In this document: positions 1-64,000 of the stretch, in pieces
Layout of the letters: each line of letters opens with the position of its first letter
Position numbering within the stretch: the first letter of the stretch is position 1
Assembly: GCA_040221175.1 (NCBI GenBank)
Contig: JAVJVK010000004.1
Span: 914,268-978,267 of the forward strand
Reading direction: 5' to 3'
Source of the DNA: Phycisphaerales bacterium
GTDB taxonomy: Bacteria > Planctomycetota > Phycisphaerae > Phycisphaerales > UBA1924
DNA length: 64,000 nucleotides
Notes under the pieces: generated by a model
Databases searched by the model: none
Seen by the model: the letters and a program-made list of their open reading frames with translations, nothing else
Told to the model about the DNA's origin: nothing
Made by a program: the position numbers and the translations under genes

Positions 1-529
1 CCTGGGCCGTCTCGATGCTCGGCCCAACTTCGATGGCCAGTTGGATGAGCTCCCACATGCCTTCGGGGCGGCTCTGCATCGAGCCGTACTCGGCGTTCAG
101 GGCATCGCCCCAGTCATCCATCATCGCTTCGTCGAGCACCTGGGCCTGGGAGCTGACCATGTAGCTCTGGGCTTCCTGCAGATCCCGGGCTTCCACCGCC
201 TCGACCAGGCGTCCAAGACCGCTCCATTCCCGGCCCGCGGCGGCGGCGCCGAACACGATGGCGATGTTGATCGCACCAGCGATCAAGCCGATGACGATGG
301 CCGCGATGGCCAGGCCGCCGCCCTTCTTGCGCCCGCCCGAGGTCGAAATCAGCACCAGCGCCAGCACGCCCAGCAGCAATCCCAACGGGCCAACGCCGGG
401 GATGCAGCAGGCGATCAGGCCGACCAGCGAGATGACGAACGCGAAGACCGCGAGGATGCTGGTCTTGGGCTCGAGGTATTCGGGGCCGCCGGCAAAGTCG
501 TTGGGCTGGGCGTAGGGATTGTCGCTCAT
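1..529 (-). CDS. Partial DUF4190-like membrane protein (N-terminal part)
   Basis: The gene begins at an ATG at 529 and runs off the left edge, so only the first 176 residues are visible. The start reads M-S-D-N-P-Y-A-Q-P, a Pro/Asn-rich cytoplasmic leader. Two hydrophobic spans follow, at about residues 24-60 and 70-95, separated by a short Gly-Gly-Arg-Lys-Lys loop. This two-span arrangement resembles the DUF4190 family of small membrane proteins of unknown function. After the second span comes a hydrophilic region with short helices rich in Glu and Gln, which would lie outside the membrane. It sits downstream of the cysteine desulfurase on the same strand, with a 60-base gap. The family call rests on topology only. 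Confidence 0.6.
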   Translation of the reverse strand, partial: MSDNPYAQPNDFAGGPEYLEPKTSILAVFAFVISLVGLIACCIPGVGPLGLLLGVLALVLISTSGGRKKGGGLAIAAIVIGLIAGAINIAIVFGAAAAGREWSGLGRLVEAVEARDLQEAQSYMVSSQAQVLDEAMMDDWGDALNAEYGSMQSRPEGMWELIQLAIEVGPSIETAQ

Positions 530-589
530 GCCGCAGGGTAGCCCGCCCAGAAGCCGGTCAGCGGCGGCACACGCGACACGTGGGGCTCC

Positions 590-1750
590 CTATACGGTTG
601 CGGTGACGACCTGGTGGGCCTCGACGATCGACTCGACGGCGAAGCGGACCTCGTCTTGCGTCGTATACCGGGACAGGCTTATCCGTAGCGAGCCGGCGGC
701 CTTCTTCTTATCCAGGCCCATGGCGCACAGCACCGGGCTGGGCTCGAGCGAGCCGCTGCTGCACGCCGACCCGGCCGACACGCACACGCCCATCTCGGCC
801 AGCGTGAGCAGCATGATCTCGGCGTCGGCGCCGGGAATGGCCAGGTTGGTCGTGTTCCAGAGCCGCTGGTTCGGGTCGCGCGGGCCGTTGACGCAGGCGC
901 CCTCGATGCGCTCCAGCACGCCCCGCTCCAGCTCGTCGCGCAGGGCCGCGATGCGCTCCCGGTGTGCCGGGTCGGCCAGCCACTGCTTGGCGCCCCGGGC
1001 CGCCTCGCCCAGGCCCACGATGCCCGGCACGTTCTCGGTGCCCCCCCGCCGGCCGAGCTCCTGAGAGCCGGGGGCCTGGCGGCACAGCTTTACGCCCCGG
1101 CGAATCCAGAGCGCCCCGATGCCCTTGGGCCCGTGGAACTTGTGGGCGCTGAAGGTCAGCATGTCGAACGGGCACTCGCGTACGTCGGTGTCCATGCGCC
1201 CCACCCACTGCGTGCCATCGACGTGCACGATCGCGCCGGCGTCGCGCGCGAGCTGCGCAAGCTCCATCACGGGCTGGATGGCGCCCGTCTCGTTGTTGGC
1301 CCACTGCACGCTGAGCACGGCGACCTGGTCATCGATGAGCGTGCGCGCGCCGTCGAGATCGATCGCCCCGCCCGGCCCGATGGGCAGCCAGCGGGTCTCG
1401 GCCTTGCCGCACTCGTGCAGGCCCCTGGCCAGTTCGCGGACGGCCGGGTGTTCGACGCCGCTGGTGACCAGCACCCTGCGACCGTTGGTCTTCTCGCACT
1501 GCTCGAGCGCTCCGCGGATGCCCATCTGGCAGCTCTCGGTGCCGCCCGAGCAGAAGACGATCTCGCGCTGGCCGGCGCCGATGAGGTCGGCCACGCTCCG
1601 GCGGGCCTGCTCGATGCGGGCCCGGGCCGACTGCCCGGGTCGGTGCACGCTGGAAGGATTGGCCCAGCAGTTCTCCAGGCACTCGCACACGGCCGACACC
1701 ACTTCGGGCAGCGGTCGCGTGGTCGCGTTGTTGTCCAGGTAGGCGTGCAC
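590..1750 (-). CDS. Cysteine desulfurase (NifS/IscS family)
   Basis: PLP-dependent cysteine desulfurase of 386 residues, the usual length. It removes sulfur from cysteine to give alanine and an enzyme persulfide for Fe-S cluster assembly or tRNA thiolation. The N-terminus Y-L-D-N-N-A-T-T is the family hallmark. The PLP lysine lies in S-A-H-K-F-H-G-P-K-G at about residue 204, and H-V-D-G-T-Q is the cofactor Asp/Gln region. The sulfur-accepting cysteine is in the loop S-A-G-S-A-C-S-S-G near residue 330. The start codon is GTG at 1750, giving M-H-A-Y-L-D, directly before the conserved motif. No iscU, iscA or sufBCD is nearby, so its acceptor is unknown and the gene could be named nifS, iscS or a general csd. 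Confidence 0.93.
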   Translation of the reverse strand: MHAYLDNNATTRPLPEVVSAVCECLENCWANPSSVHRPGQSARARIEQARRSVADLIGAGQREIVFCSGGTESCQMGIRGALEQCEKTNGRRVLVTSGVEHPAVRELARGLHECGKAETRWLPIGPGGAIDLDGARTLIDDQVAVLSVQWANNETGAIQPVMELAQLARDAGAIVHVDGTQWVGRMDTDVRECPFDMLTFSAHKFHGPKGIGALWIRRGVKLCRQAPGSQELGRRGGTENVPGIVGLGEAARGAKQWLADPAHRERIAALRDELERGVLERIEGACVNGPRDPNQRLWNTTNLAIPGADAEIMLLTLAEMGVCVSAGSACSSGSLEPSPVLCAMGLDKKKAAGSLRISLSRYTTQDEVRFAVESIVEAHQVVTATV

Positions 1751-1786
1751 CGGGGCGGGGTTCCTCAGGAGGCGCCGGCGACCGGA

Positions 1787-2560
1787 TCAGCGGTCGTCTT
1801 CGTCTTCGTCCTCTTCTTCGTCTTCTTCATCCTCTTCGTCGTCGTCTTCGTACTCGTCGTCGTCTTCCTCGTCTTCGTACTCGTCCTCATCCTCGTACTC
1901 GTCGTCCTCGTACTCCTCTTCTTCCTGGGCCTTCTGCCGCTCCTCGAGCAGCTCCTTGAGCTGGTCGGGGTTCAAGACGCGGACCAGGCCGTCCTTGAGG
2001 CGACGCTGGGCGAAGTTGATGATCAGGCCGAGCTCCAGTTCCAACGCCCGCAGCTTGGCGCGCGTCTGCAGGCGTTCGCCCGTGCCCACCTCGCCGGGCC
2101 GGGCGACCAGGTCGACGATGAAGCGGTCTTCGACGAACAGCGAGGCGGTGACCTGGCCGACGAGCTGGTCCTGGTAGGTCACGTCGATCTTGCGATCGGC
2201 CACGTGCTCGATGCCCGCCTCCTTCATCTCGATCTGCAGCGCCTTGTTGTACATCTCGATGGGCAGGCCCGGGCCCAGCGCCTTGTGCACCTCGATGGCG
2301 CAGCCGATGACGCGCCGGCTGATGTCGGTCAGCTCGGGGTCCAGCGCGCTCAGCGGGATGCCCTGGCGATCGTGCCCGCCCCCATGCCCGCCGTGGCCCC
2401 GCCCGTGCCCGCGGCCGCCGCCGTGCCGCCCTCGGCCGCCGCCGTGACCACCGCCATGGCCGCGTCCGCGTCCGCCGCGGCCGCGACCCCCGCCGCCGCC
2501 GCCGCCCCGGCCACCCCGATACTCACCCCGGTCGTCGTAGTCTCGCCTGTCGTTGCTCAT
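1787..2560 (-). CDS. Degenerate GxxExxY-family protein with RGG-rich N-terminus and acidic C-tail
   Basis: A 257-residue protein with three parts. Residues about 5-65 are a Gly/Arg/His-rich low-complexity segment like RGG nucleic-acid-binding regions. Residues about 70-200 match the GxxExxY (PDDEXK-like) family: a helix with V-H-K-A-L-G-P-G, then L-I-I-N-F and R-L-K-D-G near the end. Residues about 215-257 are almost only Asp and Glu. Two expected features are altered. The signature reads G-L-P-I-E-M-Y, with the Glu shifted by one position. The usual V-E-L-K-A catalytic strand reads V-D-L-V-A, losing the lysine. Nuclease activity therefore looks unlikely and RNA or DNA binding more plausible (inference). 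A G-G-A-G Shine-Dalgarno sequence precedes the ATG. Trinucleotide repetition encodes the acidic tail. Confidence 0.75.
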   Translation of the reverse strand: MSNDRRDYDDRGEYRGGRGGGGGGGRGRGGRGRGHGGGHGGGRGRHGGGRGHGRGHGGHGGGHDRQGIPLSALDPELTDISRRVIGCAIEVHKALGPGLPIEMYNKALQIEMKEAGIEHVADRKIDVTYQDQLVGQVTASLFVEDRFIVDLVARPGEVGTGERLQTRAKLRALELELGLIINFAQRRLKDGLVRVLNPDQLKELLEERQKAQEEEEYEDDEYEDEDEYEDEEDDDEYEDDDEEDEEDEEEDEDEDDR

Positions 2561-2815
2561 CTGAAGGGCTCCAAAGAATGTGTCCGGTCAGGGACGTGGA
2601 TGATTGCCGTACGCCCCCCATGGGGGCCTCGTTCCATGCGACGCGCGGGCCCGGCGGCCCGGGGACGGCCGCGTTGCTCGGCGCCGGCCCGGGATGGACG
2701 GCGGACCGGGGATCGGGCTCGAAGTCGCCACGCGAGGGACGGGCCAACCCGTACCGCCTCCGCCGCAATCCCCAAGCATACCACGAAACGGCCCCCCGCG
2801 TCGCCAGCGGCCCCA

Positions 2816-3640
2816 TCAGAACGCCGGCGTCCGTCCGCCGTCGACCGCCAGCACCGTGCCGGTGATGTAGCTGGCCGCGGGCGTGCAGTAGAACGCGACC
2901 GCCGCGGCCACCTCCTCGGGCTCGCCCAGCCGGCCCATGGGGATGCTGGCCAGGGCCTGGTCGCGTACGGCCCCCGTATCGGTCCCCTGCTTGGCCGCCT
3001 TGGCGTCGAACAGGCTGCTCAGCCTCGCCGTGTCGGTGAAGCCCGGCAGCACGCTGTTGACGGTGACCTTGTCCTGGGCCACCTCGCCGGCCAGCGTCTT
3101 GGCCCACGCCGCGACGGCCGCCCGGACGGTGTTGGAGACCCCCAGCCCGGGGATCGGGCAGCGGACCGACGTGCTGATGATGTTGACGATGCGGCCGTAG
3201 CCGTTCTTCTTCATCCCCGGCAGCACGAGATTGGCCAGGTTCTGGTTGTTCACCAGGTGGGCGGTCATGGCCTTGATGAACGCCTCGCCCGAAGCCTCGG
3301 TGATCGGCCCGCCGGGCGGCCCGCCGGTGTTGTTGACCAGGATATCGAAGCCGCCACCCCCACGAGAAGACGCCCGGTCCATGGCGCCGCTGGCCTCGTC
3401 GAGCACCATGGCCGGGTCGTGGAAGTCCGCCACGGCGACGTCGTGCTCGACGCCGTCGACCACGGGCAGTTCGGCCATGGCCTCCCCCAGCCGCTCGGGG
3501 TCGCGGGCGAACAGCGTCACGCGGCAGCCCAGCGAAGCCAGGGCGGCGGCCGAGGCCAGCCCGATGCCCTGGCTGGCCCCGCAGACCAGGGCGGTGCGTC
3601 CGTGGAGGTTGGTGTCGAAGGTGGTGGTGGGGGTCGTCAT
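2816..3640 (-). CDS. Atypical short-chain dehydrogenase/reductase (FabG-like, active-site Tyr/Lys replaced)
   Basis: An SDR-fold protein of about 274 residues taken from the ATG at 3640 (M-T-T-P-T-T-T-F). An upstream in-frame ATG would add 23 residues that look non-coding. The dinucleotide motif G-A-S-Q-G-I-G lies near residue 20, and N-N-T-G-G-P corresponds to the structural N-N-A-G. At the active site, where most SDRs have Y-x-x-x-K, this protein reads V-S-N-T-V-R-A-A-V, so tyrosine and lysine are both replaced. The C-terminus [10 protein letters not shown] is typical of FabG-like enzymes. Related bacterial SDRs with S-N-T-x-R at this place are known, but their reaction is not something I can name. 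It could bind NAD(P) without normal oxidoreductase chemistry. Confidence 0.85.
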
Positions 3641-3789
3641 GGGCGGAGGGTACGGGGCGAGCCCGGTGCGCGCGGCCGGTGGGCTCACCGAGATGCAGCC
3701 GTCGATCATCCTGAACGAATAGCGAACAGAAGGCCCGAATGGTGCAATTGCTGCGCGTTAGGCCCGGATAACGCCGTCCTGCGCGTCGC

Positions 3790-4062
3790 GCCTTTCGAAG
3801 GGCGCGACGCGAAGGAGGCCGGGCGCGGCACGCCCGAGGCCGGGCGCGGCACTTCCTGCGCTGGTCGTGCCACGCCGTGGCAAGGGCGCATCGCATCCTG
3901 CCAAGGGCTCGCCGCGCCGTGGCAAGGGCGCATCGCATCCGGCCAAGGGCTCGCCACGCCGTGGGGCGGGCGCGGCGGGCCCCCGGCGGGACGCCGCAGG
4001 CCCATGGAAGCGTGCCGGCCGGCCCGGCCCCCGGACACGCAACGGGCCGCCCGGCGCGGGCG
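3790..4062. repeat. Degenerate tandem array with 21-bp period
   Basis: About thirteen consecutive 21-base units can be laid out with no gaps from 3790. The best copies are at 3874 and 3916 (identical 21-mers beginning GCCGTGGCAAGGGCGC) alternating with 3895 and 3937 (ATCC-GCCAAGGGCTCGCC), giving a 42-base super-repeat. Units at 3811 and 3832 share AGGCCGGGCGCGGCAC. The core G-G-G-C-G-C recurs at the same phase in most units. A perfect 10-base inverted repeat (3783-3792 with 3801-3810) opens the array. Because 21 is a multiple of three, several frames stay open and show heptad-like peptides, but no start or ribosome site supports translation. The array fills the gap between the SDR gene and the PEP-CTERM pair and ends about 50 bases before the ATG at 4115. 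Confidence 0.8.
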
Positions 4063-4114
4063 TACCTGTACGGTGGGTGGTCCATCACGCGGCCAGCCCC
4101 ACGGGAGGACCGCC

Positions 4115-4699
4115 ATGACCCGCCTCGCACCAGCCGCTCTAGCTCTCGCCTTCGCCGCCCCCGCCATGGCCCAGGCGATCCACATCCAAGCGGGTGTGTC
4201 CGGGGGCATCCCGATGCCCGGCGAACGATCGATCATCACCATGACCGCCAGCTTCAGCCCAATGGACTACGCCATGGCCGGCATCGGCACCGACCTGGTC
4301 ATCAATGAGATCCAGGGCCGGCTCGAGAACCCACGGCTCATCGCTCCGATGGACGGGCCGGGCACCACCGCCGGCGCCGTCTCGGCTACGGGCATCGACG
4401 GCATCATCGCCGGCCAGCTCAACTTCCCGATCGCGGGCATCTACGCCGACCCGACCAATCCGATCGCCTTCTGGGCGGTCGATTGGGTGTACGAAGTCGA
4501 TGATCCGAGCAACCCGGTGCTCATCGACGTGGTGACCCGGACCCGGCGCTTCGACGTGTATACCGATCGGCTGCTGGCAACCAGCGAGTTCCGCGTGGAC
4601 GAGCTCGAAGAGGGCGCCCTGTTGATCGCGGTGCCGGCACCCGCGGGCTGGCTGCCGCTGCTGGCCGGCGTGCCGCTGGCTTCCCGCCGCCGGCGGTGA
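4115..4699 (+). CDS. PEP-CTERM-type secreted protein (copy A of tandem pair)
   Basis: A 194-residue exported protein starting at the ATG at 4115, with G-G-G-A-G-G upstream. Residues 1-19 form a signal peptide ending A-P-A-M-A-Q. The mature part has no domain I recognise but shares its whole length with the next gene: Y-A-M-A-G-I-G-T-D-L-V-I-N-E, a central D-G-I-I-A-G-Q-L-N-F-P, and A-D-P-T-N-P-I-A-F-W-A-V-D. The C-terminus is V-P-A-P-A-G, about 13 hydrophobic residues, then R-R-R-R, a PEP-CTERM-type sorting signal. In other bacteria exosortase cleaves such tails for surface delivery; no exosortase is in this window. The function of the mature domain is unknown. Confidence 0.85.
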   Translation: MTRLAPAALALAFAAPAMAQAIHIQAGVSGGIPMPGERSIITMTASFSPMDYAMAGIGTDLVINEIQGRLENPRLIAPMDGPGTTAGAVSATGIDGIIAGQLNFPIAGIYADPTNPIAFWAVDWVYEVDDPSNPVLIDVVTRTRRFDVYTDRLLATSEFRVDELEEGALLIAVPAPAGWLPLLAGVPLASRRRR

Positions 4700-4889
4700 G
4701 CGTTCCGTTCGCACCGTACGGCCGCCTGCGGGAATCCTCGCCCCGAACAGGTTTGAAAAATTGTCTTTGCGCGCCGGTCGCCGCGTGCCGAATCGGATGT
4801 ATGTTCATGCTCGGCGGTGGGTCGTGTCCCCCGCATCCGTTTCGTGCCCACGGGGCGCAGTGCGCCGGCCGGGGGTGGAGAAGCAAGAA

Positions 4890-5471
4890 ATGAACCTCGT
4901 GAAGACCGTTGCGTGCCTGGCCCTCGTGGCGGGCGCCCCCGTTGCGTGCATGGCCCAGGCCATCGATTTCACCGTCGACGGCGACGCCCTGCCCGGGCAG
5001 ACCATCACCATCAGCATGACCGCCGGCTATGGCGGCACCGACTACGCCGTGGCGGGCATCGCCACCAGCGTGCTGATCAACGAAGCCCAGGGCACCTTCA
5101 GCAACGCCCGCCTGCTGGCCCCGATGAACGGCCCGGGCACCGTGCCCGGCGTGATCGGCGCGGGCAGCATCGACGGCATCATCGCCGGGCAGCTGAACTT
5201 CCCCACCGCCGGCATCTTCGCCGACCCGACCAACCCCATCGGCTTCTGGGCGGTCGACTTCACCGTCGACGGCTCGCTGAGCGGCCCGACCATCCTGGAC
5301 ATCGAGTCGATGACCAGCAAGTACGACGTGTACCTGGAGCGCACCCGCGCCACCAGCCAGAGCCGCCTGGCCGAGCTCGACGAGGGCGCCCTGCAGATCG
5401 TCATCCCTGCGCCGGCCGGTGGCCTGGCCCTGCTGGGCGGCCTTGCGATGGTGGCCCGCCGCCGCCGCTAG
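4890..5471 (+). CDS. PEP-CTERM-type secreted protein (copy B of tandem pair)
   Basis: A 193-residue paralogue of the preceding protein, apparently from tandem duplication. The ATG at 4890 is preceded by G-G-A-G and begins M-N-L-V-K; an upstream in-frame start adds 43 unlikely residues. A signal peptide ends near A-C-M-A-Q-A. Shared blocks include T-I-T-I-S-M-T-A, D-Y-A-V-A-G-I-A-T, D-G-I-I-A-G-Q-L-N-F-P-T-A-G and A-D-P-T-N-P-I-G-F-W-A-V-D. The tail is I-P-A-P-A-G-G, a hydrophobic stretch, then R-R-R-R. The 190-base gap before it has no array like that before copy A and contains an AT-richer patch (TTTGAAAAATTGTCTTTG) that may hold its promoter. Function unknown. Confidence 0.85.
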   Translation: MNLVKTVACLALVAGAPVACMAQAIDFTVDGDALPGQTITISMTAGYGGTDYAVAGIATSVLINEAQGTFSNARLLAPMNGPGTVPGVIGAGSIDGIIAGQLNFPTAGIFADPTNPIGFWAVDFTVDGSLSGPTILDIESMTSKYDVYLERTRATSQSRLAELDEGALQIVIPAPAGGLALLGGLAMVARRRR

Positions 5472-5523
5472 TTCCCCCGCCGCGTGAGCCCGGCTGGCGC
5501 GGGCGCCCTGGGCGCGCCGATCG

Positions 5524-8500
5524 TCAGGCTCGTGCGGTCCGTTCGGCAGGTTCGTGCTTTCGACCAAGCAGCCGCTTGCACAACACGTCTACCAGCGTCC
5601 GCCCCTGGCGATACTGCTCGGGCGGCCTCCAGTAGACCTCGTGCAGCGGCCTTTGCGTGTCCGCATCGCGGCGCTTGGCCCCCCCGCTGCTGGGCGTCAG
5701 GCTCGTCAGCGAGCCGGCGATGCCCTGGAGCTTGTCCAGCACCGGCCGCGGGTCGGCCGCGAACAGGATGACGTCGGCCCCGCGCACCGCGGCGCCGCTC
5801 ACGCCCGCGCTTGCCAGCGCGACGCGCAGCTCAGCCAGGCTCAGCAGGCGATCGACCTGTCCGGGCGGCTTGCCGTAGGCCTCGCTCAGGTCCTCGCGCA
5901 CGGCGTTGACCTCTTCCATGCTGCTGGCCAGCGCCATGCGGCGGTACGCGGCCATGCGGCGCACGTCGCCGGGGATGTAGCTGGCGGGGATGTAGCCCTT
6001 GAGGCCGACATCCAGCGCGATGCGGCTGTGCGTGACGCTCCGCTGGCCGGTCATCTCCTGCACGGCCTGCTCGAGCAGGCGGCAGTACATGTCGTAGCCA
6101 ACCACGGCGATGTGCCCGGACTGCTCGGAGCCCAGGAGATTGCCCGCGCCTCTGATCTCCAGGTCGCGCATGGCGATCTTGAAACCCGCCCCCAGCATGG
6201 CGTACTGCTCGACGGCGGCCAGGCGCTTCTTCGCCACGGCGCTCAATATCCCGTCCTCGGGCAGCAGCAGGTAGCAGTAGGCCCTTCGGCTGCTTCGACC
6301 GACGCGACCGCGCAGCTGGTGCAGGTCGGCCAGCCCGAAGTTGTCCGCGTCGGCGATGACCATCGTGTTGGCGCTGGGCTGGTCGATGCCGCTCTCGATG
6401 ATGGTGGTGCTGACCAGGATGTCCGCCTCGCGGCGCACGAACCGGAGCATGACGTCCTCGAGCTCGCCGCCGGGCATCTGGCCGTGGCCGACGACGATGG
6501 TGGCCTCGGGCGCCATGCCCTGGACTTCCGCCGCTCTTGCCTTGATGTCCTTCACGCGGTTGTGCACGAAGAAGACCTGGCCCTCGCGTGCCAGCTCGCG
6601 CGCGATGGCCTGCTCGATGCGGGTCCGGTCGAAGGGCATGACCTCGGTCACCACGCTCTGCCGCTCGGCGGGGGGCGTGGTCAGGCTCGAGATGTCGCGC
6701 AGGCCGAGCATCGCCATGTGCAGCGTCCGCGGGATGGGCGTGGCGCTGAGCGTGAGCACGTCGGCCTCGGTCCGCAGCCGCAGGAGTTGTTCCTTGTGCT
6801 CGACGCCGAAGCGCTGCTCCTCGTCGATGATGACCAGGCCCAGATCGGCGAAGCGCACGTCCTTGCTGAGCAACCGATGCGTGCCGATGATGACGTCGAC
6901 CTCGCCGCGGCGCAGGGCCTTGAGTGTGTCGTTGGCCTCCTTCGTCGTCTTGTAGCGTGAGACGCTCTCGACGCGGAAGGGATAGGCCGCGAAGCGCTCG
7001 CGGAACGTCCGCTCGTGCTGCTCGGCCAGCACCGTGGTGGGCACGAGCACGGCGACCTGCTTGCCGAACTCGACGGCCTTGAAGGCGGCCCGGATCGCCA
7101 GCTCGGTCTTGCCGAAGCCAACATCGCCGCAGATGAGCCGGTCCATGGGCCTCGGGCTGGCCATGTCGCGCTTGATGGCGGCGAGCGCGGCGAGCTGGTC
7201 GTCGGTTTCCTGGTAGGGGAACTCGGCCTCGAACTCTTTCTGCCACGTCGTGTCGGCGGGATACGCAATGCCCGGGCTGGCCTCGCGCGCCGCGCGCACG
7301 CGCAGCAGCTCGCCGGCCAGGTCCTTGACCGACTCAGCGACTTTTTCCTTCTGGTTCTTCCACCGCGCCCCGCCGAGTTGGCTGAGCGGTGGCGTGCCGC
7401 TGAAGCCGCCCACATACTTCTGCATCAGGTCGACCTGCGTGGCCGGCACGTGCAGGCGGGCGCGGTCCTTGAACTCGAGGGTCAGGAACTCCTCGATGTT
7501 GAAGTCGTTGGGCTTTTTCTTCTTCCTGCCCTTGGCGGCTTGCGCGATGTCCGTGCTCTTGCCCGAGCCATCGATCTCCATGAGCGTGAGCCCGACGAAG
7601 CGCGCGATGCCGTGGTCGGCGTGCACCACATGATCGCCGGGCGCGAAGTCCAGGAACGCGTCGACGGTGCGCACGCTCTTGATGCGCGCGTGCCGCCGGC
7701 GCACCGGCGCCCGGCCCAGCATCTCGTGCAGGGGCAATACCGCGATCGTCTCGGGCTGCCTCCACACGAACCCGTGCGCGATGGCCGCGTGCCAGGGCTC
7801 CAGGTTGGTGACGCCCGCCTCTTCCATGAGCTCGCCCAGGCGGCTGATCTCGCCCGGCGTGGCGCAGGGCACGAGCACCCGCGAGTTTTCTTCTACCGCC
7901 CACTTCCCGGCGGCGGCAACGACATCGATCGCGCTCTCGGCGCCAGCCCCCTTGAAGTCTGGCGGGCGCTCCACCGGCAACGCGAGTTCGTCGGCGTCGC
8001 CCGTGCTCGAGTACTGGTTCAGCTCGGCGAAGGCGTGCAGCTTCTCCTGCGCGAGCTTCACGATCTTCGTGTGCGCGATCACGCCCGACTCGGCCCTCAC
8101 CCGCTCGTAATACCCGCGGCCCTGCTCGCTGACCTCCAGCGTTTCGACCAGCAGCCCGAACGCGCTCGCCGGGCAGTGCTCGACAAAGCAGACGCCCGCG
8201 CCCTGAGCCTGCTCGCCCTCCACGGCGGCCGGCAGGTCGACGGCATCCATCGTCGTGACGCTGGCCAGGCTCTGCACGTCGATTTCGGCAATGCGGTCGA
8301 GCTCGTCGCCGAAGAAGTCCAGCCGCACGGGTACGGCGGCGTCCTGATCAGTGCCCGGCGCGGCGGGGAACACGTCGACGATGCCGCCGCGCTGGGCGAA
8401 CTGGCCCGGCTCGTCGACGGCGTCAACGCGGTCGTAGCCGGCCTCGCCCAGCCAGCGAACGAGTTCGCCGGGGTCGACGCGGTCGCCCTTGCTCACGCGT

Positions 8501-8904
8501 CGGCTCAGCCGCTCGAGCTGCGCTGCGGTCGGAGCGGGCTGCATCCACGCGTGGATCGAGCCGACGATCGCAAATGGCTCTTCCTGCTCGCCCAGTTCGC
8601 GCACGCGGCGCACCGCCGCCACCCTGCCCGCCAGGGCCCGAGCGGAGACACCATCGGGGCCCGCCTCGATGGCGGGAAGCTCAACGACCTCAAGCCCCAG
8701 CCCTTCGAGTTCGTCGGCGGCGTGCTGGGCATCTTCGACGTGGGCGTGGACGAGCACCACCGGCCGACGCAGGCGATCGCATAACGCAGCGGCCGTGAAA
8801 GAGGGCGAGGCACCGATGGCGCCGCGCGCGCGTGGCCGCCCCTTGCCGCTCAGGGCATGGGCCAGTTCGTCGAGTCCGCCGAGATCTGCAAGCAACTCGT
8901 GCAA
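5524..8904 (-). CDS. mfd: Transcription-repair coupling factor Mfd
   Basis: A 1126-residue Mfd, close to the usual 1150. Mfd removes RNA polymerase stalled at DNA damage and recruits UvrA. The N-terminal third is UvrB-like. The middle has a polymerase-interacting region (about residues 430-530) including H-A-D-H-G-I-A-R-F. The RecG-like helicase part shows Walker A G-D-V-G-F-G-K-T, the D-E-E-Q box, S-A-T-P-I-P-R-T-L and the motif Q-L-R-G-R-V-G-R-S. A C-terminal D7-type domain follows. The start is a TTG at 8904; the frame runs back without a stop only to the TGA that ends the upstream HHH gene, which is in the same frame. No clear Shine-Dalgarno sequence was seen, so the exact start is uncertain. 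Confidence 0.96.
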   Translation of the reverse strand: MHELLADLGGLDELAHALSGKGRPRARGAIGASPSFTAAALCDRLRRPVVLVHAHVEDAQHAADELEGLGLEVVELPAIEAGPDGVSARALAGRVAAVRRVRELGEQEEPFAIVGSIHAWMQPAPTAAQLERLSRRVSKGDRVDPGELVRWLGEAGYDRVDAVDEPGQFAQRGGIVDVFPAAPGTDQDAAVPVRLDFFGDELDRIAEIDVQSLASVTTMDAVDLPAAVEGEQAQGAGVCFVEHCPASAFGLLVETLEVSEQGRGYYERVRAESGVIAHTKIVKLAQEKLHAFAELNQYSSTGDADELALPVERPPDFKGAGAESAIDVVAAAGKWAVEENSRVLVPCATPGEISRLGELMEEAGVTNLEPWHAAIAHGFVWRQPETIAVLPLHEMLGRAPVRRRHARIKSVRTVDAFLDFAPGDHVVHADHGIARFVGLTLMEIDGSGKSTDIAQAAKGRKKKKPNDFNIEEFLTLEFKDRARLHVPATQVDLMQKYVGGFSGTPPLSQLGGARWKNQKEKVAESVKDLAGELLRVRAAREASPGIAYPADTTWQKEFEAEFPYQETDDQLAALAAIKRDMASPRPMDRLICGDVGFGKTELAIRAAFKAVEFGKQVAVLVPTTVLAEQHERTFRERFAAYPFRVESVSRYKTTKEANDTLKALRRGEVDVIIGTHRLLSKDVRFADLGLVIIDEEQRFGVEHKEQLLRLRTEADVLTLSATPIPRTLHMAMLGLRDISSLTTPPAERQSVVTEVMPFDRTRIEQAIARELAREGQVFFVHNRVKDIKARAAEVQGMAPEATIVVGHGQMPGGELEDVMLRFVRREADILVSTTIIESGIDQPSANTMVIADADNFGLADLHQLRGRVGRSSRRAYCYLLLPEDGILSAVAKKRLAAVEQYAMLGAGFKIAMRDLEIRGAGNLLGSEQSGHIAVVGYDMYCRLLEQAVQEMTGQRSVTHSRIALDVGLKGYIPASYIPGDVRRMAAYRRMALASSMEEVNAVREDLSEAYGKPPGQVDRLLSLAELRVALASAGVSGAAVRGADVILFAADPRPVLDKLQGIAGSLTSLTPSSGGAKRRDADTQRPLHEVYWRPPEQYRQGRTLVDVLCKRLLGRKHEPAERTARA

Positions 8905-8925
8905 GCGCGAGAAGATGTTAGGGCG

Positions 8926-9417
8926 TCATCCGCCCCCGCCCACCGGCTCGATACGAACGTACGGGCGAACCCCCTCGACGGTGGCGGGACCGATGCCGTG
9001 CACGCGGGCCAGATCCTCCACGGTTCGGAACGGTCCCGCGGTTTGCCTGCTCTCGATGATCGCCGCCGCTCTCGAGGGTCCGATGCCCGGCAGTAGTTCG
9101 AGCTGCGCGGCCGTGGCGGTATTGACGTCGATCGACATGCCGGCGTCGGCATTGGTCGGATCGACCTGCGAGATCGATGCGCCGCGATCGGGCGGTTGGG
9201 CCTGGGCCTGGCTGCTCGGCGCAGGTGCTGGCGCTGCGGCTGGCTCGATCGGCGTACCCACGCGCGGCTCGACCTGCTGAGGAACGAACACCACCGGTTG
9301 CGGCCCGGGCGTCGGTCGCGTGGCCAGGCTGTACCCCACACCCGCCAGGCCCACGCCTGAAATCAGCAACGCCGCCACCCAGCGTGCGTTCTGAGGCGTC
9401 GGCGCTGCGGCCGTCAT
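8926..9417 (-). CDS. Membrane-anchored helix-hairpin-helix protein (ComEA-like)
   Basis: A 163-residue protein with a short cytoplasmic start, one membrane span at about residues 12-32 (W-V-A-A-L-L-I-S-G-V-G-L-A-G), a Pro/Gln/Ala-rich linker and a C-terminal helix-hairpin-helix domain. The HhH region begins D-V-N-T-A-T-A-A-Q-L and contains L-P-G-I-G-P-S-R-A and V-H-G-I-G-P-A-T-V, the two hairpins of ComEA-type DNA-binding domains. ComEA binds incoming DNA during competence, but no comEC or other uptake gene is here. Its ATG overlaps the TGA of the upstream gene by four bases, and it lies 21 bases before mfd in the same frame. Confidence 0.85.
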   Translation of the reverse strand: MTAAAPTPQNARWVAALLISGVGLAGVGYSLATRPTPGPQPVVFVPQQVEPRVGTPIEPAAAPAPAPSSQAQAQPPDRGASISQVDPTNADAGMSIDVNTATAAQLELLPGIGPSRAAAIIESRQTAGPFRTVEDLARVHGIGPATVEGVRPYVRIEPVGGGG

Positions 9418-11060
9418 CCGCCTGCTCCAGGTTGCGTGCCTGCCCGTACGGAGCTACGCAGGCGTCCGAGCGCTTCGAGCGCCGGGCGCGAAGCGCCGCT
9501 GGCGTCGGTCAGCCCCGCGCCGCCCGCAGTTCGGGCCGTGTCCTGGGCCACGCCCCAGCAAATGGAATGGACGTAGGGCTTCGCGGCGGCGACCGCCAGG
9601 ACGCGCTCGATCCAGTCGGCCTGGGCCGCGGGGGACCAGGGCCCGTCCCACTGGCCGCTCTCGCCCTGCGTGTCCACAGGCCTGGAAGGACACGCCGCGA
9701 ACGTCACCGAGATCGGCCGATCCATGGTGGCATAGCGATCGAGCATCTCGGAGAACGCCATCGCATCGCGCACGGCTGCGGCGGTGCTCTGCTCGGTCAG
9801 ATCGATTCGCAGGCCGATGGCATCAACGTGCGTTCCGCTCTGGGCGATCAACTCGGCCAACAGCAGCGGAGGCAACGACCGCTTCGAGCGCGCCGCATAC
9901 AGCGCAAAGGGGTCGGCGATCTCCACCTGCACGCGGGCCTGCGGCTGGAGCTTCCGCGTCACCATGGTGGCCACGCGCAGCAGGTCGGCCACCTGCTCGA
10001 AGCGCAGGGCGAGCGCACCATCGACGCCCAACGAACTGGCCAGCGTCCACCACTGCACGGTTCGGCGGTATCGCGTCACCACCTGACGCATGTGCTCGTA
10101 CACCAGTTCGCGCAGCGTGTCGTAGTCGTTCTCCCAGATGAAGAGCCACTCGGGGAGCCTGCCGGGGGCCAGATCGAGTACCGGGCCGGCGACCACAGGA
10201 AGTTTGCCCTTGCGCACGGCCCACTCGATCCATCGATCGGTTGCGGCAAACTGGTACTTGCCCTCGGCCGGCTCGATCGAAGACCAGGGCATGGGCACGC
10301 TGATGAAATCGGCGACTTTCGCCAGTGCCGACTGGGCGGCGGGCTCGAAGCCCAGCGGATCGACTGCGCACCCGATCCGTGCCACGCCCGCCAGCGTCAC
10401 GCTGTGTGCCTCGGGAGCCTTGACCACGGCGACCGGCTTGCCCGCCGGCCGACCGATCGACCGCTCGGCCCGCTCGATGGCGTCGTTGAACCATGAACCA
10501 TCGGCGCGCGAGGCCAGGCCGCGTTTGACCGCTTCGGACACGAGCAATTCGCTGGCCTCCAGCGCGTCTCGCAACGCACGGCGAGACTTCTCGTCGGCCG
10601 CGGCGATGGCCGGATCGTCGGCCTGCAACTCATCGTTCTGCAGGCTGCGCCAGGACACCAGGGCGGCCGAGAAATCTTCGCGCGCGCGCTCGAAGGTTTG
10701 CAGGGCCGGATGCTCGGCCGAGAGCATGGCCAGGTTCCACTCTTCGAGCGCGTTGAGGAACCGCATGAGTTGCTTGCGGGCCAGTTCCAATGGCAACAGA
10801 TACGGGCGATCGCGCTGGGGAAGCAGCGTCGTCGTGAGCAGGGTCGCCCGGTCGGCCTTCGAGCCACCCTCGGCGGCGCCGGCCGGGTAGAGGATCTCCA
10901 GCGAGACCGTGCCGGGGTTGTTGGGCGAGACCATGAGGACGCCCTGGTCGACCCGGATCTCGCCCGGCGCGGTGGCGCCATCGGCGGCGACGATCCCCGC
11001 GTGGGCGAGCGGCCAGCCGTCGGCCGGCTTCCCATCGCGATGCACGAAGAACTTGAGCAT
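9414..11060 (-). CDS. GH10-like (xylanase-fold) protein lacking evident catalytic glutamates
   Basis: A 548-residue protein starting at the ATG at 11060 (M-L-K-F-F-V-H-R-D-G-K); a longer open frame upstream overlaps purC and is rejected. The N-terminal third resembles the domain that precedes GH10 modules in planctomycete proteins. The C-terminal half follows the GH10 pattern: M-P-W-S-S-I-E-P-A-E-G-K-Y, then V-D-A-I-G-L-R-I-D, and S-I-C-W-G-V-A-Q-D near the end. Where GH10 enzymes have an Asn-Glu acid/base pair it reads T-L-A-S-S-L, and the nucleophile strand reads I-S-V-T-F-A-A. I therefore infer a non-catalytic or altered sugar-binding protein. No signal peptide is visible. Its stop overlaps the HhH gene start by four bases (ATGA). 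It is divergent from purC, 75 bases away. Confidence 0.65.
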   Translation of the reverse strand: MLKFFVHRDGKPADGWPLAHAGIVAADGATAPGEIRVDQGVLMVSPNNPGTVSLEILYPAGAAEGGSKADRATLLTTTLLPQRDRPYLLPLELARKQLMRFLNALEEWNLAMLSAEHPALQTFERAREDFSAALVSWRSLQNDELQADDPAIAAADEKSRRALRDALEASELLVSEAVKRGLASRADGSWFNDAIERAERSIGRPAGKPVAVVKAPEAHSVTLAGVARIGCAVDPLGFEPAAQSALAKVADFISVPMPWSSIEPAEGKYQFAATDRWIEWAVRKGKLPVVAGPVLDLAPGRLPEWLFIWENDYDTLRELVYEHMRQVVTRYRRTVQWWTLASSLGVDGALALRFEQVADLLRVATMVTRKLQPQARVQVEIADPFALYAARSKRSLPPLLLAELIAQSGTHVDAIGLRIDLTEQSTAAAVRDAMAFSEMLDRYATMDRPISVTFAACPSRPVDTQGESGQWDGPWSPAAQADWIERVLAVAAAKPYVHSICWGVAQDTARTAGGAGLTDASGASRPALEALGRLRSSVRAGTQPGAGG

Positions 11061-11135
11061 CCGCCAGCGTCTCTCCAAGGGGCCTGGGTCGTCGTTCCGG
11101 GCCTCGCCTCGGGCCGCACCCACTACCATACGGCC

Positions 11136-12086
11136 ATGCCAAGCGCCGAGCCGACCCACGGGGCCACCATAGCCCGAACCCGCCTTGCCCTCCCGCTCCT
11201 GCATCGCGGCAAGGTCCGCGAGGTGTACGACCTGGGCGACCACAGGGTTGCCATCGTCGCCACCGATCGCCTCTCGGCCTTCGACGTGGTCCTGCCGACC
11301 CCGATTCCCGGTAAGGGCCGCGTGCTGACCGCCCTGTCGGCATGGTGGTTCCGGTGGCTCGAATCCCGCCGCCTTGGCCCCACCCACTTCATCAGCGATC
11401 GGCCCGATCTTCCCGCGTCGGCCTTCGACGTCGACGGAGCGACCGATCCGGCAAGCCTCCGCTGGCGCACCACCATCGCGCACCGGGGCGACATCATCAA
11501 GCTCGAGTGCGTCGTTCGAGGCTACCTGGAGGGCTCGGGCTGGAAGGACTACCGCGCGACCGGACGCGTGAGCGGCATCGAACTCCCAGACGGCCTGCGC
11601 CAGTGCGATCGGCTGCCCGAGCCCATCTTCACGCCCAGCACCAAGGCCGAGCCGCCCGAGCACGACGAGCCCATCTCGATCGAAGAGGCTTCGGCATTCC
11701 TCGGGGCCGACCTGGTGGGACAACTCCGCGAACGCTCGCTGGCGATCTACGGGGCCGCCGCCGAGCACGCGGCCGGCCGCGGCATTATCCTGGCCGACAC
11801 GAAGTTCGAGTTCGCGTTCCCGCTCGATGCCTCGCGAGGCTCGCGAGAACCAATGCTCGCCGACGAGGCGCTCACCCCCGATAGCTCCCGCTTCTGGCCG
11901 GCCGATGGATACGAGCCCGGGCACGCCCAGCCGAGCTTCGACAAGCAATTCGTGCGCGAGTACCTGATGGGCCTGGTCGAGCGCGGCTCGTGGGACAAGA
12001 ACGACCCCGGTCCCGAGTTGCCCGAAGACGTCGTGAAGCAGACGGCCGAGCGCTACGAGACCGCGCTGCGGCTGCTGACGACCTGA
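11136..12086 (+). CDS. purC: Phosphoribosylaminoimidazole-succinocarboxamide synthase
   Basis: SAICAR synthetase of 316 residues, the long form, catalysing the ATP-dependent joining of CAIR and aspartate in purine synthesis. Seen directly: R-G-K-V-R-E-V-Y-D-L-G near residue 23, A-T-D-R-L-S-A-F-D-V-V-L-P-T-P-I-P, V-V-R-G-Y-L-E-G-S-G-W-K-D-Y, the substrate loop F-T-P-S-T-K-A-E, and I-L-A-D-T-K-F-E-F near residue 215. The C-terminus carries the extra Y-E-P-G-H-A-Q-P-S-F-D-K-Q-F-V-R segment of the eukaryote-like and planctomycete form. The ATG at 11136 gives M-P-S-A-E-P; the longer open frame upstream is a shadow of the divergent gene. It is convergent with the next gene, six bases away. Confidence 0.96.
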   Translation: MPSAEPTHGATIARTRLALPLLHRGKVREVYDLGDHRVAIVATDRLSAFDVVLPTPIPGKGRVLTALSAWWFRWLESRRLGPTHFISDRPDLPASAFDVDGATDPASLRWRTTIAHRGDIIKLECVVRGYLEGSGWKDYRATGRVSGIELPDGLRQCDRLPEPIFTPSTKAEPPEHDEPISIEEASAFLGADLVGQLRERSLAIYGAAAEHAAGRGIILADTKFEFAFPLDASRGSREPMLADEALTPDSSRFWPADGYEPGHAQPSFDKQFVREYLMGLVERGSWDKNDPGPELPEDVVKQTAERYETALRLLTT

Positions 12087-12092
12087 CCGTCC

Positions 12093-14054
12093 CTACTTGA
12101 GCTCGCGCTGCAACTGATCGCCGCGCTGGCCAAACTCACGATCGAGCATGGCACGGAACGCCTGCATGCCCTGGGGCTCGGGGAACACCGAGTCGAAGCT
12201 GCGGCCCTCGACGATGGGGTTGCCCTGCTCGTCGTCGAAGATCGGCTTGAAACGCAACACGAGTTCGTCGTACGCCCACATGCGCAGCTCGGGGGGCGCG
12301 TTGTTGTAGGCGGCCTGGGCATAGTCGACGTTGAGCTGCGGAAGCAGCGAGCCGAACACCTGCCCGGCCACGAAATCGAAGCGACGGTCGAGGAACTCCA
12401 TCCGCACGGTGCCAAGGCCCGATTCGCGGATCTGCTGCTCGCGGTACAGCGCGTGGTAGGTCTTGGCGTAGTCCATCGCGCGCTCGAAGACTTCGTCGTC
12501 TCCGGCGACCAGGCCCGTCAGATATGCGTCGTACAGCGAGCCGACGACTTCCTGCAGCGCGACCGACGGCGAACCGAGGCGGTCTGTAAGCTCGGCCCGC
12601 ACGAATCGGTCGATGTCCTGGGCCAGCCACTGGTACCGACGATTGTCGTTCATGTTGGCGAACTCGAAGTTCGCCAGATCGTTCTTCATCTTGGTCGCCA
12701 ACTCGCGGTTTCCGCGCCGGTACACGTACCGGATGGCGTCCTTCATCATGTTCTCGTATCCCGCCGCATACGAGCTGTATGCGCGGTCGTTGTCGTAGTA
12801 GCTGCGTTCGACCACGTCTGCCAGGATCTCGCCGTAGACGGGCACGAACGCGGGGTCGGGAATGCCAAGGTAGAACGGCTGGCGCTCGCCGGTGTTCAGC
12901 CGCATGCCGCTGTAATCAAAGAACAGGTTGCCCGTGCGCCAGAGCTCCTGGATGGACTGCACGACCAGGCGGTCGGTGTTGATGAAGTCGTAGTCCTTGA
13001 TGTTGACCGCTTCGATGCGGGTCATGCCACCCTCGACGCCCTTCTGGCCCCAGTACAGGGCATGGGCGGCCGGATGTCGCCAATCAAGTGGTCCGTAGGC
13101 GCTGGTGTACCGCAGCATGCGTCGGGGCTCCATGTTGAAGTCTTCCAACAGCACCCTCTTGCGCGTAAACGCCAGCAGCGCCTTCCAGGCCTGCTCATAC
13201 TCGGGATCATGCACCAGTTCGGTGATGGCCAGGAATCGATCGTCGGCCGAATCGCGCAGCTCGGGCCACACGGCCGACGAGCGCGCCATCCGCACGCGCG
13301 TCACGATCTTCAGGGTCTTCTGGCTGGTCGCATCGACCTCGAGGGCCGCGAGCCGGTCGACCAACTCGCCCACCTTGGGCTCGGCCTGGACCACTTCGAC
13401 GAGCGTGTCCGGAGCGTTGACGATCGGGCGCAGCCAATCTTCGAACTGGGCGATTCGCGCCTCACGCGTGTAGTCGCCACCAACGCCGGAGGGGGGTGGA
13501 CCGAGCAGTTCGTGCCACTCGGCGGCCAGTTGAAGCTTGTAGTACCAGTGGGCATCATCGGCAAAGGCCTGGACCTTATGGAGGAACAGCCATGCGAGTT
13601 CCTTGTGCACCACCATGTCGGTCGGGTTGTGCTTGACGCCCTCCATTCGGAGCAAGTCGATGCCCTGGCTCACCCAGTTCCACCGCTCCTGGGGTGTGTT
13701 CGTCGTGACAGAGATGTTGTACGCCATGTTCCAGGCGTGGAAGGCCCACACCTGCGGGAACCGCGGTTGCAGCCGCGTGATGGCACGGGCGAGGTCGACG
13801 GCCTCGTAGTACTTGCCCTCTTCCTTCAACTCATTGGCCCGGATCCACAGGATGTTGACGAACAGCCCGCGGAAGGCGCCCATCGCGATGCCAAGCGCCA
13901 CCTGCGGCGGATCACCCTCTTCCGCACGCTCGGTGTAGGTCAGCTTGTGACGACCAGCCGAAGCCGTGAGGTCGGCCGAGACGAAACCCGAAAGGCCAAG
14001 CAGCACGAAGCAGGCCACCACGGCGATCAACTGGGTCATTCGGCCTCGTGGCAT
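12093..14054 (-). CDS. Large helical-repeat (TPR-like) membrane-anchored protein, last gene of the SPFH/ABC-2 run
   Basis: A 653-residue protein with an uncleaved or signal-type hydrophobic N-terminus (residues 7-25, I-A-V-V-A-C-F-V-L-L-G-L). The rest is mostly alpha-helical with TPR-like spacing, for example E-G-K-Y-Y-E-A-V-D-L-A-R-A-I-T-R-L-Q-P. It is rich in Trp, Tyr and Asp, consistent with a periplasmic scaffold. I do not recognise a named family. The ATG at 14054 has G-G-A-G-G nine bases upstream; an ATG five codons later is an alternative. It follows the ABC-2 permease by 76 bases on the same strand and ends the run that begins with the HflK-like gene. A role as accessory protein of the transporter is inferred from position only. 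Confidence 0.6.
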   Translation of the reverse strand: MPRGRMTQLIAVVACFVLLGLSGFVSADLTASAGRHKLTYTERAEEGDPPQVALGIAMGAFRGLFVNILWIRANELKEEGKYYEAVDLARAITRLQPRFPQVWAFHAWNMAYNISVTTNTPQERWNWVSQGIDLLRMEGVKHNPTDMVVHKELAWLFLHKVQAFADDAHWYYKLQLAAEWHELLGPPPSGVGGDYTREARIAQFEDWLRPIVNAPDTLVEVVQAEPKVGELVDRLAALEVDATSQKTLKIVTRVRMARSSAVWPELRDSADDRFLAITELVHDPEYEQAWKALLAFTRKRVLLEDFNMEPRRMLRYTSAYGPLDWRHPAAHALYWGQKGVEGGMTRIEAVNIKDYDFINTDRLVVQSIQELWRTGNLFFDYSGMRLNTGERQPFYLGIPDPAFVPVYGEILADVVERSYYDNDRAYSSYAAGYENMMKDAIRYVYRRGNRELATKMKNDLANFEFANMNDNRRYQWLAQDIDRFVRAELTDRLGSPSVALQEVVGSLYDAYLTGLVAGDDEVFERAMDYAKTYHALYREQQIRESGLGTVRMEFLDRRFDFVAGQVFGSLLPQLNVDYAQAAYNNAPPELRMWAYDELVLRFKPIFDDEQGNPIVEGRSFDSVFPEPQGMQAFRAMLDREFGQRGDQLQRELK

Positions 14055-14130
14055 CGCTCATCGCCTCCGCATGGTTCGGGCGTCAGCACACGCCGCCCCT
14101 GTCCTACGCCGTCCGCGGTGTATCGGATCG

Positions 14131-16104
14131 CTACTGCCCCGAGTAAATCGCCAACTCGCGGGAGCGGAACACCAGCCACCCCAAGCCAAACAAGAGCACG
14201 CACCAGATGCCAAGCACGACCATGCCCTGGGCCAGGCTGCCCCACGAGACGTACTCGCCCTGCACCAGCTTCTCGGTGGGATTCAACTCGGCGTAGACCC
14301 TGAACACCCAGATCACGCCGGCCGAAATGAACTCGACCACCGCGAGGATGGCTGGCCCGATGCCCTCGCCGAAGAAGGGGTTGTACACCTCCAGCGATTC
14401 TTCGAGGAACAGGGCGCTCTCGGCCGCAAAGAACGCGCCGAACGCCACAAGGCAGGCCACCGGGAAGCTCAGGGCCGTCGAGGCCGCGATGGCAAGCAAC
14501 GACAGGAAGGCCAGCTTGATCCACAGCACGACCACGACGCGCACGAAGTTCATGCGATACCCGCCCACGCTGTAGCTCAGTTCGAGCCCGCCGGGCGGGA
14601 AGGTGATGGTCTTCGGATTGCCCATGATGCCCATCTGGCCGTTGCTCGATTGCACAAGCGAACCATTGATGATGGTCATCTCGAGTTGACCATCCTCGTT
14701 GATGGCCAGCGGCGGGATGTCGTCGATGATCAGCGTCTGGGCCAGTCGTACCTCGCGCTCGTACTGGAAACCGCCGAAGTCGAACATGATGCGGTAGGAC
14801 TCGTCGGGCAGGTTGGCTCCCGATTCCACGCGATACCGAAGCAGCAACGGCGCGTCCTGCTGGGCGGCCTTCTCCAGGCCGCCGAACACGTAGGTCTTGG
14901 CTTGTCCTGGCTCGATCGATCGCAGCCGGGCGATGTAGTTCTTGTACAGGTCGTCGCGCACCTGCGAGCGGGTCTGGGGCTCTTCCTCGGCCAGGTCCTG
15001 GAACGACTCGAGCGCTTCGCGCTGCTCGATGAACTGGTCGACGATGTTCCCGAATTCCTCGCTGTCCTTGGCCAGCGGGATGTCGATATCGCGAGCCACG
15101 CGGGCATGGAGCACCTGGTTGTGCAGGATGCGGCGGTCTTCACTCAGCGCGGCGGCCCCCAGTTCCACGCCACGGGCCACGTAGGCCTCGCGCTCACCGT
15201 CGGCCGGCTGCTGACGCAGATACTCGGCGAACAGGAAGATGCCGGCGCCGCACACCAGCAGCAGGGCCGCGTTGAGCGTCACGACGCCCAGCCACTTGCC
15301 AAGCAGGTACTTCCACACCGAGACCGGCTTGGTCATGGTCTGCCAGATGATCTTGTCTCGCTGCTCGAAGGTCAGTGTCGCGGCCGACAGCAGCAGCGTC
15401 AGGATCGCCAGCATCCAGAACGCGCCGGCCGTGCCATACTGCAGGAACGCCTGCATCCGATACCGCAGGGGCGTGCCCTCGTTGAGCAGCATGGGGACAG
15501 CGGCCAGCCCGAGGATCAGCAGCACGATGAAGACCAGCGAGACCTTCATCCGCACCGCCTCGGCCAGCACGTTCCGCGCGACGGCGAACACGGGTCCGGA
15601 GGGGATCGACAGCAACAGGCGGAGCAGTTCGAGCACCGCGACGAAGCAGAACGCCAGCGTGGCGGCTCCCGCGATGATGCGAGCCAGGGCCTCGACGGTC
15701 GGACCCGCCCGACCGTAGTACACCGCCAGCATCATGGGCCCGGACACGAGCAGCACGGCAAGGTTCAGGAGCACGTACGTCAGCCCCAGGCCCAGCCAGA
15801 TGATGATGAGCGAGACGCCCAGCCCGACGCCGATGCCCACGGCGACGCCCAGCGGGCTGCGGTCCTGGGCCAGCACGCCCTGGATGATGCGTTGCTGCCG
15901 CTCGATCTGCGCGCGCAATTGCGGGTCTTCGATCTCGGAGGTATCAAAGAACTCGATCCGGTCGCTCGCGCGATCCCCCGAGCTCGACTGAGCGATGTAG
16001 ACGATGCCCGCCGTGACCGCCAGCGCCAAGACCAGAACCGACGCCACGATCTTGAACCCGCGAGACTTCTGCAGGCGATCGATCCGTGCCCACAGCTTGC
16101 TCAT
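14131..16104 (-). CDS. ABC-2 type transporter permease with large extracytoplasmic loop
   Basis: A 657-residue membrane protein. Hydrophobic spans occur at about residues 20-40, 97-130, 140-165, 185-212, 230-250 and 280-300. A large hydrophilic region rich in Glu and Gln follows (about 305-500), then four more spans to the C-terminus. The sequence F-E-Q-R-D-K-I-I-W-Q-T-M-T-K-P-V-S after the fifth span is the E-x-x-x-T-x-x-x-K-P-V-S signature of ABC-2 permeases, which contacts the ATPase. Its ATG overlaps the stop of the ATPase gene by four bases (ATGA), so the two are translationally coupled and almost certainly partners. The long central loop suggests contact with an extracytoplasmic partner or substrate. 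Substrate unknown. Confidence 0.85.
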   Translation of the reverse strand: MSKLWARIDRLQKSRGFKIVASVLVLALAVTAGIVYIAQSSSGDRASDRIEFFDTSEIEDPQLRAQIERQQRIIQGVLAQDRSPLGVAVGIGVGLGVSLIIIWLGLGLTYVLLNLAVLLVSGPMMLAVYYGRAGPTVEALARIIAGAATLAFCFVAVLELLRLLLSIPSGPVFAVARNVLAEAVRMKVSLVFIVLLILGLAAVPMLLNEGTPLRYRMQAFLQYGTAGAFWMLAILTLLLSAATLTFEQRDKIIWQTMTKPVSVWKYLLGKWLGVVTLNAALLLVCGAGIFLFAEYLRQQPADGEREAYVARGVELGAAALSEDRRILHNQVLHARVARDIDIPLAKDSEEFGNIVDQFIEQREALESFQDLAEEEPQTRSQVRDDLYKNYIARLRSIEPGQAKTYVFGGLEKAAQQDAPLLLRYRVESGANLPDESYRIMFDFGGFQYEREVRLAQTLIIDDIPPLAINEDGQLEMTIINGSLVQSSNGQMGIMGNPKTITFPPGGLELSYSVGGYRMNFVRVVVVLWIKLAFLSLLAIAASTALSFPVACLVAFGAFFAAESALFLEESLEVYNPFFGEGIGPAILAVVEFISAGVIWVFRVYAELNPTEKLVQGEYVSWGSLAQGMVVLGIWCVLLFGLGWLVFRSRELAIYSGQ

Positions 16105-17339
16105 CGCTTCGTGTCCTTGCCGGCCTTGCCATCATCCTCTTCGTCGTCATCCATGAGCGAACCGATGACGCCAAGGTCGACCTCGGGCTTGTCTTCGGTC
16201 TCCTGCGGCTGGGTCTCATCTTCGATGAGATCCTCCACCACTACTTCGTCGACGCTCTCAGGCTCGGGTTCGGGCTCGACGGGCTCTTCCTGCTCGGCCT
16301 GGGCAGGCGGCTCCTCGCGCACGAGATCGCTGATCAGCGCCTCGCCCTCGTCCTGCGGAACGCTCTGGGCGCGGAGGAACTCGGCCGTCATCCCGCCGCC
16401 CTCGGCACCGGCGGTCTCGAGTCGTTCGGCCTGCGCATCTTCGACGATCTTGAGGAACAGCTCTTCAAGCTTCTGCCGCGGGTGTGAGACCCGCTGCACC
16501 GCCTTGGCGCCCCCGGTACGGCGGCGGATAACCTCATCGATCTCCGCCAGCGTCTGTTCATCGAGCGTGTCGGCCTCGATGGTGGTCCGATCGGTCGACA
16601 GCAGCAATTGCTCGCGAGTGCCTTCCTTGCGGATTCGTCCGCCGTAGAGCACGACCATGCGATCGACCACGTCTTCGACGTCTGCCAGCAGGTGGCTGGA
16701 CAGCAGCACGGTCTTGCCCCGCCGCCCGAGTTCAACGATCAGGTCCTTTACCTGCCGCGTGCCGATGGGGTCCAGGCCCGTCGTGGGCTCGTCGAGGATC
16801 AGCAGGTCGGGGTCGTTGATGAGCGCCTGGGCCAGGCCGATGCGACGCTGCATGCCCTTGGAGTACTCGCGGACCTGCCGATACTGGGCGGCCTTCAGGC
16901 CCACCATGTCCAGCAGGTCGTCGATGCGCTTCTGCCGGGTGGAGTGATCGAGCCCAAAGAGGCGGCCGTAGTAGTCCAGCGTCTCTCGCGCGTTCAGGAA
17001 CGGATAGAGATAGCTCTCCTCGGGCAGGTACCCGATGCGCTTCTTGATCTGCACGTCGGTGGGCGACTTGCCGAACACGGCGACGCGGCCCTTGGTGGGC
17101 TTGAGCAGCCCGAGCAGGATCTTAATCGTCGTGCTCTTGCCCGAGCCGTTGGGGCCCAGCAATCCGAAGATCTCGTGCGGTCGGATGTCGAAGGTCACGT
17201 CCGCCACCGCGCGGGCGCGCGGCCGCATCCAGAAATCGCGGAACGTCTTGGTGAGCCCCTGCACGGCAACGACGGGTCGGGCCGATGGACTGGTGGCCTC
17301 GGGCGTTGATGCCGACTGCGGGGTTGCCATCTGGGTCAT
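16101..17339 (-). CDS. ABC transporter ATP-binding protein with long acidic C-terminal tail
   Basis: A 412-residue ATPase starting at the ATG at 17339 (M-T-Q-M-A-T-P) with A-G-G-G-A-G ten bases upstream; an earlier in-frame start adds twelve residues. Walker A is G-P-N-G-S-G-K-S-T-T, the signature is Y-S-K-G-M-Q-R-R-I-G-L-A-Q, and Walker B is L-L-I-L-D-E-P-T-T-G-L-D, the pattern of ABC-2 exporter ATPases (drug, polysaccharide or lipid export). Beyond about residue 300, where such proteins usually end, there is an extension of some 100 residues rich in Glu, Asp and Pro, ending M-D-D-D-E-E-D-D-G-K-A-G-K-D-T-K-R. The gene overlaps the permease by four bases and follows an SPFH gene by 36. Confidence 0.92.
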   Translation of the reverse strand: MTQMATPQSASTPEATSPSARPVVAVQGLTKTFRDFWMRPRARAVADVTFDIRPHEIFGLLGPNGSGKSTTIKILLGLLKPTKGRVAVFGKSPTDVQIKKRIGYLPEESYLYPFLNARETLDYYGRLFGLDHSTRQKRIDDLLDMVGLKAAQYRQVREYSKGMQRRIGLAQALINDPDLLILDEPTTGLDPIGTRQVKDLIVELGRRGKTVLLSSHLLADVEDVVDRMVVLYGGRIRKEGTREQLLLSTDRTTIEADTLDEQTLAEIDEVIRRRTGGAKAVQRVSHPRQKLEELFLKIVEDAQAERLETAGAEGGGMTAEFLRAQSVPQDEGEALISDLVREEPPAQAEQEEPVEPEPEPESVDEVVVEDLIEDETQPQETEDKPEVDLGVIGSLMDDDEEDDGKAGKDTKR

Positions 17340-17375
17340 GCGATGCGTGCTCCCTGTTGCGTTCCGTGGCGGCAA

Positions 17376-18833
17376 TCAACCGCCAAATTCGCGCATCTCG
17401 GTGTCGGTCCGGAACTCCCGGTCGCGATCGCGACGCTGGCGGCGTTCCTGGGCCTCGCGATTCAACCGCTCCTGCTCGATCTCGTTGATCATCCGACGAA
17501 TCTCCGGGTCGGGATTCACCAGAAGGTTGATCGTGCCAAGCGGCAGCTTGATGACCTCCACCGTGTCCCGCGAGAGCACCGACACCATCATGCGCGACCA
17601 GTCGCTCTGCAGCACCAGGTCTGGGTTCTGGCGATACTGCGGCAGCTTCGCGTTGTACAGCGCCAGCATCAGCTTGGCCGACTGTTCCGCCTCAACCCGC
17701 TGCTGCTGGGCGGTGTTGAGGATCTGCGATACTTGGCCGCTCACCGGATAGCTCTGGATCTCGCCGTCGATCTCCACCGGTTCACCAGCGAGCAATCGGT
17801 GGATTTTGTCCAGGATCGCATCCTGCTCGGCTTCCTCGCCAAGCTCGACGGCCTGCTCGTAGCGATTGATCTGCTCGAGGATGACCTCGGCGGCCGCACC
17901 GGCGACCCGGCTGAGTTCGTTGGACGCGAAGCTCTCGGCCTGCACGCGTTGCGTCTGGCTCTGGCTCTCGGCGGTCTGCACTTCGGTGAACGCCTGCCAC
18001 ACGCTCAGTGGAGGCGTGCGCGTCCGCATCGACAGAGACTCAACGATGATGCCCGCATCGATGGCTTCGAGCGTTTCCTGGGCGATGCGCTGGGCTCGGC
18101 TGGCCACGCCGCCGGCAGCGCCGGTCTCGCGCAGCAGGTCGTCGATCGCCGTCGTCGAGACCGCACGGATCACGCCGCGCTGCACGGCCGTCCGGACAAT
18201 GGCCTGCTCGTCTTCGGGAGTGATGTTGCTGGCAAACTCGCGGGGATCCTCGCGGCGGTACACCACCGTCCACTGCGTGTGGACGAGGTTCTGATCGCTG
18301 GTGATCAGTGCGCCATCCCGCTCGGGATCGAGCGATCGCCGCGGCGCCCGCGCCAGTTCCTCCAGCGAACGACCACGATCGCGATCATCCACGCGGAACC
18401 AGAACTCGTCTTCGAGCTGCACCGTCCGCTGGCCGGTCTGCACGCGCACGAGCTGCCCGAGCGGGTAGGGCAGCGTCCACGTGAAACCGGGCGACACCGT
18501 GTCGGCCGAGGGCCGACCGAACTGCACCTTGATGCCACGCTCGCCCGCGCTCACCGTCCGGAAGCCGCTGAAGATGTAGATGACCACCAGCCCCACGATG
18601 GCCAGTTGCAACAGCCGGTACATCGTGCGGAACGCCGCCGCCAGCGACTCGTTGGCCGCGTGCATGTCGTTGATGGCCTGCTCGCCCGAGCCGCCATCGG
18701 CGCGCAGGCGAACCGACGCCTCGCGCACGGGCGCGGCGCTGGACTGATCCTCGCGCAACTCGGGCAACATCGATTCGAGCGACGCGTCGTCCTTGCGGGG
18801 GGCGTCATCGCCGCGATCGGTCGGCTCACTCAT
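17376..18833 (-). CDS. SPFH/band-7 membrane protein (HflK-like), second SPFH gene pair member
   Basis: A 485-residue SPFH protein. Residues 1-75 are cytoplasmic, hydrophilic and acidic. One membrane span lies at about residues 78-98 (L-L-Q-L-A-I-V-G-L-V-V-I-Y-I-F), followed by G-E-R-G-I-K-V-Q-F-G-R and G-F-T-W-T-L-P-Y-P, the start of a band-7 domain as in HflK. A long Gln/Glu/Ala coiled coil (about residues 290-400) and a basic, Arg-rich C-terminus follow. Proteins of this kind form large ring-like cages around membrane partners; in E. coli HflKC encloses the FtsH protease. No ftsH is nearby. The start overlaps the end of the HflC gene by eight bases. It precedes the ABC ATPase. Confidence 0.85.
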   Translation of the reverse strand: MSEPTDRGDDAPRKDDASLESMLPELREDQSSAAPVREASVRLRADGGSGEQAINDMHAANESLAAAFRTMYRLLQLAIVGLVVIYIFSGFRTVSAGERGIKVQFGRPSADTVSPGFTWTLPYPLGQLVRVQTGQRTVQLEDEFWFRVDDRDRGRSLEELARAPRRSLDPERDGALITSDQNLVHTQWTVVYRREDPREFASNITPEDEQAIVRTAVQRGVIRAVSTTAIDDLLRETGAAGGVASRAQRIAQETLEAIDAGIIVESLSMRTRTPPLSVWQAFTEVQTAESQSQTQRVQAESFASNELSRVAGAAAEVILEQINRYEQAVELGEEAEQDAILDKIHRLLAGEPVEIDGEIQSYPVSGQVSQILNTAQQQRVEAEQSAKLMLALYNAKLPQYRQNPDLVLQSDWSRMMVSVLSRDTVEVIKLPLGTINLLVNPDPEIRRMINEIEQERLNREAQERRQRRDRDREFRTDTEMREFGG

Positions 18834-19827
18834 CGCCGCGCCCCCTCGCTCCTTCGGGCTCGCCCAAGAACGTACCCATGCCGGGAATCTCGCCCGCCTC
18901 GCTCGATTCGAACAGCGACGGATCCAGCAGGTTCAAGCCGGGCGTGTCGGTCGAGAAAAGCAGCGTGGCCCGGCCGAACATCGCCTCTTCGAGCAGTTCC
19001 AGGTTCTTCAGGTAGATCGCAAGGCCCGGCACCTCGCTCATCTGTTCGAGATATCGCGCAGCCTCCTGATCGCCGCGAGCGCGAATCTGCCGGGCGCGAC
19101 TCTCGGCGAACGCCAGGATCTTGGCAGCGTTGCTCTCGGCCCGCGATCGAATGGCGTCGGCCTCGCTCTGGCCGCTCTGCTGCAGCCCGGTCACGATGCG
19201 GGCGCGATCCTGGCGCATGCGCTCCAGGGCCGCCTCGGTGGTGGTCTGGGGCAGGCTCGTTCGGGCGATCCCCGCCTGCACGACCTCGATGCCGAACGAC
19301 CGTTCGCCCTGGCCCTCGAGCGTCGACTTCATCTGTGCCAGCACGCGCTCTTCGAGCTCTTCCAGCCTGGAGGCTGCCTCGTTGGGCGTGAACAGTTCGG
19401 CCATCGAGTACGAGCTCAACTCGGACATCGAGCTGCGCAGCGTGTCTTCCACGAGCGTCGCGGCCGCGCGGTAGTGGTCGGCCGCCCGAGGTCCGGAGTT
19501 GCTGAACCGGCGGTAGAAAGTCCCAACCTCGTTGGGCTTGACACGCCAGATGGCAAAGGCGCCGACGATCAACTGCCGGTCATCGCGCGTCTGATAGGTC
19601 TCGATGCGCGCCTGCGACAGGCGATTGGTCGTTTCGTACTTGGTCACGCCCTCGATGGGGTAGAACCATTTGAAACGGAGGCCCGGCTCGGTGACCTCCT
19701 TGGAAACCTCACCGAAGTACGTGACCACGGCCGCTTCGGTGAAGCGCACCGTGAAGGTCATCGCGTAGACCAGCAAGACGACCACGAAGAGGATCGCCAC
19801 GCCGAATGTCAAGATGAACTTGGGCAT
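18826..19827 (-). CDS. SPFH/band-7 membrane protein (HflC-like)
   Basis: A 333-residue protein close to E. coli HflC in size. It has an N-terminal span at residues 4-25 (I-L-T-F-G-V-A-I-L-F-V-V-V-L-L-V). The band-7 domain follows: F-T-V-R-F-T-E-A-A-V-V-T-Y-F-G, then G-L-R-F-K-W-F-Y-P-I-E and R-L-S-Q-A-R-I-E-T-Y-Q-T-R-D. A coiled coil with E-A-D-A-I-R-S-R-A-E-S-N-A lies near residue 220, typical of HflC. The ATG at 19827 has A-G-G-A-G upstream. It sits between the two HflK-like genes, overlapping the following one by eight bases, which supports a hetero-oligomeric SPFH complex. The name hflC is used in related genomes, but the partner protein here may be the adjacent transporter rather than FtsH (inference). 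Confidence 0.88.
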   Translation of the reverse strand: MPKFILTFGVAILFVVVLLVYAMTFTVRFTEAAVVTYFGEVSKEVTEPGLRFKWFYPIEGVTKYETTNRLSQARIETYQTRDDRQLIVGAFAIWRVKPNEVGTFYRRFSNSGPRAADHYRAAATLVEDTLRSSMSELSSYSMAELFTPNEAASRLEELEERVLAQMKSTLEGQGERSFGIEVVQAGIARTSLPQTTTEAALERMRQDRARIVTGLQQSGQSEADAIRSRAESNAAKILAFAESRARQIRARGDQEAARYLEQMSEVPGLAIYLKNLELLEEAMFGRATLLFSTDTPGLNLLDPSLFESSEAGEIPGMGTFLGEPEGARGRGDE

Positions 19828-19893
19828 GCCAGAAAAAACTCCTGCTGCAAGGAACGCCCCGGGACGCCCCGCCTGTGCACCATCACGAATAAG

Positions 19894-22008
19894 TCAGCCG
19901 CCATCCGACGACGAGAAGTCGTCCTGCAGGATGCCGCCACCCTGCCGATCGTGCGTCAGGTCGACTTCCATCGACACGCCACGCCGGCCTGGCACGATCA
20001 TCACACGCTTTCCATCGAGCGCGTTGAAGAAACGATCCAAATACAACTGTGCGCGGAAGTACGGGCGGTTGGCCCGGTCCGCCGCGGCCTGGCCCATGGC
20101 CAGCTGCGCTTCGCCCCACTGGCCCATGTGGCGCTCCCACCGCTGGGCCTGCGCCTCGGCGATGAGCGACGCGGCCTGCCCGCCCGCCTCGGCCAGCAGG
20201 CGGTCGATCTTGAGTTCCTGCTCGATGATTTCCGCTTCGAGTTCCTCATCAACCGTCGAGCCACGCCGGGACTGCAAGCGTCCGAGCGCATCGATCTCGG
20301 CGACGATTTCGTCGGCCAGTTCTACCGACCCGACCACGCGGGTGAGCGAGCGAATGGCTTCGGCCTGGGCCGCGTTGAGCTGCGCCTGGTACTTCTGTTC
20401 CTGCTCGACGACCTGGCCGTACTGGAGCGCTACCGAGGCCGGCGGTGCCACGCCCGAAACACCAACCGAGAGGATCCGCACGATGGGCTCGCCGTTCTGC
20501 TTGGGGTTGGCCTTGATGAACTCCTCTTCGAGGTGATCGCGGATTTCCGCGGCCATCTCCGCCCGCTTGGGCCCAAGCAATTCGTCGACCCTCGACCGCA
20601 GCAGGTATCGCATTACGACCTTCTGCGTCAGGCGATACAGCATGTCCAGGTGGTTGCCGTCCTGGGTGAACAGCTCCCACGCCTCGACATCTTCGACTGT
20701 GTAACGCACGGGCACTTCGACCCGCAGCATGCTCAGGTCCCGGCCGAACTCCACTTCCGAGCCGGCCTCCACCTCGCCCCGCGATGGCTGCACGAGCATG
20801 GTCGACTCGTTCTCGGCCATGAGATTGGTCCACAGGTATGCGTCGGTCTCGACCGCCCGTGGGGCGCTCGCACCGTCGATGTTGCGAACCGTGCTCGTCG
20901 AGTAGCCCACCAGCCGCTCCACGCGGTCCTCGTCGAACTCATACACGCCGGGCACTTCGATGCGGTCCACGGGCCAGGGCAGCTTCAAGTGCAGACCGGG
21001 CTCTACGTGCGCATCGACCACACGCCCGAATCGCGTGTGGATGCCCGTCTGATCGGGCCGCACCACCACCACGCCCGACATGCCCCACAGAACGAGCGCC
21101 GCGGCCAGGATCAGCATCCACGCGCGCCGGGTAAGCAGGCGATACATCCAGCTGCGAGATACCTCGTAGCCGAACTGGTAGTCGATCGCGCCGCTGACCG
21201 ACTCGGCCACCACCTCGGGCGACGCGACCGGGCCAAGCAGGCGAGACGCAAACGGCGGGCGAAAGCCCTCGTCGGGCTTGCGCGGGCGGTAGAGCTCGAG
21301 AAGAAAGTTCAGGATCGCCTCGGCCCCGAACACCACAAGCAGGATGGGCGAGACGTACAGCATCGCACGGATCACGTCGTTGCTGCCAAGCTGATCGACC
21401 ACGTGGCCCGCGCCCACGAGCAGGCCGAACACGGCCGTGCCGGCCGCGATCGTGGCGCCACCCTGCAGCGCCTGCCAGGCAGGCCGCTTGGCCATGCCCG
21501 CGGTATACCTGCTGAACATGAACCCGATCACCGCGACGGCCAGGCCCAGCGTCAGGCCCACGAGTTCATGCGGCGGGGCCACGAACTCATCGGGGTTGGC
21601 AAGTTCGCGACCGGGGCCGATCCGCAGCAGGCCAGCGAGGATGAGCGCGGCGCCAAAGACCAGCCCCACCGTCGGGACCGCGACCGTACGGATCAACTTC
21701 AGTCGCCGGCCTGCAACCCGCAGGCCGCCCTCGGCTTCCTCGAATACCGAACTCGTCGCCGCGTCGGTCGCGGCGAAGGCCTCGGCTTCCATCGCCTCGA
21801 TCCGCTCTCGGCGGTGCTGGTCGTAGAGGATCAGCAGCACGATCCAGGGCACCAGGCCCACCAGCGCGAAGATCGAGCCGGTGACCGCCGTGGGCTCGTT
21901 GCCCACGATGCCGTAGATCAACAGCCCGACGCCAAACACGCTCTGGAAGATCAGGCCCAGGATGCAGTGGCTGGCCGCACGCTTGTAGGTATTGAAATCA
22001 CCCGACAT
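19894..22008 (-). CDS. SPFH/band-7 protein with added multi-span N-terminal membrane domain (HflK-like)
   Basis: A 704-residue fusion of a polytopic membrane domain with an SPFH protein. About six hydrophobic spans occur in residues 14-300. A last span at about 315-335 (A-W-M-L-I-L-A-A-A-L-V-L-W-G-M) leads into the band-7 domain, R-P-D-Q-T-G-I-H-T-R-F-G-R-V and E-P-G-L-H-L-K-L-P-W-P-V-D. A coiled-coil region rich in Gln, Glu and Ala follows to about residue 660. E. coli HflK has one span, so the multi-span front is unusual for the family. It is the first gene of a minus-strand run of six and lies 375 bases from a divergently transcribed ABC-2 permease. No strong Shine-Dalgarno sequence is seen before the ATG. 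Confidence 0.85.
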   Translation of the reverse strand: MSGDFNTYKRAASHCILGLIFQSVFGVGLLIYGIVGNEPTAVTGSIFALVGLVPWIVLLILYDQHRRERIEAMEAEAFAATDAATSSVFEEAEGGLRVAGRRLKLIRTVAVPTVGLVFGAALILAGLLRIGPGRELANPDEFVAPPHELVGLTLGLAVAVIGFMFSRYTAGMAKRPAWQALQGGATIAAGTAVFGLLVGAGHVVDQLGSNDVIRAMLYVSPILLVVFGAEAILNFLLELYRPRKPDEGFRPPFASRLLGPVASPEVVAESVSGAIDYQFGYEVSRSWMYRLLTRRAWMLILAAALVLWGMSGVVVVRPDQTGIHTRFGRVVDAHVEPGLHLKLPWPVDRIEVPGVYEFDEDRVERLVGYSTSTVRNIDGASAPRAVETDAYLWTNLMAENESTMLVQPSRGEVEAGSEVEFGRDLSMLRVEVPVRYTVEDVEAWELFTQDGNHLDMLYRLTQKVVMRYLLRSRVDELLGPKRAEMAAEIRDHLEEEFIKANPKQNGEPIVRILSVGVSGVAPPASVALQYGQVVEQEQKYQAQLNAAQAEAIRSLTRVVGSVELADEIVAEIDALGRLQSRRGSTVDEELEAEIIEQELKIDRLLAEAGGQAASLIAEAQAQRWERHMGQWGEAQLAMGQAAADRANRPYFRAQLYLDRFFNALDGKRVMIVPGRRGVSMEVDLTHDRQGGGILQDDFSSSDGG

Positions 22009-22383
22009 TCATGAAGGCTCCCGGCAAGGAATCCGCCGCGATCGGTCCGCCCGCGGGCACGTCCGAGGCGACCGGGACGCGGCGTCACCCACGCGCCCGG
22101 CCACTGACTGCCCATTCTCACGCCCCGGAGCGTCGCTTTCCACACGTCCGGGGCGAGATTCGCCCGTGCTCGCTCCGCCCCTCCCGAGGCACGCCCGACC
22201 CAGAAGCCCCAAGGGCGGGCATGCGGACGCATTGGGCAGCTACGAATCGCCGCGACCGGGGTTCGGCCCGACGCGGCAAGAAATTCGTCGCCCGACCGAC
22301 CCCGCACACCCCCTGGGGCGAATCATTGCATCGCTGGAACGCCCTGAGACCACCGCAGGCGACCGTGCAAGACCGGGAGGCCC
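22009..22383. other. Divergent intergenic region between SPFH run and second ABC-2 permease
   Basis: This 375-base gap must hold promoters for both directions. I see no clear -35/-10 pair, no RNA gene and no convincing tandem repeat. Two related 12-15-mers beginning CACGTCCG (near 22060 and 22145) occur about 85 bases apart on the same strand and could be copies of a regulator site, but this is weak. A G-G-G-A-G-G Shine-Dalgarno sequence lies just before the permease ATG at 22384. Short open frames across the gap are shadows. Confidence 0.4.
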
Positions 22384-23739
22384 ATGCTCAGCCAACTCTT
22401 CACCATTGCCCGAAACACCTTCGTCGAGAGCGTCAGGCAGCCCATCCTCCTGCTGCTGGTGCTCATCAGCGGGCTCCTGCAGGTCTTCAACACGTGGACG
22501 GCCGCATTCAGCATGGGTCGGAGCAGTTCGGCCGAGGTCTACGGTGACAATAAACTCTTGCTGGACGTAGGGTTAGCGACTATCTTCGGAGCCGGCGTCC
22601 TCATGGCGGCCTTCCTTGCCACCGCCGTTATCTCCAGCGAGATTGAACGCAAGACCATGCTCACGGTGGTCAGCAAGCCCATCTCCAGGGCCTGGGTCGT
22701 CGTCGGAAAGTACCTGGGGGTCGCGGGTGCCATCACCGGCGCCGTGGTCATCATGCTCGCCTTCCTGCTGCTGGCGATCCGCCACGGCGTGATGTCCACC
22801 GCGGGCGACAACCTCGACATGCCCGTCATCCTTTTCAGCCTCGGAGCGGTCATTGGCTCGCTCCTGCTGGCCGCCGCGGGCAATTTCATGTACGGCTGGT
22901 CCTTCAACCAGACGGCCGTGGTCGCCATGCTGCCCCTGGTGCTGCTGGCCTATCTCGGCGTCCTGCTCATTTCCAAGAAGTGGGAGTTCCAGCCCATCAC
23001 ATCCGACCTGCCGGTCAAGATCCTCATCGCCTGCTCGGCCATGGTGCTCGCGATCCTCGTGCTGACCGCCGTTGCCACGGCCGCCAGTACGCGGCTGGGC
23101 CAGGTCATGACCATCGTCGTCTGTGCGGGCGTCTTCCTCGGCGGTTTGCTCTCGAACTACTTCCTGGGCAGGCAAGCATTCTCCAACGACATCGTCGGCG
23201 TGGTCGACTTTGCCCAGCCCCCCGAGGTCGGCGAGAACAACCCCTCGGCCCGCGGGGCCTTCATGGAAGTCACCCTCAAGGAGCCACCGCGTATCGAGAT
23301 CGAGCCGGGCGATCCGTTCTTTTATGGGCCAAACCCCAACGGCGTGGCCTTGGTGACGGGCAACTTCACGCCCTTTGCCGGAGATCCATCCGACACGCCC
23401 AGCCTGTTCGAGCCCACTACGCCCAGCGGCCTGGTCGTCCAGAGCGTGCAGGGCAAGGAACTGGTGGTCCAGAACATCGGGCGCAACCCGCTGCAGCTCT
23501 ACCGAGAGCCAGAACGGGACGACTACGTGTTCATTACCCCCACCCGGGTCGAGCCGGTCTCGGCCACGCTCTGGGCGGTGATTCCGAACATGCACTATTA
23601 CTGGTTGCTCGACGCGGTGACGCAGAACCGAGAGGTGCCTGCATCGCACCTGTTGAAGGTCGTGATCTATGCCCTGCTCCAGATCGCGGCCTTCTTGGCG
23701 TTGGCCATCGCGCTCTTCCAGCGACGCGACGTAGGGTAA
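22384..23739 (+). CDS. ABC-2 type transporter permease (no adjacent ATPase)
   Basis: A 451-residue permease with about six or seven spans. The first is at residues 20-37 (I-L-L-L-L-V-L-I-S-G-L-L-Q-V-F). The signature S-S-E-I-E-R-K-T-M-L-T-V-V-S-K-P-I-S near residue 95 marks an ABC-2 permease. A hydrophilic extracytoplasmic segment of about 130 residues (roughly 275-405) separates the central spans from the last one, which ends Q-R-R-D-V-G. The ATG has G-G-G-A-G-G-C-C-C directly upstream. It is divergent from the six-gene SPFH/ABC run, whose ATPase is the only one nearby, so sharing that ATPase is a reasonable inference. Two small membrane proteins follow on the same strand. Confidence 0.88.
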   Translation: MLSQLFTIARNTFVESVRQPILLLLVLISGLLQVFNTWTAAFSMGRSSSAEVYGDNKLLLDVGLATIFGAGVLMAAFLATAVISSEIERKTMLTVVSKPISRAWVVVGKYLGVAGAITGAVVIMLAFLLLAIRHGVMSTAGDNLDMPVILFSLGAVIGSLLLAAAGNFMYGWSFNQTAVVAMLPLVLLAYLGVLLISKKWEFQPITSDLPVKILIACSAMVLAILVLTAVATAASTRLGQVMTIVVCAGVFLGGLLSNYFLGRQAFSNDIVGVVDFAQPPEVGENNPSARGAFMEVTLKEPPRIEIEPGDPFFYGPNPNGVALVTGNFTPFAGDPSDTPSLFEPTTPSGLVVQSVQGKELVVQNIGRNPLQLYREPERDDYVFITPTRVEPVSATLWAVIPNMHYYWLLDAVTQNREVPASHLLKVVIYALLQIAAFLALAIALFQRRDVG

Positions 23740-23786
23740 ACCCCGTCAACTCCTGCCGCGAATTTGCGTATCATTATTCTGTCAGG

Positions 23787-23811
23787 GCCCGACTAAACTG
23801 CTGTGTCGGGC
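23787..23811. promoter_or_regulatory. Perfect 7-bp inverted repeat upstream of small membrane protein genes
   Basis: GCCCGAC (23787-23793) and GTCGGGC (23805-23811) are perfectly complementary around an 11-base AT-richer loop. The site lies between the permease stop and the small-protein start at 23888, after an AT-rich patch. No U-tract follows, so it looks more like an operator or attenuator-type hairpin than an intrinsic terminator; this is uncertain. Confidence 0.4.
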
Positions 23812-23887
23812 GGCGGCCGTGGCCGCTTGCATTACACTCTCCCCCGGCCCGTTCTCGCGCCGGCACCGAACGAATCGGAGGCCTCCC

Positions 23888-24196
23888 ATGTCATCCCTCC
23901 TTGAAGGCATCGAAGTCAACGAGTCCGGCGGCTCTTCCAAGTCTGGCGGCGGGCCCAACCCCAAGGTCATCAAGATCTCAATCGCTGTCGTGCTGTTCCT
24001 GTTGGCCGGCACGCTCATCGCCATGCAGTTCGGCATTATCCCCGCGCCCTGGGGCGGTGAGACCGTCACCAACAGCTCCGGCGAGGTCGTCGAGTACACG
24101 CCGCGCTCGGATGAAGAGGTCAAGCAGATCCAGGAACAGCTCAAGCAGGACGAGGCCGAGTTCATCCGCCGCGGCGGCACCGTCGGCGGCTCCTGA
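23888..24196 (+). CDS. Small single-span membrane protein (copy A of paralogous pair)
   Basis: A 102-residue protein from the ATG at 23888, which has C-G-G-A-G-G upstream; the longer frame adds 23 unsupported residues. It starts M-S-S-L-L-E-G-I-E, has a Gly/Ser linker, one span at about residues 33-53 (K-I-S-I-A-V-V-L-F-L-L-A-G-T-L-I-A-M-Q), then G-I-I-P-A-P-W-G. The C-terminal part is a charged Glu/Gln helix ending E-F-I-R-R-G-G-T-V-G-G-S. The same plan occurs in the next gene. I recognise no family. The N-terminus is likely inside and the short C-terminal helix outside or periplasmic by the positive-inside rule, but this is weak. It follows an ABC-2 permease and may belong to that system. 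Confidence 0.75.
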   Translation: MSSLLEGIEVNESGGSSKSGGGPNPKVIKISIAVVLFLLAGTLIAMQFGIIPAPWGGETVTNSSGEVVEYTPRSDEEVKQIQEQLKQDEAEFIRRGGTVGGS

Positions 24197-24257
24197 GTCC
24201 GCAGCACAGGTCGCTTCTGCATCGTCGCGCCGCCGGCGCGCACCGAGGAGGTTTCCC

Positions 24258-24554
24258 ATGGCTTCATTGCTCGATGGCATCGACTTCGACAACGGCCGCA
24301 ACCAGCCCCAGCGTTCGGGTCCGAGCGCCGCCGCGATGAAGATCGGGGCGGCCGCGGCCATGTTGCTGCTGGCCGGCGCGTTCTTTGCGATGCAGGCCGG
24401 AATCATCCCCTGGCCGTTCGGCGCCACGCAAGGACCCCAGGTCGCCCAGCGCGACACCCAGCAGTCTCAAGAAGAGGTGCGCCAGATCAACCAGAAGCTG
24501 CAGCAGCAGGTTGACGAGTTCATCGCTGGCGGCGGGCAGATCGGCACGTCGTAA
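24258..24554 (+). CDS. Small single-span membrane protein (copy B of paralogous pair)
   Basis: A 98-residue paralogue of the preceding gene, with G-A-G-G-A-G upstream of its ATG. It shares the start M-A-S-L-L-D-G-I-D, a span ending L-L-L-A-G-A-F-F-A-M-Q-A, then G-I-I-P-W-P-F-G and the ending E-F-I-A-G-G-G-Q-I-G-T-S. The region between the span and the end is Gln-rich and predicted to be a helix. The two copies have clearly diverged but keep the same order of blocks, so both ends seem functionally constrained. It is convergent with the next gene, 15 bases away. Function unknown. Confidence 0.75.
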   Translation: MASLLDGIDFDNGRNQPQRSGPSAAAMKIGAAAAMLLLAGAFFAMQAGIIPWPFGATQGPQVAQRDTQQSQEEVRQINQKLQQQVDEFIAGGGQIGTS

Positions 24555-24569
24555 TCGCGGCGAGGCGAC

Positions 24570-25070
24570 TCAGTCTTCGGCGTTGCCCGCGTCCATATCC
24601 CCAAGCTGGCGGAAGCAGGCCTCGTAGCCCAGCAGCAGGTGGGCCGCGGCTCGTGCGCTCTCTTCCGAATCCAGGGATTCGGCGGGAACGTTGAGCGGCG
24701 AACGGAACGTAAACAGCATGTCGTCGGACCTGAAGTGCTCGAACGTCGGCCGGGGCCCTTCGTAGCCCAGGTCGACCATTTCCTCTTCCAGCAGTTCATC
24801 GAGCTTGTCGCCGGTGTGAACCAGGTCCGCCTCGATCGACTCGCTCTGCCAGCGGTCGGCCATCTCGAGGGCGACCCAGACCTTGCCGTCATCCCAACGA
24901 ACCCGGTAGTACGCCTCTTCGGCGGAGCCATCGGCCAGGCAGTCCAGCCTGTTGTTGATGATCTGGCACGAGGCGAAGACACCCGCCGCTTCCGCCCGCT
25001 GACGCAGGGCTTCCAGGAGCGTGCCGAAGGCGGGCGGAGCAGAGCTTGAGGTCGATCCGGATTGAGGCAT
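24570..25070 (-). CDS. Conserved hypothetical soluble protein (possibly YbjN-like)
   Basis: A 166-residue protein from the ATG at 25070, with G-G-A-G-G-G just upstream; the longer upstream frame runs through the tRNA-Leu gene on the other strand and is rejected. There is no signal peptide or span. The first 85 residues alternate helices and strands, with L-L-E-A-L-R-Q-R-A-E-A-A-G and R-V-R-W-D-D-G-K-V-W-V-A-L-E-M, a pattern that recalls YbjN or type III chaperone-like folds, but this is only an impression. The C-terminus is acidic. It stands alone, convergent with the small membrane proteins. Confidence 0.6.
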   Translation of the reverse strand: MPQSGSTSSSAPPAFGTLLEALRQRAEAAGVFASCQIINNRLDCLADGSAEEAYYRVRWDDGKVWVALEMADRWQSESIEADLVHTGDKLDELLEEEMVDLGYEGPRPTFEHFRSDDMLFTFRSPLNVPAESLDSEESARAAAHLLLGYEACFRQLGDMDAGNAED

Positions 25071-25127
25071 GGGCCCTCCGATGGGGGTTCTCGGGTGCTG
25101 CATTGGGTCCGTTGGGGCATCGTACGC

Positions 25128-25156
25128 TCGACAGCGGGCGGCCTGACCGCTATGCT
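25128..25156 (+). promoter_or_regulatory. Promoter for tRNA-Leu
   Basis: TCGACA (25128-25133) and TATGCT (25151-25156) are 17 bases apart, a sigma-70-type arrangement with five and four consensus matches. The expected start near 25163 is about 27 bases before the tRNA. Confidence 0.5.
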
Positions 25157-25189
25157 CACCCCGCGCCGGGTTTCCCGGCCTCGCCCCAC

Positions 25190-25273
25190 GCCCAGGTGGC
25201 GGAACTGGCAGACGCGCTACCTTGAGGTGGTAGTCCTGGAAACAGGGTGGAGGTTCGAGTCCTCTCCTGGGCA
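25190..25273 (+). tRNA. tRNA-Leu (anticodon GAG)
   Basis: An 84-nt class II tRNA. The acceptor stem GCCCAGG pairs with CCTGGGC at 25266-25272, followed by the discriminator A. The anticodon stem CTACC/GGTAG encloses the loop TTGAGGT, giving anticodon GAG, which reads CUC and CUU leucine codons. A long variable arm follows, and the T arm contains GGTTCGAGTCC. The 3' CCA is not encoded. The D arm has the usual GGC-AACTGG-AG pattern of tRNA-Leu. Confidence 0.95.
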
Positions 25274-25413
25274 TTCCTTCCCGACCGGCGGTCCGTCCGA
25301 TATCCGACGCGACCGCACAACCGGCACAACCAATCGAGATCAACCTTGGCCCTTGCCCGACCGATGGTGTGGATATCGGTCCGCCATGCCGGCGACCGAG
25401 GAGGGCCCGCTCG

Positions 25414-26286
25414 ATGTCGCAGCCGCAGTTGACGCCGCAAACCACATCCCAGGAACTGCCCGCCATCGATGGCCGGGCCCTGGAGTCACTCGCCGCCGTC
25501 GTGTTGGAGCGGTCAGGCCTCACCCTGCCAGACGACCGCCGCAGCGAACTCTCCTCCTGGCTGAAGACGCGCATCGCGGAAGTCGGGCTCGACACCTTCG
25601 ACCAGTATCTCACGCTGTTGACGGCGGGCCCGCTCCGCGGTGAAGAGTTCCAGGCCATTCTCGAACACGTCAGTCCGAGCACGGCTGCGTTCTTCGATCA
25701 CGAGCGCCAGTTGAAGGCGTTCGAATCCTCGATCTTGCCCGGCTTGCTCGAGGCCCGGAAGGAAGGCCGACAACTGCGGCTGTTTTGCCCGGCCTGCGGC
25801 CGCGGCGAGACGGCTTACACGCTGGCCATGATCGTGCACCGGTGCCTGGGCGTCCGCCTCATGGACTGGTGCGTGGAGATCTATGGCTGCGACCTGAATC
25901 ACGCCGCGATCGACGCTGCATCGCGTGGCGTCTACGGAAGCGAAATCGCGTCGAGCGTGCCGGAAATCGTGCGACTGCGGTACTTCACCCAGCACGGCGA
26001 GCGGTACGCTGTGAACGACGAGATCACGCAGATGCTCGGGTTCGAGGCGATCGATCTTCGCGACCGTGCCGGCATCGCCCGCCACGGCTCATGGGACGCG
26101 ATCGTCTGTCGCGACACGCTCGGCCACTTCGAGCCGCAGATCCGCGAGGGTGTGCTGGGCATGTTCCACGACCTGCTGGCCGACGACGGCGTGCTGATGG
26201 TCGGCGAGTCGGAGATCCTGCCAATCGAACCGACGACGTTCACGCCGCTGCCGGACCGCGCGGCAGCCGCGTATCGCAAGGCATAA
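25414..26286 (+). CDS. CheR-type SAM-dependent methyltransferase
   Basis: A 290-residue protein from the ATG at 25414, with G-A-G-G-A-G-G-G upstream. Residues about 20-85 match the small helical CheR N-terminal domain. The SAM-binding strand reads L-F-C-P-A-C-G-R-G-E-T-A-Y-T-L-A-M, and Y-G-C-D-L-N-H-A-A-I-D-A-A-S-R-G-V-Y is the second motif. The motif usually R-N-x-L-x-Y-F is here R-D-T-L-G-H-F, with Asn replaced by Asp. CheR enzymes methylate glutamates of chemoreceptors, but no chemotaxis gene is in the window, and stand-alone CheR proteins with other targets are common. It follows the tRNA on the same strand by 140 bases and faces a small coiled-coil gene. Confidence 0.88.
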   Translation: MSQPQLTPQTTSQELPAIDGRALESLAAVVLERSGLTLPDDRRSELSSWLKTRIAEVGLDTFDQYLTLLTAGPLRGEEFQAILEHVSPSTAAFFDHERQLKAFESSILPGLLEARKEGRQLRLFCPACGRGETAYTLAMIVHRCLGVRLMDWCVEIYGCDLNHAAIDAASRGVYGSEIASSVPEIVRLRYFTQHGERYAVNDEITQMLGFEAIDLRDRAGIARHGSWDAIVCRDTLGHFEPQIREGVLGMFHDLLADDGVLMVGESEILPIEPTTFTPLPDRAAAAYRKA

Positions 26287-26306
26287 GCCCCCGAAGACCA
26301 AATGGA

Positions 26307-26338
26307 GCACGCCCGATCCACGTCTGGACCGGGCGTGC
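26307..26338. terminator. Strong hairpin between convergent genes
   Basis: GCACGCCCG (26307-26315) pairs perfectly with CGGGCGTGC (26330-26338), and inner TCCA/TGGA extends the stem after one mismatch, leaving loop CGTC. It lies between the stops of the CheR gene and the coiled-coil gene. No long U-run follows on either strand, so termination is likely but not certain. Confidence 0.5.
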
Positions 26339-26402
26339 GGAGGACACAAGGCGCCGGGCCGCCCTTCGGCGGATGGGCACGTCTTTATCGCAGGACGGAG
26401 GC

Positions 26403-26678
26403 TTACTCGCCGGACTCTTCGCCGGCCGAGCGGGCCAGCATGTCGCGGAGGTAGCGGTTCTCGCGGCGGGTCGCTTCGAGATCGAACACGAGGTACTTCA
26501 CGCTGAGGCGCAGGTAGTCGAGGGACTCCTGCATCTCACCGATGGCCTTCTTCACCCGGTCGTGGCGGGTCTTGGTCTCGTCGGCCAGTTTGCGGAGGCG
26601 GTCGCGCTCGCCCTCGGGCATGTCGTTGATCTTGGTCAGCAGTTCACCGAGCCGGGCGTGAAAGTCGCGATCGTTCAT
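26403..26678 (-). CDS. Small coiled-coil protein of unknown function
   Basis: A 91-residue hydrophilic protein from the ATG at 26678, with G-G-A-G-G ten bases upstream. The longer frame is a shadow of the next gene. It is almost entirely helical with heptad spacing, for example L-G-E-L-L-T-K-I-N-D-M and E-S-L-D-Y-L-R-L-S-V-K-Y-L-V-F-D-L-E. It ends in an acidic tail, and no cysteine is present. It lies downstream of a clear terminator for the preceding minus-strand gene, so it is probably a separate transcription unit. I recognise no family. It could be a structural or adaptor protein. Confidence 0.65.
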   Translation of the reverse strand: MNDRDFHARLGELLTKINDMPEGERDRLRKLADETKTRHDRVKKAIGEMQESLDYLRLSVKYLVFDLEATRRENRYLRDMLARSAGEESGE

Positions 26679-26798
26679 GTGGGTGTCCTCCGTCGATCTG
26701 ATCTGTGGATGTCGTCCGCCCCCGCGGCCTGTGCCAAGACCAGATACAACCCACGCGCCGCCGTGCCAGAAGATGGGCACGAACTGCGCGACGTCCAA

Positions 26799-26828
26799 TA
26801 AAAAACGCCCTGCATGGCTTTCAGGGCG
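26799..26828 (-). terminator. Intrinsic terminator of the DUF3553 gene
   Basis: Read on the minus strand, CGCCCTG and CAGGGCG form a perfect 7-bp stem around a 9-base loop and are followed by TTTTTTATT. It lies about 70 bases beyond the stop of the gene at 26900-27466. Confidence 0.88.
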
Positions 26829-26899
26829 GTTCTCGGTCCATTTGTGCCGGTGGGGCAAGCTGGGGCCTGCTGGTCGGCCGTCCGGGCTGTTGATCGCCG

Positions 26900-27466
26900 T
26901 CAACGCCGAGCGTTGCGTCCGCGCAACACGTCCTGTGCCTCGTTGGGCATCGACAACGCGATGCGCCGGAATTCCGGCTCGTTCTCGCGCTTCATCTGCC
27001 GGCCAAGATCCCGCAGGTGGTCTTCCAGCGTGCGGCGGAAGCGGGCGAAAGCATCCTCGATGTCGTGGCGGGGTAGCTCCGATAACGGATCGACCAATCC
27101 GGTCTGCATGGCCGCCCAATCGATGAGCGAGCCGCCGCGGCCGTTAAAGCGGAACAGGGCCCCGGCCTCCATGAATCGGTCGGGCAGCGGCCGCAACGCA
27201 TCGCGCACCGACTCGGGCAATGCGACCATCCTGGCCTGGAGGGCCGCGGGCTGGAGGTTTACCGGGCCATCGTCGGTATGCGTGAGCGAGGGCGAGTCGA
27301 TGACTTCTCGCACGCCGGCCCGGGCAAAGCGGATGCGGACCTTGCGGGTGGGCTCGCCATCGACGATGGTCGAGATGACCGAGAGCACCTCGCCGTGGCC
27401 CCATTCGGGCCGGGTTGCCAGACGGACCCGGTCGCCCTTCTTCACTTCTGCCACGCTGCTGGACAC
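26900..27466 (-). CDS. DUF3553-type protein
   Basis: A 188-residue protein. I choose the GTG at 27466 (V-S-S-S-V-A-E-V-K-K-G-D-R-V) because a strong G-A-G-G-A-G-G-G lies six bases before it; the ATG at 27484 would include that ribosome site in the coding sequence. Residues about 10-50 (K-K-G-D-R-V-R-L-A-T-R-P-E-W-G-H-G-E-V) match the DUF3553 domain, a small beta barrel-like module also found next to UvrD/Rep helicases. The rest is a helical region rich in Arg, Glu and Leu with no match I recognise. It may bind DNA or RNA polymerase, as CarD/UvrD-associated domains do, but that is inference. It has its own terminator and is divergent from rpoZ. Confidence 0.75.
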   Translation of the reverse strand: MSSSVAEVKKGDRVRLATRPEWGHGEVLSVISTIVDGEPTRKVRIRFARAGVREVIDSPSLTHTDDGPVNLQPAALQARMVALPESVRDALRPLPDRFMEAGALFRFNGRGGSLIDWAAMQTGLVDPLSELPRHDIEDAFARFRRTLEDHLRDLGRQMKRENEPEFRRIALSMPNEAQDVLRGRNARR

Positions 27467-27621
27467 CCCTTGCCCTCCTCGCATTGGGTCGCGGGGCCGA
27501 TGATAGCTCCCCGGGAATGGACGGGCGGGCCTAGTATTAACCTGCAGCGTATACGACACCCAGCACCGCCCGGCGATCCGGGTGCGTGCTGCTCGTGCGT
27601 CATCGGGAGCCCCCAACTGCC

Positions 27622-27876
27622 ATGATCGAAGCCCTTAAGAGCAACGAGATCGCCTCCAAGGTCGGCGGCCGATTCAAGCTGACCGTGCTCATCCAGCGCC
27701 GCCTGGTCGAACTGCTCGACGGTTCGCGCCCGCTGGTGGACCGCAACGGCCGCAGCGACCTCGAAGTCGTGATCGAAGAGATCATGCAGGACAAGATCAC
27801 CCTCGAATTCGCCGAGCCCGAGGCGGCCGAGGCCCTGCCCCCCGCCCCCACGCGCTCCCAGGAAGCGTTGCTCTAA
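27622..27876 (+). CDS. rpoZ: DNA-directed RNA polymerase subunit omega
   Basis: An 84-residue omega subunit, which helps fold and hold the beta-prime subunit of RNA polymerase. The N-terminus M-I-E-A-L-K-S-N-E-I-A-S-K-V-G-G-R-F-K matches planctomycete omega proteins. L-I-Q-R-R-L-V-E-L-L-D-G-S-R-P-L-V is the core helix, and the conserved glutamates E-E-I-M follow. The C-terminus is Pro/Ala-rich. The ATG at 27622 is the second in-frame start; the first adds twelve odd residues. coaC starts 12 bases after the stop, the same rpoZ-coa order seen in many bacteria, so the two are likely cotranscribed. Confidence 0.9.
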   Translation: MIEALKSNEIASKVGGRFKLTVLIQRRLVELLDGSRPLVDRNGRSDLEVVIEEIMQDKITLEFAEPEAAEALPPAPTRSQEALL

Positions 27877-27888
27877 CGCGCCCGGGCG

Positions 27889-28467
27889 ATGACCAGCCAA
27901 TCCAATGCTGACTTGACCGGCCGCCGCGTGCTCATCGGCGTGACCGGCGGCATCGCCGCGTATAAGACGGCCACGGTCGTCAGCCGCCTGAGCCAGCGGG
28001 GCTGCGACGTGCGCGTGGCCATGACCGAGGCGGCCACGAAGTTCGTCACCCCCCTGACCTTCGAGGCGCTCAGCGGGCACCCGGTCGTGACCGGCGTGTG
28101 GGACCACCACGACCCGGGCGACGTGCAGCACGTCAACCTGGCCGACCGCATCGACCTGGCGCTGGTCGCTCCGTGCACGATGGACTGCCTGGCCCGGCTG
28201 GCGCACGGCCATACCGGCGACCCGATCACGCTCATCCTGAGCGCCGTCGATCGCGCGAAGACGCCCGTGTTGTTGTCGCCCTCGATGAACAGCGTGATGC
28301 TGGCCCAGCCCAGCACGCAGCGCAACATCGCCCAACTCCGCGAAGACGGCTACCAGATCCTCGACGCCGAAAGCGGCTGGCAGGCCTGCCGGCACGTGGG
28401 GCCGGGGCGGATGCCCGAGCCGGAGACGCTGATCGAAGTGGTGATGGAGGCCCTGGCGAAGCTGTAG
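27889..28467 (+). CDS. coaC: Phosphopantothenoylcysteine decarboxylase (CoaC-type flavoprotein)
   Basis: A 192-residue flavoprotein that decarboxylates 4'-phosphopantothenoylcysteine in coenzyme A synthesis. It contains the FMN-binding start G-V-T-G-G-I-A-A-Y-K, the decarboxylase motif P-S-M-N-S-V-M (family P-x-M-N-x-x-M), and the C-terminal A-C-R-H-V-G-P-G-R-M-P-E-P, where the cysteine and G-R-M-x-E-P form the substrate flap. Most bacteria fuse this to a CoaB synthetase domain. Here the gene stops after the decarboxylase, so CoaB must be encoded elsewhere. It lies 12 bases after rpoZ and is convergent with the ChaN-like gene with a three-base gap. Confidence 0.92.
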   Translation: MTSQSNADLTGRRVLIGVTGGIAAYKTATVVSRLSQRGCDVRVAMTEAATKFVTPLTFEALSGHPVVTGVWDHHDPGDVQHVNLADRIDLALVAPCTMDCLARLAHGHTGDPITLILSAVDRAKTPVLLSPSMNSVMLAQPSTQRNIAQLREDGYQILDAESGWQACRHVGPGRMPEPETLIEVVMEALAKL

Positions 28468-28470
28468 ACG

Positions 28471-29430
28471 CTACGCGTCCTCATCTTCGCCCTCATCGGC
28501 CGGCCCGACGTAGATCACGATGTCGCCACGGCCCTTGTCCTCTTCGGCCAGTTCGTCGCTCCAACTGGGGACCATGACGATGCTGAGAAGTCGGGCGCCG
28601 GGGCGCATGCGTTCGAGGTAATATCGCGTAGCGCCGTCGAATTCGACGTGGAAGCGGCCAACGACCAGGGCGACGGGTTCGTGACCGGCCTGGAGCGCCG
28701 TTGCGACGCTATCGGCCATGGTGGCGTCCCAGACCAGTTGCGAGCGGAGGAAGTCGAGCGGACCCGAGCCGCCGTGGCTTACGTCCATGCCGCCCATGGC
28801 CTCGACGAAGCGATCGCGGTACGCCGACGGTCCCTGCTCGTCGCGCGGCAGCACGAACGTGGTGCGCTGGGCGGGGCTCATGGCGCGAAGGGCGTCGTAG
28901 CCATCTGTACGCGCCAGGCGGACGTAGCGGCGAGGGGCGTTCGCGGCGATCACCACGCCGCCGGCGTCCCGGGTCGCGTTAAACATCGCCTGGTGTGCGT
29001 CGGGGAAGTTCGAGGCGCTGCGGCCTGACTTCTTGATGAAGTCTTCCTCTTCAATCATGCCGCCGAGGTACTCGTCGATGGCGAGCTGCTGGTCGCGCTC
29101 GAAGAACTCGAGGAGGAGGGCGGGCGTCTCGTCGTGGTCGCGGACGCTCAGCATGTCCTTCCAGATTGCGGCGGCGACTGGGAGCCCAACCGGATGGCCG
29201 TGCAACTCGCCGAACAAGACGGCGTCGGCCTTCTTCACTTGATCAAAGATGTCCAGGTCATTGAGTTTCTCGCCGGTCCGACCATCGAAGAACTCGGTCT
29301 CCGGATGGTCGATCATCTGGGTCCTGATCGAGTCAGGCGTACGGGGCTGAACCATCGGCCCAAACACTCCGCATCCAGAAACAGCCAGCGACACCGCAAC
29401 GAGCGACAGAACCAGGGCTTTCTGCGGCAT
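28471..29430 (-). CDS. ChaN-family (haem-binding uptake-type) lipoprotein
   Basis: A 319-residue lipoprotein. The N-terminus is a type II signal with lipobox A-V-S-G-C at residues 16-20. The ChaN domain shows A-D-A-V-L-F-G-E-L-H-G-H-P-V-G (family G-E-x-H-x-x-x), L-L-L-E-F-F-E-R-D-Q-Q, and V-A-L-V-V-G-R-F-H-V near the end. Campylobacter ChaN binds haem as a dimer and is linked to iron uptake; the family is otherwise poorly understood. In this sequence His replaces part of the usual G-x-x-H motif near the end but the overall pattern is kept. No other iron-uptake gene is adjacent. It stands alone, convergent with coaC. Confidence 0.85.
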   Translation of the reverse strand: MPQKALVLSLVAVSLAVSGCGVFGPMVQPRTPDSIRTQMIDHPETEFFDGRTGEKLNDLDIFDQVKKADAVLFGELHGHPVGLPVAAAIWKDMLSVRDHDETPALLLEFFERDQQLAIDEYLGGMIEEEDFIKKSGRSASNFPDAHQAMFNATRDAGGVVIAANAPRRYVRLARTDGYDALRAMSPAQRTTFVLPRDEQGPSAYRDRFVEAMGGMDVSHGGSGPLDFLRSQLVWDATMADSVATALQAGHEPVALVVGRFHVEFDGATRYYLERMRPGARLLSIVMVPSWSDELAEEDKGRGDIVIYVGPADEGEDEDA

Positions 29431-29521
29431 GTGATCTCCTGCACTTGAGACTCGGTAACGGCCGCCCCTGTTCTATGCTCTCGCCGCCGCCCTCGCCTCC
29501 CAATCGCCGGAGCCCCGACCC

Positions 29522-30538
29522 TTGGACCCCACCACCTACGCCGGCTTTGCCGCCGGGCTGGCGACGAGCCTGCTCTGGGCCCTGACCAGCCTTTGCTTTG
29601 CCGCGGGCGGGCGGCGGATCGGCCCCACGCTGGTCAATGGGCTGCGGCTGTACGTGGCCATCGTGCTGCTGACGGGCATGGCGTGGATCGCCACGGGAGA
29701 CATCCTCCCCGTACTCAACGACCGGCAGTTCATCCTTCTGGCCGCCTCGGCGCTGGTGGGCATCGTCATCGGCGACCAGGCGTTATTCACGGCGTTCGTA
29801 GACATCGGGCCCAGGCTGAGCCTGCTGATGATGAGCACCGCCCCGATCTGGGCGGCCGTGCTGGGGTGGATGGTGCTGGGCGAGGCGCTTGCCTGGCCAG
29901 CTTTGCTGGGCATCAGCGTCACCATTGCGGGCGTGGCGTGGGTCATCATGGAGCGGCCGACCATGAAAGCCGACGAGCGGGCCCACCCCCACCGCGTGCG
30001 GGGCATCACTCTGGCGCTGGTGGGCTCGATGTGCCAGGGCGGCGGGCTGCTGATCAGCAAGGCGGGCATGGGCCACGGCTGGATGGAGCCCGAGCAGCAC
30101 CTGGGGCCATTGCCGGCCACGCAAGTGCGCATTGCGGTTGCGATCGTGTGCATGACGCCCGTGCTCATCGCCCGATGGCGGTTCCAGGCGAACAGGAACG
30201 CGCCGAAGATTCCAGCGCGCACCTTGAAGATCGGGCTGGCGTTCACCGCGTTAGGGGCCCTCGTCGGGCCGTTCCTGGGCATGTGGATGAGCCTGGTAAC
30301 GGCCGACCTGACGCCCGTGGCCGTTGCGCAGACGCTCTGCTCACTGGCCCCGGTGATGATCCTGCCCATGGTGGCCTGGCACGGCGATCGGGTCTCGCCC
30401 CGGGCCGTACTGGGCGCGTGCGTGGCGGTGGGTGGCGTGGCGCTCCTGGCGCTGCTGCCCGCGATTCTTCCCGAGAACTGGACAAAATCCGGTCCGACCC
30501 GTGAGTCGACGCCACCGGCGACGCTCGAAGAGAGATGA
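29522..30538 (+). CDS. EamA/DMT-superfamily transporter
   Basis: A 338-residue membrane protein with about ten spans in two EamA repeats, the first from about residue 8 (A-G-L-A-T-S-L-L-W-A-L-T-S) and the second beginning near residue 165 (I-T-L-A-L-V-G-S-M-C-Q-G-G-G). The repeat boundary region reads A-P-I-W-A-A-V-L-G-W-M-V-L-G-E, a family hallmark. Drug/metabolite transporters export or import small metabolites; the substrate here cannot be told. The start is TTG at 29522, with G-G-A-G ten bases upstream. A palindrome and a sigma factor follow it. The C-terminus is hydrophilic. Confidence 0.9.
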   Translation: MDPTTYAGFAAGLATSLLWALTSLCFAAGGRRIGPTLVNGLRLYVAIVLLTGMAWIATGDILPVLNDRQFILLAASALVGIVIGDQALFTAFVDIGPRLSLLMMSTAPIWAAVLGWMVLGEALAWPALLGISVTIAGVAWVIMERPTMKADERAHPHRVRGITLALVGSMCQGGGLLISKAGMGHGWMEPEQHLGPLPATQVRIAVAIVCMTPVLIARWRFQANRNAPKIPARTLKIGLAFTALGALVGPFLGMWMSLVTADLTPVAVAQTLCSLAPVMILPMVAWHGDRVSPRAVLGACVAVGGVALLALLPAILPENWTKSGPTRESTPPATLEER

Positions 30539-30573
30539 CCATCGCTCGCACCAATCGAGCCGACGCACAAACA

Positions 30574-30601
30574 CCGCGTGTTCGGGTACCCGAACACGCG
30601 G
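30574..30601. promoter_or_regulatory. Perfect 28-bp palindrome upstream of ECF sigma factor
   Basis: The half-site CCGCGTGTTCGGGT (30574-30587) is followed at once by its exact reverse complement, with no spacer. It ends 20 bases before a TACAAT -10-like box at 30622-30627, so it covers the -35 region of the sigma factor promoter. A dimeric regulator site or a transcript hairpin ending the EamA gene are the two readings. There is no U-tract. Confidence 0.8.
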
Positions 30602-30621
30602 GGATTCGCGGAACAAACGGT

Positions 30622-30627
30622 TACAAT
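30622..30627 (+). promoter_or_regulatory. Candidate -10 element of the sigma factor/kinase operon
   Basis: TACAAT matches TATAAT at five of six positions and lies 30 bases before the sigma factor ATG. No consensus -35 stands at the usual distance; the palindrome's right end is there instead, which suggests an activator-dependent or self-regulated promoter (inference). Confidence 0.4.
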
Positions 30628-30657
30628 CCCTCAGGCATCCGACGCCTGGGGGGAGCC

Positions 30658-31326
30658 ATGATCCAGAACCAAGCCGATGGCCACGGCTCACGCGACGCCG
30701 ATCCGTGCGAGGCGCTGCTCGCCCGCGCCATGAAGGGTGATCGCGCGGCGCTCATCGACCTGCTCGAACAGTGCGCGCCCATGCTGCGAGGCCGCCTGGA
30801 GGGCAAGATTCCGCCCCAGTTGCGCGTCACGGTGGAAGCCGACGACGTGCTGCAGGTCACGTACATCGAGGTCGTCGGCCGCATCTCGCAGTTCAAGAGC
30901 GGGGGCATGAACGGCTTTCGCGCTTGGGTCTCGCGCGTGGCCGAGAACAACCTGCTGGACGCCATTCGCTCGGCCCATGCGGCCAAGCGTCCCGACCCGG
31001 CCAAGCGAGCCCACTCGCCGCGCAATGCCGATGACTCGGCCGCGACGCTGATCGAGGTGATCGCCGGCGACAGCAAGGCGACGCCCTCGCGGTTCGTCGC
31101 GCGGGGCGAGGCGGTGATGGCGATGGAGCGCATGCTCGCGACGCTGCCGGCCGACTACGCGAAGGTCATCCGCCTGTATGACCTGGCCGGCCATCCCGTG
31201 GAAGAGGTCGCCAAGGAGATGGGCCGGTCGACCGGCGCCGTTTTCATGCCGCGCGCCCGCGCGCACGACCGGCTCCGGGAGGCCATGGGCGACGAAGACC
31301 AGTACTTCTCCCGCCCGGGCAGTTGA
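30658..31326 (+). CDS. ECF-type RNA polymerase sigma factor
   Basis: A 222-residue sigma-70-family factor from the ATG at 30658 with a G-G-G-G-G-A-G upstream. Region 2 is seen as E-A-D-D-V-L-Q-V-T-Y-I-E-V-V and F-R-A-W-V-S-R-V-A-E-N-N-L-L-D-A-I-R. Region 4 near the end shows L-P-A-D-Y-A-K-V-I-R-L-Y-D-L and a helix-turn-helix V-E-E-V-A-K-E-M-G-R-S-T-G-A-V. The linker (about residues 110-150) is long and basic. No anti-sigma gene is present; instead a membrane Ser/Thr kinase starts 26 bases downstream, an arrangement common in planctomycetes, where phosphorylation may control the sigma factor. The palindrome upstream may allow autoregulation. Confidence 0.9.
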   Translation: MIQNQADGHGSRDADPCEALLARAMKGDRAALIDLLEQCAPMLRGRLEGKIPPQLRVTVEADDVLQVTYIEVVGRISQFKSGGMNGFRAWVSRVAENNLLDAIRSAHAAKRPDPAKRAHSPRNADDSAATLIEVIAGDSKATPSRFVARGEAVMAMERMLATLPADYAKVIRLYDLAGHPVEEVAKEMGRSTGAVFMPRARAHDRLREAMGDEDQYFSRPGS

Positions 31327-31352
31327 CACCACCCCACCACGGACGCTGCCGC

Positions 31353-34040
31353 ATGGATGACACGCCGAACCAGGGCAAGGACCAGGGGCAATCTGGCTCC
31401 CCCGACGACGCGCGCCCGTCGAATGACGGCTCGAGCGCCGAACGCAAGCTTATCGAGGCCGCGCTGAAGGGGGCCGAGCCGGCCAGTGGCTGGCCCGAGT
31501 CGACGCAGGCGTGGTTCGAGGGCGCGCCGTTGCCGCCGCACGGGGCGTTTCCCGGCTACGACATCGTCCGCGAGATCCACCGCGGCGGGCAGGGCGTGGT
31601 GTATCAAGCGGTTCAGCTCAGCACGCGGCGACACGTGGCGATCAAGGTCATGCATTCGGGCCCGTTCATGGGCTCCTCGGGCAAGGCTCGCTTCGAACGC
31701 GAGGTACAGGTGCTCGGCCAGCTCGATCACCCCAACATCGTGCGCATCCACGACAGCGGTGTGACCAAGGACGGCTCGTGCTTCTACGTCATGGACTACA
31801 TCAGCGGCAAGCCGCTGGACAAGCTCATGAACGAGGGGCAGTTGCCCATCCGCGAGTCGCTCAAGCTCTTCGCGAAGATCTGCGACGCCGTCAATGCCGC
31901 CCACCTCAAGGGTGTCATCCACCGCGATCTCAAGCCCGGCAACATCCGCATCGACAAGCACGGCGAGCCCATCGTCGTGGACTTCGGCCTCGCGAAGCTG
32001 GCCATTCCCGAGCTCGACGCCGAGGGCAGCGGGAAGCTCATGAGCATGACCGGGCAGTTCATCGGTTCGCTGCCCTGGGCCAGCCCCGAGCAGGCCGATG
32101 GTTCGCCGACCAACATCGACGTGCGCACGGACGTGTACTCCCTGGGCGTCATCCTCTACCAACTGCTGACGAATCGCTTCCCGTACGAAGTGCTGGGCAA
32201 CATGCGCGACGTGCTGGACAACATCATGAAGGCCGAGCCAGCCCGGCCCAGCACAATCCGCCGGAAGATCAATGACGAGGTCGAAACGATCGTGCTCAAA
32301 GCGCTCTCCAAGGAGCGCGAGCGCCGCTACCAGAGCGCCGGAGACCTGGGCCGCGACGTACACCGATTCCTCGACGGCCAGCCCATCGAGGCCAAGCGCG
32401 ATAGCGGCTGGTACGTGCTGACCAAGACGATGAAGCGCTACCGCGTGCCCGTGGCCATCGGAGCCGGGGCGCTGGCGTCGCTCGTGGTGTTCGCCATCGT
32501 CGTATGGGTGCTCTACACCGATGCGAGCGAAGCGCGAGATCTGGCCCAGGATCGCGGCATCGCGGCTGAGGCAGCTCGAAGAGCCGAAGCCGAGCAGCGC
32601 GCGCTGGCAGAGACCCGATTCGACAACGCCTACGACCTGGCGGGCACCATGCTCACCGAGTTCTACGACGGCATCCGCGATCTACGGGGCGCAACCGGAG
32701 CGAAGCTTGCACTGGCCGAGAAGGGCGTGGCCACGCTCGACGCGCTCGAGGCCGACGCCGGCGGCGACCCGCAGCGGCTGCTGACCATCGGCCGGGGCCG
32801 CCTGCGATTGGGCGACCTGTACACCGGGCGGGGCGAGTTGCATCGCGTTGGCAAGCCCGAGCAGGGACGCGCCCTGTATGCCGCGGCGCTTGGCATCGCT
32901 GACGAGTTGCTCGCCGATCGGCCCGATTGGGCGCCAGCCCTCCGGCTCCGCGGCGATGCCCTGGCCCACCAGGCCCACGCGGTCAGGCTCATGCGCAACC
33001 ATGAGCGATCCGTCGAACTCTATGAGGCGGCGCTCGTGGCGTTCGACAAGGCCATCGACGCCAACCCGACCGATGGATCGATGGGCGCCATCAGGCTCAC
33101 GCACGCCGACACGTTGCTGGAGCTGGGCAATACGCTGGTGGAGCAGGCGGCGCTGAGCGAGAGCATCGATGTCCGTTCGAGATTGCAGGCACGCGCCGAG
33201 GCAACCTACGAGCGCGGACGATCGGCCTTCGAGCGACTGGCGGGCGAACTGGAAGGGCCTGAGTCCAATCGAGCGAGCCTGGGCCAATCTCGTGCACGAG
33301 TTCGCCTTGCTCTCATGGCTATCCGTGCAAGCGAGGCGGGCGTCGAGCAACCCGACCAGGCCGAACGAAGCCTCCAGGGACTCACCCGGGCCGTTGCCTT
33401 GCTGTCCGACGCGATCAGCCAACTCGAATCGCTGGCAGCCGCCGAACCGGCCAATGGCGTCTATCCATCGGACATGTGTGTGGCTTTTGACGCATGGGGG
33501 CAGGCGCTGCGCCAGAAAGCGCGCGTGCTCGAAGCCAACGCCGGCGACGGCGACGACCGCGCCGCGACGTTGCAGGCCGCCACGGATGCCCGGGCCGAGG
33601 CGATCGACGTACTCAGCACCGCGATCGACATGGCGCGCCGAGCGGTCAACACCGACGAGTCGGACGTCACCTATCACCGCACGCTCTCGCACCTGCTCAA
33701 CAAGCGCGCACGCGCCCTGGATGCCTTGGGCGCCCACGAACGGGCCGAGCGTGACTTCGTTGAGTCGGCGGGCATCCGAGATATGCTGGCCAGCACCGAT
33801 CCCACGGGGCAGCACCTCAACGACGCCATGGTGGGCTGGTATTACCTGGGCGTCTTCCGAGAGGGCCAGGCCGATCGGACCGACGGGGACGCGTCGCTGC
33901 AGGAGGCGTTGGCCGCCTTCGAGAAAGCTCGCGGCTACATCGAACGGCAACAGCAGGCCGATATGAGTACCGATAACGACACCCTTGCCACCATCGACGC
34001 CCGTATTAAAGCCGTACGCGACAAGCTTTCTTCCGGTTAA
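31353..34040 (+). CDS. Membrane-anchored serine/threonine protein kinase with helical-repeat extracytoplasmic domain
   Basis: An 895-residue protein from the ATG at 31353; a TTG at 31323, overlapping the sigma factor stop, is an alternative. The kinase domain (about residues 66-340) has I-H-R-G-G-Q-G-V-V-Y, V-A-I-K-V-M with the ATP lysine, H-R-D-L-K-P-G-N, V-D-F-G-L-A-K and A-S-P-E-Q, so all catalytic residues are kept. A juxtamembrane helix and one span at about 370-392 (V-A-I-G-A-G-A-L-A-S-L-V-V-F-A-I-V) follow. The remaining 500 residues are alpha-helical with TPR-like repeats. It is cotranscribed with the ECF sigma factor. A sensor that phosphorylates the sigma factor is the likely model, by analogy with other planctomycete pairs. 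Confidence 0.9.
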   Translation: MDDTPNQGKDQGQSGSPDDARPSNDGSSAERKLIEAALKGAEPASGWPESTQAWFEGAPLPPHGAFPGYDIVREIHRGGQGVVYQAVQLSTRRHVAIKVMHSGPFMGSSGKARFEREVQVLGQLDHPNIVRIHDSGVTKDGSCFYVMDYISGKPLDKLMNEGQLPIRESLKLFAKICDAVNAAHLKGVIHRDLKPGNIRIDKHGEPIVVDFGLAKLAIPELDAEGSGKLMSMTGQFIGSLPWASPEQADGSPTNIDVRTDVYSLGVILYQLLTNRFPYEVLGNMRDVLDNIMKAEPARPSTIRRKINDEVETIVLKALSKERERRYQSAGDLGRDVHRFLDGQPIEAKRDSGWYVLTKTMKRYRVPVAIGAGALASLVVFAIVVWVLYTDASEARDLAQDRGIAAEAARRAEAEQRALAETRFDNAYDLAGTMLTEFYDGIRDLRGATGAKLALAEKGVATLDALEADAGGDPQRLLTIGRGRLRLGDLYTGRGELHRVGKPEQGRALYAAALGIADELLADRPDWAPALRLRGDALAHQAHAVRLMRNHERSVELYEAALVAFDKAIDANPTDGSMGAIRLTHADTLLELGNTLVEQAALSESIDVRSRLQARAEATYERGRSAFERLAGELEGPESNRASLGQSRARVRLALMAIRASEAGVEQPDQAERSLQGLTRAVALLSDAISQLESLAAAEPANGVYPSDMCVAFDAWGQALRQKARVLEANAGDGDDRAATLQAATDARAEAIDVLSTAIDMARRAVNTDESDVTYHRTLSHLLNKRARALDALGAHERAERDFVESAGIRDMLASTDPTGQHLNDAMVGWYYLGVFREGQADRTDGDASLQEALAAFEKARGYIERQQQADMSTDNDTLATIDARIKAVRDKLSSG

Positions 34041-34055
34041 GTCATCCGAATCGGG

Positions 34056-34084
34056 TTGAGTCGATCCTCGCGTTCTGATATCTT
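34056..34084 (+). promoter_or_regulatory. Promoter of the PEP-CTERM gene, with 5'-UTR hairpin
   Basis: TTGAGT (34056-34061) and TATCTT (34079-34084) are 17 bases apart. A hairpin CGCCGC/GCGGCG (34101-34106 with 34112-34117) lies in the presumed leader, just before the G-A-G-A-G-G-A-G-A-G ribosome site. Confidence 0.55.
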
Positions 34085-34129
34085 GGGAGAAGAGGAGATA
34101 CGCCGCCCGAGGCGGCGAGAGGAGAGAGC

Positions 34130-35641
34130 ATGGCGACGTTGGGCCTCACCCGAGTGGTTCTTACCATCGGTGCCGTCGGAGTATGCACCCACGCCAGCGT
34201 GGGCCAGGTGATCGATTCCACGTGGATCGACGACACCTCGGGCGTCTGGTCGGACGCCACGAGATGGTCCACGCCCGACTTCCCAACCGCGCGCGGGCCG
34301 GACACCTACCGCGCCATCATCGACTTCGATACCGGCGGTCCATACACGATCGGTGTCTCGTCGAGCATCGACGTCGACGGCCTGGTACTCACGAGCACCG
34401 ATGCCACCATCGACGGCGGTGGTACGGGCACGATCGTCGTGCGGAGCACGCTCGAATTTGGTGACGGCACCGCCCGCGCGCTGGCCGAACTGATGAGCGA
34501 AGGCACGCTGCTGTTCACCGGCGCGGCCGTGGCGGAGATCGATGACACGCCGCTGTGCCACGTCGGGTCGGTCGGTCGCAAGACCGGCACGGGCGACATC
34601 CTCCTGACCGGCTCGACCATGTTCGAACTCACGTCCGCCTCGACCTTCACGATCGAGAACTCGGGCGACTTCATGGGCGACACCACCGCCCGCCTGATCA
34701 ACGACGGCGTCTTCGCCAAGCAGTCGCCGGGCACCACCTTCATCGAAGACGTGGGCTTCGTGAATACGGGCACCGTGGTGGTCGAGCAGGGCACGCTGGT
34801 CATTACGAATCCCATCCTGCCCAGCCCCGGCACGCTCGGGCCGGCAACCTACGACATCTTCGATGCGGCAACGCTCGATTTCTCCGGCGCGCCCCTGTCC
34901 ACGAACCAGGCCGACGTCATCTTCCGAGGCCCTGATTCGGTATTCCCCGAGTTCTCCGGCATCGAAAACAACGAGGGCCTGTCCCGCGCCGAAGGCGGTG
35001 CCGACATTACCTTCTCGCCCACCGGCGGCCTGGCCAACTCCGGCACGCTGGAAGCCGACGGCGCCGGATCGACGATTACCGCCTCGGGGCCCATCAGCAA
35101 CACTGGACAGATTACCGTGCTCAACGGCGGCGTCGTCCGCTCGACCACGCTCGACAACAACAACGGCGCGGTGCAGGGCACCGGCACCATCCAGACCTCG
35201 AGCTTCACCAACAACGGACTCGTCAGCCCCGGCAACTCTCCCGGCGTGCTGGTAACCGAGAATCCGATGGGCACGCACGCGTTCCAGCAGGGTTTTGACG
35301 GAACGCTGCTGATCGAGATCGCCGGACGCACGCCCGGCATCGATCACGACGTGCTCGACGTTCGCGGCATTGCACTCTTCGATGGAACGCTGGAGCTCGA
35401 GTTCTCGCCCTTCATGGGCGAGCCCCCCGTGCAGCCGGGCGATCAGTTCGATATCGTCCTGGCCGAGAACATCGACGGACAGTTCCGCGACATCCAGCTC
35501 CGTGGCCTGGGGCTGGAAGGCCAGGTGGACGTCATCTTCACGCCCGGCGGCATCGTCGTGGTCGTCCAGCAGGTGCCCGCACCGAGCGCGCTCGCGTTGC
35601 TCGGGCTGGGCGCGATGCTCGGCGCCCGGCGCCGGCGGTAG
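34130..35641 (+). CDS. PEP-CTERM-type secreted beta-repeat protein
   Basis: A 503-residue exported protein. A signal peptide spans residues 1-26 (ends V-G-Q-V). The opening part W-I-D-D-T-S-G-V-W-S-D-A-T-R-W-S is the start typical of autotransporter-like or pectate-lyase-like beta-helix proteins of planctomycetes. The middle has short repeats with N-x-G-T/L patterns, such as V-N-T-G-T-V-V-V-E-Q-G-T-L and L-A-N-S-G-T-L-E-A-D-G-A-G, consistent with a right-handed beta helix. G-N-S-P-G marks the end of such repeats. The tail is V-P-A-P-S-A, a hydrophobic stretch, then R-R-R-R: a PEP-CTERM-type signal. A strong ribosome site precedes the ATG. It is convergent with the peroxiredoxin gene with no gap. 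Probably a surface protein of unknown role. Confidence 0.88.
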   Translation: MATLGLTRVVLTIGAVGVCTHASVGQVIDSTWIDDTSGVWSDATRWSTPDFPTARGPDTYRAIIDFDTGGPYTIGVSSSIDVDGLVLTSTDATIDGGGTGTIVVRSTLEFGDGTARALAELMSEGTLLFTGAAVAEIDDTPLCHVGSVGRKTGTGDILLTGSTMFELTSASTFTIENSGDFMGDTTARLINDGVFAKQSPGTTFIEDVGFVNTGTVVVEQGTLVITNPILPSPGTLGPATYDIFDAATLDFSGAPLSTNQADVIFRGPDSVFPEFSGIENNEGLSRAEGGADITFSPTGGLANSGTLEADGAGSTITASGPISNTGQITVLNGGVVRSTTLDNNNGAVQGTGTIQTSSFTNNGLVSPGNSPGVLVTENPMGTHAFQQGFDGTLLIEIAGRTPGIDHDVLDVRGIALFDGTLELEFSPFMGEPPVQPGDQFDIVLAENIDGQFRDIQLRGLGLEGQVDVIFTPGGIVVVVQQVPAPSALALLGLGAMLGARRRR

Positions 35642-36151
35642 TCATCCCAGTTCCTTCAACGCTTCGGCCACCTCATCGACGTGGCCGGGCACCTTGACCT
35701 TGCTCCACACGCGGGCGATCTTGCCTTGCGCGTCGATGAGGAAGGTCGTCCGGTCGATGCCCATGTAGGTCCGGCCGTACATGCTCTTTTCGACCCACAC
35801 ACCGTACTTCTGGGCCACGACGGGATCGGGCTTGCCCTGCTCATCTTCGCGATCGTCGGCCAGCAGCGGGAAATTCAGCTCGTTCTTCTGCGCGAACTTG
35901 GCCTTGCTCTTGGTGCCCAGGATGCTGATGCCCAGCACCGCAGCGCCGAGCTTCTCGAAGGCGGGCAACTGATCACGGAAGTCGCAGGCCTCCTGCGTGC
36001 ATCCGCTGGTCGAGTCCTTCGGATAAAAGAAGAGTACGACCGGCTGCCCCGCGTAGTCGCTCAGGGCGTGCGTGTTACCGTCCTGGTCTTTCAGCTTGAA
36101 GGCCGGCGCCTTCCGGCCCGCCTTGATTGGTCCATCCGTCGTCGTGGGCAT
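35642..36151 (-). CDS. bcp: Thioredoxin-dependent peroxiredoxin (Bcp/AhpC-TSA family)
   Basis: A 169-residue peroxiredoxin from the ATG at 36151, which has A-A-G-G-A-G upstream. It reduces hydrogen and organic peroxides using thioredoxin. The peroxidatic site reads D-S-T-S-G-C-T-Q-E-A-C-D-F-R-D, with the second cysteine five residues later as in atypical 2-Cys Bcp proteins. V-V-L-F-F-Y-P-K-D and R-T-T-F-L-I-D-A-Q-G-K are family markers. A segment G-K-P-D-P-V-V-A-Q-K-Y-G-V-W occurs before the last strand. No OxyR or stress operator was recognised. Thioredoxin, its reductant, is encoded 4 kb downstream but on the other strand. Confidence 0.93.
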   Translation of the reverse strand: MPTTTDGPIKAGRKAPAFKLKDQDGNTHALSDYAGQPVVLFFYPKDSTSGCTQEACDFRDQLPAFEKLGAAVLGISILGTKSKAKFAQKNELNFPLLADDREDEQGKPDPVVAQKYGVWVEKSMYGRTYMGIDRTTFLIDAQGKIARVWSKVKVPGHVDEVAEALKELG

Positions 36152-36214
36152 AGCTCGCTCCTTTGCAAGGAGCCTATCGCCCGGCAACAGATTCGTGGGT
36201 CGGCGTGGCCGAGA

Positions 36215-36766
36215 TCAGGAAAGAACCCACCGGATCATGGTGGCCGCCAGCACCACCCCCACCATCATCGCGATGCCGAAGCGAGCGAGGATGGGCAGGC
36301 CCGCGGGCTGGGGCGTGTGAGCAGGGCGGATCAGCGGAAGACGCTCGGCGGTGGCCAGGCCCAGGGGCTCTTGGCCGCACCGGGCCGAGTCCTGCACGAT
36401 GGCGATGACCAGGTTGGCATCGAACTGCCGCAGGCCGAGCCGGGTGGCCTGACTCAAGAGTCGATCACGGGCCTCGGGGCGAAGGATCGCCGAACGCCCG
36501 CCCTCGAGGCTCGCCGCGACGCGGCATGCGAGCACCCATCGGGCATCGGCGGCGTCGATGGCGGCCGCCTGTCGGTTGGCCCGGGCCACCTCGAGCTCGC
36601 GAGCCGCCTGCCGGGCCGCTTCGCTCGGGCGCTCGGGAGCCGCGGCGTCGCCCACCAGAGACGCCACGGCCCGAGCCGCGTTGCGTGTCGGCAACGCTGT
36701 TGCCCGCACGCCACGCCCGTCGCCGACGAGACGCAACGAATGGCTTGTTCCGGCTGAATCCATCAT
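36215..36766 (-). CDS. Hypothetical protein with C-terminal membrane span
   Basis: A 183-residue protein if it starts at the paired ATG at 36763-36766. The longer frame runs into the divergent gene and is unlikely. Residues about 30-130 are helical, rich in Ala and Arg (R-Q-A-A-R-E-L-E-V-A-R-A-N-R-Q-A-A-A), and residues 160-180 form one span (F-G-I-A-M-M-V-G-V-V-L-A-A-T-M). I recognise no domain. It is divergent from another small membrane protein gene, 64 bases away, and the pair may share a promoter region. Coding potential is moderate because the amino-acid mix is biased, as expected for a GC-rich genome. Confidence 0.5.
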   Translation of the reverse strand: MMDSAGTSHSLRLVGDGRGVRATALPTRNAARAVASLVGDAAAPERPSEAARQAARELEVARANRQAAAIDAADARWVLACRVAASLEGGRSAILRPEARDRLLSQATRLGLRQFDANLVIAIVQDSARCGQEPLGLATAERLPLIRPAHTPQPAGLPILARFGIAMMVGVVLAATMIRWVLS

Positions 36767-36829
36767 CGTGCGAAGCAGCGTGCATATCTCGTGCCGAAGC
36801 GGGGCCAATTCGTCGATACACTGGCAAGC

Positions 36830-37360
36830 ATGACCGAGGGAGATGCCCAGCCCGAACAGACCGCACAGACCGAGCCGATGTCTGAAGACAGGCTCGGAAG
36901 TTTGCGGGTTTCCCTGACAAGCGATCAAGTGCTTGATCGGCTGGGACGCGCAGCCCGACGTGGCAAGCTCCCCGAGTATGCCCCGGGCGGCCCCGACGGC
37001 GCCCTGTTTCGCGCGAGCGCGCTGGGGCACCCGTTCGACCGCGACCTGCTGGCGTGGGCCGATCCGCAAGATGATGGCGTTCGGATTCGATTCGGATTAC
37101 GCTGGCGCAAGAAACTTCCGATAATCTACATCGTCGTCATGATCGCGACGGTCGAGCCGGGCCGCTACTTCCTGGACGTCATGATCCCGGGCTCGTGGGG
37201 CTGGGGCTCGATCATGTGGTGGTACTACCCCCTCACCATCCTCTCGCTGCCGTTCATGTGGTGGAGTTTCGTCCGCAATTCGCGTCGCTCCACGATGGAA
37301 ACGGCCCGCGAAAGCCATGCGGCGATCCGGTCGATCCTGGAGGCAGGCGCTCGGGATTAA
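36830..37360 (+). CDS. Hypothetical two-span membrane protein
   Basis: A 176-residue protein from the ATG at 36830 (M-T-E-G-D-A-Q-P-E-Q). The first 95 residues are soluble and mildly acidic. Two hydrophobic spans follow at about 97-116 (I-I-Y-I-V-V-M-I-A-T-V) and 129-150 (W-W-Y-Y-P-L-T-I-L-S-L-P-F-M-W-W), and a short Arg/Glu-rich helix ends the protein. The Trp-rich membrane part is unusual. No family was recognised. It is divergent from the previous gene and is followed by the Met-rich secreted protein 148 bases later. It probably forms its own transcription unit. Confidence 0.55.
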   Translation: MTEGDAQPEQTAQTEPMSEDRLGSLRVSLTSDQVLDRLGRAARRGKLPEYAPGGPDGALFRASALGHPFDRDLLAWADPQDDGVRIRFGLRWRKKLPIIYIVVMIATVEPGRYFLDVMIPGSWGWGSIMWWYYPLTILSLPFMWWSFVRNSRRSTMETARESHAAIRSILEAGARD

Positions 37361-37508
37361 GATGCGTCGACCCCGCGAATCACGCCCGACGGCGGAAAGG
37401 CCGGGGCGCCGGTTCCGATAGACTTGGTACGCGGCATGGTCCGATCCAGCCGCGCGTACACCCCGAACCACTCGGCCCGGCCGGCTGCAACAGGCCAGGA
37501 GGAAGTCC

Positions 37509-39230
37509 ATGCTCAAGTCAGCTCGCTCGTTGAACGGCCTTGCCGGCCGGATGTCCTGTGTGATCGCCGCGTGCGGCTTGGCCGTCTCGGCCCCGGCGCT
37601 GGCCAAGCCGCAGGTGCTCGACTGGGTGCCCACGGACGCCAGCGGCGTCGTCGCGGTGAACAACCTGGGCGGCGCATCGAGCGACCTGCGTGCGTTCTAC
37701 CAGGCCAGCAACCTACCACCCATGGAAGGTGAGATGCAGGCCATGTTCGCCGAAGTCGACGGCGTGGGGGTCGACGCAGGCCGGTCGGCGGCCTTCTTCA
37801 TGGTCGGCGCCGAGGGTTCCAGCGTCATGCTGCTGCCGGTGACCAGCTACAAGGAATTCGTGACCGCGCGCGGCGGCGTGGGCGCCGGGGTGGAAGAAAT
37901 CGAGTTCGGCGGCCAGGACGTCTTCGTCAAGAAGGTCAGCGACGGGTACGTCGCCATGAGCGACACCGACGAGTATCTCGAGGTCTGGACGCCCGTCGAC
38001 GGCCACATGAAGGCCCACGCCAGCGCGATGGGTGAGCGTTCGCTGGGCGCCGCTTCGAACGCCGACGTGTTCATCGTCGGCTCGATCGCCGCCCTGGCCG
38101 ACGAGTGGCGCGAGGGCTACGAGGGCATGAAGGGCATGGCCATGATGTTCGGCGGCCCCGAGGCGGCCCAGGGCTTCGGCGCGATCGATCCGCTCGTGGG
38201 CGCCTTCCTGACCGATGCGCAGACCGGCGTGGTCGCGCTCGACTTTGCCGAGGACGGCGTTACTGCCCGAATGCTGAGCCGCTTCAAGGAAGGCTCGATG
38301 CTCGCCGGCCTGTTCCAGGGCAAGTCGAGCACCGAGGGCCTGCTGGCCCGCGTGCCTGACATGCCGTTTGCGATGGCGGCGGCGTTCGACACTTCGAGCC
38401 CCGGCGTGCGCAGCCTCATGGGCATGATGCAGGAGGGCATGGGCGACCAGGCCGCCGGCCAGGCCCGCGCGATGATGGACATGATGAACAACTCCAGCGG
38501 CGGCGCCATGGTGCTGGGCGCACCCTCGATGCAGGAGATGAGCATCGGCGCTGGGGCGTTCGTCCGCAGCGCGGCCTATTACCGCACCGAGAAGCCCGCC
38601 GATCTGCAGAAGGCCATGGCCGAGGGCCTCAAGGCCGCCGACGGGCAGAAGACCGAACAGGAAGGCCTGACCTTCACCACCACCACCAGCTACCGGCCCG
38701 AGGCCCGCGTGATCGACGGCGTCACCGTCGACGAATGGGGCGTGGCCACGAACATCGAGGGCGAGGCCAACGAGCAGGCCATGCAGGCCCAGATGGCCAT
38801 GAGCATGATGTTCGGAAGTAACGGCCTGGGCGGCTACATCGCCCCCGCCGACAACGGCGTGGTCATGACCATGTCGCGCAACAGCCAGATGCTCACGCAG
38901 ACGCTGGGTACCGCCAAGAACGGCGGCGGCCTGGGCGCCAGCGACGCCATCAGCGCAATCTCGGCTAAGTTGCCCGACAACCGCGCCCTGGAGTTCTACA
39001 TCGGCGTCGACCACTTGCTGGGCATCGGCGCTGCCTTCCTGGGCGAGATTCCCGAGATGCCGCCCGTGGCCATCGTGGCCGCCAGCGGTGACGGCACCGC
39101 CGAGATCGCCCTGCACGTCTCGCCCGCGGTCATCGCCAAGGGCATGGAACTGGGCATGATGTTCGGCGGCGGCATGGGCGGCCCGGGCATGGAATTCGAA
39201 GAAGGCGACGACAGCGGGCCGGCCTTCTGA
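37509..39230 (+). CDS. Met/Gly-rich secreted protein of unknown function
   Basis: A 573-residue exported protein with G-G-A-G-G-A-A-G-T-C-C before the ATG. A signal peptide covers residues 1-32 (ends A-L-A-K). The mature part opens V-L-D-W-V-P-T-D-A-S-G-V-V-A-V-N-N-L-G, like DUF3352-type substrates in which a short beta-alpha unit repeats: V-P-D-M-P-F-A-M-A-A-A-F-D and L-P-D-N-R-A-L-E-F-Y-I-G-V-D are two such units. Methionine is strikingly frequent (runs such as M-M-D-M-M-N-N and M-S-M-M-F-G). The C-terminus is Gly/Met-rich then acidic. There is no PEP-CTERM or dockerin tail. It is followed by folP 32 bases later and could be cotranscribed. Function unknown. Confidence 0.7.
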   Translation: MLKSARSLNGLAGRMSCVIAACGLAVSAPALAKPQVLDWVPTDASGVVAVNNLGGASSDLRAFYQASNLPPMEGEMQAMFAEVDGVGVDAGRSAAFFMVGAEGSSVMLLPVTSYKEFVTARGGVGAGVEEIEFGGQDVFVKKVSDGYVAMSDTDEYLEVWTPVDGHMKAHASAMGERSLGAASNADVFIVGSIAALADEWREGYEGMKGMAMMFGGPEAAQGFGAIDPLVGAFLTDAQTGVVALDFAEDGVTARMLSRFKEGSMLAGLFQGKSSTEGLLARVPDMPFAMAAAFDTSSPGVRSLMGMMQEGMGDQAAGQARAMMDMMNNSSGGAMVLGAPSMQEMSIGAGAFVRSAAYYRTEKPADLQKAMAEGLKAADGQKTEQEGLTFTTTTSYRPEARVIDGVTVDEWGVATNIEGEANEQAMQAQMAMSMMFGSNGLGGYIAPADNGVVMTMSRNSQMLTQTLGTAKNGGGLGASDAISAISAKLPDNRALEFYIGVDHLLGIGAAFLGEIPEMPPVAIVAASGDGTAEIALHVSPAVIAKGMELGMMFGGGMGGPGMEFEEGDDSGPAF

Positions 39231-39262
39231 CACAGACTCCGCATCAACCAAGGCTCTGGGCA

Positions 39263-40144
39263 TTGGCCCACGGACGCGCGGTCTCCCTTGAGGGGCCGTG
39301 CGTCGTTGCCATCCTCAACACCACCCCCGACAGCTTCTATGACGGGGGGACGTTGCAGGACGTCGATGCTGCCGTCTTGCGTGCCCGGCAAGCCGCGCGC
39401 GACGGCGCCGCCATGCTGGACGTCGGCGGCGAGAGCACCCGGCCGGGCGCAGAGCGCGTGTCGGCCAATGTCCAGATCGATCGCGTCGTGCCCGTGATCG
39501 ACGCGATTCGACGCTGCGAAGTAGAGCGCGTGGCCAACCTTCCCATCAGCGTCGATACCACGCTCGGCGAAGTCGCACAGGCGGCGATCGACGCAGGGGC
39601 CGACGCCATCAACGACGTCTCGGGCGGCGCCGAAGATCCGACGTTGCTGGATGTCGCGGCACGCAATCGTGCGGGGCTGGTGCTGATGCACCGTGGACCC
39701 GCACCGCCGGAAGATCGGTACGCCGATGAATACGAGCACGAGCCTGTGTATCCCGACGGCGTCGTCAATGCCGTGCGCGAGGCACTCTCCGCGTGCGCAC
39801 GGCGAGCGGTCGAAGCGGGCATCGCCACGAACAGCATCGTTATCGATCCGGGTCTGGGCTTTGGCAAGAGCGTGGAGCAGAACCTCGAACTGGTCCGGCG
39901 GCTGGACGAACTCACCACGCTGGGATTCCCGGTGTACGTCGGGGCAAGCCGAAAGCGATTCGTTGGTCGAGTCTCGATCGGCCCGGACAGCAAGCCTGCG
40001 GATCGGCTGGCGGGGTCGCTCGCCATCACGGTCCTGGCGGCGCAGCGTGGGGGTCTTCTCCACCGGGTTCACGACGTCGCAGAGCACGTTCAGGCCTTAT
40101 CGGTGCTGGGGGCGTGGAATGCCGGCGGGCAGCACGGGGTTTAG
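39263..40144 (+). CDS. folP: Dihydropteroate synthase
   Basis: A 293-residue TIM-barrel enzyme that joins p-aminobenzoate to dihydropterin pyrophosphate in folate synthesis. All the usual motifs are present: I-L-N-T-T-P-D-S-F-Y-D-G-G, D-V-G-G-E-S-T-R-P-G, I-S-V-D-T, I-N-D-V-S-G-G, I-D-P-G-L-G-F-G-K, G-A-S-R-K-R-F and H-R-V-H-D-V. The start is TTG at 39263, since the first motif begins only about 17 residues in and no ATG is available. The sequence between D-P-T-L-L-D-V-A-A-R and I-V-I-D-P has a longer loop (P-P-E-D-R-Y-A-D-E-Y) than in E. coli. Thioredoxin follows 137 bases later. Confidence 0.95.
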   Translation: MAHGRAVSLEGPCVVAILNTTPDSFYDGGTLQDVDAAVLRARQAARDGAAMLDVGGESTRPGAERVSANVQIDRVVPVIDAIRRCEVERVANLPISVDTTLGEVAQAAIDAGADAINDVSGGAEDPTLLDVAARNRAGLVLMHRGPAPPEDRYADEYEHEPVYPDGVVNAVREALSACARRAVEAGIATNSIVIDPGLGFGKSVEQNLELVRRLDELTTLGFPVYVGASRKRFVGRVSIGPDSKPADRLAGSLAITVLAAQRGGLLHRVHDVAEHVQALSVLGAWNAGGQHGV

Positions 40145-40281
40145 CTTCTGGCCCCGGTTCCATGCCAGGAGAGCGCACGGCGGTGGAAGGCATATCGGGG
40201 CTCGCTAGGATCGGGTGTCCGATTCTCGCGATACGAGAAGGACGGGTCACCGTTGACCCCGAGCGACGCAAGGAGCCACGC

Positions 40282-40620
40282 ATGGCCAACGAGCATGTTC
40301 AAGAGTTCACAGACGCTAACTTCGAGGCCGACGTGCTCAAGAGCGATCAGCCCGTGCTGGTCGATTTCTGGGCCGAGTGGTGCATGCCGTGCCGGATGCT
40401 CGCGCCGATCGTGGATCAGCTGGCCGAGGAATTCGCCGGCAAGGTAAAGGTTGGCAAGCTCGACACCGACGCCAACCGCGAGGTGGCGGTCAAGTACGGC
40501 ATCCACGCGATCCCGACGATCATCCTGTTTAAGGATGGCGAGCCGGTGGAGAAGTTCATTGGGTTGAAGAACCGTGAGGAACTCGCCGCCGCCATGAACG
40601 GCGCCGTCGGCGCGGCCTGA
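40282..40620 (+). CDS. trxA: Thioredoxin
   Basis: A 112-residue thioredoxin from the ATG at 40282, with A-A-G-G-A-G upstream. Signature elements are D-F-W-A-E-W-C, the conserved cis-proline in A-I-P-T-I-I-L-F, and K-V-K-V-G-K-L-D-T-D. The active site is W-C-M-P-C rather than the common W-C-G-P-C; Met at this place is found in some thioredoxins of this type and could shift the redox potential. It would reduce peroxiredoxin and other substrates. The gene stands alone on its own ribosome site between folP and the oxidoreductase gene. Confidence 0.94.
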   Translation: MANEHVQEFTDANFEADVLKSDQPVLVDFWAEWCMPCRMLAPIVDQLAEEFAGKVKVGKLDTDANREVAVKYGIHAIPTIILFKDGEPVEKFIGLKNREELAAAMNGAVGAA

Positions 40621-40655
40621 CGCTTTTCGCTCACGCGGGCCATACAGTCACCCCC

Positions 40656-41804
40656 TTGGTGAACAGCACACACGAACAAACCGATCCGCCCAATGGCTCG
40701 CGACTTCGTTGCGGGGCGGTGGGCGTCGGTCGCATGGGGCGTCACCACGCCCGCGTGTACGGCCAGTTGCCCGATACCGAATTGGTCGGCGTGGTCGACG
40801 CCGATCTCGAGCGTGCGGCCGACATGGCCGAGCAGTTCGGCGGGCGCGCCTTCGGCACGCTGGACGCCTTGCTGGACGCCGGCGTCGACGCGGTTTCGAT
40901 TGCCGCCCCTACCACGGCGCACCGCGATCTGGCCGAGCGCTGCATCAACGCCGGCGTGCACTGCCTGATCGAAAAACCCCTGGCCGGCACGTCGAAAGAC
41001 GCCGAGGCGATTCGGGACCTCGCCGAGCAGCGCGGCGTCGTATTGATGGTCGGGCACATCGAGCGATTCAATCCGATCATGCGCGCGATGCAGCGAGCCA
41101 CCGCCGAAGACAAGTCCATCACGCCGCGGTTCATCGAGGTGCACCGCGTGAGCCCGATGACCTTCCGCAGCGTCGACATCGGCGTGGTCATGGACATGAT
41201 GATCCACGACCTGGACGTGGTGCTCATGCTCATGGGCGGGCAAGAGCCCGACGAGATCCAGGCCGCAGGCGTGGCCGTGGTGACCGAGCACGAGGACATC
41301 TGCAACGCACGCCTGACGTGGAATAAGCCTTACGGTGCGTGCGTGGCCAACATCACCGCCAGCCGCCTGGCGCTCAAGACCGAGCGAGTCACACGCATCA
41401 CGGGCGAGAAGGCGTACATCAAGCTCGACTACGGCGCCAAGACCGGCGTGATCATCCGTCGCACCGCCAACGAATTGCAGATGCGTGAGATCCAGGCGCA
41501 ACTGCGCAGCGGCGTAGACCTGACCGATCTGAAGTGGGACGAACTGGTCAACGTGGAGCAGCTCGAGATCGACGACGGGGAGCCCATCGTCATGGAGATC
41601 CGTGCCTTCCTCGATGCCATCCGCACCGGGAGCCCGCCGCCCATCGACGCAAAGGCCGGCTTTGCCAATGTCCGGACGGCCCAGCGCATCGTCGAGGCCA
41701 TCCGAGCGACCATGGGCGACAACCTCGCCGCGTCCAATCCCAATGTTGAAGGAGTCTCCGGCCGGGGCCAGGAAGCGCCCGTCGGCCGCTCGACCAGCAC
41801 CTGA
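40656..41804 (+). CDS. Gfo/Idh/MocA-family oxidoreductase
   Basis: A 382-residue NAD(P)-dependent oxidoreductase. The Rossmann motif G-A-V-G-V-G-R-M-G-R-H-H-A-R lies near residue 20, followed by V-D-A-D and S-I-A-A-P-T-T-A-H and the key E-K-P-L-A-G motif at about 107. The second domain has V-G-H-I-E-R-F-N-P and H-D-L-D-V-V-L, with the histidine that often acts in catalysis. Family members oxidise or reduce sugars and sugar nucleotides; relatives appear near lipid A and surface glycan genes. The start is TTG at 40656, or the next codon GTG; no ATG is near. rpsA follows after 126 bases. Confidence 0.88.
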   Translation: MVNSTHEQTDPPNGSRLRCGAVGVGRMGRHHARVYGQLPDTELVGVVDADLERAADMAEQFGGRAFGTLDALLDAGVDAVSIAAPTTAHRDLAERCINAGVHCLIEKPLAGTSKDAEAIRDLAEQRGVVLMVGHIERFNPIMRAMQRATAEDKSITPRFIEVHRVSPMTFRSVDIGVVMDMMIHDLDVVLMLMGGQEPDEIQAAGVAVVTEHEDICNARLTWNKPYGACVANITASRLALKTERVTRITGEKAYIKLDYGAKTGVIIRRTANELQMREIQAQLRSGVDLTDLKWDELVNVEQLEIDDGEPIVMEIRAFLDAIRTGSPPPIDAKAGFANVRTAQRIVEAIRATMGDNLAASNPNVEGVSGRGQEAPVGRSTST

Positions 41805-41930
41805 GCCCACCCGGGGGCCTCGAATCGGCCCGCGTCGGCTCCGCACGGACGCCCCTTTCCGCTAGACTTTCCCCCGTTCCGGTGGCCAGTATCCATCGGT
41901 CGCATCCTCACCCGTCCGAGATCCAACGCC

Positions 41931-43292
41931 ATGGCCGATCAGCAGTCCAGCACGTCCCCGACCTCGCCTACGCCTCCAAATCCCGCAGACAAGCAGGAAC
42001 CCGCGGCGCAGGTCTCCGAGACCATGCCCAAGACCGAGGCCCTCAGCGACGATCTGGCCAAGCAGATCGACGCGGCGATGGAAGCCTCGACCCCGGCCCA
42101 AGCCGAGGGCGGCGGAAAGGGTGCGGCCAAGGGCCAGGGCGGCATCCGCGGACCACGCGTCGTCGGCGGCAAGCCCAGCATGCGCGCGGGCAAAGTCGTC
42201 AACGTCACCGACAGCGACATCTTCCTGGAGTTTGGGCCCAAGGAACTGGGCATCGTCTCGCGCGATCAGTGGCGTGAGGGCGAGAACCTGCCCGAAGCCG
42301 GCCAGGAACTCGAGGTCATCGTCGAGCGTTTCGACAAGGCCGAGTCGATCTACGTCTGCGCCCGCCCGGGCGCCATCCGCAAGGCCATCTGGGACTCGCT
42401 GCAGAGCGGGCAAGTCGTCGAGGCCACCTGCGTGGGCGTCAACAAGGGCGGGCTCGAGATGGAACTCGCTGGCGGGCATCGGGCATTCATGCCTGCAAGC
42501 CAGGTCGCCGTCGAGCGCGTGAACGACCTGGAGAAGTTCGTCGGCCAGAAGATGGAGTGCGAGGTCCAGCGCGTCGAGCGTCGCGGCCAGGGCAACGTCG
42601 TGCTCAGCCGCCGGTCGATCCTCGAGAAGGAGCGGGCCAAGGAGGCCGAGAAGCTGAAGGACACGCTTGCGGTCGGCCAGGTCGTCGAGGGCACCGTCCA
42701 GCGCATCGCGCCCTTCGGCGCATTCGTCGACATCGGCGGCATCGACGGGCTCGTGCACGTCTCGGACCTCTCCCATGACCGCATCGGCCAGGGCGAGAAC
42801 GCCGTCCGCAAGGTCGTCAAGGAAGGCCAGCAAGTCCGCGTCGAGGTCCTCAAGATCGACTGGGACAACCAGCGCATCGGCCTTGGCATGAAGCAGCTCG
42901 AGTCCGATCCGTTCACCGAGAAGGTGGGCGAGATCGAGGAGGGCGCCGAGGTCTCCGGCCGCGTCACCAAGATCATGGACTTCGGCGCGTTCGTGGAGCT
43001 GGCTCCGGGCGTCGAAGGGCTTGTGCACATCTCCGAGCTGGACCACAAGCGCGTCAAGGCCGTCAGCGACGCCGTCAAGCCCGACGAGGTGGTGAACGTC
43101 AAGGTGCTGAGCATCGAGCCGGGCAAGCGTCGCATCAGCCTGAGCATCAAGGCCCTCAAGCCCGCGCCGGCCGGCGCCAAGGGCAAGGGCGAGCGCGGTC
43201 CCAGCGCCGAAGAGATCCTCAAGGAAACGCCCCAGCTGCGCCGCCTGCGCGAGAAGTTCGGCAGCGGTGGGTTCAAGGGCGGGCTGGGCTGA
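41931..43292 (+). CDS. rpsA: 30S ribosomal protein S1 (four S1 domains)
   Basis: A 453-residue S1 protein. After an N-terminal unstructured stretch rich in Pro, Thr and Gln (residues 1-80), four S1 RNA-binding domains can be seen: about 82-145 (A-G-K-V-V-N-V-T-D), 158-230 (V-V-E-A-T-C-V-G-V-N-K-G-G), 243-320 (V-V-E-G-T-V-Q-R-I-A-P-F-G-A-F-V-D-I) and 335-405 (V-S-G-R-V-T-K-I-M-D-F-G-A-F-V-E-L). E. coli S1 has six, while many bacteria have four. S1 helps mRNA load on the 30S subunit, which fits a genome with weak Shine-Dalgarno sites in several genes. The C-terminus is Lys/Pro-rich. A strong terminator follows. Confidence 0.93.
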   Translation: MADQQSSTSPTSPTPPNPADKQEPAAQVSETMPKTEALSDDLAKQIDAAMEASTPAQAEGGGKGAAKGQGGIRGPRVVGGKPSMRAGKVVNVTDSDIFLEFGPKELGIVSRDQWREGENLPEAGQELEVIVERFDKAESIYVCARPGAIRKAIWDSLQSGQVVEATCVGVNKGGLEMELAGGHRAFMPASQVAVERVNDLEKFVGQKMECEVQRVERRGQGNVVLSRRSILEKERAKEAEKLKDTLAVGQVVEGTVQRIAPFGAFVDIGGIDGLVHVSDLSHDRIGQGENAVRKVVKEGQQVRVEVLKIDWDNQRIGLGMKQLESDPFTEKVGEIEEGAEVSGRVTKIMDFGAFVELAPGVEGLVHISELDHKRVKAVSDAVKPDEVVNVKVLSIEPGKRRISLSIKALKPAPAGAKGKGERGPSAEEILKETPQLRRLREKFGSGGFKGGLG

Positions 43293-43322
43293 GCGACTCG
43301 TCCAACCCGAGAATTGCGATTC

Positions 43323-43356
43323 GCCCCCGCCGAATGACTTCAGCGGGGGCGTTTGT
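43323..43356 (+). terminator. Intrinsic terminator of rpsA
   Basis: GCCCCCGC (43323-43330) pairs with GCGGGGGC (43343-43350), an 8-bp GC stem with a 12-base loop, followed by G-TTTG-T. It lies 30 bases after the rpsA stop and just overlaps the end of the opposite-strand glycosyltransferase gene, which is convergent. Confidence 0.8.
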
Positions 43357-43357
43357 A

Positions 43358-45646
43358 TCAGCGGCTGGCGATGATGCTGCCGGCCGGGTGGTATCCACGA
43401 CAGATAGCGATCTGATATCGCTTCTTGCCGAGTTGGGATAAGCGCTCATCCTGCACGAATTCGACCGAGCCGAAGACCGGACGCAGTTTGTCTTGCAGGT
43501 CGGCATAGCGAGCATCGGCGACGACGATGCAGTCGTAACCGAGCCAGTCGATCGGCTCGCTCCAGTAGCGGTAGCCAAGGCCCGGCCCCTCGATGAGCCA
43601 CTGGCTATTGGTGAGCTCCGCCGACTCGACGTGGCTTTCCATTGGCCCACGATAGAACGCGAGCACGCTGGCCAATCGGTACTTGTCCATGCCAACGACC
43701 AACGGGTCTCGCCCGGACTCGTGCTCGAGCACTTCTTCATATTCCTCGACAATGGCGGCCAGCTCTTGCCAGGGGCCAAACGCGGAGACGGGGCTGTGGT
43801 TGGCCTGGGTGAGCAACAGGAAGAGCATGACGCCGATGACCGAAGCGGCGCTCGCGCCGGCGGTCCATGCGAGTTGCCGCGACCACGCGAGCCGGCGGGC
43901 GGTGGTCCTGGCCAGCCGAACCCGCGCCAGGAACAGGTACGACGCTGCCGGTAGTAGAACTAGCAGGGCTGGCAGTGTCCAGTTGAGGTGGATGTCGTGG
44001 CGCAGCGCCTTGAGGGCTATGACGCCGAGCAACGGAAGTGAGAATGCCGCGGTGATGATCCAACGGGGCTGGAGGAACCGGCGGCGACGTGCTAGTCGAG
44101 GAACGTCGGCCAGCAAACGCCACAGCAGCACTGGTGTGAGCGCCAGCACCTGGATGCCAGCGAACGCGGCGATGGTCCCCAGGCTCAGCGACGCATCGCC
44201 GAAGCGGTCGAGGAACTGGAAGCGGAAGCTGGCCCAGTCGTGCGTGGCGTTCCAGTAGAGCACGGGCGAGAAGATTGCCGCGGCCAACAGCACTCCGAGG
44301 TAGGGGTGCACGCTCCGCAGGTGACGTCGCCACGGGGCGTGCACCGCCACGGCGCCGACCGCACCCGCGGCGAGGAAGACGCCGGTGTACTTGCTCAGCA
44401 TCGCGCCGCCGAGAGCGGCGCCGGCGAGATACCAGCCGATCGCGCGATTCTCTCGCAGCGCCATCGTGACACCAATCAGGCAGAGCATCCAGAAGAAGAG
44501 CAGCGGTGCGTCCATGGTGGCGATGAAGCCCGTGGCGTAGTAGAGCGGCAGCACCAGCAGCAGCACGGCCGCCGCCAGCCCAGCGCCGCGACCGAACCAC
44601 GCCGACCCAAAGCGGTACATGAGCACAGCGGCGGCGAGCATGAGCGCCTGGCCCACGAATCGCACGCCCAGCTCGGTGTGGCCGAAGAGCATCGTGCCCA
44701 GGGCGATGACCCACGAGACCATGGGCGGGTGGTCGAAGTAGCTCAGGCTGGGTTGCTGGGCGTACATCCAGTAGTACGCCTCCTCGGGGGCCAGCGGCAT
44801 CTGGGCCATTGCGACGAACCGGACGAGCAGCGCGAGCACGACGAGGGCGAGGACGCGGATCTGCGTGCGTGCGCGGATGGTCGGTATCGAGAGCGGCATG
44901 CGCCTCCTTCCAGGCGGCCGCAGGCAGGCGTGCTCGTCGCGAAGCAGCGGCACATTGAGCGCGGCCTCGGCCATGACGCGGCCGCTCATCTTTGAGTTTC
45001 CTTGCGCACGGTCGGGGAAGTGGATCGGAACCTCGCAGATGCGCAGGCCCAGACGGTGGGCCATGTAGGCCATCTCGACCTGGAAGCCGTAGCCGCCCTG
45101 GGTGAGGCGCGACCAGGGGTCGATGGCCAGAAGTGTTTTACGCTTCCACACGCGGAAGCCACCAGTCGCGTCGTGCACGGGCAGGCCCAGCGACCAACGA
45201 ACATACAGCCCGTTGGCCACTCGGCTCAGCGCCCGGCGGGCGCGGCTCCAGGTCTCGCCCAGCGTACCGCCCGGGCAGAAGCGCGAGCCGATGACCAGAT
45301 CGGCTTCCCTTGCGGCTTCGACGAGGGCGGGTACGTCTTCCGGCCGGTGCGAGAAGTCGCAGTCCATCTGCAGCACCAAGTCGGCGCCGTCGTCGAGGGC
45401 CTGACGGAATCCCGCGAGGTATGCGGCACCAAGGCCCTCCTTCTTCGATCGGTGCAGCACGGTTACGGCATCGGGAGATCGCGCTGCCAGCTGATCGGCA
45501 ATATCGCCGGTGCCATCGGGGCTGTTGTCATCGACGATCAGAACGCGCACGCGGTGCTCGATTGGCAGGGCGAGCAGCGACTCGACCATGCGTTCGAGAT
45601 TGAGCGCTTCGTTGTACGTCGGAAGCACGATCGTCAGGTTGTTCAT
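43358..45646 (-). CDS. Fusion of GT2 (dolichyl/polyprenyl-P glycosyltransferase-like) and GT39/ArnT-type membrane glycosyltransferase
   Basis: A 762-residue two-domain protein. Residues 1-240 are a family GT2 enzyme like Dpm1: L-P-T-Y-N-E-A-L-N-L, D-D-N-S-P-D-G-T, the D-x-D motif M-D-C-D-F-S-H-R-P, and the acceptor region F-P-D-R-A-Q-G-N-S-K-M-S. Residues from about 270 form a polytopic GT39/ArnT-like part with Q-M-P-L-A-P-E-E-A-Y-Y-W, Y-F-D-H-P-P-M and around nine to ten spans, then a soluble end domain. In most bacteria the sugar-phosphate-lipid synthase and the membrane transferase are separate genes; here they are fused, which suggests that the sugar made by one domain is used by the other. 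ATG at 45646. Confidence 0.9.
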   Translation of the reverse strand: MNNLTIVLPTYNEALNLERMVESLLALPIEHRVRVLIVDDNSPDGTGDIADQLAARSPDAVTVLHRSKKEGLGAAYLAGFRQALDDGADLVLQMDCDFSHRPEDVPALVEAAREADLVIGSRFCPGGTLGETWSRARRALSRVANGLYVRWSLGLPVHDATGGFRVWKRKTLLAIDPWSRLTQGGYGFQVEMAYMAHRLGLRICEVPIHFPDRAQGNSKMSGRVMAEAALNVPLLRDEHACLRPPGRRRMPLSIPTIRARTQIRVLALVVLALLVRFVAMAQMPLAPEEAYYWMYAQQPSLSYFDHPPMVSWVIALGTMLFGHTELGVRFVGQALMLAAAVLMYRFGSAWFGRGAGLAAAVLLLVLPLYYATGFIATMDAPLLFFWMLCLIGVTMALRENRAIGWYLAGAALGGAMLSKYTGVFLAAGAVGAVAVHAPWRRHLRSVHPYLGVLLAAAIFSPVLYWNATHDWASFRFQFLDRFGDASLSLGTIAAFAGIQVLALTPVLLWRLLADVPRLARRRRFLQPRWIITAAFSLPLLGVIALKALRHDIHLNWTLPALLVLLPAASYLFLARVRLARTTARRLAWSRQLAWTAGASAASVIGVMLFLLLTQANHSPVSAFGPWQELAAIVEEYEEVLEHESGRDPLVVGMDKYRLASVLAFYRGPMESHVESAELTNSQWLIEGPGLGYRYWSEPIDWLGYDCIVVADARYADLQDKLRPVFGSVEFVQDERLSQLGKKRYQIAICRGYHPAGSIIASR

Positions 45647-45841
45647 CGTGGTGTCTCGTTACCCGCGGCTTGTCGGGACTCGTGGCTTGACGACGTCTCG
45701 ATCCCGTGGGGAGAGTCGTGTCGTCCGGGCTGTGTGGCGCATGGCGCTCAGCAATTAGGAGAATCATAACAACCACGAACACCACAACATGGTGGAATCA
45801 TGATGTTGGGAGAAGTTCTTAGCGGCCGATACCGACCTCGA

Positions 45842-46302
<461 letters not shown>

Positions 46303-46306
<4 letters not shown>

Positions 46307-46602
46307 CGGGCCTGCGTCCAGCTGCGACCGGACTCGACCTGGGCCGAGCTCGAGAGATTCGCCAGCTGGCGGTCGGCCGCGGCGATGATGCGCTCGGTGC
46401 TCTGGATGGCGCGGTCGAGGCTGCTGGCGCCCGCCACGCGCTTGTAGGTGTCGCCGCCGGGACGCTGGGCCATGCGGGCCTCGCTCTCGTGGCGGGCCTT
46501 GCGGAGCTCGGCGAGCGCGGCCTCGGCCCGGGCCCGCGTGGCGCGGAGCTCGGCGAGCAGCGTGGGCAGGTCGGCGGTCTTGGTGGGTGCGGCGGTCGGC
46601 AT
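46303..46602 (-). CDS. Small coiled-coil protein coupled to dut
   Basis: A 99-residue hydrophilic protein from the ATG at 46602; the longer frame overlaps the dehydratase gene. The first 45 residues form a charged helix with heptad Leu (L-L-A-E-L-R-A-T-R-A-R-A-E-A-A-L). A loop with R-P-G-G-D-T-Y-K and a second helix of about 30 residues follow. No domain was recognised. Its stop overlaps the dut start (ATGA). The gap from the dehydratase gene is 67 bases. No good ribosome site is visible, so its translation is less certain than its position implies. Confidence 0.55.
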
Positions 46603-46669
46603 GGTGGCTTGATGCTGGCGGGTGCGGCTCTCGAGAATGAAGCGGGACCGGCCGGGCGTGAGCGAAAGT

Positions 46670-48307
46670 TTAGCCGTCTCTTGTTGGTGCCGGCGAACCT
46701 GGGTTTGCAGCGTGCTGGGGATCCCCCGAGTCGCCACCGGCACGACCACCCAGGCTGGGCACCCAGCGGCGCAGCTCCGCCAGCACGGCGTCGCGGTCGC
46801 CGGGGTCCTCGATGGCCCTGAGCGCCCGGAGGGCCCCGGCGCCATCGGGCCCGCCGTCCGCACCGGTCAGCCGGAGCACGCCGGGGCAGTCGGTCTCGAT
46901 GAGTTCCTCGGCCGCGTGCACCAGGGCCTCGTGCAGCTTCTCGCCCGGGCGGATGCCCGTCTCGAGGATGACCTGCTCGCCGGGGGCGCCGCCCTCGTTC
47001 CACACGGGCGTCAGGCCGTGGGCCCGGGTGAATCGCTCGGCCAGCGTGGCGATCTCGACCGGCTCGCCCATGTCCAGGACGAACACGCCGCACAGGTCGG
47101 TCGGCTCGAGCGCCCCGGCGTGGGCCACGAGCAGCGCCGCCTCGCCGATGGTCATGAAGTAGCGCGTCATCCGGCGGTCGGTGATGGTGATGGGCTGGCT
47201 CTCGGCCACCTGGGCGCTCCAGATGCGCAGCACGCTGGCCGCCGAACCAAGCACGTTGCCGAAGCGGACGATCGCCACGCGCGTCTGCTTGCCTTCCGCC
47301 CGGGCGCGCGCATCGGCGGCGATGCCGTAGGCCTCGGCAAGGCGCTTGGTCGCGCCCATGACGCTCCTGGGGGCCACGGCCTTGTCGGTCGACACCAGCA
47401 CCACGCGGTGGGCGCCGCAATCGATGGCCGCGTCGACCAGGGCGGCGGTGCCGAAGAGGTTGTTGCTGACCGCCTGGGCGGGGTGGTCCTCCATGAGCGG
47501 CACGTGCTTGTGGGCGGCGGTGTGGAAGACCACTTGCGGGCGCTCCTGCATGAGCAATCGCCGGGTGCCGGCCGCGTCGGCCACGTCGTGGAGGATCGCC
47601 CGGCGGGCCATCCCCGGATGGGCCCAGGCCAGGCGGCGGTCGATCTCGAAGAGCGCATTCTCGGCCCGCTCCATCAGGATGAGGCTCGATGGCGCAAGGC
47701 GGGCGCACAGGCGGGCCAGCTCGCTGCCGATGGAGCCCCCCGCGCCGGTCACCAGCACGCGCCTTCCCTGGATGAGCTCGCGCAGCGGCGCCTCGTCGGT
47801 CCGGCGCATGGGCCGGCCGATGAGGGCCTGCAGGTCGATGACCGGGGCCGTCGACATGGTGGCGCTCTGCGTGTCTTGCACGGGCGCGCCCAGGCCGACG
47901 AGCACGGGCGGCTGACGCTTCAACAGATCCACCACCGGCGGCAGGAAGCGCTCCTCGAGGCCGGCCTCCTGGATGGCCTGCCGCACGCGGGCGATGCCGG
48001 CGTGGTCGTCCAGGGGCAGGCTGACGATCGCCACGCGAACGCCCATGTTCTCGCGGAGCCCTTCGAGCGCCTCGAGCGAGCCCAGGGTTGGCACGCCGAT
48101 GAGCCCGGTGTGCCCCTTCTCGCCGATGCCGGTCAGCACCAGCCCCACGACCATGGGCCCGCCCTCGGGGATGCTGCGTGCGGCCAGGGCGGCCGTGGTT
48201 GCGTCGCCGACGACGACGCTGGGCACGCCGGCGAGGGGCAGCAGGCCGCGGGAGCGGGCCTTGGGCGCTTGGGCCCGGGTCGTGGCGTTCTGGGCAAGCT
48301 GGGTCAT
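46670..48307 (-). CDS. Soluble CapD/WbpM-like nucleotide-sugar dehydratase
   Basis: A 545-residue protein from the ATG at 48307. The N-terminal third (about 20-140) resembles the CoA-binding-like domain that precedes the epimerase in WbpM/CapD proteins, but the four membrane spans usual in that family are absent. The SDR-type domain starts V-L-V-T-G-A-G-G-S-I-G-S-E-L near residue 185. The catalytic region reads V-S-T-D-K-A-V-A-P-R-S-V-M-G-A-T-K-R, with Met in place of Tyr before G-A-x-K, as in known 4,6-dehydratases of this group. It also shows H-T-A-A-H-K-H-V-P-L-M-E and R-P-G-E-K-L-H-E. It likely acts on UDP-sugars for surface polysaccharide or glycan, but the substrate is unknown. It is divergent from the HAF-repeat protein. 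Confidence 0.88.
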   Translation of the reverse strand: MTQLAQNATTRAQAPKARSRGLLPLAGVPSVVVGDATTAALAARSIPEGGPMVVGLVLTGIGEKGHTGLIGVPTLGSLEALEGLRENMGVRVAIVSLPLDDHAGIARVRQAIQEAGLEERFLPPVVDLLKRQPPVLVGLGAPVQDTQSATMSTAPVIDLQALIGRPMRRTDEAPLRELIQGRRVLVTGAGGSIGSELARLCARLAPSSLILMERAENALFEIDRRLAWAHPGMARRAILHDVADAAGTRRLLMQERPQVVFHTAAHKHVPLMEDHPAQAVSNNLFGTAALVDAAIDCGAHRVVLVSTDKAVAPRSVMGATKRLAEAYGIAADARARAEGKQTRVAIVRFGNVLGSAASVLRIWSAQVAESQPITITDRRMTRYFMTIGEAALLVAHAGALEPTDLCGVFVLDMGEPVEIATLAERFTRAHGLTPVWNEGGAPGEQVILETGIRPGEKLHEALVHAAEELIETDCPGVLRLTGADGGPDGAGALRALRAIEDPGDRDAVLAELRRWVPSLGGRAGGDSGDPQHAANPGSPAPTRDG

Positions 48308-48349
48308 GGTGCGTCTATCGGTTCGATCGTCGCCGCATCTCCGCGCGCG

Positions 48350-48403
48350 GGCCCGTGGTGGCCCGCGGTGGCCCATCGATGGCCGTTGCTGGCCGCCATG
48401 GCG
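48350..48403. repeat. Helically phased GGCC motifs in divergent promoter region
   Basis: GGCC or a one-base variant recurs at 48350, 48360, 48370, 48381, 48391 and 48400, that is every 9-11 bases, most as T-GGCC-C. The stretch lies between the start of the dehydratase gene and the HAF-repeat gene. Spacing near one helical turn suggests a protein bound along one face of the DNA, but in GC-rich DNA some of this may be chance. Confidence 0.4.
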
Positions 48404-48528
48404 CCGCGAATCTCGATCGCGCACGCGCAGGCCGGTCGCATCGTGGCATCGGACTTGCAACCGTCGCTGGTGGCATGGGCGCGTCGGCGGCGATCGTCCG
48501 TCGATCCGCCCGTTCGAGGAGAGAAGCC

Positions 48529-49764
48529 ATGCAACGCCGCTTCGTGTTCACCAGCCTGCTCTTCGTGATGGCCGCCGCCCGGGCCGACGTACCCGGCTAC
48601 GAGCTCACCGTGCTGGCCGAGTTCGACCGCACCACCACCCTCACGCGCGCCAGCGACGCGGGCCACGGCGTGGGCTGGCAGAGCGTGCTGGGGCTCATCC
48701 AGCCCTTCGTCGTCACCGAGTCGCAGGGCCTGGTGCACCTGCCCCTGCCCGATGGCTACCTCACCGGCCTGGCCTCGGGCGTCAACAACGATGGCGTCGT
48801 CGTCGGCGCCATGTCCATGAGCACGCTGCCCTTCGACGTCGGCCAGCCGGCCATCTGGCTACCCGACGGCGCGGGCGGCTACCAGGAGGGCATCGTGCTC
48901 GACACGCCCGACTTCGTCCAGGGCCCGCGCGGCCCGATCGCCAGCGCGGGCGGCATCGCGGTGGACATCAACGACGACGGCGCGATCGTCGGCTGGACGC
49001 GGGCCCAGGGCTTCCAGGGCGGGCCGGCCACGCTGTTCTCGATGACCGCCGAGCCGGTGAACCTGGGCGAGCTTGGCTTCGCGGCCACGCCCACCGACCT
49101 GAGCGAGACCGGCGTCGTCGTCGGCGGCCGCCTGCGCATGGACCTGGCCACCCTGGAGATCACCGACATCGGCGTGCCCGGGCCATTGGGCGGCACCAGC
49201 TTCGAGGGCGCACTCATCTATGGCGTCAACGATGCGGGCGAGACTGTCGTCGCCGCCGACCTGGCCAGCACCGTCTTCGAGAACTACCTCTGCTACACCC
49301 ACGGCGACGCCGCCGGCTACGCGCGCGTCGACCCCGCCGAGCTGCCCGCCCGCTTCGTGGGCTTCTACGACATCAACAACCGGGGCGACGTGGTGTGGTC
49401 GGCCGGCGGCGGCTCGGGCATCCTGTTCAAGGACGAGGGCCAGATCGTGCGCGATCCCGCCTCGCTCGTGGTGGGCGGCACGCCGTGGCAGGTCGCCAAG
49501 GGCTTCCTGGACAACAACAGGCGGATGATCACCACCGCGTTCCAGTTCGCCCCCGAGCGCAACGCCATCGTGATGCTCGTGCCCACCGGCCCGGCGTGCG
49601 ACGCCGACCTGGACGGCGACGGCGTGCTCACGCTCTTCGACTTTCTTATGTTCCAGAACCTCTTCGACGCGGGCGACCCCCGCGCCGACTTCGACGGCGA
49701 CGGCGAGCTGACGATCTTCGACTTCCTCGCGTTCCAGAACGCCTTCGACGCCGGCTGCCCCTGA
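48529..49764 (+). CDS. HAF-repeat secreted protein with GC-type dockerin C-terminus
   Basis: A 411-residue exported protein from the ATG at 48529, with G-A-G-G-A-G-A-G upstream. A short signal peptide ends A-A-A-R-A-D. About five HAF-type extracellular repeats follow: L-A-S-G-V-N-N-D-G-V-V-V-G-A, I-A-V-D-I-N-D-D-G-A-I-V-G-W, L-S-E-T-G-V-V-V-G-G, I-Y-G-V-N-D-A-G-E-T-V and F-Y-D-I-N-N-R-G-D-V-V-W. The C-terminal 58 residues hold two Ca-binding loops, D-L-D-G-D-G-V-L-T-L-F-D-F-L-M-F-Q-N and D-F-D-G-D-G-E-L-T-I-F-D-F-L-A-F-Q-N, ending A-G-C-P. Such tails probably tether the protein at the cell surface or mediate protein pairing; the partner is unknown. Confidence 0.88.
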   Translation: MQRRFVFTSLLFVMAAARADVPGYELTVLAEFDRTTTLTRASDAGHGVGWQSVLGLIQPFVVTESQGLVHLPLPDGYLTGLASGVNNDGVVVGAMSMSTLPFDVGQPAIWLPDGAGGYQEGIVLDTPDFVQGPRGPIASAGGIAVDINDDGAIVGWTRAQGFQGGPATLFSMTAEPVNLGELGFAATPTDLSETGVVVGGRLRMDLATLEITDIGVPGPLGGTSFEGALIYGVNDAGETVVAADLASTVFENYLCYTHGDAAGYARVDPAELPARFVGFYDINNRGDVVWSAGGGSGILFKDEGQIVRDPASLVVGGTPWQVAKGFLDNNRRMITTAFQFAPERNAIVMLVPTGPACDADLDGDGVLTLFDFLMFQNLFDAGDPRADFDGDGELTIFDFLAFQNAFDAGCP

Positions 49765-49785
49765 CGCCCCGGCGCGGCGCCGGCC

Positions 49786-50484
49786 CTAGGCCGCGCGCTC
49801 GCCGCCGCCCTTCCCGCGCGCCCGGCCATCGTTGCCGAGCACGCAGCCGCCGCCGAAGTTCACCACCTTGAGGGCCGGATGGCCGCGGCGGGTGCTGGTC
49901 TGGGCGGTGACGCGGTAGGTGACCATCGTCGTGCCCAGGGGGATCGTCGCGTCGTGGAAGCGGCGCCGCAGGGCGGTCTGGACGTACACGAAGGGGCCGG
50001 CCGGGCCGTCGCGGCGCTCGACCACGTACGTCACCCCGCGCAGGCGGCGGCCGCCCTCGGCCCTGTTGTCGCACTCGAAGGACATCACCAGCGACCCGTC
50101 GTCCAGCAGGCGGTGCTCGAAGCAGCGCGGCACGCCCGGGGCGGGCAGGGGGCTGGCGTCGCGGCGCGAGGGGATCTGCGCCGCGACCAGGACGCTTACC
50201 GGGCTGGGCTGGGCGGCGGCGAAGGCGCGCACGCGGCCGACGGCGCTCGACGCCTTGCCGCGCAGCCGGCCGGTGGTGTCGTGGAAGCGCGCCAGCGCGG
50301 CCGACGCCTTGAGCCTGGCCCGCTCGTACTCGCGCAGGGCGGCCTCGGCGGCCTGGGTCATGTCGTCCAGCTCGTCGACGGTCGCCTCGTCCAGGCCGAT
50401 GGCTTCGGGGTCGACCTCCCAGGCCTTGAGGTGGTTCTTGCACCAGGGGATCACGTCGGGATGTCGTTCGGGGATCGTGCTCAT
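49786..50484 (-). CDS. Hypothetical protein, conserved-looking, helical N-terminus and beta C-terminus
   Basis: A 232-residue protein from the ATG at 50484 (M-S-T-I-P-E-R-H-P-D-V-I-P-W-C-K-N). Residues 30-90 are helical with E-Y-E-R-A-R-L-K-A-S-A-A-L. From about 100 it becomes beta-rich, with F-E-H-R-L-L-D-D-G-S-L-V-M-S-F-E-C-D and V-T-Y-V-V-E-R-R-D-G-P-A-G-P-F-V-Y, like a fibronectin-type sandwich. It ends in a Gly/Arg-rich basic tail. There is no signal peptide. Several similar proteins may exist in planctomycetes, but I cannot name a family. The larger open frame that continues to 55374 on this strand is a shadow of gcvP. It is convergent with the HAF-repeat gene. Confidence 0.55.
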   Translation of the reverse strand: MSTIPERHPDVIPWCKNHLKAWEVDPEAIGLDEATVDELDDMTQAAEAALREYERARLKASAALARFHDTTGRLRGKASSAVGRVRAFAAAQPSPVSVLVAAQIPSRRDASPLPAPGVPRCFEHRLLDDGSLVMSFECDNRAEGGRRLRGVTYVVERRDGPAGPFVYVQTALRRRFHDATIPLGTTMVTYRVTAQTSTRRGHPALKVVNFGGGCVLGNDGRARGKGGGERAA

Positions 50485-50576
50485 ATCCGTTGGATCGGCG
50501 CGGCCGCGGCCGGACTTCACTCCAAATCCATACAACCGGCAAAGATTGCCGCCCACGGCCCTCCACGCGGCGTCTG

Positions 50577-50791
50577 ATCGGGCCATGATCGGGTCTTGGG
50601 CGGCCTGGACGCGTTTCCGGGGGCCCGGGATGGGTTTCTGGATGACCAAAAATCGTTCTTGGTCATCCGAAAACGAACTTTGGGCGACCGCACACCGGCG
50701 GCGGGCGACCAGGAACGCGGCCGGGGCGACCGGGAATCGGGCCCGGTCGGCCGCAACCGGGTCACGGGCGGGGCGACCGGGGCCAGGTCGG
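50577..50791. repeat. Degenerate tandem array with 21-bp period, second instance
   Basis: GGGCGACC or a close variant (GGTCATCC, GGATGACC, GGTCGGCC, GGGCGGCC) recurs at 50598, 50640, 50661, 50682, 50703, 50724 and 50745, each 21 bases apart (the unit at 50619 is weaker). The last copy, at 50771, is shifted by five bases. Typical units continue with GGAA and a CGG. The array lies between the gene at 49786-50484 and the FG-GAP protein and ends right before the promoter at 50794. The G-G-G-C-G core and the period match the array at 3790-4062. Reading frames through it are open but show no start. Confidence 0.8.
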
Positions 50792-50793
50792 GC

Positions 50794-50822
50794 TTGCATC
50801 GCGGGCCCGTTTCTGGTATAAC
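50794..50822 (+). promoter_or_regulatory. Promoter of FG-GAP dockerin gene, likely leaderless
   Basis: TTGCAT (50794-50799) and TATAAC (50817-50822) are exactly 17 bases apart, with four and five consensus matches. A start about seven bases after the -10 would fall on or next to the A of the ATG at 50830. Confidence 0.65.
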
Positions 50823-50829
50823 CGGGCCC
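50803..50829. promoter_or_regulatory. Inverted repeat flanking the -10 box
   Basis: GGGCCCG (50803-50809) and CGGGCCC (50823-50829) are perfectly complementary around 13 bases containing TATAAC. The placement across the -10 element and start is that of a repressor operator. Confidence 0.5.
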
Positions 50830-52251
50830 ATGCCCACACCCAACACCCGCGTCCGCTCCGCCCGCACCGCCCTGACCGTGGCCGCCACGCTCGCCGCCGC
50901 CGGCCTGGCCCACGCCCAGGGGTGCCCGCCGGTGCGCTTCGTATCCCCCGATGGGGCCGACGCCCGGCACTATGGCGGTCCGGTGGCGATCGAGCCTACC
51001 GCCGATGGGCATCGCCTGGCCATCGCCCAGACCGGCAGCGTCTGGGTCTACGACCTGGTCGACGGGCAACCCTCCGCCGGCCAGGAGATCGTCTCGCCGT
51101 ACCCCTTCATGGCCTTCCTGTTCGGCTGCGCCGTCGATCTCGAGGGCGATCGAATGGCGATCGGGGCCTACGAGGTCCGCTGGCCGGGCCGGCCCTTCCA
51201 CCTGCGCAGCGTGGGGGGCGCGGCGGTCTTCGAGCGTAACGGCGACGAGTGGGCCCACACCGGCTCGCTGGTCGCGCCCTTGTCGGTCACCGCCGAGGCG
51301 GCGGTTGCCAACCCGATCCTCCATGGCGACACCATCTTCGGGGCCGGCGGGGGAAGGATCGTGGTGTTCGAACAAGACGCTGCCTCGCCGGATGGATGGT
51401 CGCCCGTGCAGGTGATCGAGCGGCCCGACGGCATGGCCTATGACGCGTCGTTCGGCTACCCCGTCGTGCCCACCGGCGACTGGCTGTTCGTGGGCGCCAA
51501 CCGTGAGGACGTCTCGGGCGTGTCCATCGGCGGCTCGGTGGTGGTCTACCGGCGCCAGCCCGATGGCCGGTACACCCAGGTCCAGAAGATCGACGGGCCC
51601 GACCTGGGCGGCTACCAGATCAAGCTGTTCGGCCGATCGATGGACTGCGATGGACGGACGCTGGCCATCGGCTCGGCGTTGGCGTCGCCCGATCCCGATG
51701 TCGAAGAGCAGGGCGCCGTATACGTCCTCGAGCTCGACGGTGACACGTGGACCCCGCGCCAGACGCTGACCCACCGCGGCGCCGAGCGGCGCGACGGGCT
51801 GGGCGGCTACGCGATCCGCGTCGACGGCGACCGGCTCGTCGCGCAGGCCTCGGGCGACCGCACGGCACGCTCGGACAACATGGCCTACCTGTTCGAGCGC
51901 ACGGGCGCGCGCTCCTGGCGGCAGAGCGCCCGCCTGTTGCCCACCCCGCCCTACCACGCAGCCCAGTACGCCAGCAACCTGGCGCTCGAAGGCGACCTCC
52001 TGCTCGTCGGCTCGCGCGACGAGTGCGAAGGGCCGGGCACCGACACCACCGGCGCCGCCTACCTCTTCGACCTGGCCTGCTACGAGTGCCCCGACCTCGA
52101 CGCCGACGACCGGCTCACCGTCTTCGACTACCTCGAGTTCATGCGCGCCTTCGAGGCGGGCGAGGCGATCGCCGACATGGACAACGACGGCCAGCTCACC
52201 GTCGCCGACTTCCTCGCCTTCCAGAACGCCTTCGCGGTGGGGTGCCCGTAG
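50830..52251 (+). CDS. FG-GAP-like secreted protein with GC-type dockerin C-terminus
   Basis: A 473-residue exported protein from the ATG at 50830, chosen because the promoter ends right before it. Signal peptide residues 1-30 (ends A-H-A-Q-G). Repeating units of an integrin/FG-GAP beta-propeller follow, for example R-L-A-I-A-Q-T-G-S-V-W-V-Y, R-M-A-I-G-A-Y-E-V, L-F-V-G-A-N-R-E-D-V-S-G-V-S and L-A-I-G-S-A-L-A-S-P-D. The C-terminal 60 residues have two Ca-binding loops (D-L-D-A-D-D-R-L-T-V-F-D-Y-L-E-F and D-M-D-N-D-G-Q-L-T-V-A-D-F-L-A-F-Q-N) and end V-G-C-P. It is probably surface-attached, with a role in adhesion or substrate binding that is not defined. Confidence 0.88.
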   Translation: MPTPNTRVRSARTALTVAATLAAAGLAHAQGCPPVRFVSPDGADARHYGGPVAIEPTADGHRLAIAQTGSVWVYDLVDGQPSAGQEIVSPYPFMAFLFGCAVDLEGDRMAIGAYEVRWPGRPFHLRSVGGAAVFERNGDEWAHTGSLVAPLSVTAEAAVANPILHGDTIFGAGGGRIVVFEQDAASPDGWSPVQVIERPDGMAYDASFGYPVVPTGDWLFVGANREDVSGVSIGGSVVVYRRQPDGRYTQVQKIDGPDLGGYQIKLFGRSMDCDGRTLAIGSALASPDPDVEEQGAVYVLELDGDTWTPRQTLTHRGAERRDGLGGYAIRVDGDRLVAQASGDRTARSDNMAYLFERTGARSWRQSARLLPTPPYHAAQYASNLALEGDLLLVGSRDECEGPGTDTTGAAYLFDLACYECPDLDADDRLTVFDYLEFMRAFEAGEAIADMDNDGQLTVADFLAFQNAFAVGCP

Positions 52252-52509
52252 GCCAGCGGCGTCCGCCCGTGGGGCCGGGGTGGCCTGCGCGGGGGTGCTG
52301 GACATCCGCACGGGCGCGGCGGCAATCGGGACGAATCGGGCGGGGGCCTGGATGCGGGCCTGGCGGGCGGGGTCGCACTGTCCCCAACGTGGCACGAAGT
52401 GGCTCGGGAATGCCGCGGGCCTCCCTACTATTCGCTTTGGAGAACGGGCCGTCCCGCGGGCGCTCTCGCCCACCCCGGACGGCCCCCGAATCGAACGCGA
52501 GGGACGCCG

Positions 52510-55416
<2,907 letters not shown>

Positions 55417-55425
<9 letters not shown>

Positions 55426-56697
55426 CGAACCGGCCCGCCGCATCGGCGCCGGCTTCAGGTACGTCAGGCTCCGCCACAGCCATTCCATCGGGCCGAAGCG
55501 GAACTTTGAAAGCCACAGCGGGCTGATGATCAGTTGCAGGGCCCAGACGCCCAGGACGATCGGGATAAGTTCGCTGCGACTGAGCTGGCCGAAGTAGCCA
55601 AGGCCCCAGCCGTAGAAGATGAACGCGCCGATGACTGATTGCATGAGGTAGTTGGTCAGCGCCATGCGGCCGACCGACGCCAGGGCGTGGCGGACCATGC
55701 CCAGCACGCCGGCCTTGCAAATGAGCATGACGAGGGCGACCCACGCCAGGGCCACGCCCACGCTGCCCGCATAGTTGAACCATCCCACCACGCCGAAGAA
55801 GGCGACGGGGTCGAAGCCCTTGGCGTGGTTCACGGCGACGCCCGCGGCGATGAGCCCACCGCCCAGCAGGGCCCCGGCGACCAGCATGGTCACGTAGTCG
55901 CGCACTGATCGCTCGGCTCGGAAGACCCCCCACTTGTGCAACGCCATGCCCAGCAGCATGAGCCCCGAGACCCGCCAGAAGATGAAGACGGCAAACACGA
56001 ACGTCTGCATCATCACCACGTCTGGAGCCTGGGCGGCGGCGCGATGGAAGAAGCCGCCGAGCACCTTCTGGCGTTCTTCCTCGAGTGCGGCTGCATCGGG
56101 GAAGAACATCACGCCGACTTCCTTCCACGTCTCCATCATCTGCGGATCGGTGCTGTTGCGCAAGAGTTCGAACATGGCCTGCTGGGCGCCCGACAAGGCC
56201 ATGCCCACGGGCAGCAGCAAGCCGCCGATGATCGCGAGCCAGAGCGCCCGGAGGCGACGCAGCGGGTAGACGAGCATGCCCACGAGCGCGTATGCAACCA
56301 GGATGTCACCGAACCAGATGAGGTACGCGTGGATCATGCCGATCGCCAGGAGCCAACCCATCCGGCGGTAATGCACGCCGGCGGCGTTTCGACCCGTCTC
56401 GGTCAGGCGCTCGGCCATCAACGCGACGCCCGCCCCGAAGAGCATGGAGAAGATGGCCATCATCTTCATATCGAAGAGGGCGTGGCTGGCCAGCCATGTA
56501 AGATAGTCGAGCCCCTCGAAGCCACCGGCGATGGGCGGATTGAAGAACGCTGCGCCGGTCAGCGCGAAAATGGGTATGTTCATCACGAATATGCCCAGCA
56601 GCGCGACGCCGCGGAGCGTATCGATGGAACGGATGCGATCCTGCTGCGTCGTGGGGCCGAGCGGCCCGGGCTCGGCGTGCTGCGGGGCGTTTTCCAT
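55417..56697 (-). CDS. DUF418-family membrane protein
   Basis: A 426-residue membrane protein with about ten spans. The start [20 protein letters not shown] is the hallmark of the DUF418/YeiB-like family (related to acyltransferase-3 proteins). Further markers are [17 protein letters not shown], and near the end [13 protein letters not shown]. The C-terminal block [15 protein letters not shown] is strongly conserved in the family. Its role is unknown, though acyl transfer across the membrane is suspected for relatives. ATG at 56697. It is convergent with gcvP and overlaps its end by nine bases. Confidence 0.93.
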
Positions 56698-56722
56698 GAT
56701 CCGATCGTACCGGGGCGTCGGA

Positions 56723-56758
56723 AGAAAAGACGGCGGCCGCCTCGTGGTGCGACCGCCG
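56723..56758 (-). terminator. Intrinsic terminator after the FG-GAP dockerin gene (minus strand)
   Basis: On the minus strand CGGCGGTCGC (plus 56749-56758) pairs with GCGGCCGCCG (plus 56731-56740) with one G-T wobble, then comes TCTTTTCTTC. It lies about 55 bases after the gene ending at 56812. Confidence 0.8.
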
Positions 56759-56811
56759 CCTGGGTATGGAGAGAGACAACAGAGGGATCGGGGTCGGGCA
56801 GGCCGATGCGT

Positions 56812-58113
56812 TTACGGGCAGCCGGCCGAGAACAGGTTCTGGAATTCGAGGAAGTCGAAGAGGCTCAGGCTGCCATCGCCGTCGATGTCCGCCCGCAGGT
56901 CGCCCATGTCGAAGGCCGTCTGGAAGGCGAGGAAGTCGAAGAGCGTCAGCGAACCGTCGCCGTCGAAATCGGCGACGCAGGGCGCGACGCCGCCGGCGTC
57001 GTTGATGAAGACGCTGGTGGTGTTGCTGTCGCGGTTGGTCACGGCAAAGTCGCTCGAGCCGTTGCCATCAAAGTCGCCCACGGTGGCGAAGCTGGGCTGA
57101 ACGCCAACGGGCAGGACCAGGGCAGCACCGAAGCTCATGCCGCCGAGATTCTCGAATACCGAGACCGCGCCGCCGTCGTTGTTGAGCACCAGGATGTCCG
57201 GGCCGGCCGCGGTGCCGGGGGCAAAGTCGCCCACGTACAACTCGGAAGGATCGATCGAGCCGACGGGCAGGCGAGCAAAACGGCTCAACACGCCGCCGGT
57301 GTTGGCGTACGTGTCGACGCTGTTGTCGATGGTGATGGCCATGTCCTGGTCGCCGTCGCCATCGAAGTCGGCCGCGACGATGCCCTCGGGGCGGTCGGCG
57401 GGCGTGCTGATGACCTGGCCGGCCACGAAGCCACCCGCGCCGTTGCCATTGAGGATCCGCACGGTGCGGTCATCGTGGCTGGTGACGGCGATGTCGGCCA
57501 GCCCGTCGCCGGTGAAGTCGGCGATCGCGGCCATGCGGGGCTCCTGACCCACCGCAATGTGCGTGCTGGCGGTCGACGCGCCCAGATCGAGCATGATCGA
57601 GATCGAGTTCGAATCACGGTTCACCACCACGAAGTCGGCCGTCGGGTTGCCGTTCAGATCACCCTTGACGATCCAGACCGGCTCGACCTGTGTCGCCGCG
57701 CTGCCACCAGCAACGAATGCACCGGCGCCATCGTTCAGCATGATCTGGGCACGATTCGGCCCGTCGAACACGACGATCAGGTCCTCGTCGCCATCGCCGT
57801 CGACGTCATGATTGATGGCCGCGTCGGCGCCGATGCCCGAGCCGAGGAAACTGACCGGGCCGGGCGTGAAGTTACCAGTTCCGTCGCCGACCATGACGAG
57901 GATTCGGTCGTTGGTGTCGACGATGACGGCAAGGTCCATCAGGCCGTCGCCGGTGAAATCGGCGCTGGCGATGCCCGAGGGGCGCTGGGCCGTGGCAAGG
58001 TCGGTGCGCGGGCCGAAGCTGATCTGGGCGCTGGCGGTGCTGGCGAAAGCGCCGGCGGCCAGTGCAAGGGCGAGCGTGGTGGTCTTGGTCTGAGTCGTGC
58101 GTTGCATCTTCAT
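56812..58113 (-). CDS. VCBS/FG-GAP repeat secreted protein with GC-type dockerin C-terminus
   Basis: A 433-residue exported protein from the ATG at 58113, which has C-A-G-G-A-G upstream. Signal peptide residues 1-30 (ends A-S-A-Q). At least six FG-GAP units with Ca-binding loops follow: A-D-F-T-G-D-G-L-M-D-L-A-V, D-V-D-G-D-G-D-E-D-L-I-V, D-L-N-G-N-P-T-A-D-F-V-V, A-D-F-T-G-D-G-L-A-D-I-A-V, A-D-F-D-G-D-G-D-Q-D-M-A-I and G-D-F-D-G-N-G-S-S-D-F-A-V. The C-terminus has D-F-D-G-D-G-S-L-T-L-F-D-F-L-A-F-Q and D-I-D-G-D-G-S-L-S-L-F-D-F-L-E-F-Q, ending A-G-C-P. It forms its own transcription unit between two terminators. A beta-propeller surface protein is likely; function unknown. Confidence 0.9.
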   Translation of the reverse strand: MKMQRTTQTKTTTLALALAAGAFASTASAQISFGPRTDLATAQRPSGIASADFTGDGLMDLAVIVDTNDRILVMVGDGTGNFTPGPVSFLGSGIGADAAINHDVDGDGDEDLIVVFDGPNRAQIMLNDGAGAFVAGGSAATQVEPVWIVKGDLNGNPTADFVVVNRDSNSISIMLDLGASTASTHIAVGQEPRMAAIADFTGDGLADIAVTSHDDRTVRILNGNGAGGFVAGQVISTPADRPEGIVAADFDGDGDQDMAITIDNSVDTYANTGGVLSRFARLPVGSIDPSELYVGDFAPGTAAGPDILVLNNDGGAVSVFENLGGMSFGAALVLPVGVQPSFATVGDFDGNGSSDFAVTNRDSNTTSVFINDAGGVAPCVADFDGDGSLTLFDFLAFQTAFDMGDLRADIDGDGSLSLFDFLEFQNLFSAGCP

Positions 58114-58203
58114 TCTCCTGGGGTAGGAAGTTCGAGTCGTATCCACGTGGCCACGATCCTCCTCTGGTCGCGACGCTGCGATGGTTATTACAACCAGCGT
58201 GCC

Positions 58204-58240
58204 AATAAACAAAAACACCCCGCCGGGCGTGCAGGCGGGG
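58204..58240 (-). terminator. Intrinsic terminator of the two-component/dockerin operon
   Basis: On the minus strand CCCCGCC and GGCGGGG (plus 58234-58240 and 58218-58224) form a 7-bp stem with a 9-base loop, followed by T-G-TTTTT-G-TTT. It lies about 75 bases after the stop at 58317. Confidence 0.88.
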
Positions 58241-58316
58241 GGCGACGTCGTGAATGGATTCTGGCTCCGGCTTTTGCTGGCCATCGCCGCAAGGCCCGTC
58301 GGCCATGCGTGGCCGC

Positions 58317-59786
58317 CTACTCGTCGAACGCGTTCTGGAACGCCAGGAAGTCGAAGATGTCCAGCGTTTCGCTCAGGTCGAAGTCGGCGCGCAGATCCCC
58401 GGCATCAAACAGATTCTGGAATGCCAGGAAGTCAAAAATGTCCAGCACGCCGTCGTCGTTGAGATCGGCGCGCAGGCCGTAGACGGCCAGGTCCTGATGG
58501 CGGATCACGCCATCGCCATCCAGGTCGAAGAGTGCGAAGTCGTAGGGCGGATCCGCCAGACGGACTTCTCCGTTCTTCTGGCCATCGGCATCGATCGCGT
58601 CCCCATCGTTGGCATAGACCCAGTCTCGCAGCAGTTCCTGGTCGAGCAGGTCCACGATCGAATCGCCGTTGAGGTTACCAGGCTCGAGGTCGAAGCCCAC
58701 GTCCGTCCAGACGTAGAGCCCGTCCACGAACTCGTCGGCATAGCTGGTCCCGACGAGGGCCGAGACTTCCCAGCGATTGGGCTCGAGCGAATCTTCGATG
58801 TCGCGCCCCTCCCAGTCTTCGATGAGCACCCAGGCTTCGCCGCTGGCAAAGGGCACCGAATCAATCAGGTCGGTGACGCCCTCCTCGATGCTCCAGCCAT
58901 CATCGGCCCTCAGGTTGATCGGCGGGGTCGACGTGCCCGCAAGTTGGCCATAGCCGCGATTGGTCACTGCGCCCACGAAAGTGACGGTGGTGCGGTCGCT
59001 GGCAACATCATGCTCGAATCGCACCTCGACCCACGGGTCATAGGCGCCATCGACCGATCCGCCACGCATGCCGCTGGGCTGGATGTAGCCTTCCGACCGG
59101 GTGAAGAACCGACCCCGCACGACCATGGTCTCACCCGCGTCGAACATGCCATCGCCGTTGCCCGTCTCGCTCACCAGCGTGACACCCGAGCACCCGCAGA
59201 AGGCAAGCGACCAGTCGGCGCCGCTACGCTCGAATGGTTCGCCCGTGTAGATGCTGCGGTCGTAGTCTTCGGTCGATTCCGCGATGCGCTCGCCGATGGA
59301 ACTCCCCGGGCGCGAACCGAAGCGCGCCACGTTGGCCATGAACCTGCTTTCGGCCGACGCGCCTAGGTGGCCGCCCGTATCTTCACGCCGGTCCACGCTG
59401 ATTTCGATGAAGCCCAGCAGCGGGCTGGCGCCGAACCGGAATGGGTCGAAGGGCTGGCCGCTCAGGCCCAATGTGCCGGGCGGGTTGATCAGGCCGTCGA
59501 GTACGAGCTGGATGCGGAAGACATCGGCGCCCTCGCTGTCGATAACCGTGCCCGCGTACGGATTCGTGGCCGGCGAGAACGGCTGCCACCCTCCGATCGA
59601 CAGGGACACGATGTCCGGCAGCGTTGCGTCGGGGTGAACCACGCCCATTCCGCCGCGATCGGTCGGCCGAAGGACGGCATCGCCCACGGGATCCGTAAAG
59701 AACGACTCGCCGGGATCGGCAACCACCAGAGCGCTCGTGACGAGCATGCCTGCGAGCCCCAGCCCTATTGGGATTCGACGTGTCAT
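58317..59786 (-). CDS. Dockerin-tailed secreted protein, last gene of two-component operon
   Basis: A 489-residue exported protein from the ATG at 59786, overlapping the regulator stop by four bases (ATGA). Signal peptide residues 1-24 (ends V-V-A-D-P). The body includes G-G-H-L-G-A-S-A-E-S-R and a region with several acidic loops but no domain I can name. The C-terminal 130 residues carry Ca-binding units: G-N-L-N-G-D-S-I-V-D-L-L-D, F-D-L-D-G-D-G-V-I-R-H-Q-D-L, D-L-N-D-D-G-V-L-D-I-F-D-F-L-A-F-Q-N and a final D-F-D-L-S-E-T-L-D-I-F-D-F-L-A-F-Q-N-A-F-D-E. Unlike the other three dockerin proteins here, it lacks the final G-C-P. Its coupling to the regulator suggests it is a product or partner of that pathway. 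Confidence 0.85.
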   Translation of the reverse strand: MTRRIPIGLGLAGMLVTSALVVADPGESFFTDPVGDAVLRPTDRGGMGVVHPDATLPDIVSLSIGGWQPFSPATNPYAGTVIDSEGADVFRIQLVLDGLINPPGTLGLSGQPFDPFRFGASPLLGFIEISVDRREDTGGHLGASAESRFMANVARFGSRPGSSIGERIAESTEDYDRSIYTGEPFERSGADWSLAFCGCSGVTLVSETGNGDGMFDAGETMVVRGRFFTRSEGYIQPSGMRGGSVDGAYDPWVEVRFEHDVASDRTTVTFVGAVTNRGYGQLAGTSTPPINLRADDGWSIEEGVTDLIDSVPFASGEAWVLIEDWEGRDIEDSLEPNRWEVSALVGTSYADEFVDGLYVWTDVGFDLEPGNLNGDSIVDLLDQELLRDWVYANDGDAIDADGQKNGEVRLADPPYDFALFDLDGDGVIRHQDLAVYGLRADLNDDGVLDIFDFLAFQNLFDAGDLRADFDLSETLDIFDFLAFQNAFDE

Positions 59787-61213
59787 GGCGTGCTCAGCTC
59801 CCGCACCAGGTCGTGCAGTTCGTATCGCTCGATTCGGTTCCGCATGCTGCTTCGCTGCATGTCGATCAATCGGGCCGCCGCAGCAACGTTGCCGGCCGTG
59901 TGCCGGAGGGCCTGCTCCACCAGTTCCCGTTCCACCGCTTCGGCCGTGCACGGTCCGCGGTCGAAGTCGAAGACCAGCCCACTGCCGGCCTCGGTGCGCT
60001 CGGCGCCGCCGCCCAGTGGCAGGTCCCTCGGCTCGATGGTCTCGTCTTGGGAAAGCAGTGCGGCGTGCTGCACTGCGTTTACCAGCTCGCGGACGTTGCC
60101 GGGCCACGCATAGCTGCGAAGGGCGCGTTCGGCGGCCTCGCTGAATTCCATCTCGCTGCGGCCGAACTGCCGGGCGAACTTCGCAAGCGCCGAACGAGCG
60201 ATCAACAGCACGTCTTCGCCGCGGTCCCGAAGCGGCGGAATCTCGACCGTAAACGTGTTGAGGCGATAGAACAGATCGCCGCGGAAGGACTTCTCGCGCA
60301 CGCGGGCGGGCAGGTCCTGGTTGGTTGCCGCAATAACCCGGGCCGACACCCTGCGTTCACGCGTGCCGCCCACGCGGCGCAGCGTGCCCGCCTCGAGCAC
60401 GAGCAACAGCTTGCTCTGGAGTTCCAAGGGCATCTCCCCGATCTCGTCGAGGAAGATCGTGCCATCGGTCGCCATCTCGAACAGGCCTTCGCGGGCCTCC
60501 TTCGCGTCCGTGAAGGCGCCCCGCTCGTGACCGAACAACTCGGCCTCGATCAGGTTCGCCGGCAGGGCCGCACAATTGACGTGTACGAAGGGCTGGGACG
60601 CGTCTCGATCGGTCGCAACCGCGTGCAGTTCGCGCGCCAGCACGCCCTTGCCCGTGCCGGTCTCGCCGGTGATCAGGACTGTGGGCAGGGCGGCCGGACC
60701 ATCGCCCACCTTGGGCAGCGGAAGCGTCGCCAGGCGCCGGATCATGGTGATCGCCGCTTGCCACGCATCGGCTTCGCCGACCGGCCCGGATGCCACGTCG
60801 TCGGGTGTCTGGCTGGCTAGCCGCTCGTGCAGCCGGAGCTTGGCCTCGCGCTTGCCACGCTCGAGCGTTCGTTCGACCACCAGCGTGAGTTCGGCCACGC
60901 TCAGCGGCTTGAGCAGATACTCGTCGGCCCCCAGCTTCATTGCCTCGACGGCAGTCGAAACGCTGTCGTCGGAGGTCATGACCAGCACGCCGCCGGTAAA
61001 GCCTTCTTCGCGGATGGCCTTGATGAGCGCCAGGCCGTCGTCGCCGGGAAGCCGCAGGTCGGTCAGCACCAGGTCGACGTGCTGGGCGCCGAAGATCTCC
61101 AGCCCCTGGGCTACGCTGCCGGCCTCGAGGCATGCGTGGCCCGCCCGCTTCAGTGTCGTTGCCACCGAAAATCGCAGGTCTTGGTCGTCTTCTACGAGCA
61201 GGATCGTGGCCAA
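59783..61213 (-). CDS. NtrC-type sigma-54-dependent response regulator
   Basis: A 476-residue regulator from a TTG at 61213 with G-G-A-G-G six bases upstream; the longer frame overlaps the kinase. The receiver domain has L-V-E-D-D-Q-D and phosphoacceptor D in L-V-L-T-D-L-R-L-P-G, then K in L-L-K-P-L. The AAA+ domain shows G-E-T-G-T-G-K-G, the sigma-54 contact loop G-A-F-T-D-A (common form G-A-F-T-G-A), Walker B I-F-L-D-E-I-G-E-M and the arginine finger region R-E-K-S-F-R-G-D-L-F-Y-R-L. A Fis-type helix-turn-helix ends the protein: T-A-G-N-V-A-A-A-A-R-L-I-D-M-Q-R-S-S. Its stop overlaps the start of the dockerin protein gene, so both are coupled. The kinase lies just upstream. Confidence 0.94.
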   Translation of the reverse strand: MATILLVEDDQDLRFSVATTLKRAGHACLEAGSVAQGLEIFGAQHVDLVLTDLRLPGDDGLALIKAIREEGFTGGVLVMTSDDSVSTAVEAMKLGADEYLLKPLSVAELTLVVERTLERGKREAKLRLHERLASQTPDDVASGPVGEADAWQAAITMIRRLATLPLPKVGDGPAALPTVLITGETGTGKGVLARELHAVATDRDASQPFVHVNCAALPANLIEAELFGHERGAFTDAKEAREGLFEMATDGTIFLDEIGEMPLELQSKLLLVLEAGTLRRVGGTRERRVSARVIAATNQDLPARVREKSFRGDLFYRLNTFTVEIPPLRDRGEDVLLIARSALAKFARQFGRSEMEFSEAAERALRSYAWPGNVRELVNAVQHAALLSQDETIEPRDLPLGGGAERTEAGSGLVFDFDRGPCTAEAVERELVEQALRHTAGNVAAAARLIDMQRSSMRNRIERYELHDLVRELSTP

Positions 61214-61251
61214 GGCCGGCCTCCAACTGGCCACCAATGGCCAGCCCGGGT

Positions 61252-62832
61252 TCAGTGTACCGGCAGTCGGAGGGCAAAAACCGCCCCGGAACCCCTGCCA
61301 GGGTCGCGCAGCCAGGCTTCTCCGCCATGATCCCGTGCGACCTTCTGAACCATTGCAAGACCGATGCCATTGCCATCGCTCTTGGTGGTGAAGTAGGGCT
61401 GGAAGATGTGGGCCTCGGCGTCTTCGGGCACCCCCGGCCCCGTATCGGCCACGTCGATGCCCCACTGCGACTCACCGGGACTCGGATTCTCGGACCACAT
61501 CGTCACCCGCACGGCCCCACCTTTTGGCGTCACATCCAGCGCATTGGACACCAGGGCCACCAACGCCTGCTCGAGGTGTCCGGGGTCGAACAACGCACGC
61601 TGCGGAGCGCCGCTGGCATCCAGTTCCAGCCGAACTTCCGACGCCCGAGCCCGGTCCTGCATCGCCGCGATGGAATCTTCGGCCCATGCGGCGGGAGACA
61701 ATTCCATCCGATTCAGCTCTTCGGGTCGTGCCAGGTCCAAGAGCTTCTTGAGCCAGATGTTCACGCGATCAACCGTCGACACGATGCGTTCCAGCGTGCC
61801 GCTGCGAGCCGCTGCGTCGGGTTCATCGCCGGCCAACTCGGCCATCATGCGGATGCCGGACAGCGGACTCTTGATGTTGTGGACGATGCGGCGGGTTGCG
61901 CTGCCGAATGCCGCCATGCGCTCGCGTTCGATGCGCTCGGCCTGCATGGCGCCGATCGTGCCGGCCATGGAATTGAACTCGCTGGCCAGCATGGCGATCT
62001 CGCCCTGACCGATGACCCGCACGCGATGGTCGAACTCGCCGCGCGCGAATCGTTCGGCTGCCTTGCGCAGCTCCGCCACGGGTGCCAGCACCCATCGCCG
62101 GACCAGTTCGATCGCCAGGGTACCCGCCAGGAGCGCTATTGCCAGGCTTGCCGCCAGAGACGCGAAGACACGGCTCCGCATGTCGTCGGCGTGCGAACTG
62201 GCAAGCATGGCGTTCTCGATCACGCGAGACTCGATGGCCTCGATCCGTTCATGAATATCAAAGAGGGCGGCCAGAGCATCGGCACGCTCGGCCTCGCCCT
62301 GGGTCTCAAGCCAGCGCCCGACGCCTTGCTCGGCCATGGCGATGCGATTGGCAAGGTACTGCGGCACGCCATCGCCCAGCACGATCTCCAGCCGCTCGGC
62401 CGCTTGAAGCTCGGCGGCCGCCGCTTGCGCCCGCCCGCTCAAGTCCTGGATCGACGCACGGTCTAGGCCTTGAGGCCCCTCGGGCGCATCCGGGGGCGCG
62501 GGGCCGATCGCCGCGTGCTGGGTGCCGCGGGCGATCTGGTTGTGCTGCGTCCCCGCCGCTCGCTTGACGGTGCTCAAGAGCATCAGGGCCTGCTCGGTCG
62601 CGCGCATCGGTTGATCGAGCTGCCGCTCGAGGAACAGCACGCCCCACAGCATCGTGCCCGCGTTGATCAACACCACCACGCCGAACGTCAGCAGCAGAAA
62701 GGCGAACCTGCCGCGGAGCGATTGCATCCTTGCAAGCGGCGCCCAGGAAATATCCCATCGCTTCATGGCGCCCCACATTCGATGCTCAGTCGGCGGCGTG
62801 CGGCGGCCAGCTTCACCGGTGAGGGTGGTCAT
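61252..62832 (-). CDS. Sensor histidine kinase with HAMP domain
   Basis: A 526-residue sensor, start uncertain: the ATG at 62832 overlaps the pseudopilin gene by 20 bases, and ATGs at 62778 and 62766 (M-K-R-W-D-I-S) are alternatives. Spans at about residues 43-68 and 222-245 flank an extracytoplasmic helical domain. A HAMP-like region (R-R-W-V-L-A-P-V-A-E-L-R-K-A) follows. The H-box reads I-V-H-N-I-K-S-P-L-S-G, the N-box L-V-S-N-A-L-D-V-T-P-K-G-G, and G-box D-T-G-P-G-V-P and G-N-G-I-G-L-A-M-V. Signal unknown. It is 38 bases before the response regulator and is surely its partner. The H-box with Asn-Ile-Lys is that of NtrB-like kinases. Confidence 0.92.
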   Translation of the reverse strand: MTTLTGEAGRRTPPTEHRMWGAMKRWDISWAPLARMQSLRGRFAFLLLTFGVVVLINAGTMLWGVLFLERQLDQPMRATEQALMLLSTVKRAAGTQHNQIARGTQHAAIGPAPPDAPEGPQGLDRASIQDLSGRAQAAAAELQAAERLEIVLGDGVPQYLANRIAMAEQGVGRWLETQGEAERADALAALFDIHERIEAIESRVIENAMLASSHADDMRSRVFASLAASLAIALLAGTLAIELVRRWVLAPVAELRKAAERFARGEFDHRVRVIGQGEIAMLASEFNSMAGTIGAMQAERIERERMAAFGSATRRIVHNIKSPLSGIRMMAELAGDEPDAAARSGTLERIVSTVDRVNIWLKKLLDLARPEELNRMELSPAAWAEDSIAAMQDRARASEVRLELDASGAPQRALFDPGHLEQALVALVSNALDVTPKGGAVRVTMWSENPSPGESQWGIDVADTGPGVPEDAEAHIFQPYFTTKSDGNGIGLAMVQKVARDHGGEAWLRDPGRGSGAVFALRLPVH

Positions 62833-63610
62833 AGTCCCATCGCCAACTCGACTCTTCGAGCGGTCGATTGGAGGACTCCACGTGCCCGTCGACGAACGCG
62901 ACGTTCAGGCCCGAACCGTGTCGGGACGCGGGCATCCACGTCCGGCCGTCGTCGTACAGGCCATCATCGCCGATCGGCGGCGCGGAATACACGGGCGTCA
63001 CGCCCCGGGCGGTTGCTTCAACGCCGTCCACGTCCCATGCCAGCGGCACCATTGCCTCGCTGAGCACGCGTTCGGTCAGGCACGTCTGCATGCTCCGGCC
63101 ACCCGGTCCTTCGACCCGATGCAGGCGTGCATTGAAGCCATACGACACGGTGTTCCAACTGGCGACGCCGCCGCCCGAGCAGGGGGCATCGCGCCGCAGC
63201 ACGAGATCACCACGAACCGAAGCGCACCGGAGGGGCACGTCCTGGCCATCGTTCAACGCCACACGAGAGCGGCCGTCACCGTACTTCCAGTATTCGTCGA
63301 TCCCGTAGAGGCTTTCCTGGAACGTCTCCAACGCGACGTGGCCGTGCCTGCCGCACGGATCGTGGGTGCGACCGCTGTCCAGTTGCGGATCGAGGAACAT
63401 CTGCAGGTCGAATGCCACGTTGCGAAGCGACATCTGGCATCGGAAGCTGCGCGAGGCGTCCATGGCGCCAAACAGCACCGGCAGAAGAATGCCGAGCAAG
63501 ACGCCCAGCAGCGCCAACACCAGCAGCAACTCAACGAGCGTTACGCCCCGGCGAACCCGGTGCGGCAGGCCAAGTGGCCTGATTCGAATGTTGGCTGGCG
63601 GTCGACCCAT
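62813..63610 (-). CDS. Type II secretion-type pseudopilin with H-x-D-G-type tail
   Basis: A protein of about 265 residues from the ATG at 63610 (M-G-R-P-P-A-N-I); G-G-G-G-A lies eight bases upstream. A longer frame starts at 63760 and is less likely. The prepilin motif is R-R-G followed by V-T-L-V-E-L-L-L-V-L-A-L-L-G, with Glu at position five after the cleavage glycine and a hydrophobic helix. The globular part ends with V-A-F-V-D-G-H-V, a mark of the abundant planctomycete pseudopilin-like family. It is the first gene of the histidine kinase operon. Such proteins sit in the periplasm or surface; a role with the sensor is possible, since it is cotranscribed, but is inference. Confidence 0.8.
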   Translation of the reverse strand: MGRPPANIRIRPLGLPHRVRRGVTLVELLLVLALLGVLLGILLPVLFGAMDASRSFRCQMSLRNVAFDLQMFLDPQLDSGRTHDPCGRHGHVALETFQESLYGIDEYWKYGDGRSRVALNDGQDVPLRCASVRGDLVLRRDAPCSGGGVASWNTVSYGFNARLHRVEGPGGRSMQTCLTERVLSEAMVPLAWDVDGVEATARGVTPVYSAPPIGDDGLYDDGRTWMPASRHGSGLNVAFVDGHVESSNRPLEESSWRWDYDHPHR

Positions 63611-63918
63611 CAAGAACATCCCCACGATTGTCAGGCATTGTACACGAAACCGCCCGGGCCAGCGCACGAAAGTCGAACGAATCAAGATCCTGTCAGGACT
63701 CGAATCGCAAAATCCTTTTGAGAGGCCAGCACTGGCCCTTGATTGACGCGTCCGAGCCAAGTCTCGGCGACATCTCGGCTTACAGGGCCCCGATCCAAGT
63801 CGTTATCGGAATCAGATCGATTCGTCGATGGACGGCCGAAGCGAGGCCACCCCGACCGGGCACCCCGGATCAGCCGTCGATCCGGATGGGCGTCAGGCGT
63901 CGGCCGGGCCGTCGGTGC
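63611..63918. other. Intergenic region before the pseudopilin gene
   Basis: No gene is convincing here. An inverted repeat CCGGATC/GATCCGG (63865-63871 with 63879-63885, seven-base loop) lies downstream of the partial gene at the right edge and could be part of its terminator, without a U-run. The promoter of the pseudopilin operon should also be here, but I see no clear -35/-10 pair; the stretch near 63680-63720 is AT-richer than its surroundings. Confidence 0.4.
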
Positions 63919-64000
63919 TTAATAGGTCCGCTGGCGGACACGCACCCCGTCCGTCAATCCATCGCCGGGATACCGCACGATCTGCTGCCCCTCGCTCAAG
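63919..64000 (-). CDS. Partial C-terminus of a possible HlyD-type efflux adaptor
   Basis: Only the last 26 residues are in the window, ending at the TAA at 63919-63921. They read L-S-E-G-Q-Q-I-V-R-Y-P-G-D-G, then L-T-D-G-V-R-V-R-Q-R-T-Y. The pattern L-x-x-G-Q-x-V-x-x-Y-P-x-D-x-x-x-D-G-V-R-V-R is that of the end of HlyD/MacA-like periplasmic adaptor proteins, which link inner-membrane transporters to outer-membrane channels. The assignment rests on this short stretch and is tentative; the rest lies beyond the right edge. Confidence 0.45.
   Translation of the reverse strand, partial: LSEGQQIVRYPGDGLTDGVRVRQRTY

Follow-up and report, generated by a model that had tools for sequence, protein, structure and literature searches.

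Tandem arrays phased at 21 bp adjoin many genes of a coiled-coil and Fn3 protein family in Planctomycetota and several other bacterial lineages

The window considered here, a 64,000-nucleotide stretch of a contig from a Phycisphaerales bacterium, contains a tandem array lying between two divergent genes, together with another array some distance away. The features that matter for what follows are these:

49786–50484, minus strand: P0002, 232 residues, member of the array-linked family, with N-terminal helices and a C-terminal Fn3 domain
50577–50791, no strand: array of about 10 units of 21 bp with a GG-N4-CC core (z 8.0 against dinucleotide-preserving shuffles)
50640–50668, no strand: inverted core pair GGATGACC ... 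GGTCATCC, from the alignment of four orthologous upstream regions
50794–50822, plus strand: promoter-like TTGCAT (50794–50799), 17 bp, TATAAC (50817–50822), a consensus match only
50830–52251, plus strand: P0001, with FG-GAP repeats (PF14312); its start looks signal-like and its tail dockerin-like by eye
3760–4003 (approximate), no strand: array 1, period 21, an orphan, that is, without an adjoining family gene

The first-pass annotation of this DNA had reported a repeat of 21-bp period at 50577–50791, and the repeat is real. Its lag-21 identity is 0.546, against a mean of 0.294 (sd 0.032, maximum 0.412) in 2000 dinucleotide-preserving shuffles, and its top identity across periods 12 to 60, 0.579, exceeds anything in 500 shuffles, whose highest value is 0.492. 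The GG-N4-CC core is present in all eight in-phase units from 50598 to 50745; at the edges of the array the GG is missing from the first unit (50577) and the last core (50771) is shifted by 5 bp. The array sits between the divergent starts of P0002 (ATG at 50484) and P0001 (ATG at 50830), upstream of P0002 and 92 bp from its start. On the other side the promoter-like pair follows directly upon the end of the array, as had also been remarked, and there are only 7 bases from its −10 TATAAC to the ATG, so that the P0001 mRNA may be leaderless. Pairs of GG-N-Y-G-R-CC cores spaced by 21 bp were found, at up to one mismatch, in 502 places versus 257 for a reversed control; among the matches listed, a chain of exact ones occurs only at 50577–50791.

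An alignment of four species of the genus (G000, G001, G004 and G005) shows the GG-N4-CC cores largely preserved in register, with varying spacers, and the core pair GGATGACC ... GGTCATCC identical in all four. G005 retains the array next to its P0002 ortholog, yet no divergent exported-protein gene starts there. P0001 is thus a divergent neighbor of the array and not its constant partner.

With respect to the window as a whole, array 1 does have the same period of 21, but the resemblance of its core to that of the array at 50577–50791, which had been put forward along with the shared period, disappears on comparison: the unit similarity of the two is 0.388, below the mean of 0.404 between the 50577–50791 array and 22 others, and 17 of these 22 other arrays of the same genome match it at least as well as array 1 does. 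The proposal that such arrays form a class of elements rather than a chance pair has fared better. The survey of periods covered 400 kb of randomly chosen DNA, about 12% of the genome, in 20 stretches of 20 kb, and together with the window 464 kb. Periods 21 and 42 each gave 11 high-identity windows in this DNA, and among all periods from 10 to 63 those that are not multiples of 3 gave none; the other multiples of 3 had 1–3 each, except for period 63 with 7. A low-complexity coding frame of the window supplies two of the 11 windows at period 21 and one of the 11 at period 42. Such coding-frame repeats (1791–1924 and 2371–2512) also score at lag 21 and are unrelated to the arrays. The thresholds used throughout (window 126, identity 0.5 or 0.55) were fixed after the first looks at the data, and only the set of 20 loci described below is prospective.

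The first-pass annotation had also tied the arrays to genes for exported proteins. A special tie of that kind finds no support. The strong tie is instead to the family of the other neighbor, P0002, and in addition to the G005 case there are orphan arrays that adjoin ordinary genes, for example aspS. In the genome of the window an array was found at 27 of 41 family genes versus 8 of 260 ordinary genes of the sampled stretches (odds ratio 61, Fisher p 2e-21), where an array means that the best upstream period is 21 or 42 at an identity of at least 0.5; "ordinary genes", like "intergenic", here rest on crude ORF calls from the GC content at codon position 3. By best period alone, the counts are 28 of 41 versus 43 of 260. 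Given this base rate, counts by best period alone are inflated, including two given below (87 of 107 and 11 of 20), and it is the 0.5 threshold that is to be trusted.

A protein search with P0002 gave 42 matches in its own genome and matches in 21 of 61 genomes, its own included. Further relatives, 31 loci in a public genome collection, belong to Brocadiia, WOR-3, Stahlbacteria, KSB1, Sumerlaeota, Elusimicrobia and unnamed bins. The loci that we have examined are a part of all the protein matches, two of the searches having scored at most nine and at most seven candidates per genome. At the first 58 loci, examined for the best of periods 12 to 60 over 1200 bp upstream of the match, period 21 or 42 was the best one upstream in 44 cases (43 at 0.5 or above) and downstream in 7 (4 at 0.5 or above). 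Far relatives within the same phylum (G071, G120, G342, G273 and G167) have arrays at 11 of 15 loci, and two of the four array-less loci had too little upstream DNA for the script. Among the public-collection loci the best period was 21 or 42 in 26 of 26 and reached 0.5 in 25; these are the loci with at least 210 bp upstream among the 27 analysed after four partial matches (L169, L178, L183 and L184) had been dropped, and four of the 26 are loci already seen.

Taken together, all distinct family loci give an array at 83 of 107 (87 of 107 by best period alone). The figure of 83/107 is 86/111 less four duplicate records, three of which had counted: L154, L155, L157 and L177 equal L147, L144, L141 and L137, with gene and 350 bp upstream identical. 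L073 and L173 had been dropped from the initial 113 loci for having less than 210 bp upstream, and L133 and, in places, L123 were left out because of a doubtful start and an array far off. For 20 further loci, not examined before and most of them more divergent, the prediction was fixed beforehand: 8 of the 20 have an array at 0.5 or above and 11 by best period, the remaining three showing best period 21 or 42 below 0.5. This set was drawn from 29 loci, leaving out L257 (the gene of L121), L273 (25 bp upstream) and seven known ones, and it includes L260, which has no array. At the 0.5 threshold, then, no array was detected at 14 of the 41 family genes of the window's genome or at 12 of the 20 further loci. 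One of these further loci, L258 (G039), has an array of 40-bp period instead of 21 or 42 (identity 0.78), about 285 bp upstream.

Between array and gene there can be a promoter-like block, CTCGGACTGAAGTCGCC, frequently followed by CGTCGAT (for example at L081, L082 and L072); within 5 mismatches it occurs at 18 of 52 family loci of the genus, where 3.4 would be expected. In G000 several family genes lie about 1 kb or less from contig ends (C1:635, C4:436, C13:366, and C19:557597 of 558494), which looks as though the assembly had broken at arrays or copies.

What kind of protein accompanies the arrays? P0002 itself has no Pfam match above the cut-off. With the 50 aligned members, of which P0002 is one, any given Pfam family matches at most one member at E 0.05 and any given NCBIfam family at most four; none of these matches is to a DNA-binding family or a replication initiator. 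(The alignment, A1, comprises 50 of 51 references, L038 having been left out, after 7 of 58 sequences with stops or partial ends had been dropped; A2, an alignment of distant relatives, comprises 10 of 12.) An AlphaFold2 model of P0002 from the 50-row alignment has a mean pLDDT of 92, with a helix at residues 8–24, a helix of 59 residues at 33–91 and an Fn3 sandwich at 120–209. That the C-terminal half is predicted to adopt the Fn3 beta-sandwich fold agrees with a PDB profile match (3mpc, E 2.6e-7), a Foldseek match to a titin Fn3 domain (E 8.3e-6) and VIA-align Z scores of up to 12.1 (rmsd 2.0, 96 aligned, model residues 111–210). The N-terminal helices have no relative among the Foldseek and VIA-align matches listed, which is uninformative. 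The model of the distant set A2 has a similar layout, its long helix being broken in two.

The family consists of coiled-coil plus Fn3 proteins, with no signal sequence by eye and apparently intracellular. In PHROGs a Hoc-like head decoration family weakly matches 10 of the 50 members (best E 6e-4), a match that we take to reflect the Ig/Fn3 fold. Among viral models the Foldseek matches are for the most part Fn3 and tail proteins. Searches of phage, plasmid and viral collections with far-set queries (the L148 protein and A2) found no relatives. The median pI is 6.14 (n=97), so that the family, not being basic as a rule, is a poor candidate for the array binder. A C-terminal AA, AG or AS (some LAA) is found in 56 of 63 members from the Phycisphaerales side and in 0 of 34 far relatives; we take these endings to resemble an ssrA-type degradation tail.

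The arrays themselves have a rather uniform anatomy. Across 76 of them the median number of units is 11 (interquartile range 9–13, range 6–17), and lags 21 and 42 alone are raised (0.63), lags 20, 22, 10 and 11 being at or near background. Phase slips are rare: the step is exactly 21 bp in 461 of 482 comparisons of adjacent units that between them carry 2616 substitutions, the pairs compared having at least 13 of 21 bases alike and coming from segments picked at lags 21 and 42, a choice that favors lag 21. For this reason we infer rather than observe that selection, and not copying in fixed steps, keeps the phase. Dyad symmetry is present in 48 of 77 distinct arrays (p<0.05 versus column permutation). 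At the dyad pairs there is no strand bias (G-T 159 versus A-C 134, p 0.16), and the folding z is nearly equal on the two strands (sense −1.79, antisense −1.83). Neither is there a coding signal of the kind that heptapeptide repeats would leave, no open forward frame existing in 24 of the 76 arrays where column permutation leads one to expect 28.9 ± 3.7; 11 of 76 lack an open frame on either strand. In the absence of both strand bias and open-frame enrichment, the signal looks like one that resides in double-stranded DNA and not in RNA. A CRISPR or guide-RNA array was considered and rejected, since whole units are alike within one array (L060 has an identity of 0.99 at lag 42) and no spacers were seen. 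At five loci of WOR-3 and CSMAG_2279 bins (L163, L164, L165, L175 and L180) the array is preceded by an inverted-repeat stretch (GTGTGGGAG ... CCCACAA) that is REP-like by eye.

Compared between loci, the units are mostly private. The mean inter-locus similarity is 0.36–0.43 up to 50% protein identity. There are nine pairs with proteins at least 80% identical, of which the three in the L144/L147/L148 group have similarities of 0.68–0.70 and the other six only 0.40–0.54, so that arrays beside proteins 93–95% identical can be as unlike as unrelated ones: L165/L166 at 0.42 (proteins 93% identical) and L167/L168 at 0.47 (95%); L179/L180 stand at 0.54 (94%). The flanks on either side are common to L165 and L166, so that here the array was rewritten in place; L179 and L180 have the downstream flank and the first units in common, and L167 and L168, within the DNA compared, the gene and its immediate surroundings alone. 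L147 and L148, which come from two families, have one block in common; it begins with the array and breaks off shortly ahead of the stop codon, and their flanks of 1.5 kb show no other sharing. L144 and L148 have a block with the same limits. To judge by the four-species alignment, the array at the P0002 locus changes more slowly than those at such fast-changing loci.

Not all the arrays have a family gene beside them. Nine of the 11 array spots in the 464 kb, array 1 included, are without an adjoining one by profile. Four of seven species of the genus carry an array upstream of aspS, and its units have changed; the array 1 site (L215–L221) is filled in 2 of 7 (G000 and G001, with different units) and empty in the other five. 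These two sites (L205–L211 for aspS) offer both empty and filled examples. The far relative G120 carries a second two-turn class: its arrays elsewhere have a period of 22 (16 windows, and 17 at period 44), whereas those at its family genes stay at 21, and two 21-bp arrays without a family gene adjoin 22-bp ones. The period-22/44 arrays occupy at least 13 spots in 400 kb, several of them between convergent genes and each with its own unit (for example L227:4432–4886, L237:7687–8183 and L239:19279–19741).

A row of dimer sites in double-stranded DNA is the simplest account of arrays that are spaced by exactly two turns, show dyads and no strand bias, and lie upstream. The idea of a DNA-bound protein had already been raised by the first-pass annotation, and a step of two helical turns, dyad symmetry and a seemingly intergenic location agree with it. 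We would picture array and gene as the two parts of one chromosomal unit, the gene belonging to a large paralogous family. Some 11 sites locked at 21 bp, dyad-symmetric in most cases, would each hold a putative dimeric DNA-binding protein on the same face of the helix, and the resulting cooperative row would set the transcription of the adjacent family gene and perhaps of the divergent gene too. Phase, dyad and unit number would be kept by selection, and local turnover of units would let the letters drift locus by locus until most arrays had become private. That the arrays serve in this manner, as phase-locked double-stranded platforms from which a bound dimer controls the neighboring gene, is the explanation that we favor, tentatively and with somewhat less than even confidence. 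The link to the gene family across phyla, the rarity of slips and the cores largely preserved at the P0002 locus also speak for it. Against it stand the family genes without an array at 0.5 (14 of 41, and 12 of the 20 further loci), the base rate of best period alone among ordinary genes (43 of 260) and the orphan arrays beside unrelated genes. The unlike arrays beside proteins 93–95% identical imply that a binder which reads sequence must either change fast or be another protein.

The main rival is a purely structural role. Since 21 bp is the smallest whole multiple of 10.5 bp, the repeat would phase bends, and a curved or writhe-storing segment would help or insulate a promoter, with the sequence of the unit hardly mattering. 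In a wedge model of curvature the end-to-end ratio of 65 arrays is indeed lower, that is, more curved (0.900), than after re-spacing to 20 bp (0.945) or 22 bp (0.928) or after shuffling (0.945). Column-permuted arrays are equally curved (0.891, p 0.39), from which it follows that in the model only the period matters. The free change of units in some lineages is likewise as this explanation would have it. It does not predict the dyads or the GG-N4-CC cores conserved in four species, and because natural units are no more curved than permuted ones we have discarded selection for the curvature of particular unit sequences. On balance we consider a role of phase alone rather unlikely.

Functionless minisatellites seem slightly less likely still. 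Replication slippage would make and homogenise the units, the neighborhood of the family genes being simply a hot spot, and in keeping with this many arrays look uniform at their center and decayed toward their ends, the sequence is in most cases peculiar to the locus, and presence or absence at the same site differs between species. Slippage, however, predicts many unit lengths, whereas the family loci of several phyla give 21 (other arrays of G120 give 22), the slips are few for 2616 substitutions, and the link to one gene family is strong. Prokaryote genomes do contain scattered tandem repeats, some 40% of which have a unique sequence (Subirana and Messeguer 2019, PMC6749651); no account of a two-turn class was found in that paper, whose main text contains none of the terms "21 nt", "22 nt", "helical" or "two turns". 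Our arrays resemble minisatellites in that their units are homogenised within a locus and variable between loci, and differ in their fixed unit length (83 of 107 loci, 461 of 482 steps) and in their tie to one gene family.

A cognate pairing, in which every member of the family recognizes the array beside it in the manner of a plasmid initiator and its iterons, we regard as improbable. Array and gene do travel together (the L147/L148 block), and in the far set, the 32 arrays outside Phycisphaerales, array similarity tracks the identity of the first 14 residues (r 0.54 over 64 non-independent pairs) better than that of the rest of the protein (0.34). In a sliding-window test of 496 pairs, though, the partial r of the N-terminal window is 0.18, below the 0.26 reached by columns 64–76, and in Phycisphaerales the N-terminal signal is absent (0.004; 11 close pairs); the correlation, on which we place no weight, may simply result from recombination tracts that carry the array and the 5' coding end jointly. 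Further evidence against such cognate pairs is that unrelated-looking arrays stand beside proteins 93–95% identical, and that the family is acidic on the whole and matches no DNA-binding family. Plasmid iterons are tandem direct repeats of about two helical turns lying directly upstream of the initiator gene. The arrays are like them in being direct repeats of about two turns upstream of a partner gene. They are unlike them in that there are tens of loci per genome, with units mostly private to a locus, that the partner is a coiled-coil plus Fn3 protein without any initiator match, and that near-identical proteins may have unrelated repeats.

More improbable again is a site of recombination or mobility, at which array–gene cassettes are cut, copied and exchanged. 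The blocks of L147/L148 and L144/L148, which start where the array starts and stop just before the stop codon, and the presence and absence of arrays at orthologous sites would suit such a site. The unit, though, has no recombinase gene, a constant end motif is lacking (of 9 orphans 3 have CCGGATAA-like sequence nearby, and of 31 family arrays none does), and the far-set queries have no phage, plasmid or viral relatives. REP/BIME palindromes with their RAYT transposases are, like the arrays, dispersed, intergenic and partly found beside one gene family. Here, by contrast, there is no unit sequence common to the loci (similarity 0.36–0.43 for proteins less than 50% identical), the repeats are in tandem with a 21-bp phase, and there is no transposase. 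Least credible of all is an RNA leader, in which the array would be transcribed and form successive hairpins within the 5' untranslated region: many WOR-3, CSMAG and Stahlbacteria arrays do end at most 60 bp from the start codon, and good −35/−10 pairs stand at the outer edge of some (L101 and L160), but the pairing is without strand bias, Rfam has no match at 50300–51000, and the promoter enrichment at the edge is small (6 of 3333 positions versus 12 of 14862 further upstream).

For the favored platform of dimer sites there is a parallel of layout in the 21-bp repeats of SV40, a virus of animals, whose few copies carry GC boxes. There, as at the array upstream of P0002, GC-rich cores recur every 21 bp beside a promoter, an analogy that implies no relation between the two. 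Among the open-licence papers listed by our literature searches, none describes the arrays or the link between gene and array in its title or the opening of its abstract, which is weak evidence of absence. It is quite possible, although we hold this with somewhat more reserve than the platform itself, that the array–gene cassettes constitute an undescribed class of chromosomal element, present in Planctomycetota and at least five other lineages. Most copies of the family would then have a hypervariable address array of their own, which is read by its phase and dyad instead of a shared sequence and whose letters can outpace the gene.

In some lineages there are tens of family copies per genome, and the two-turn repeats have been kept through deep bacterial divergence with their letters rewritten. 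The array provides a functional handle on a protein family for which no curated model was found, and the platform interpretation would account for intergenic repeats that might otherwise be dismissed as minisatellites. If it is right, these chromosomes would carry a regulatory code written in DNA more through spacing and symmetry than through sequence.
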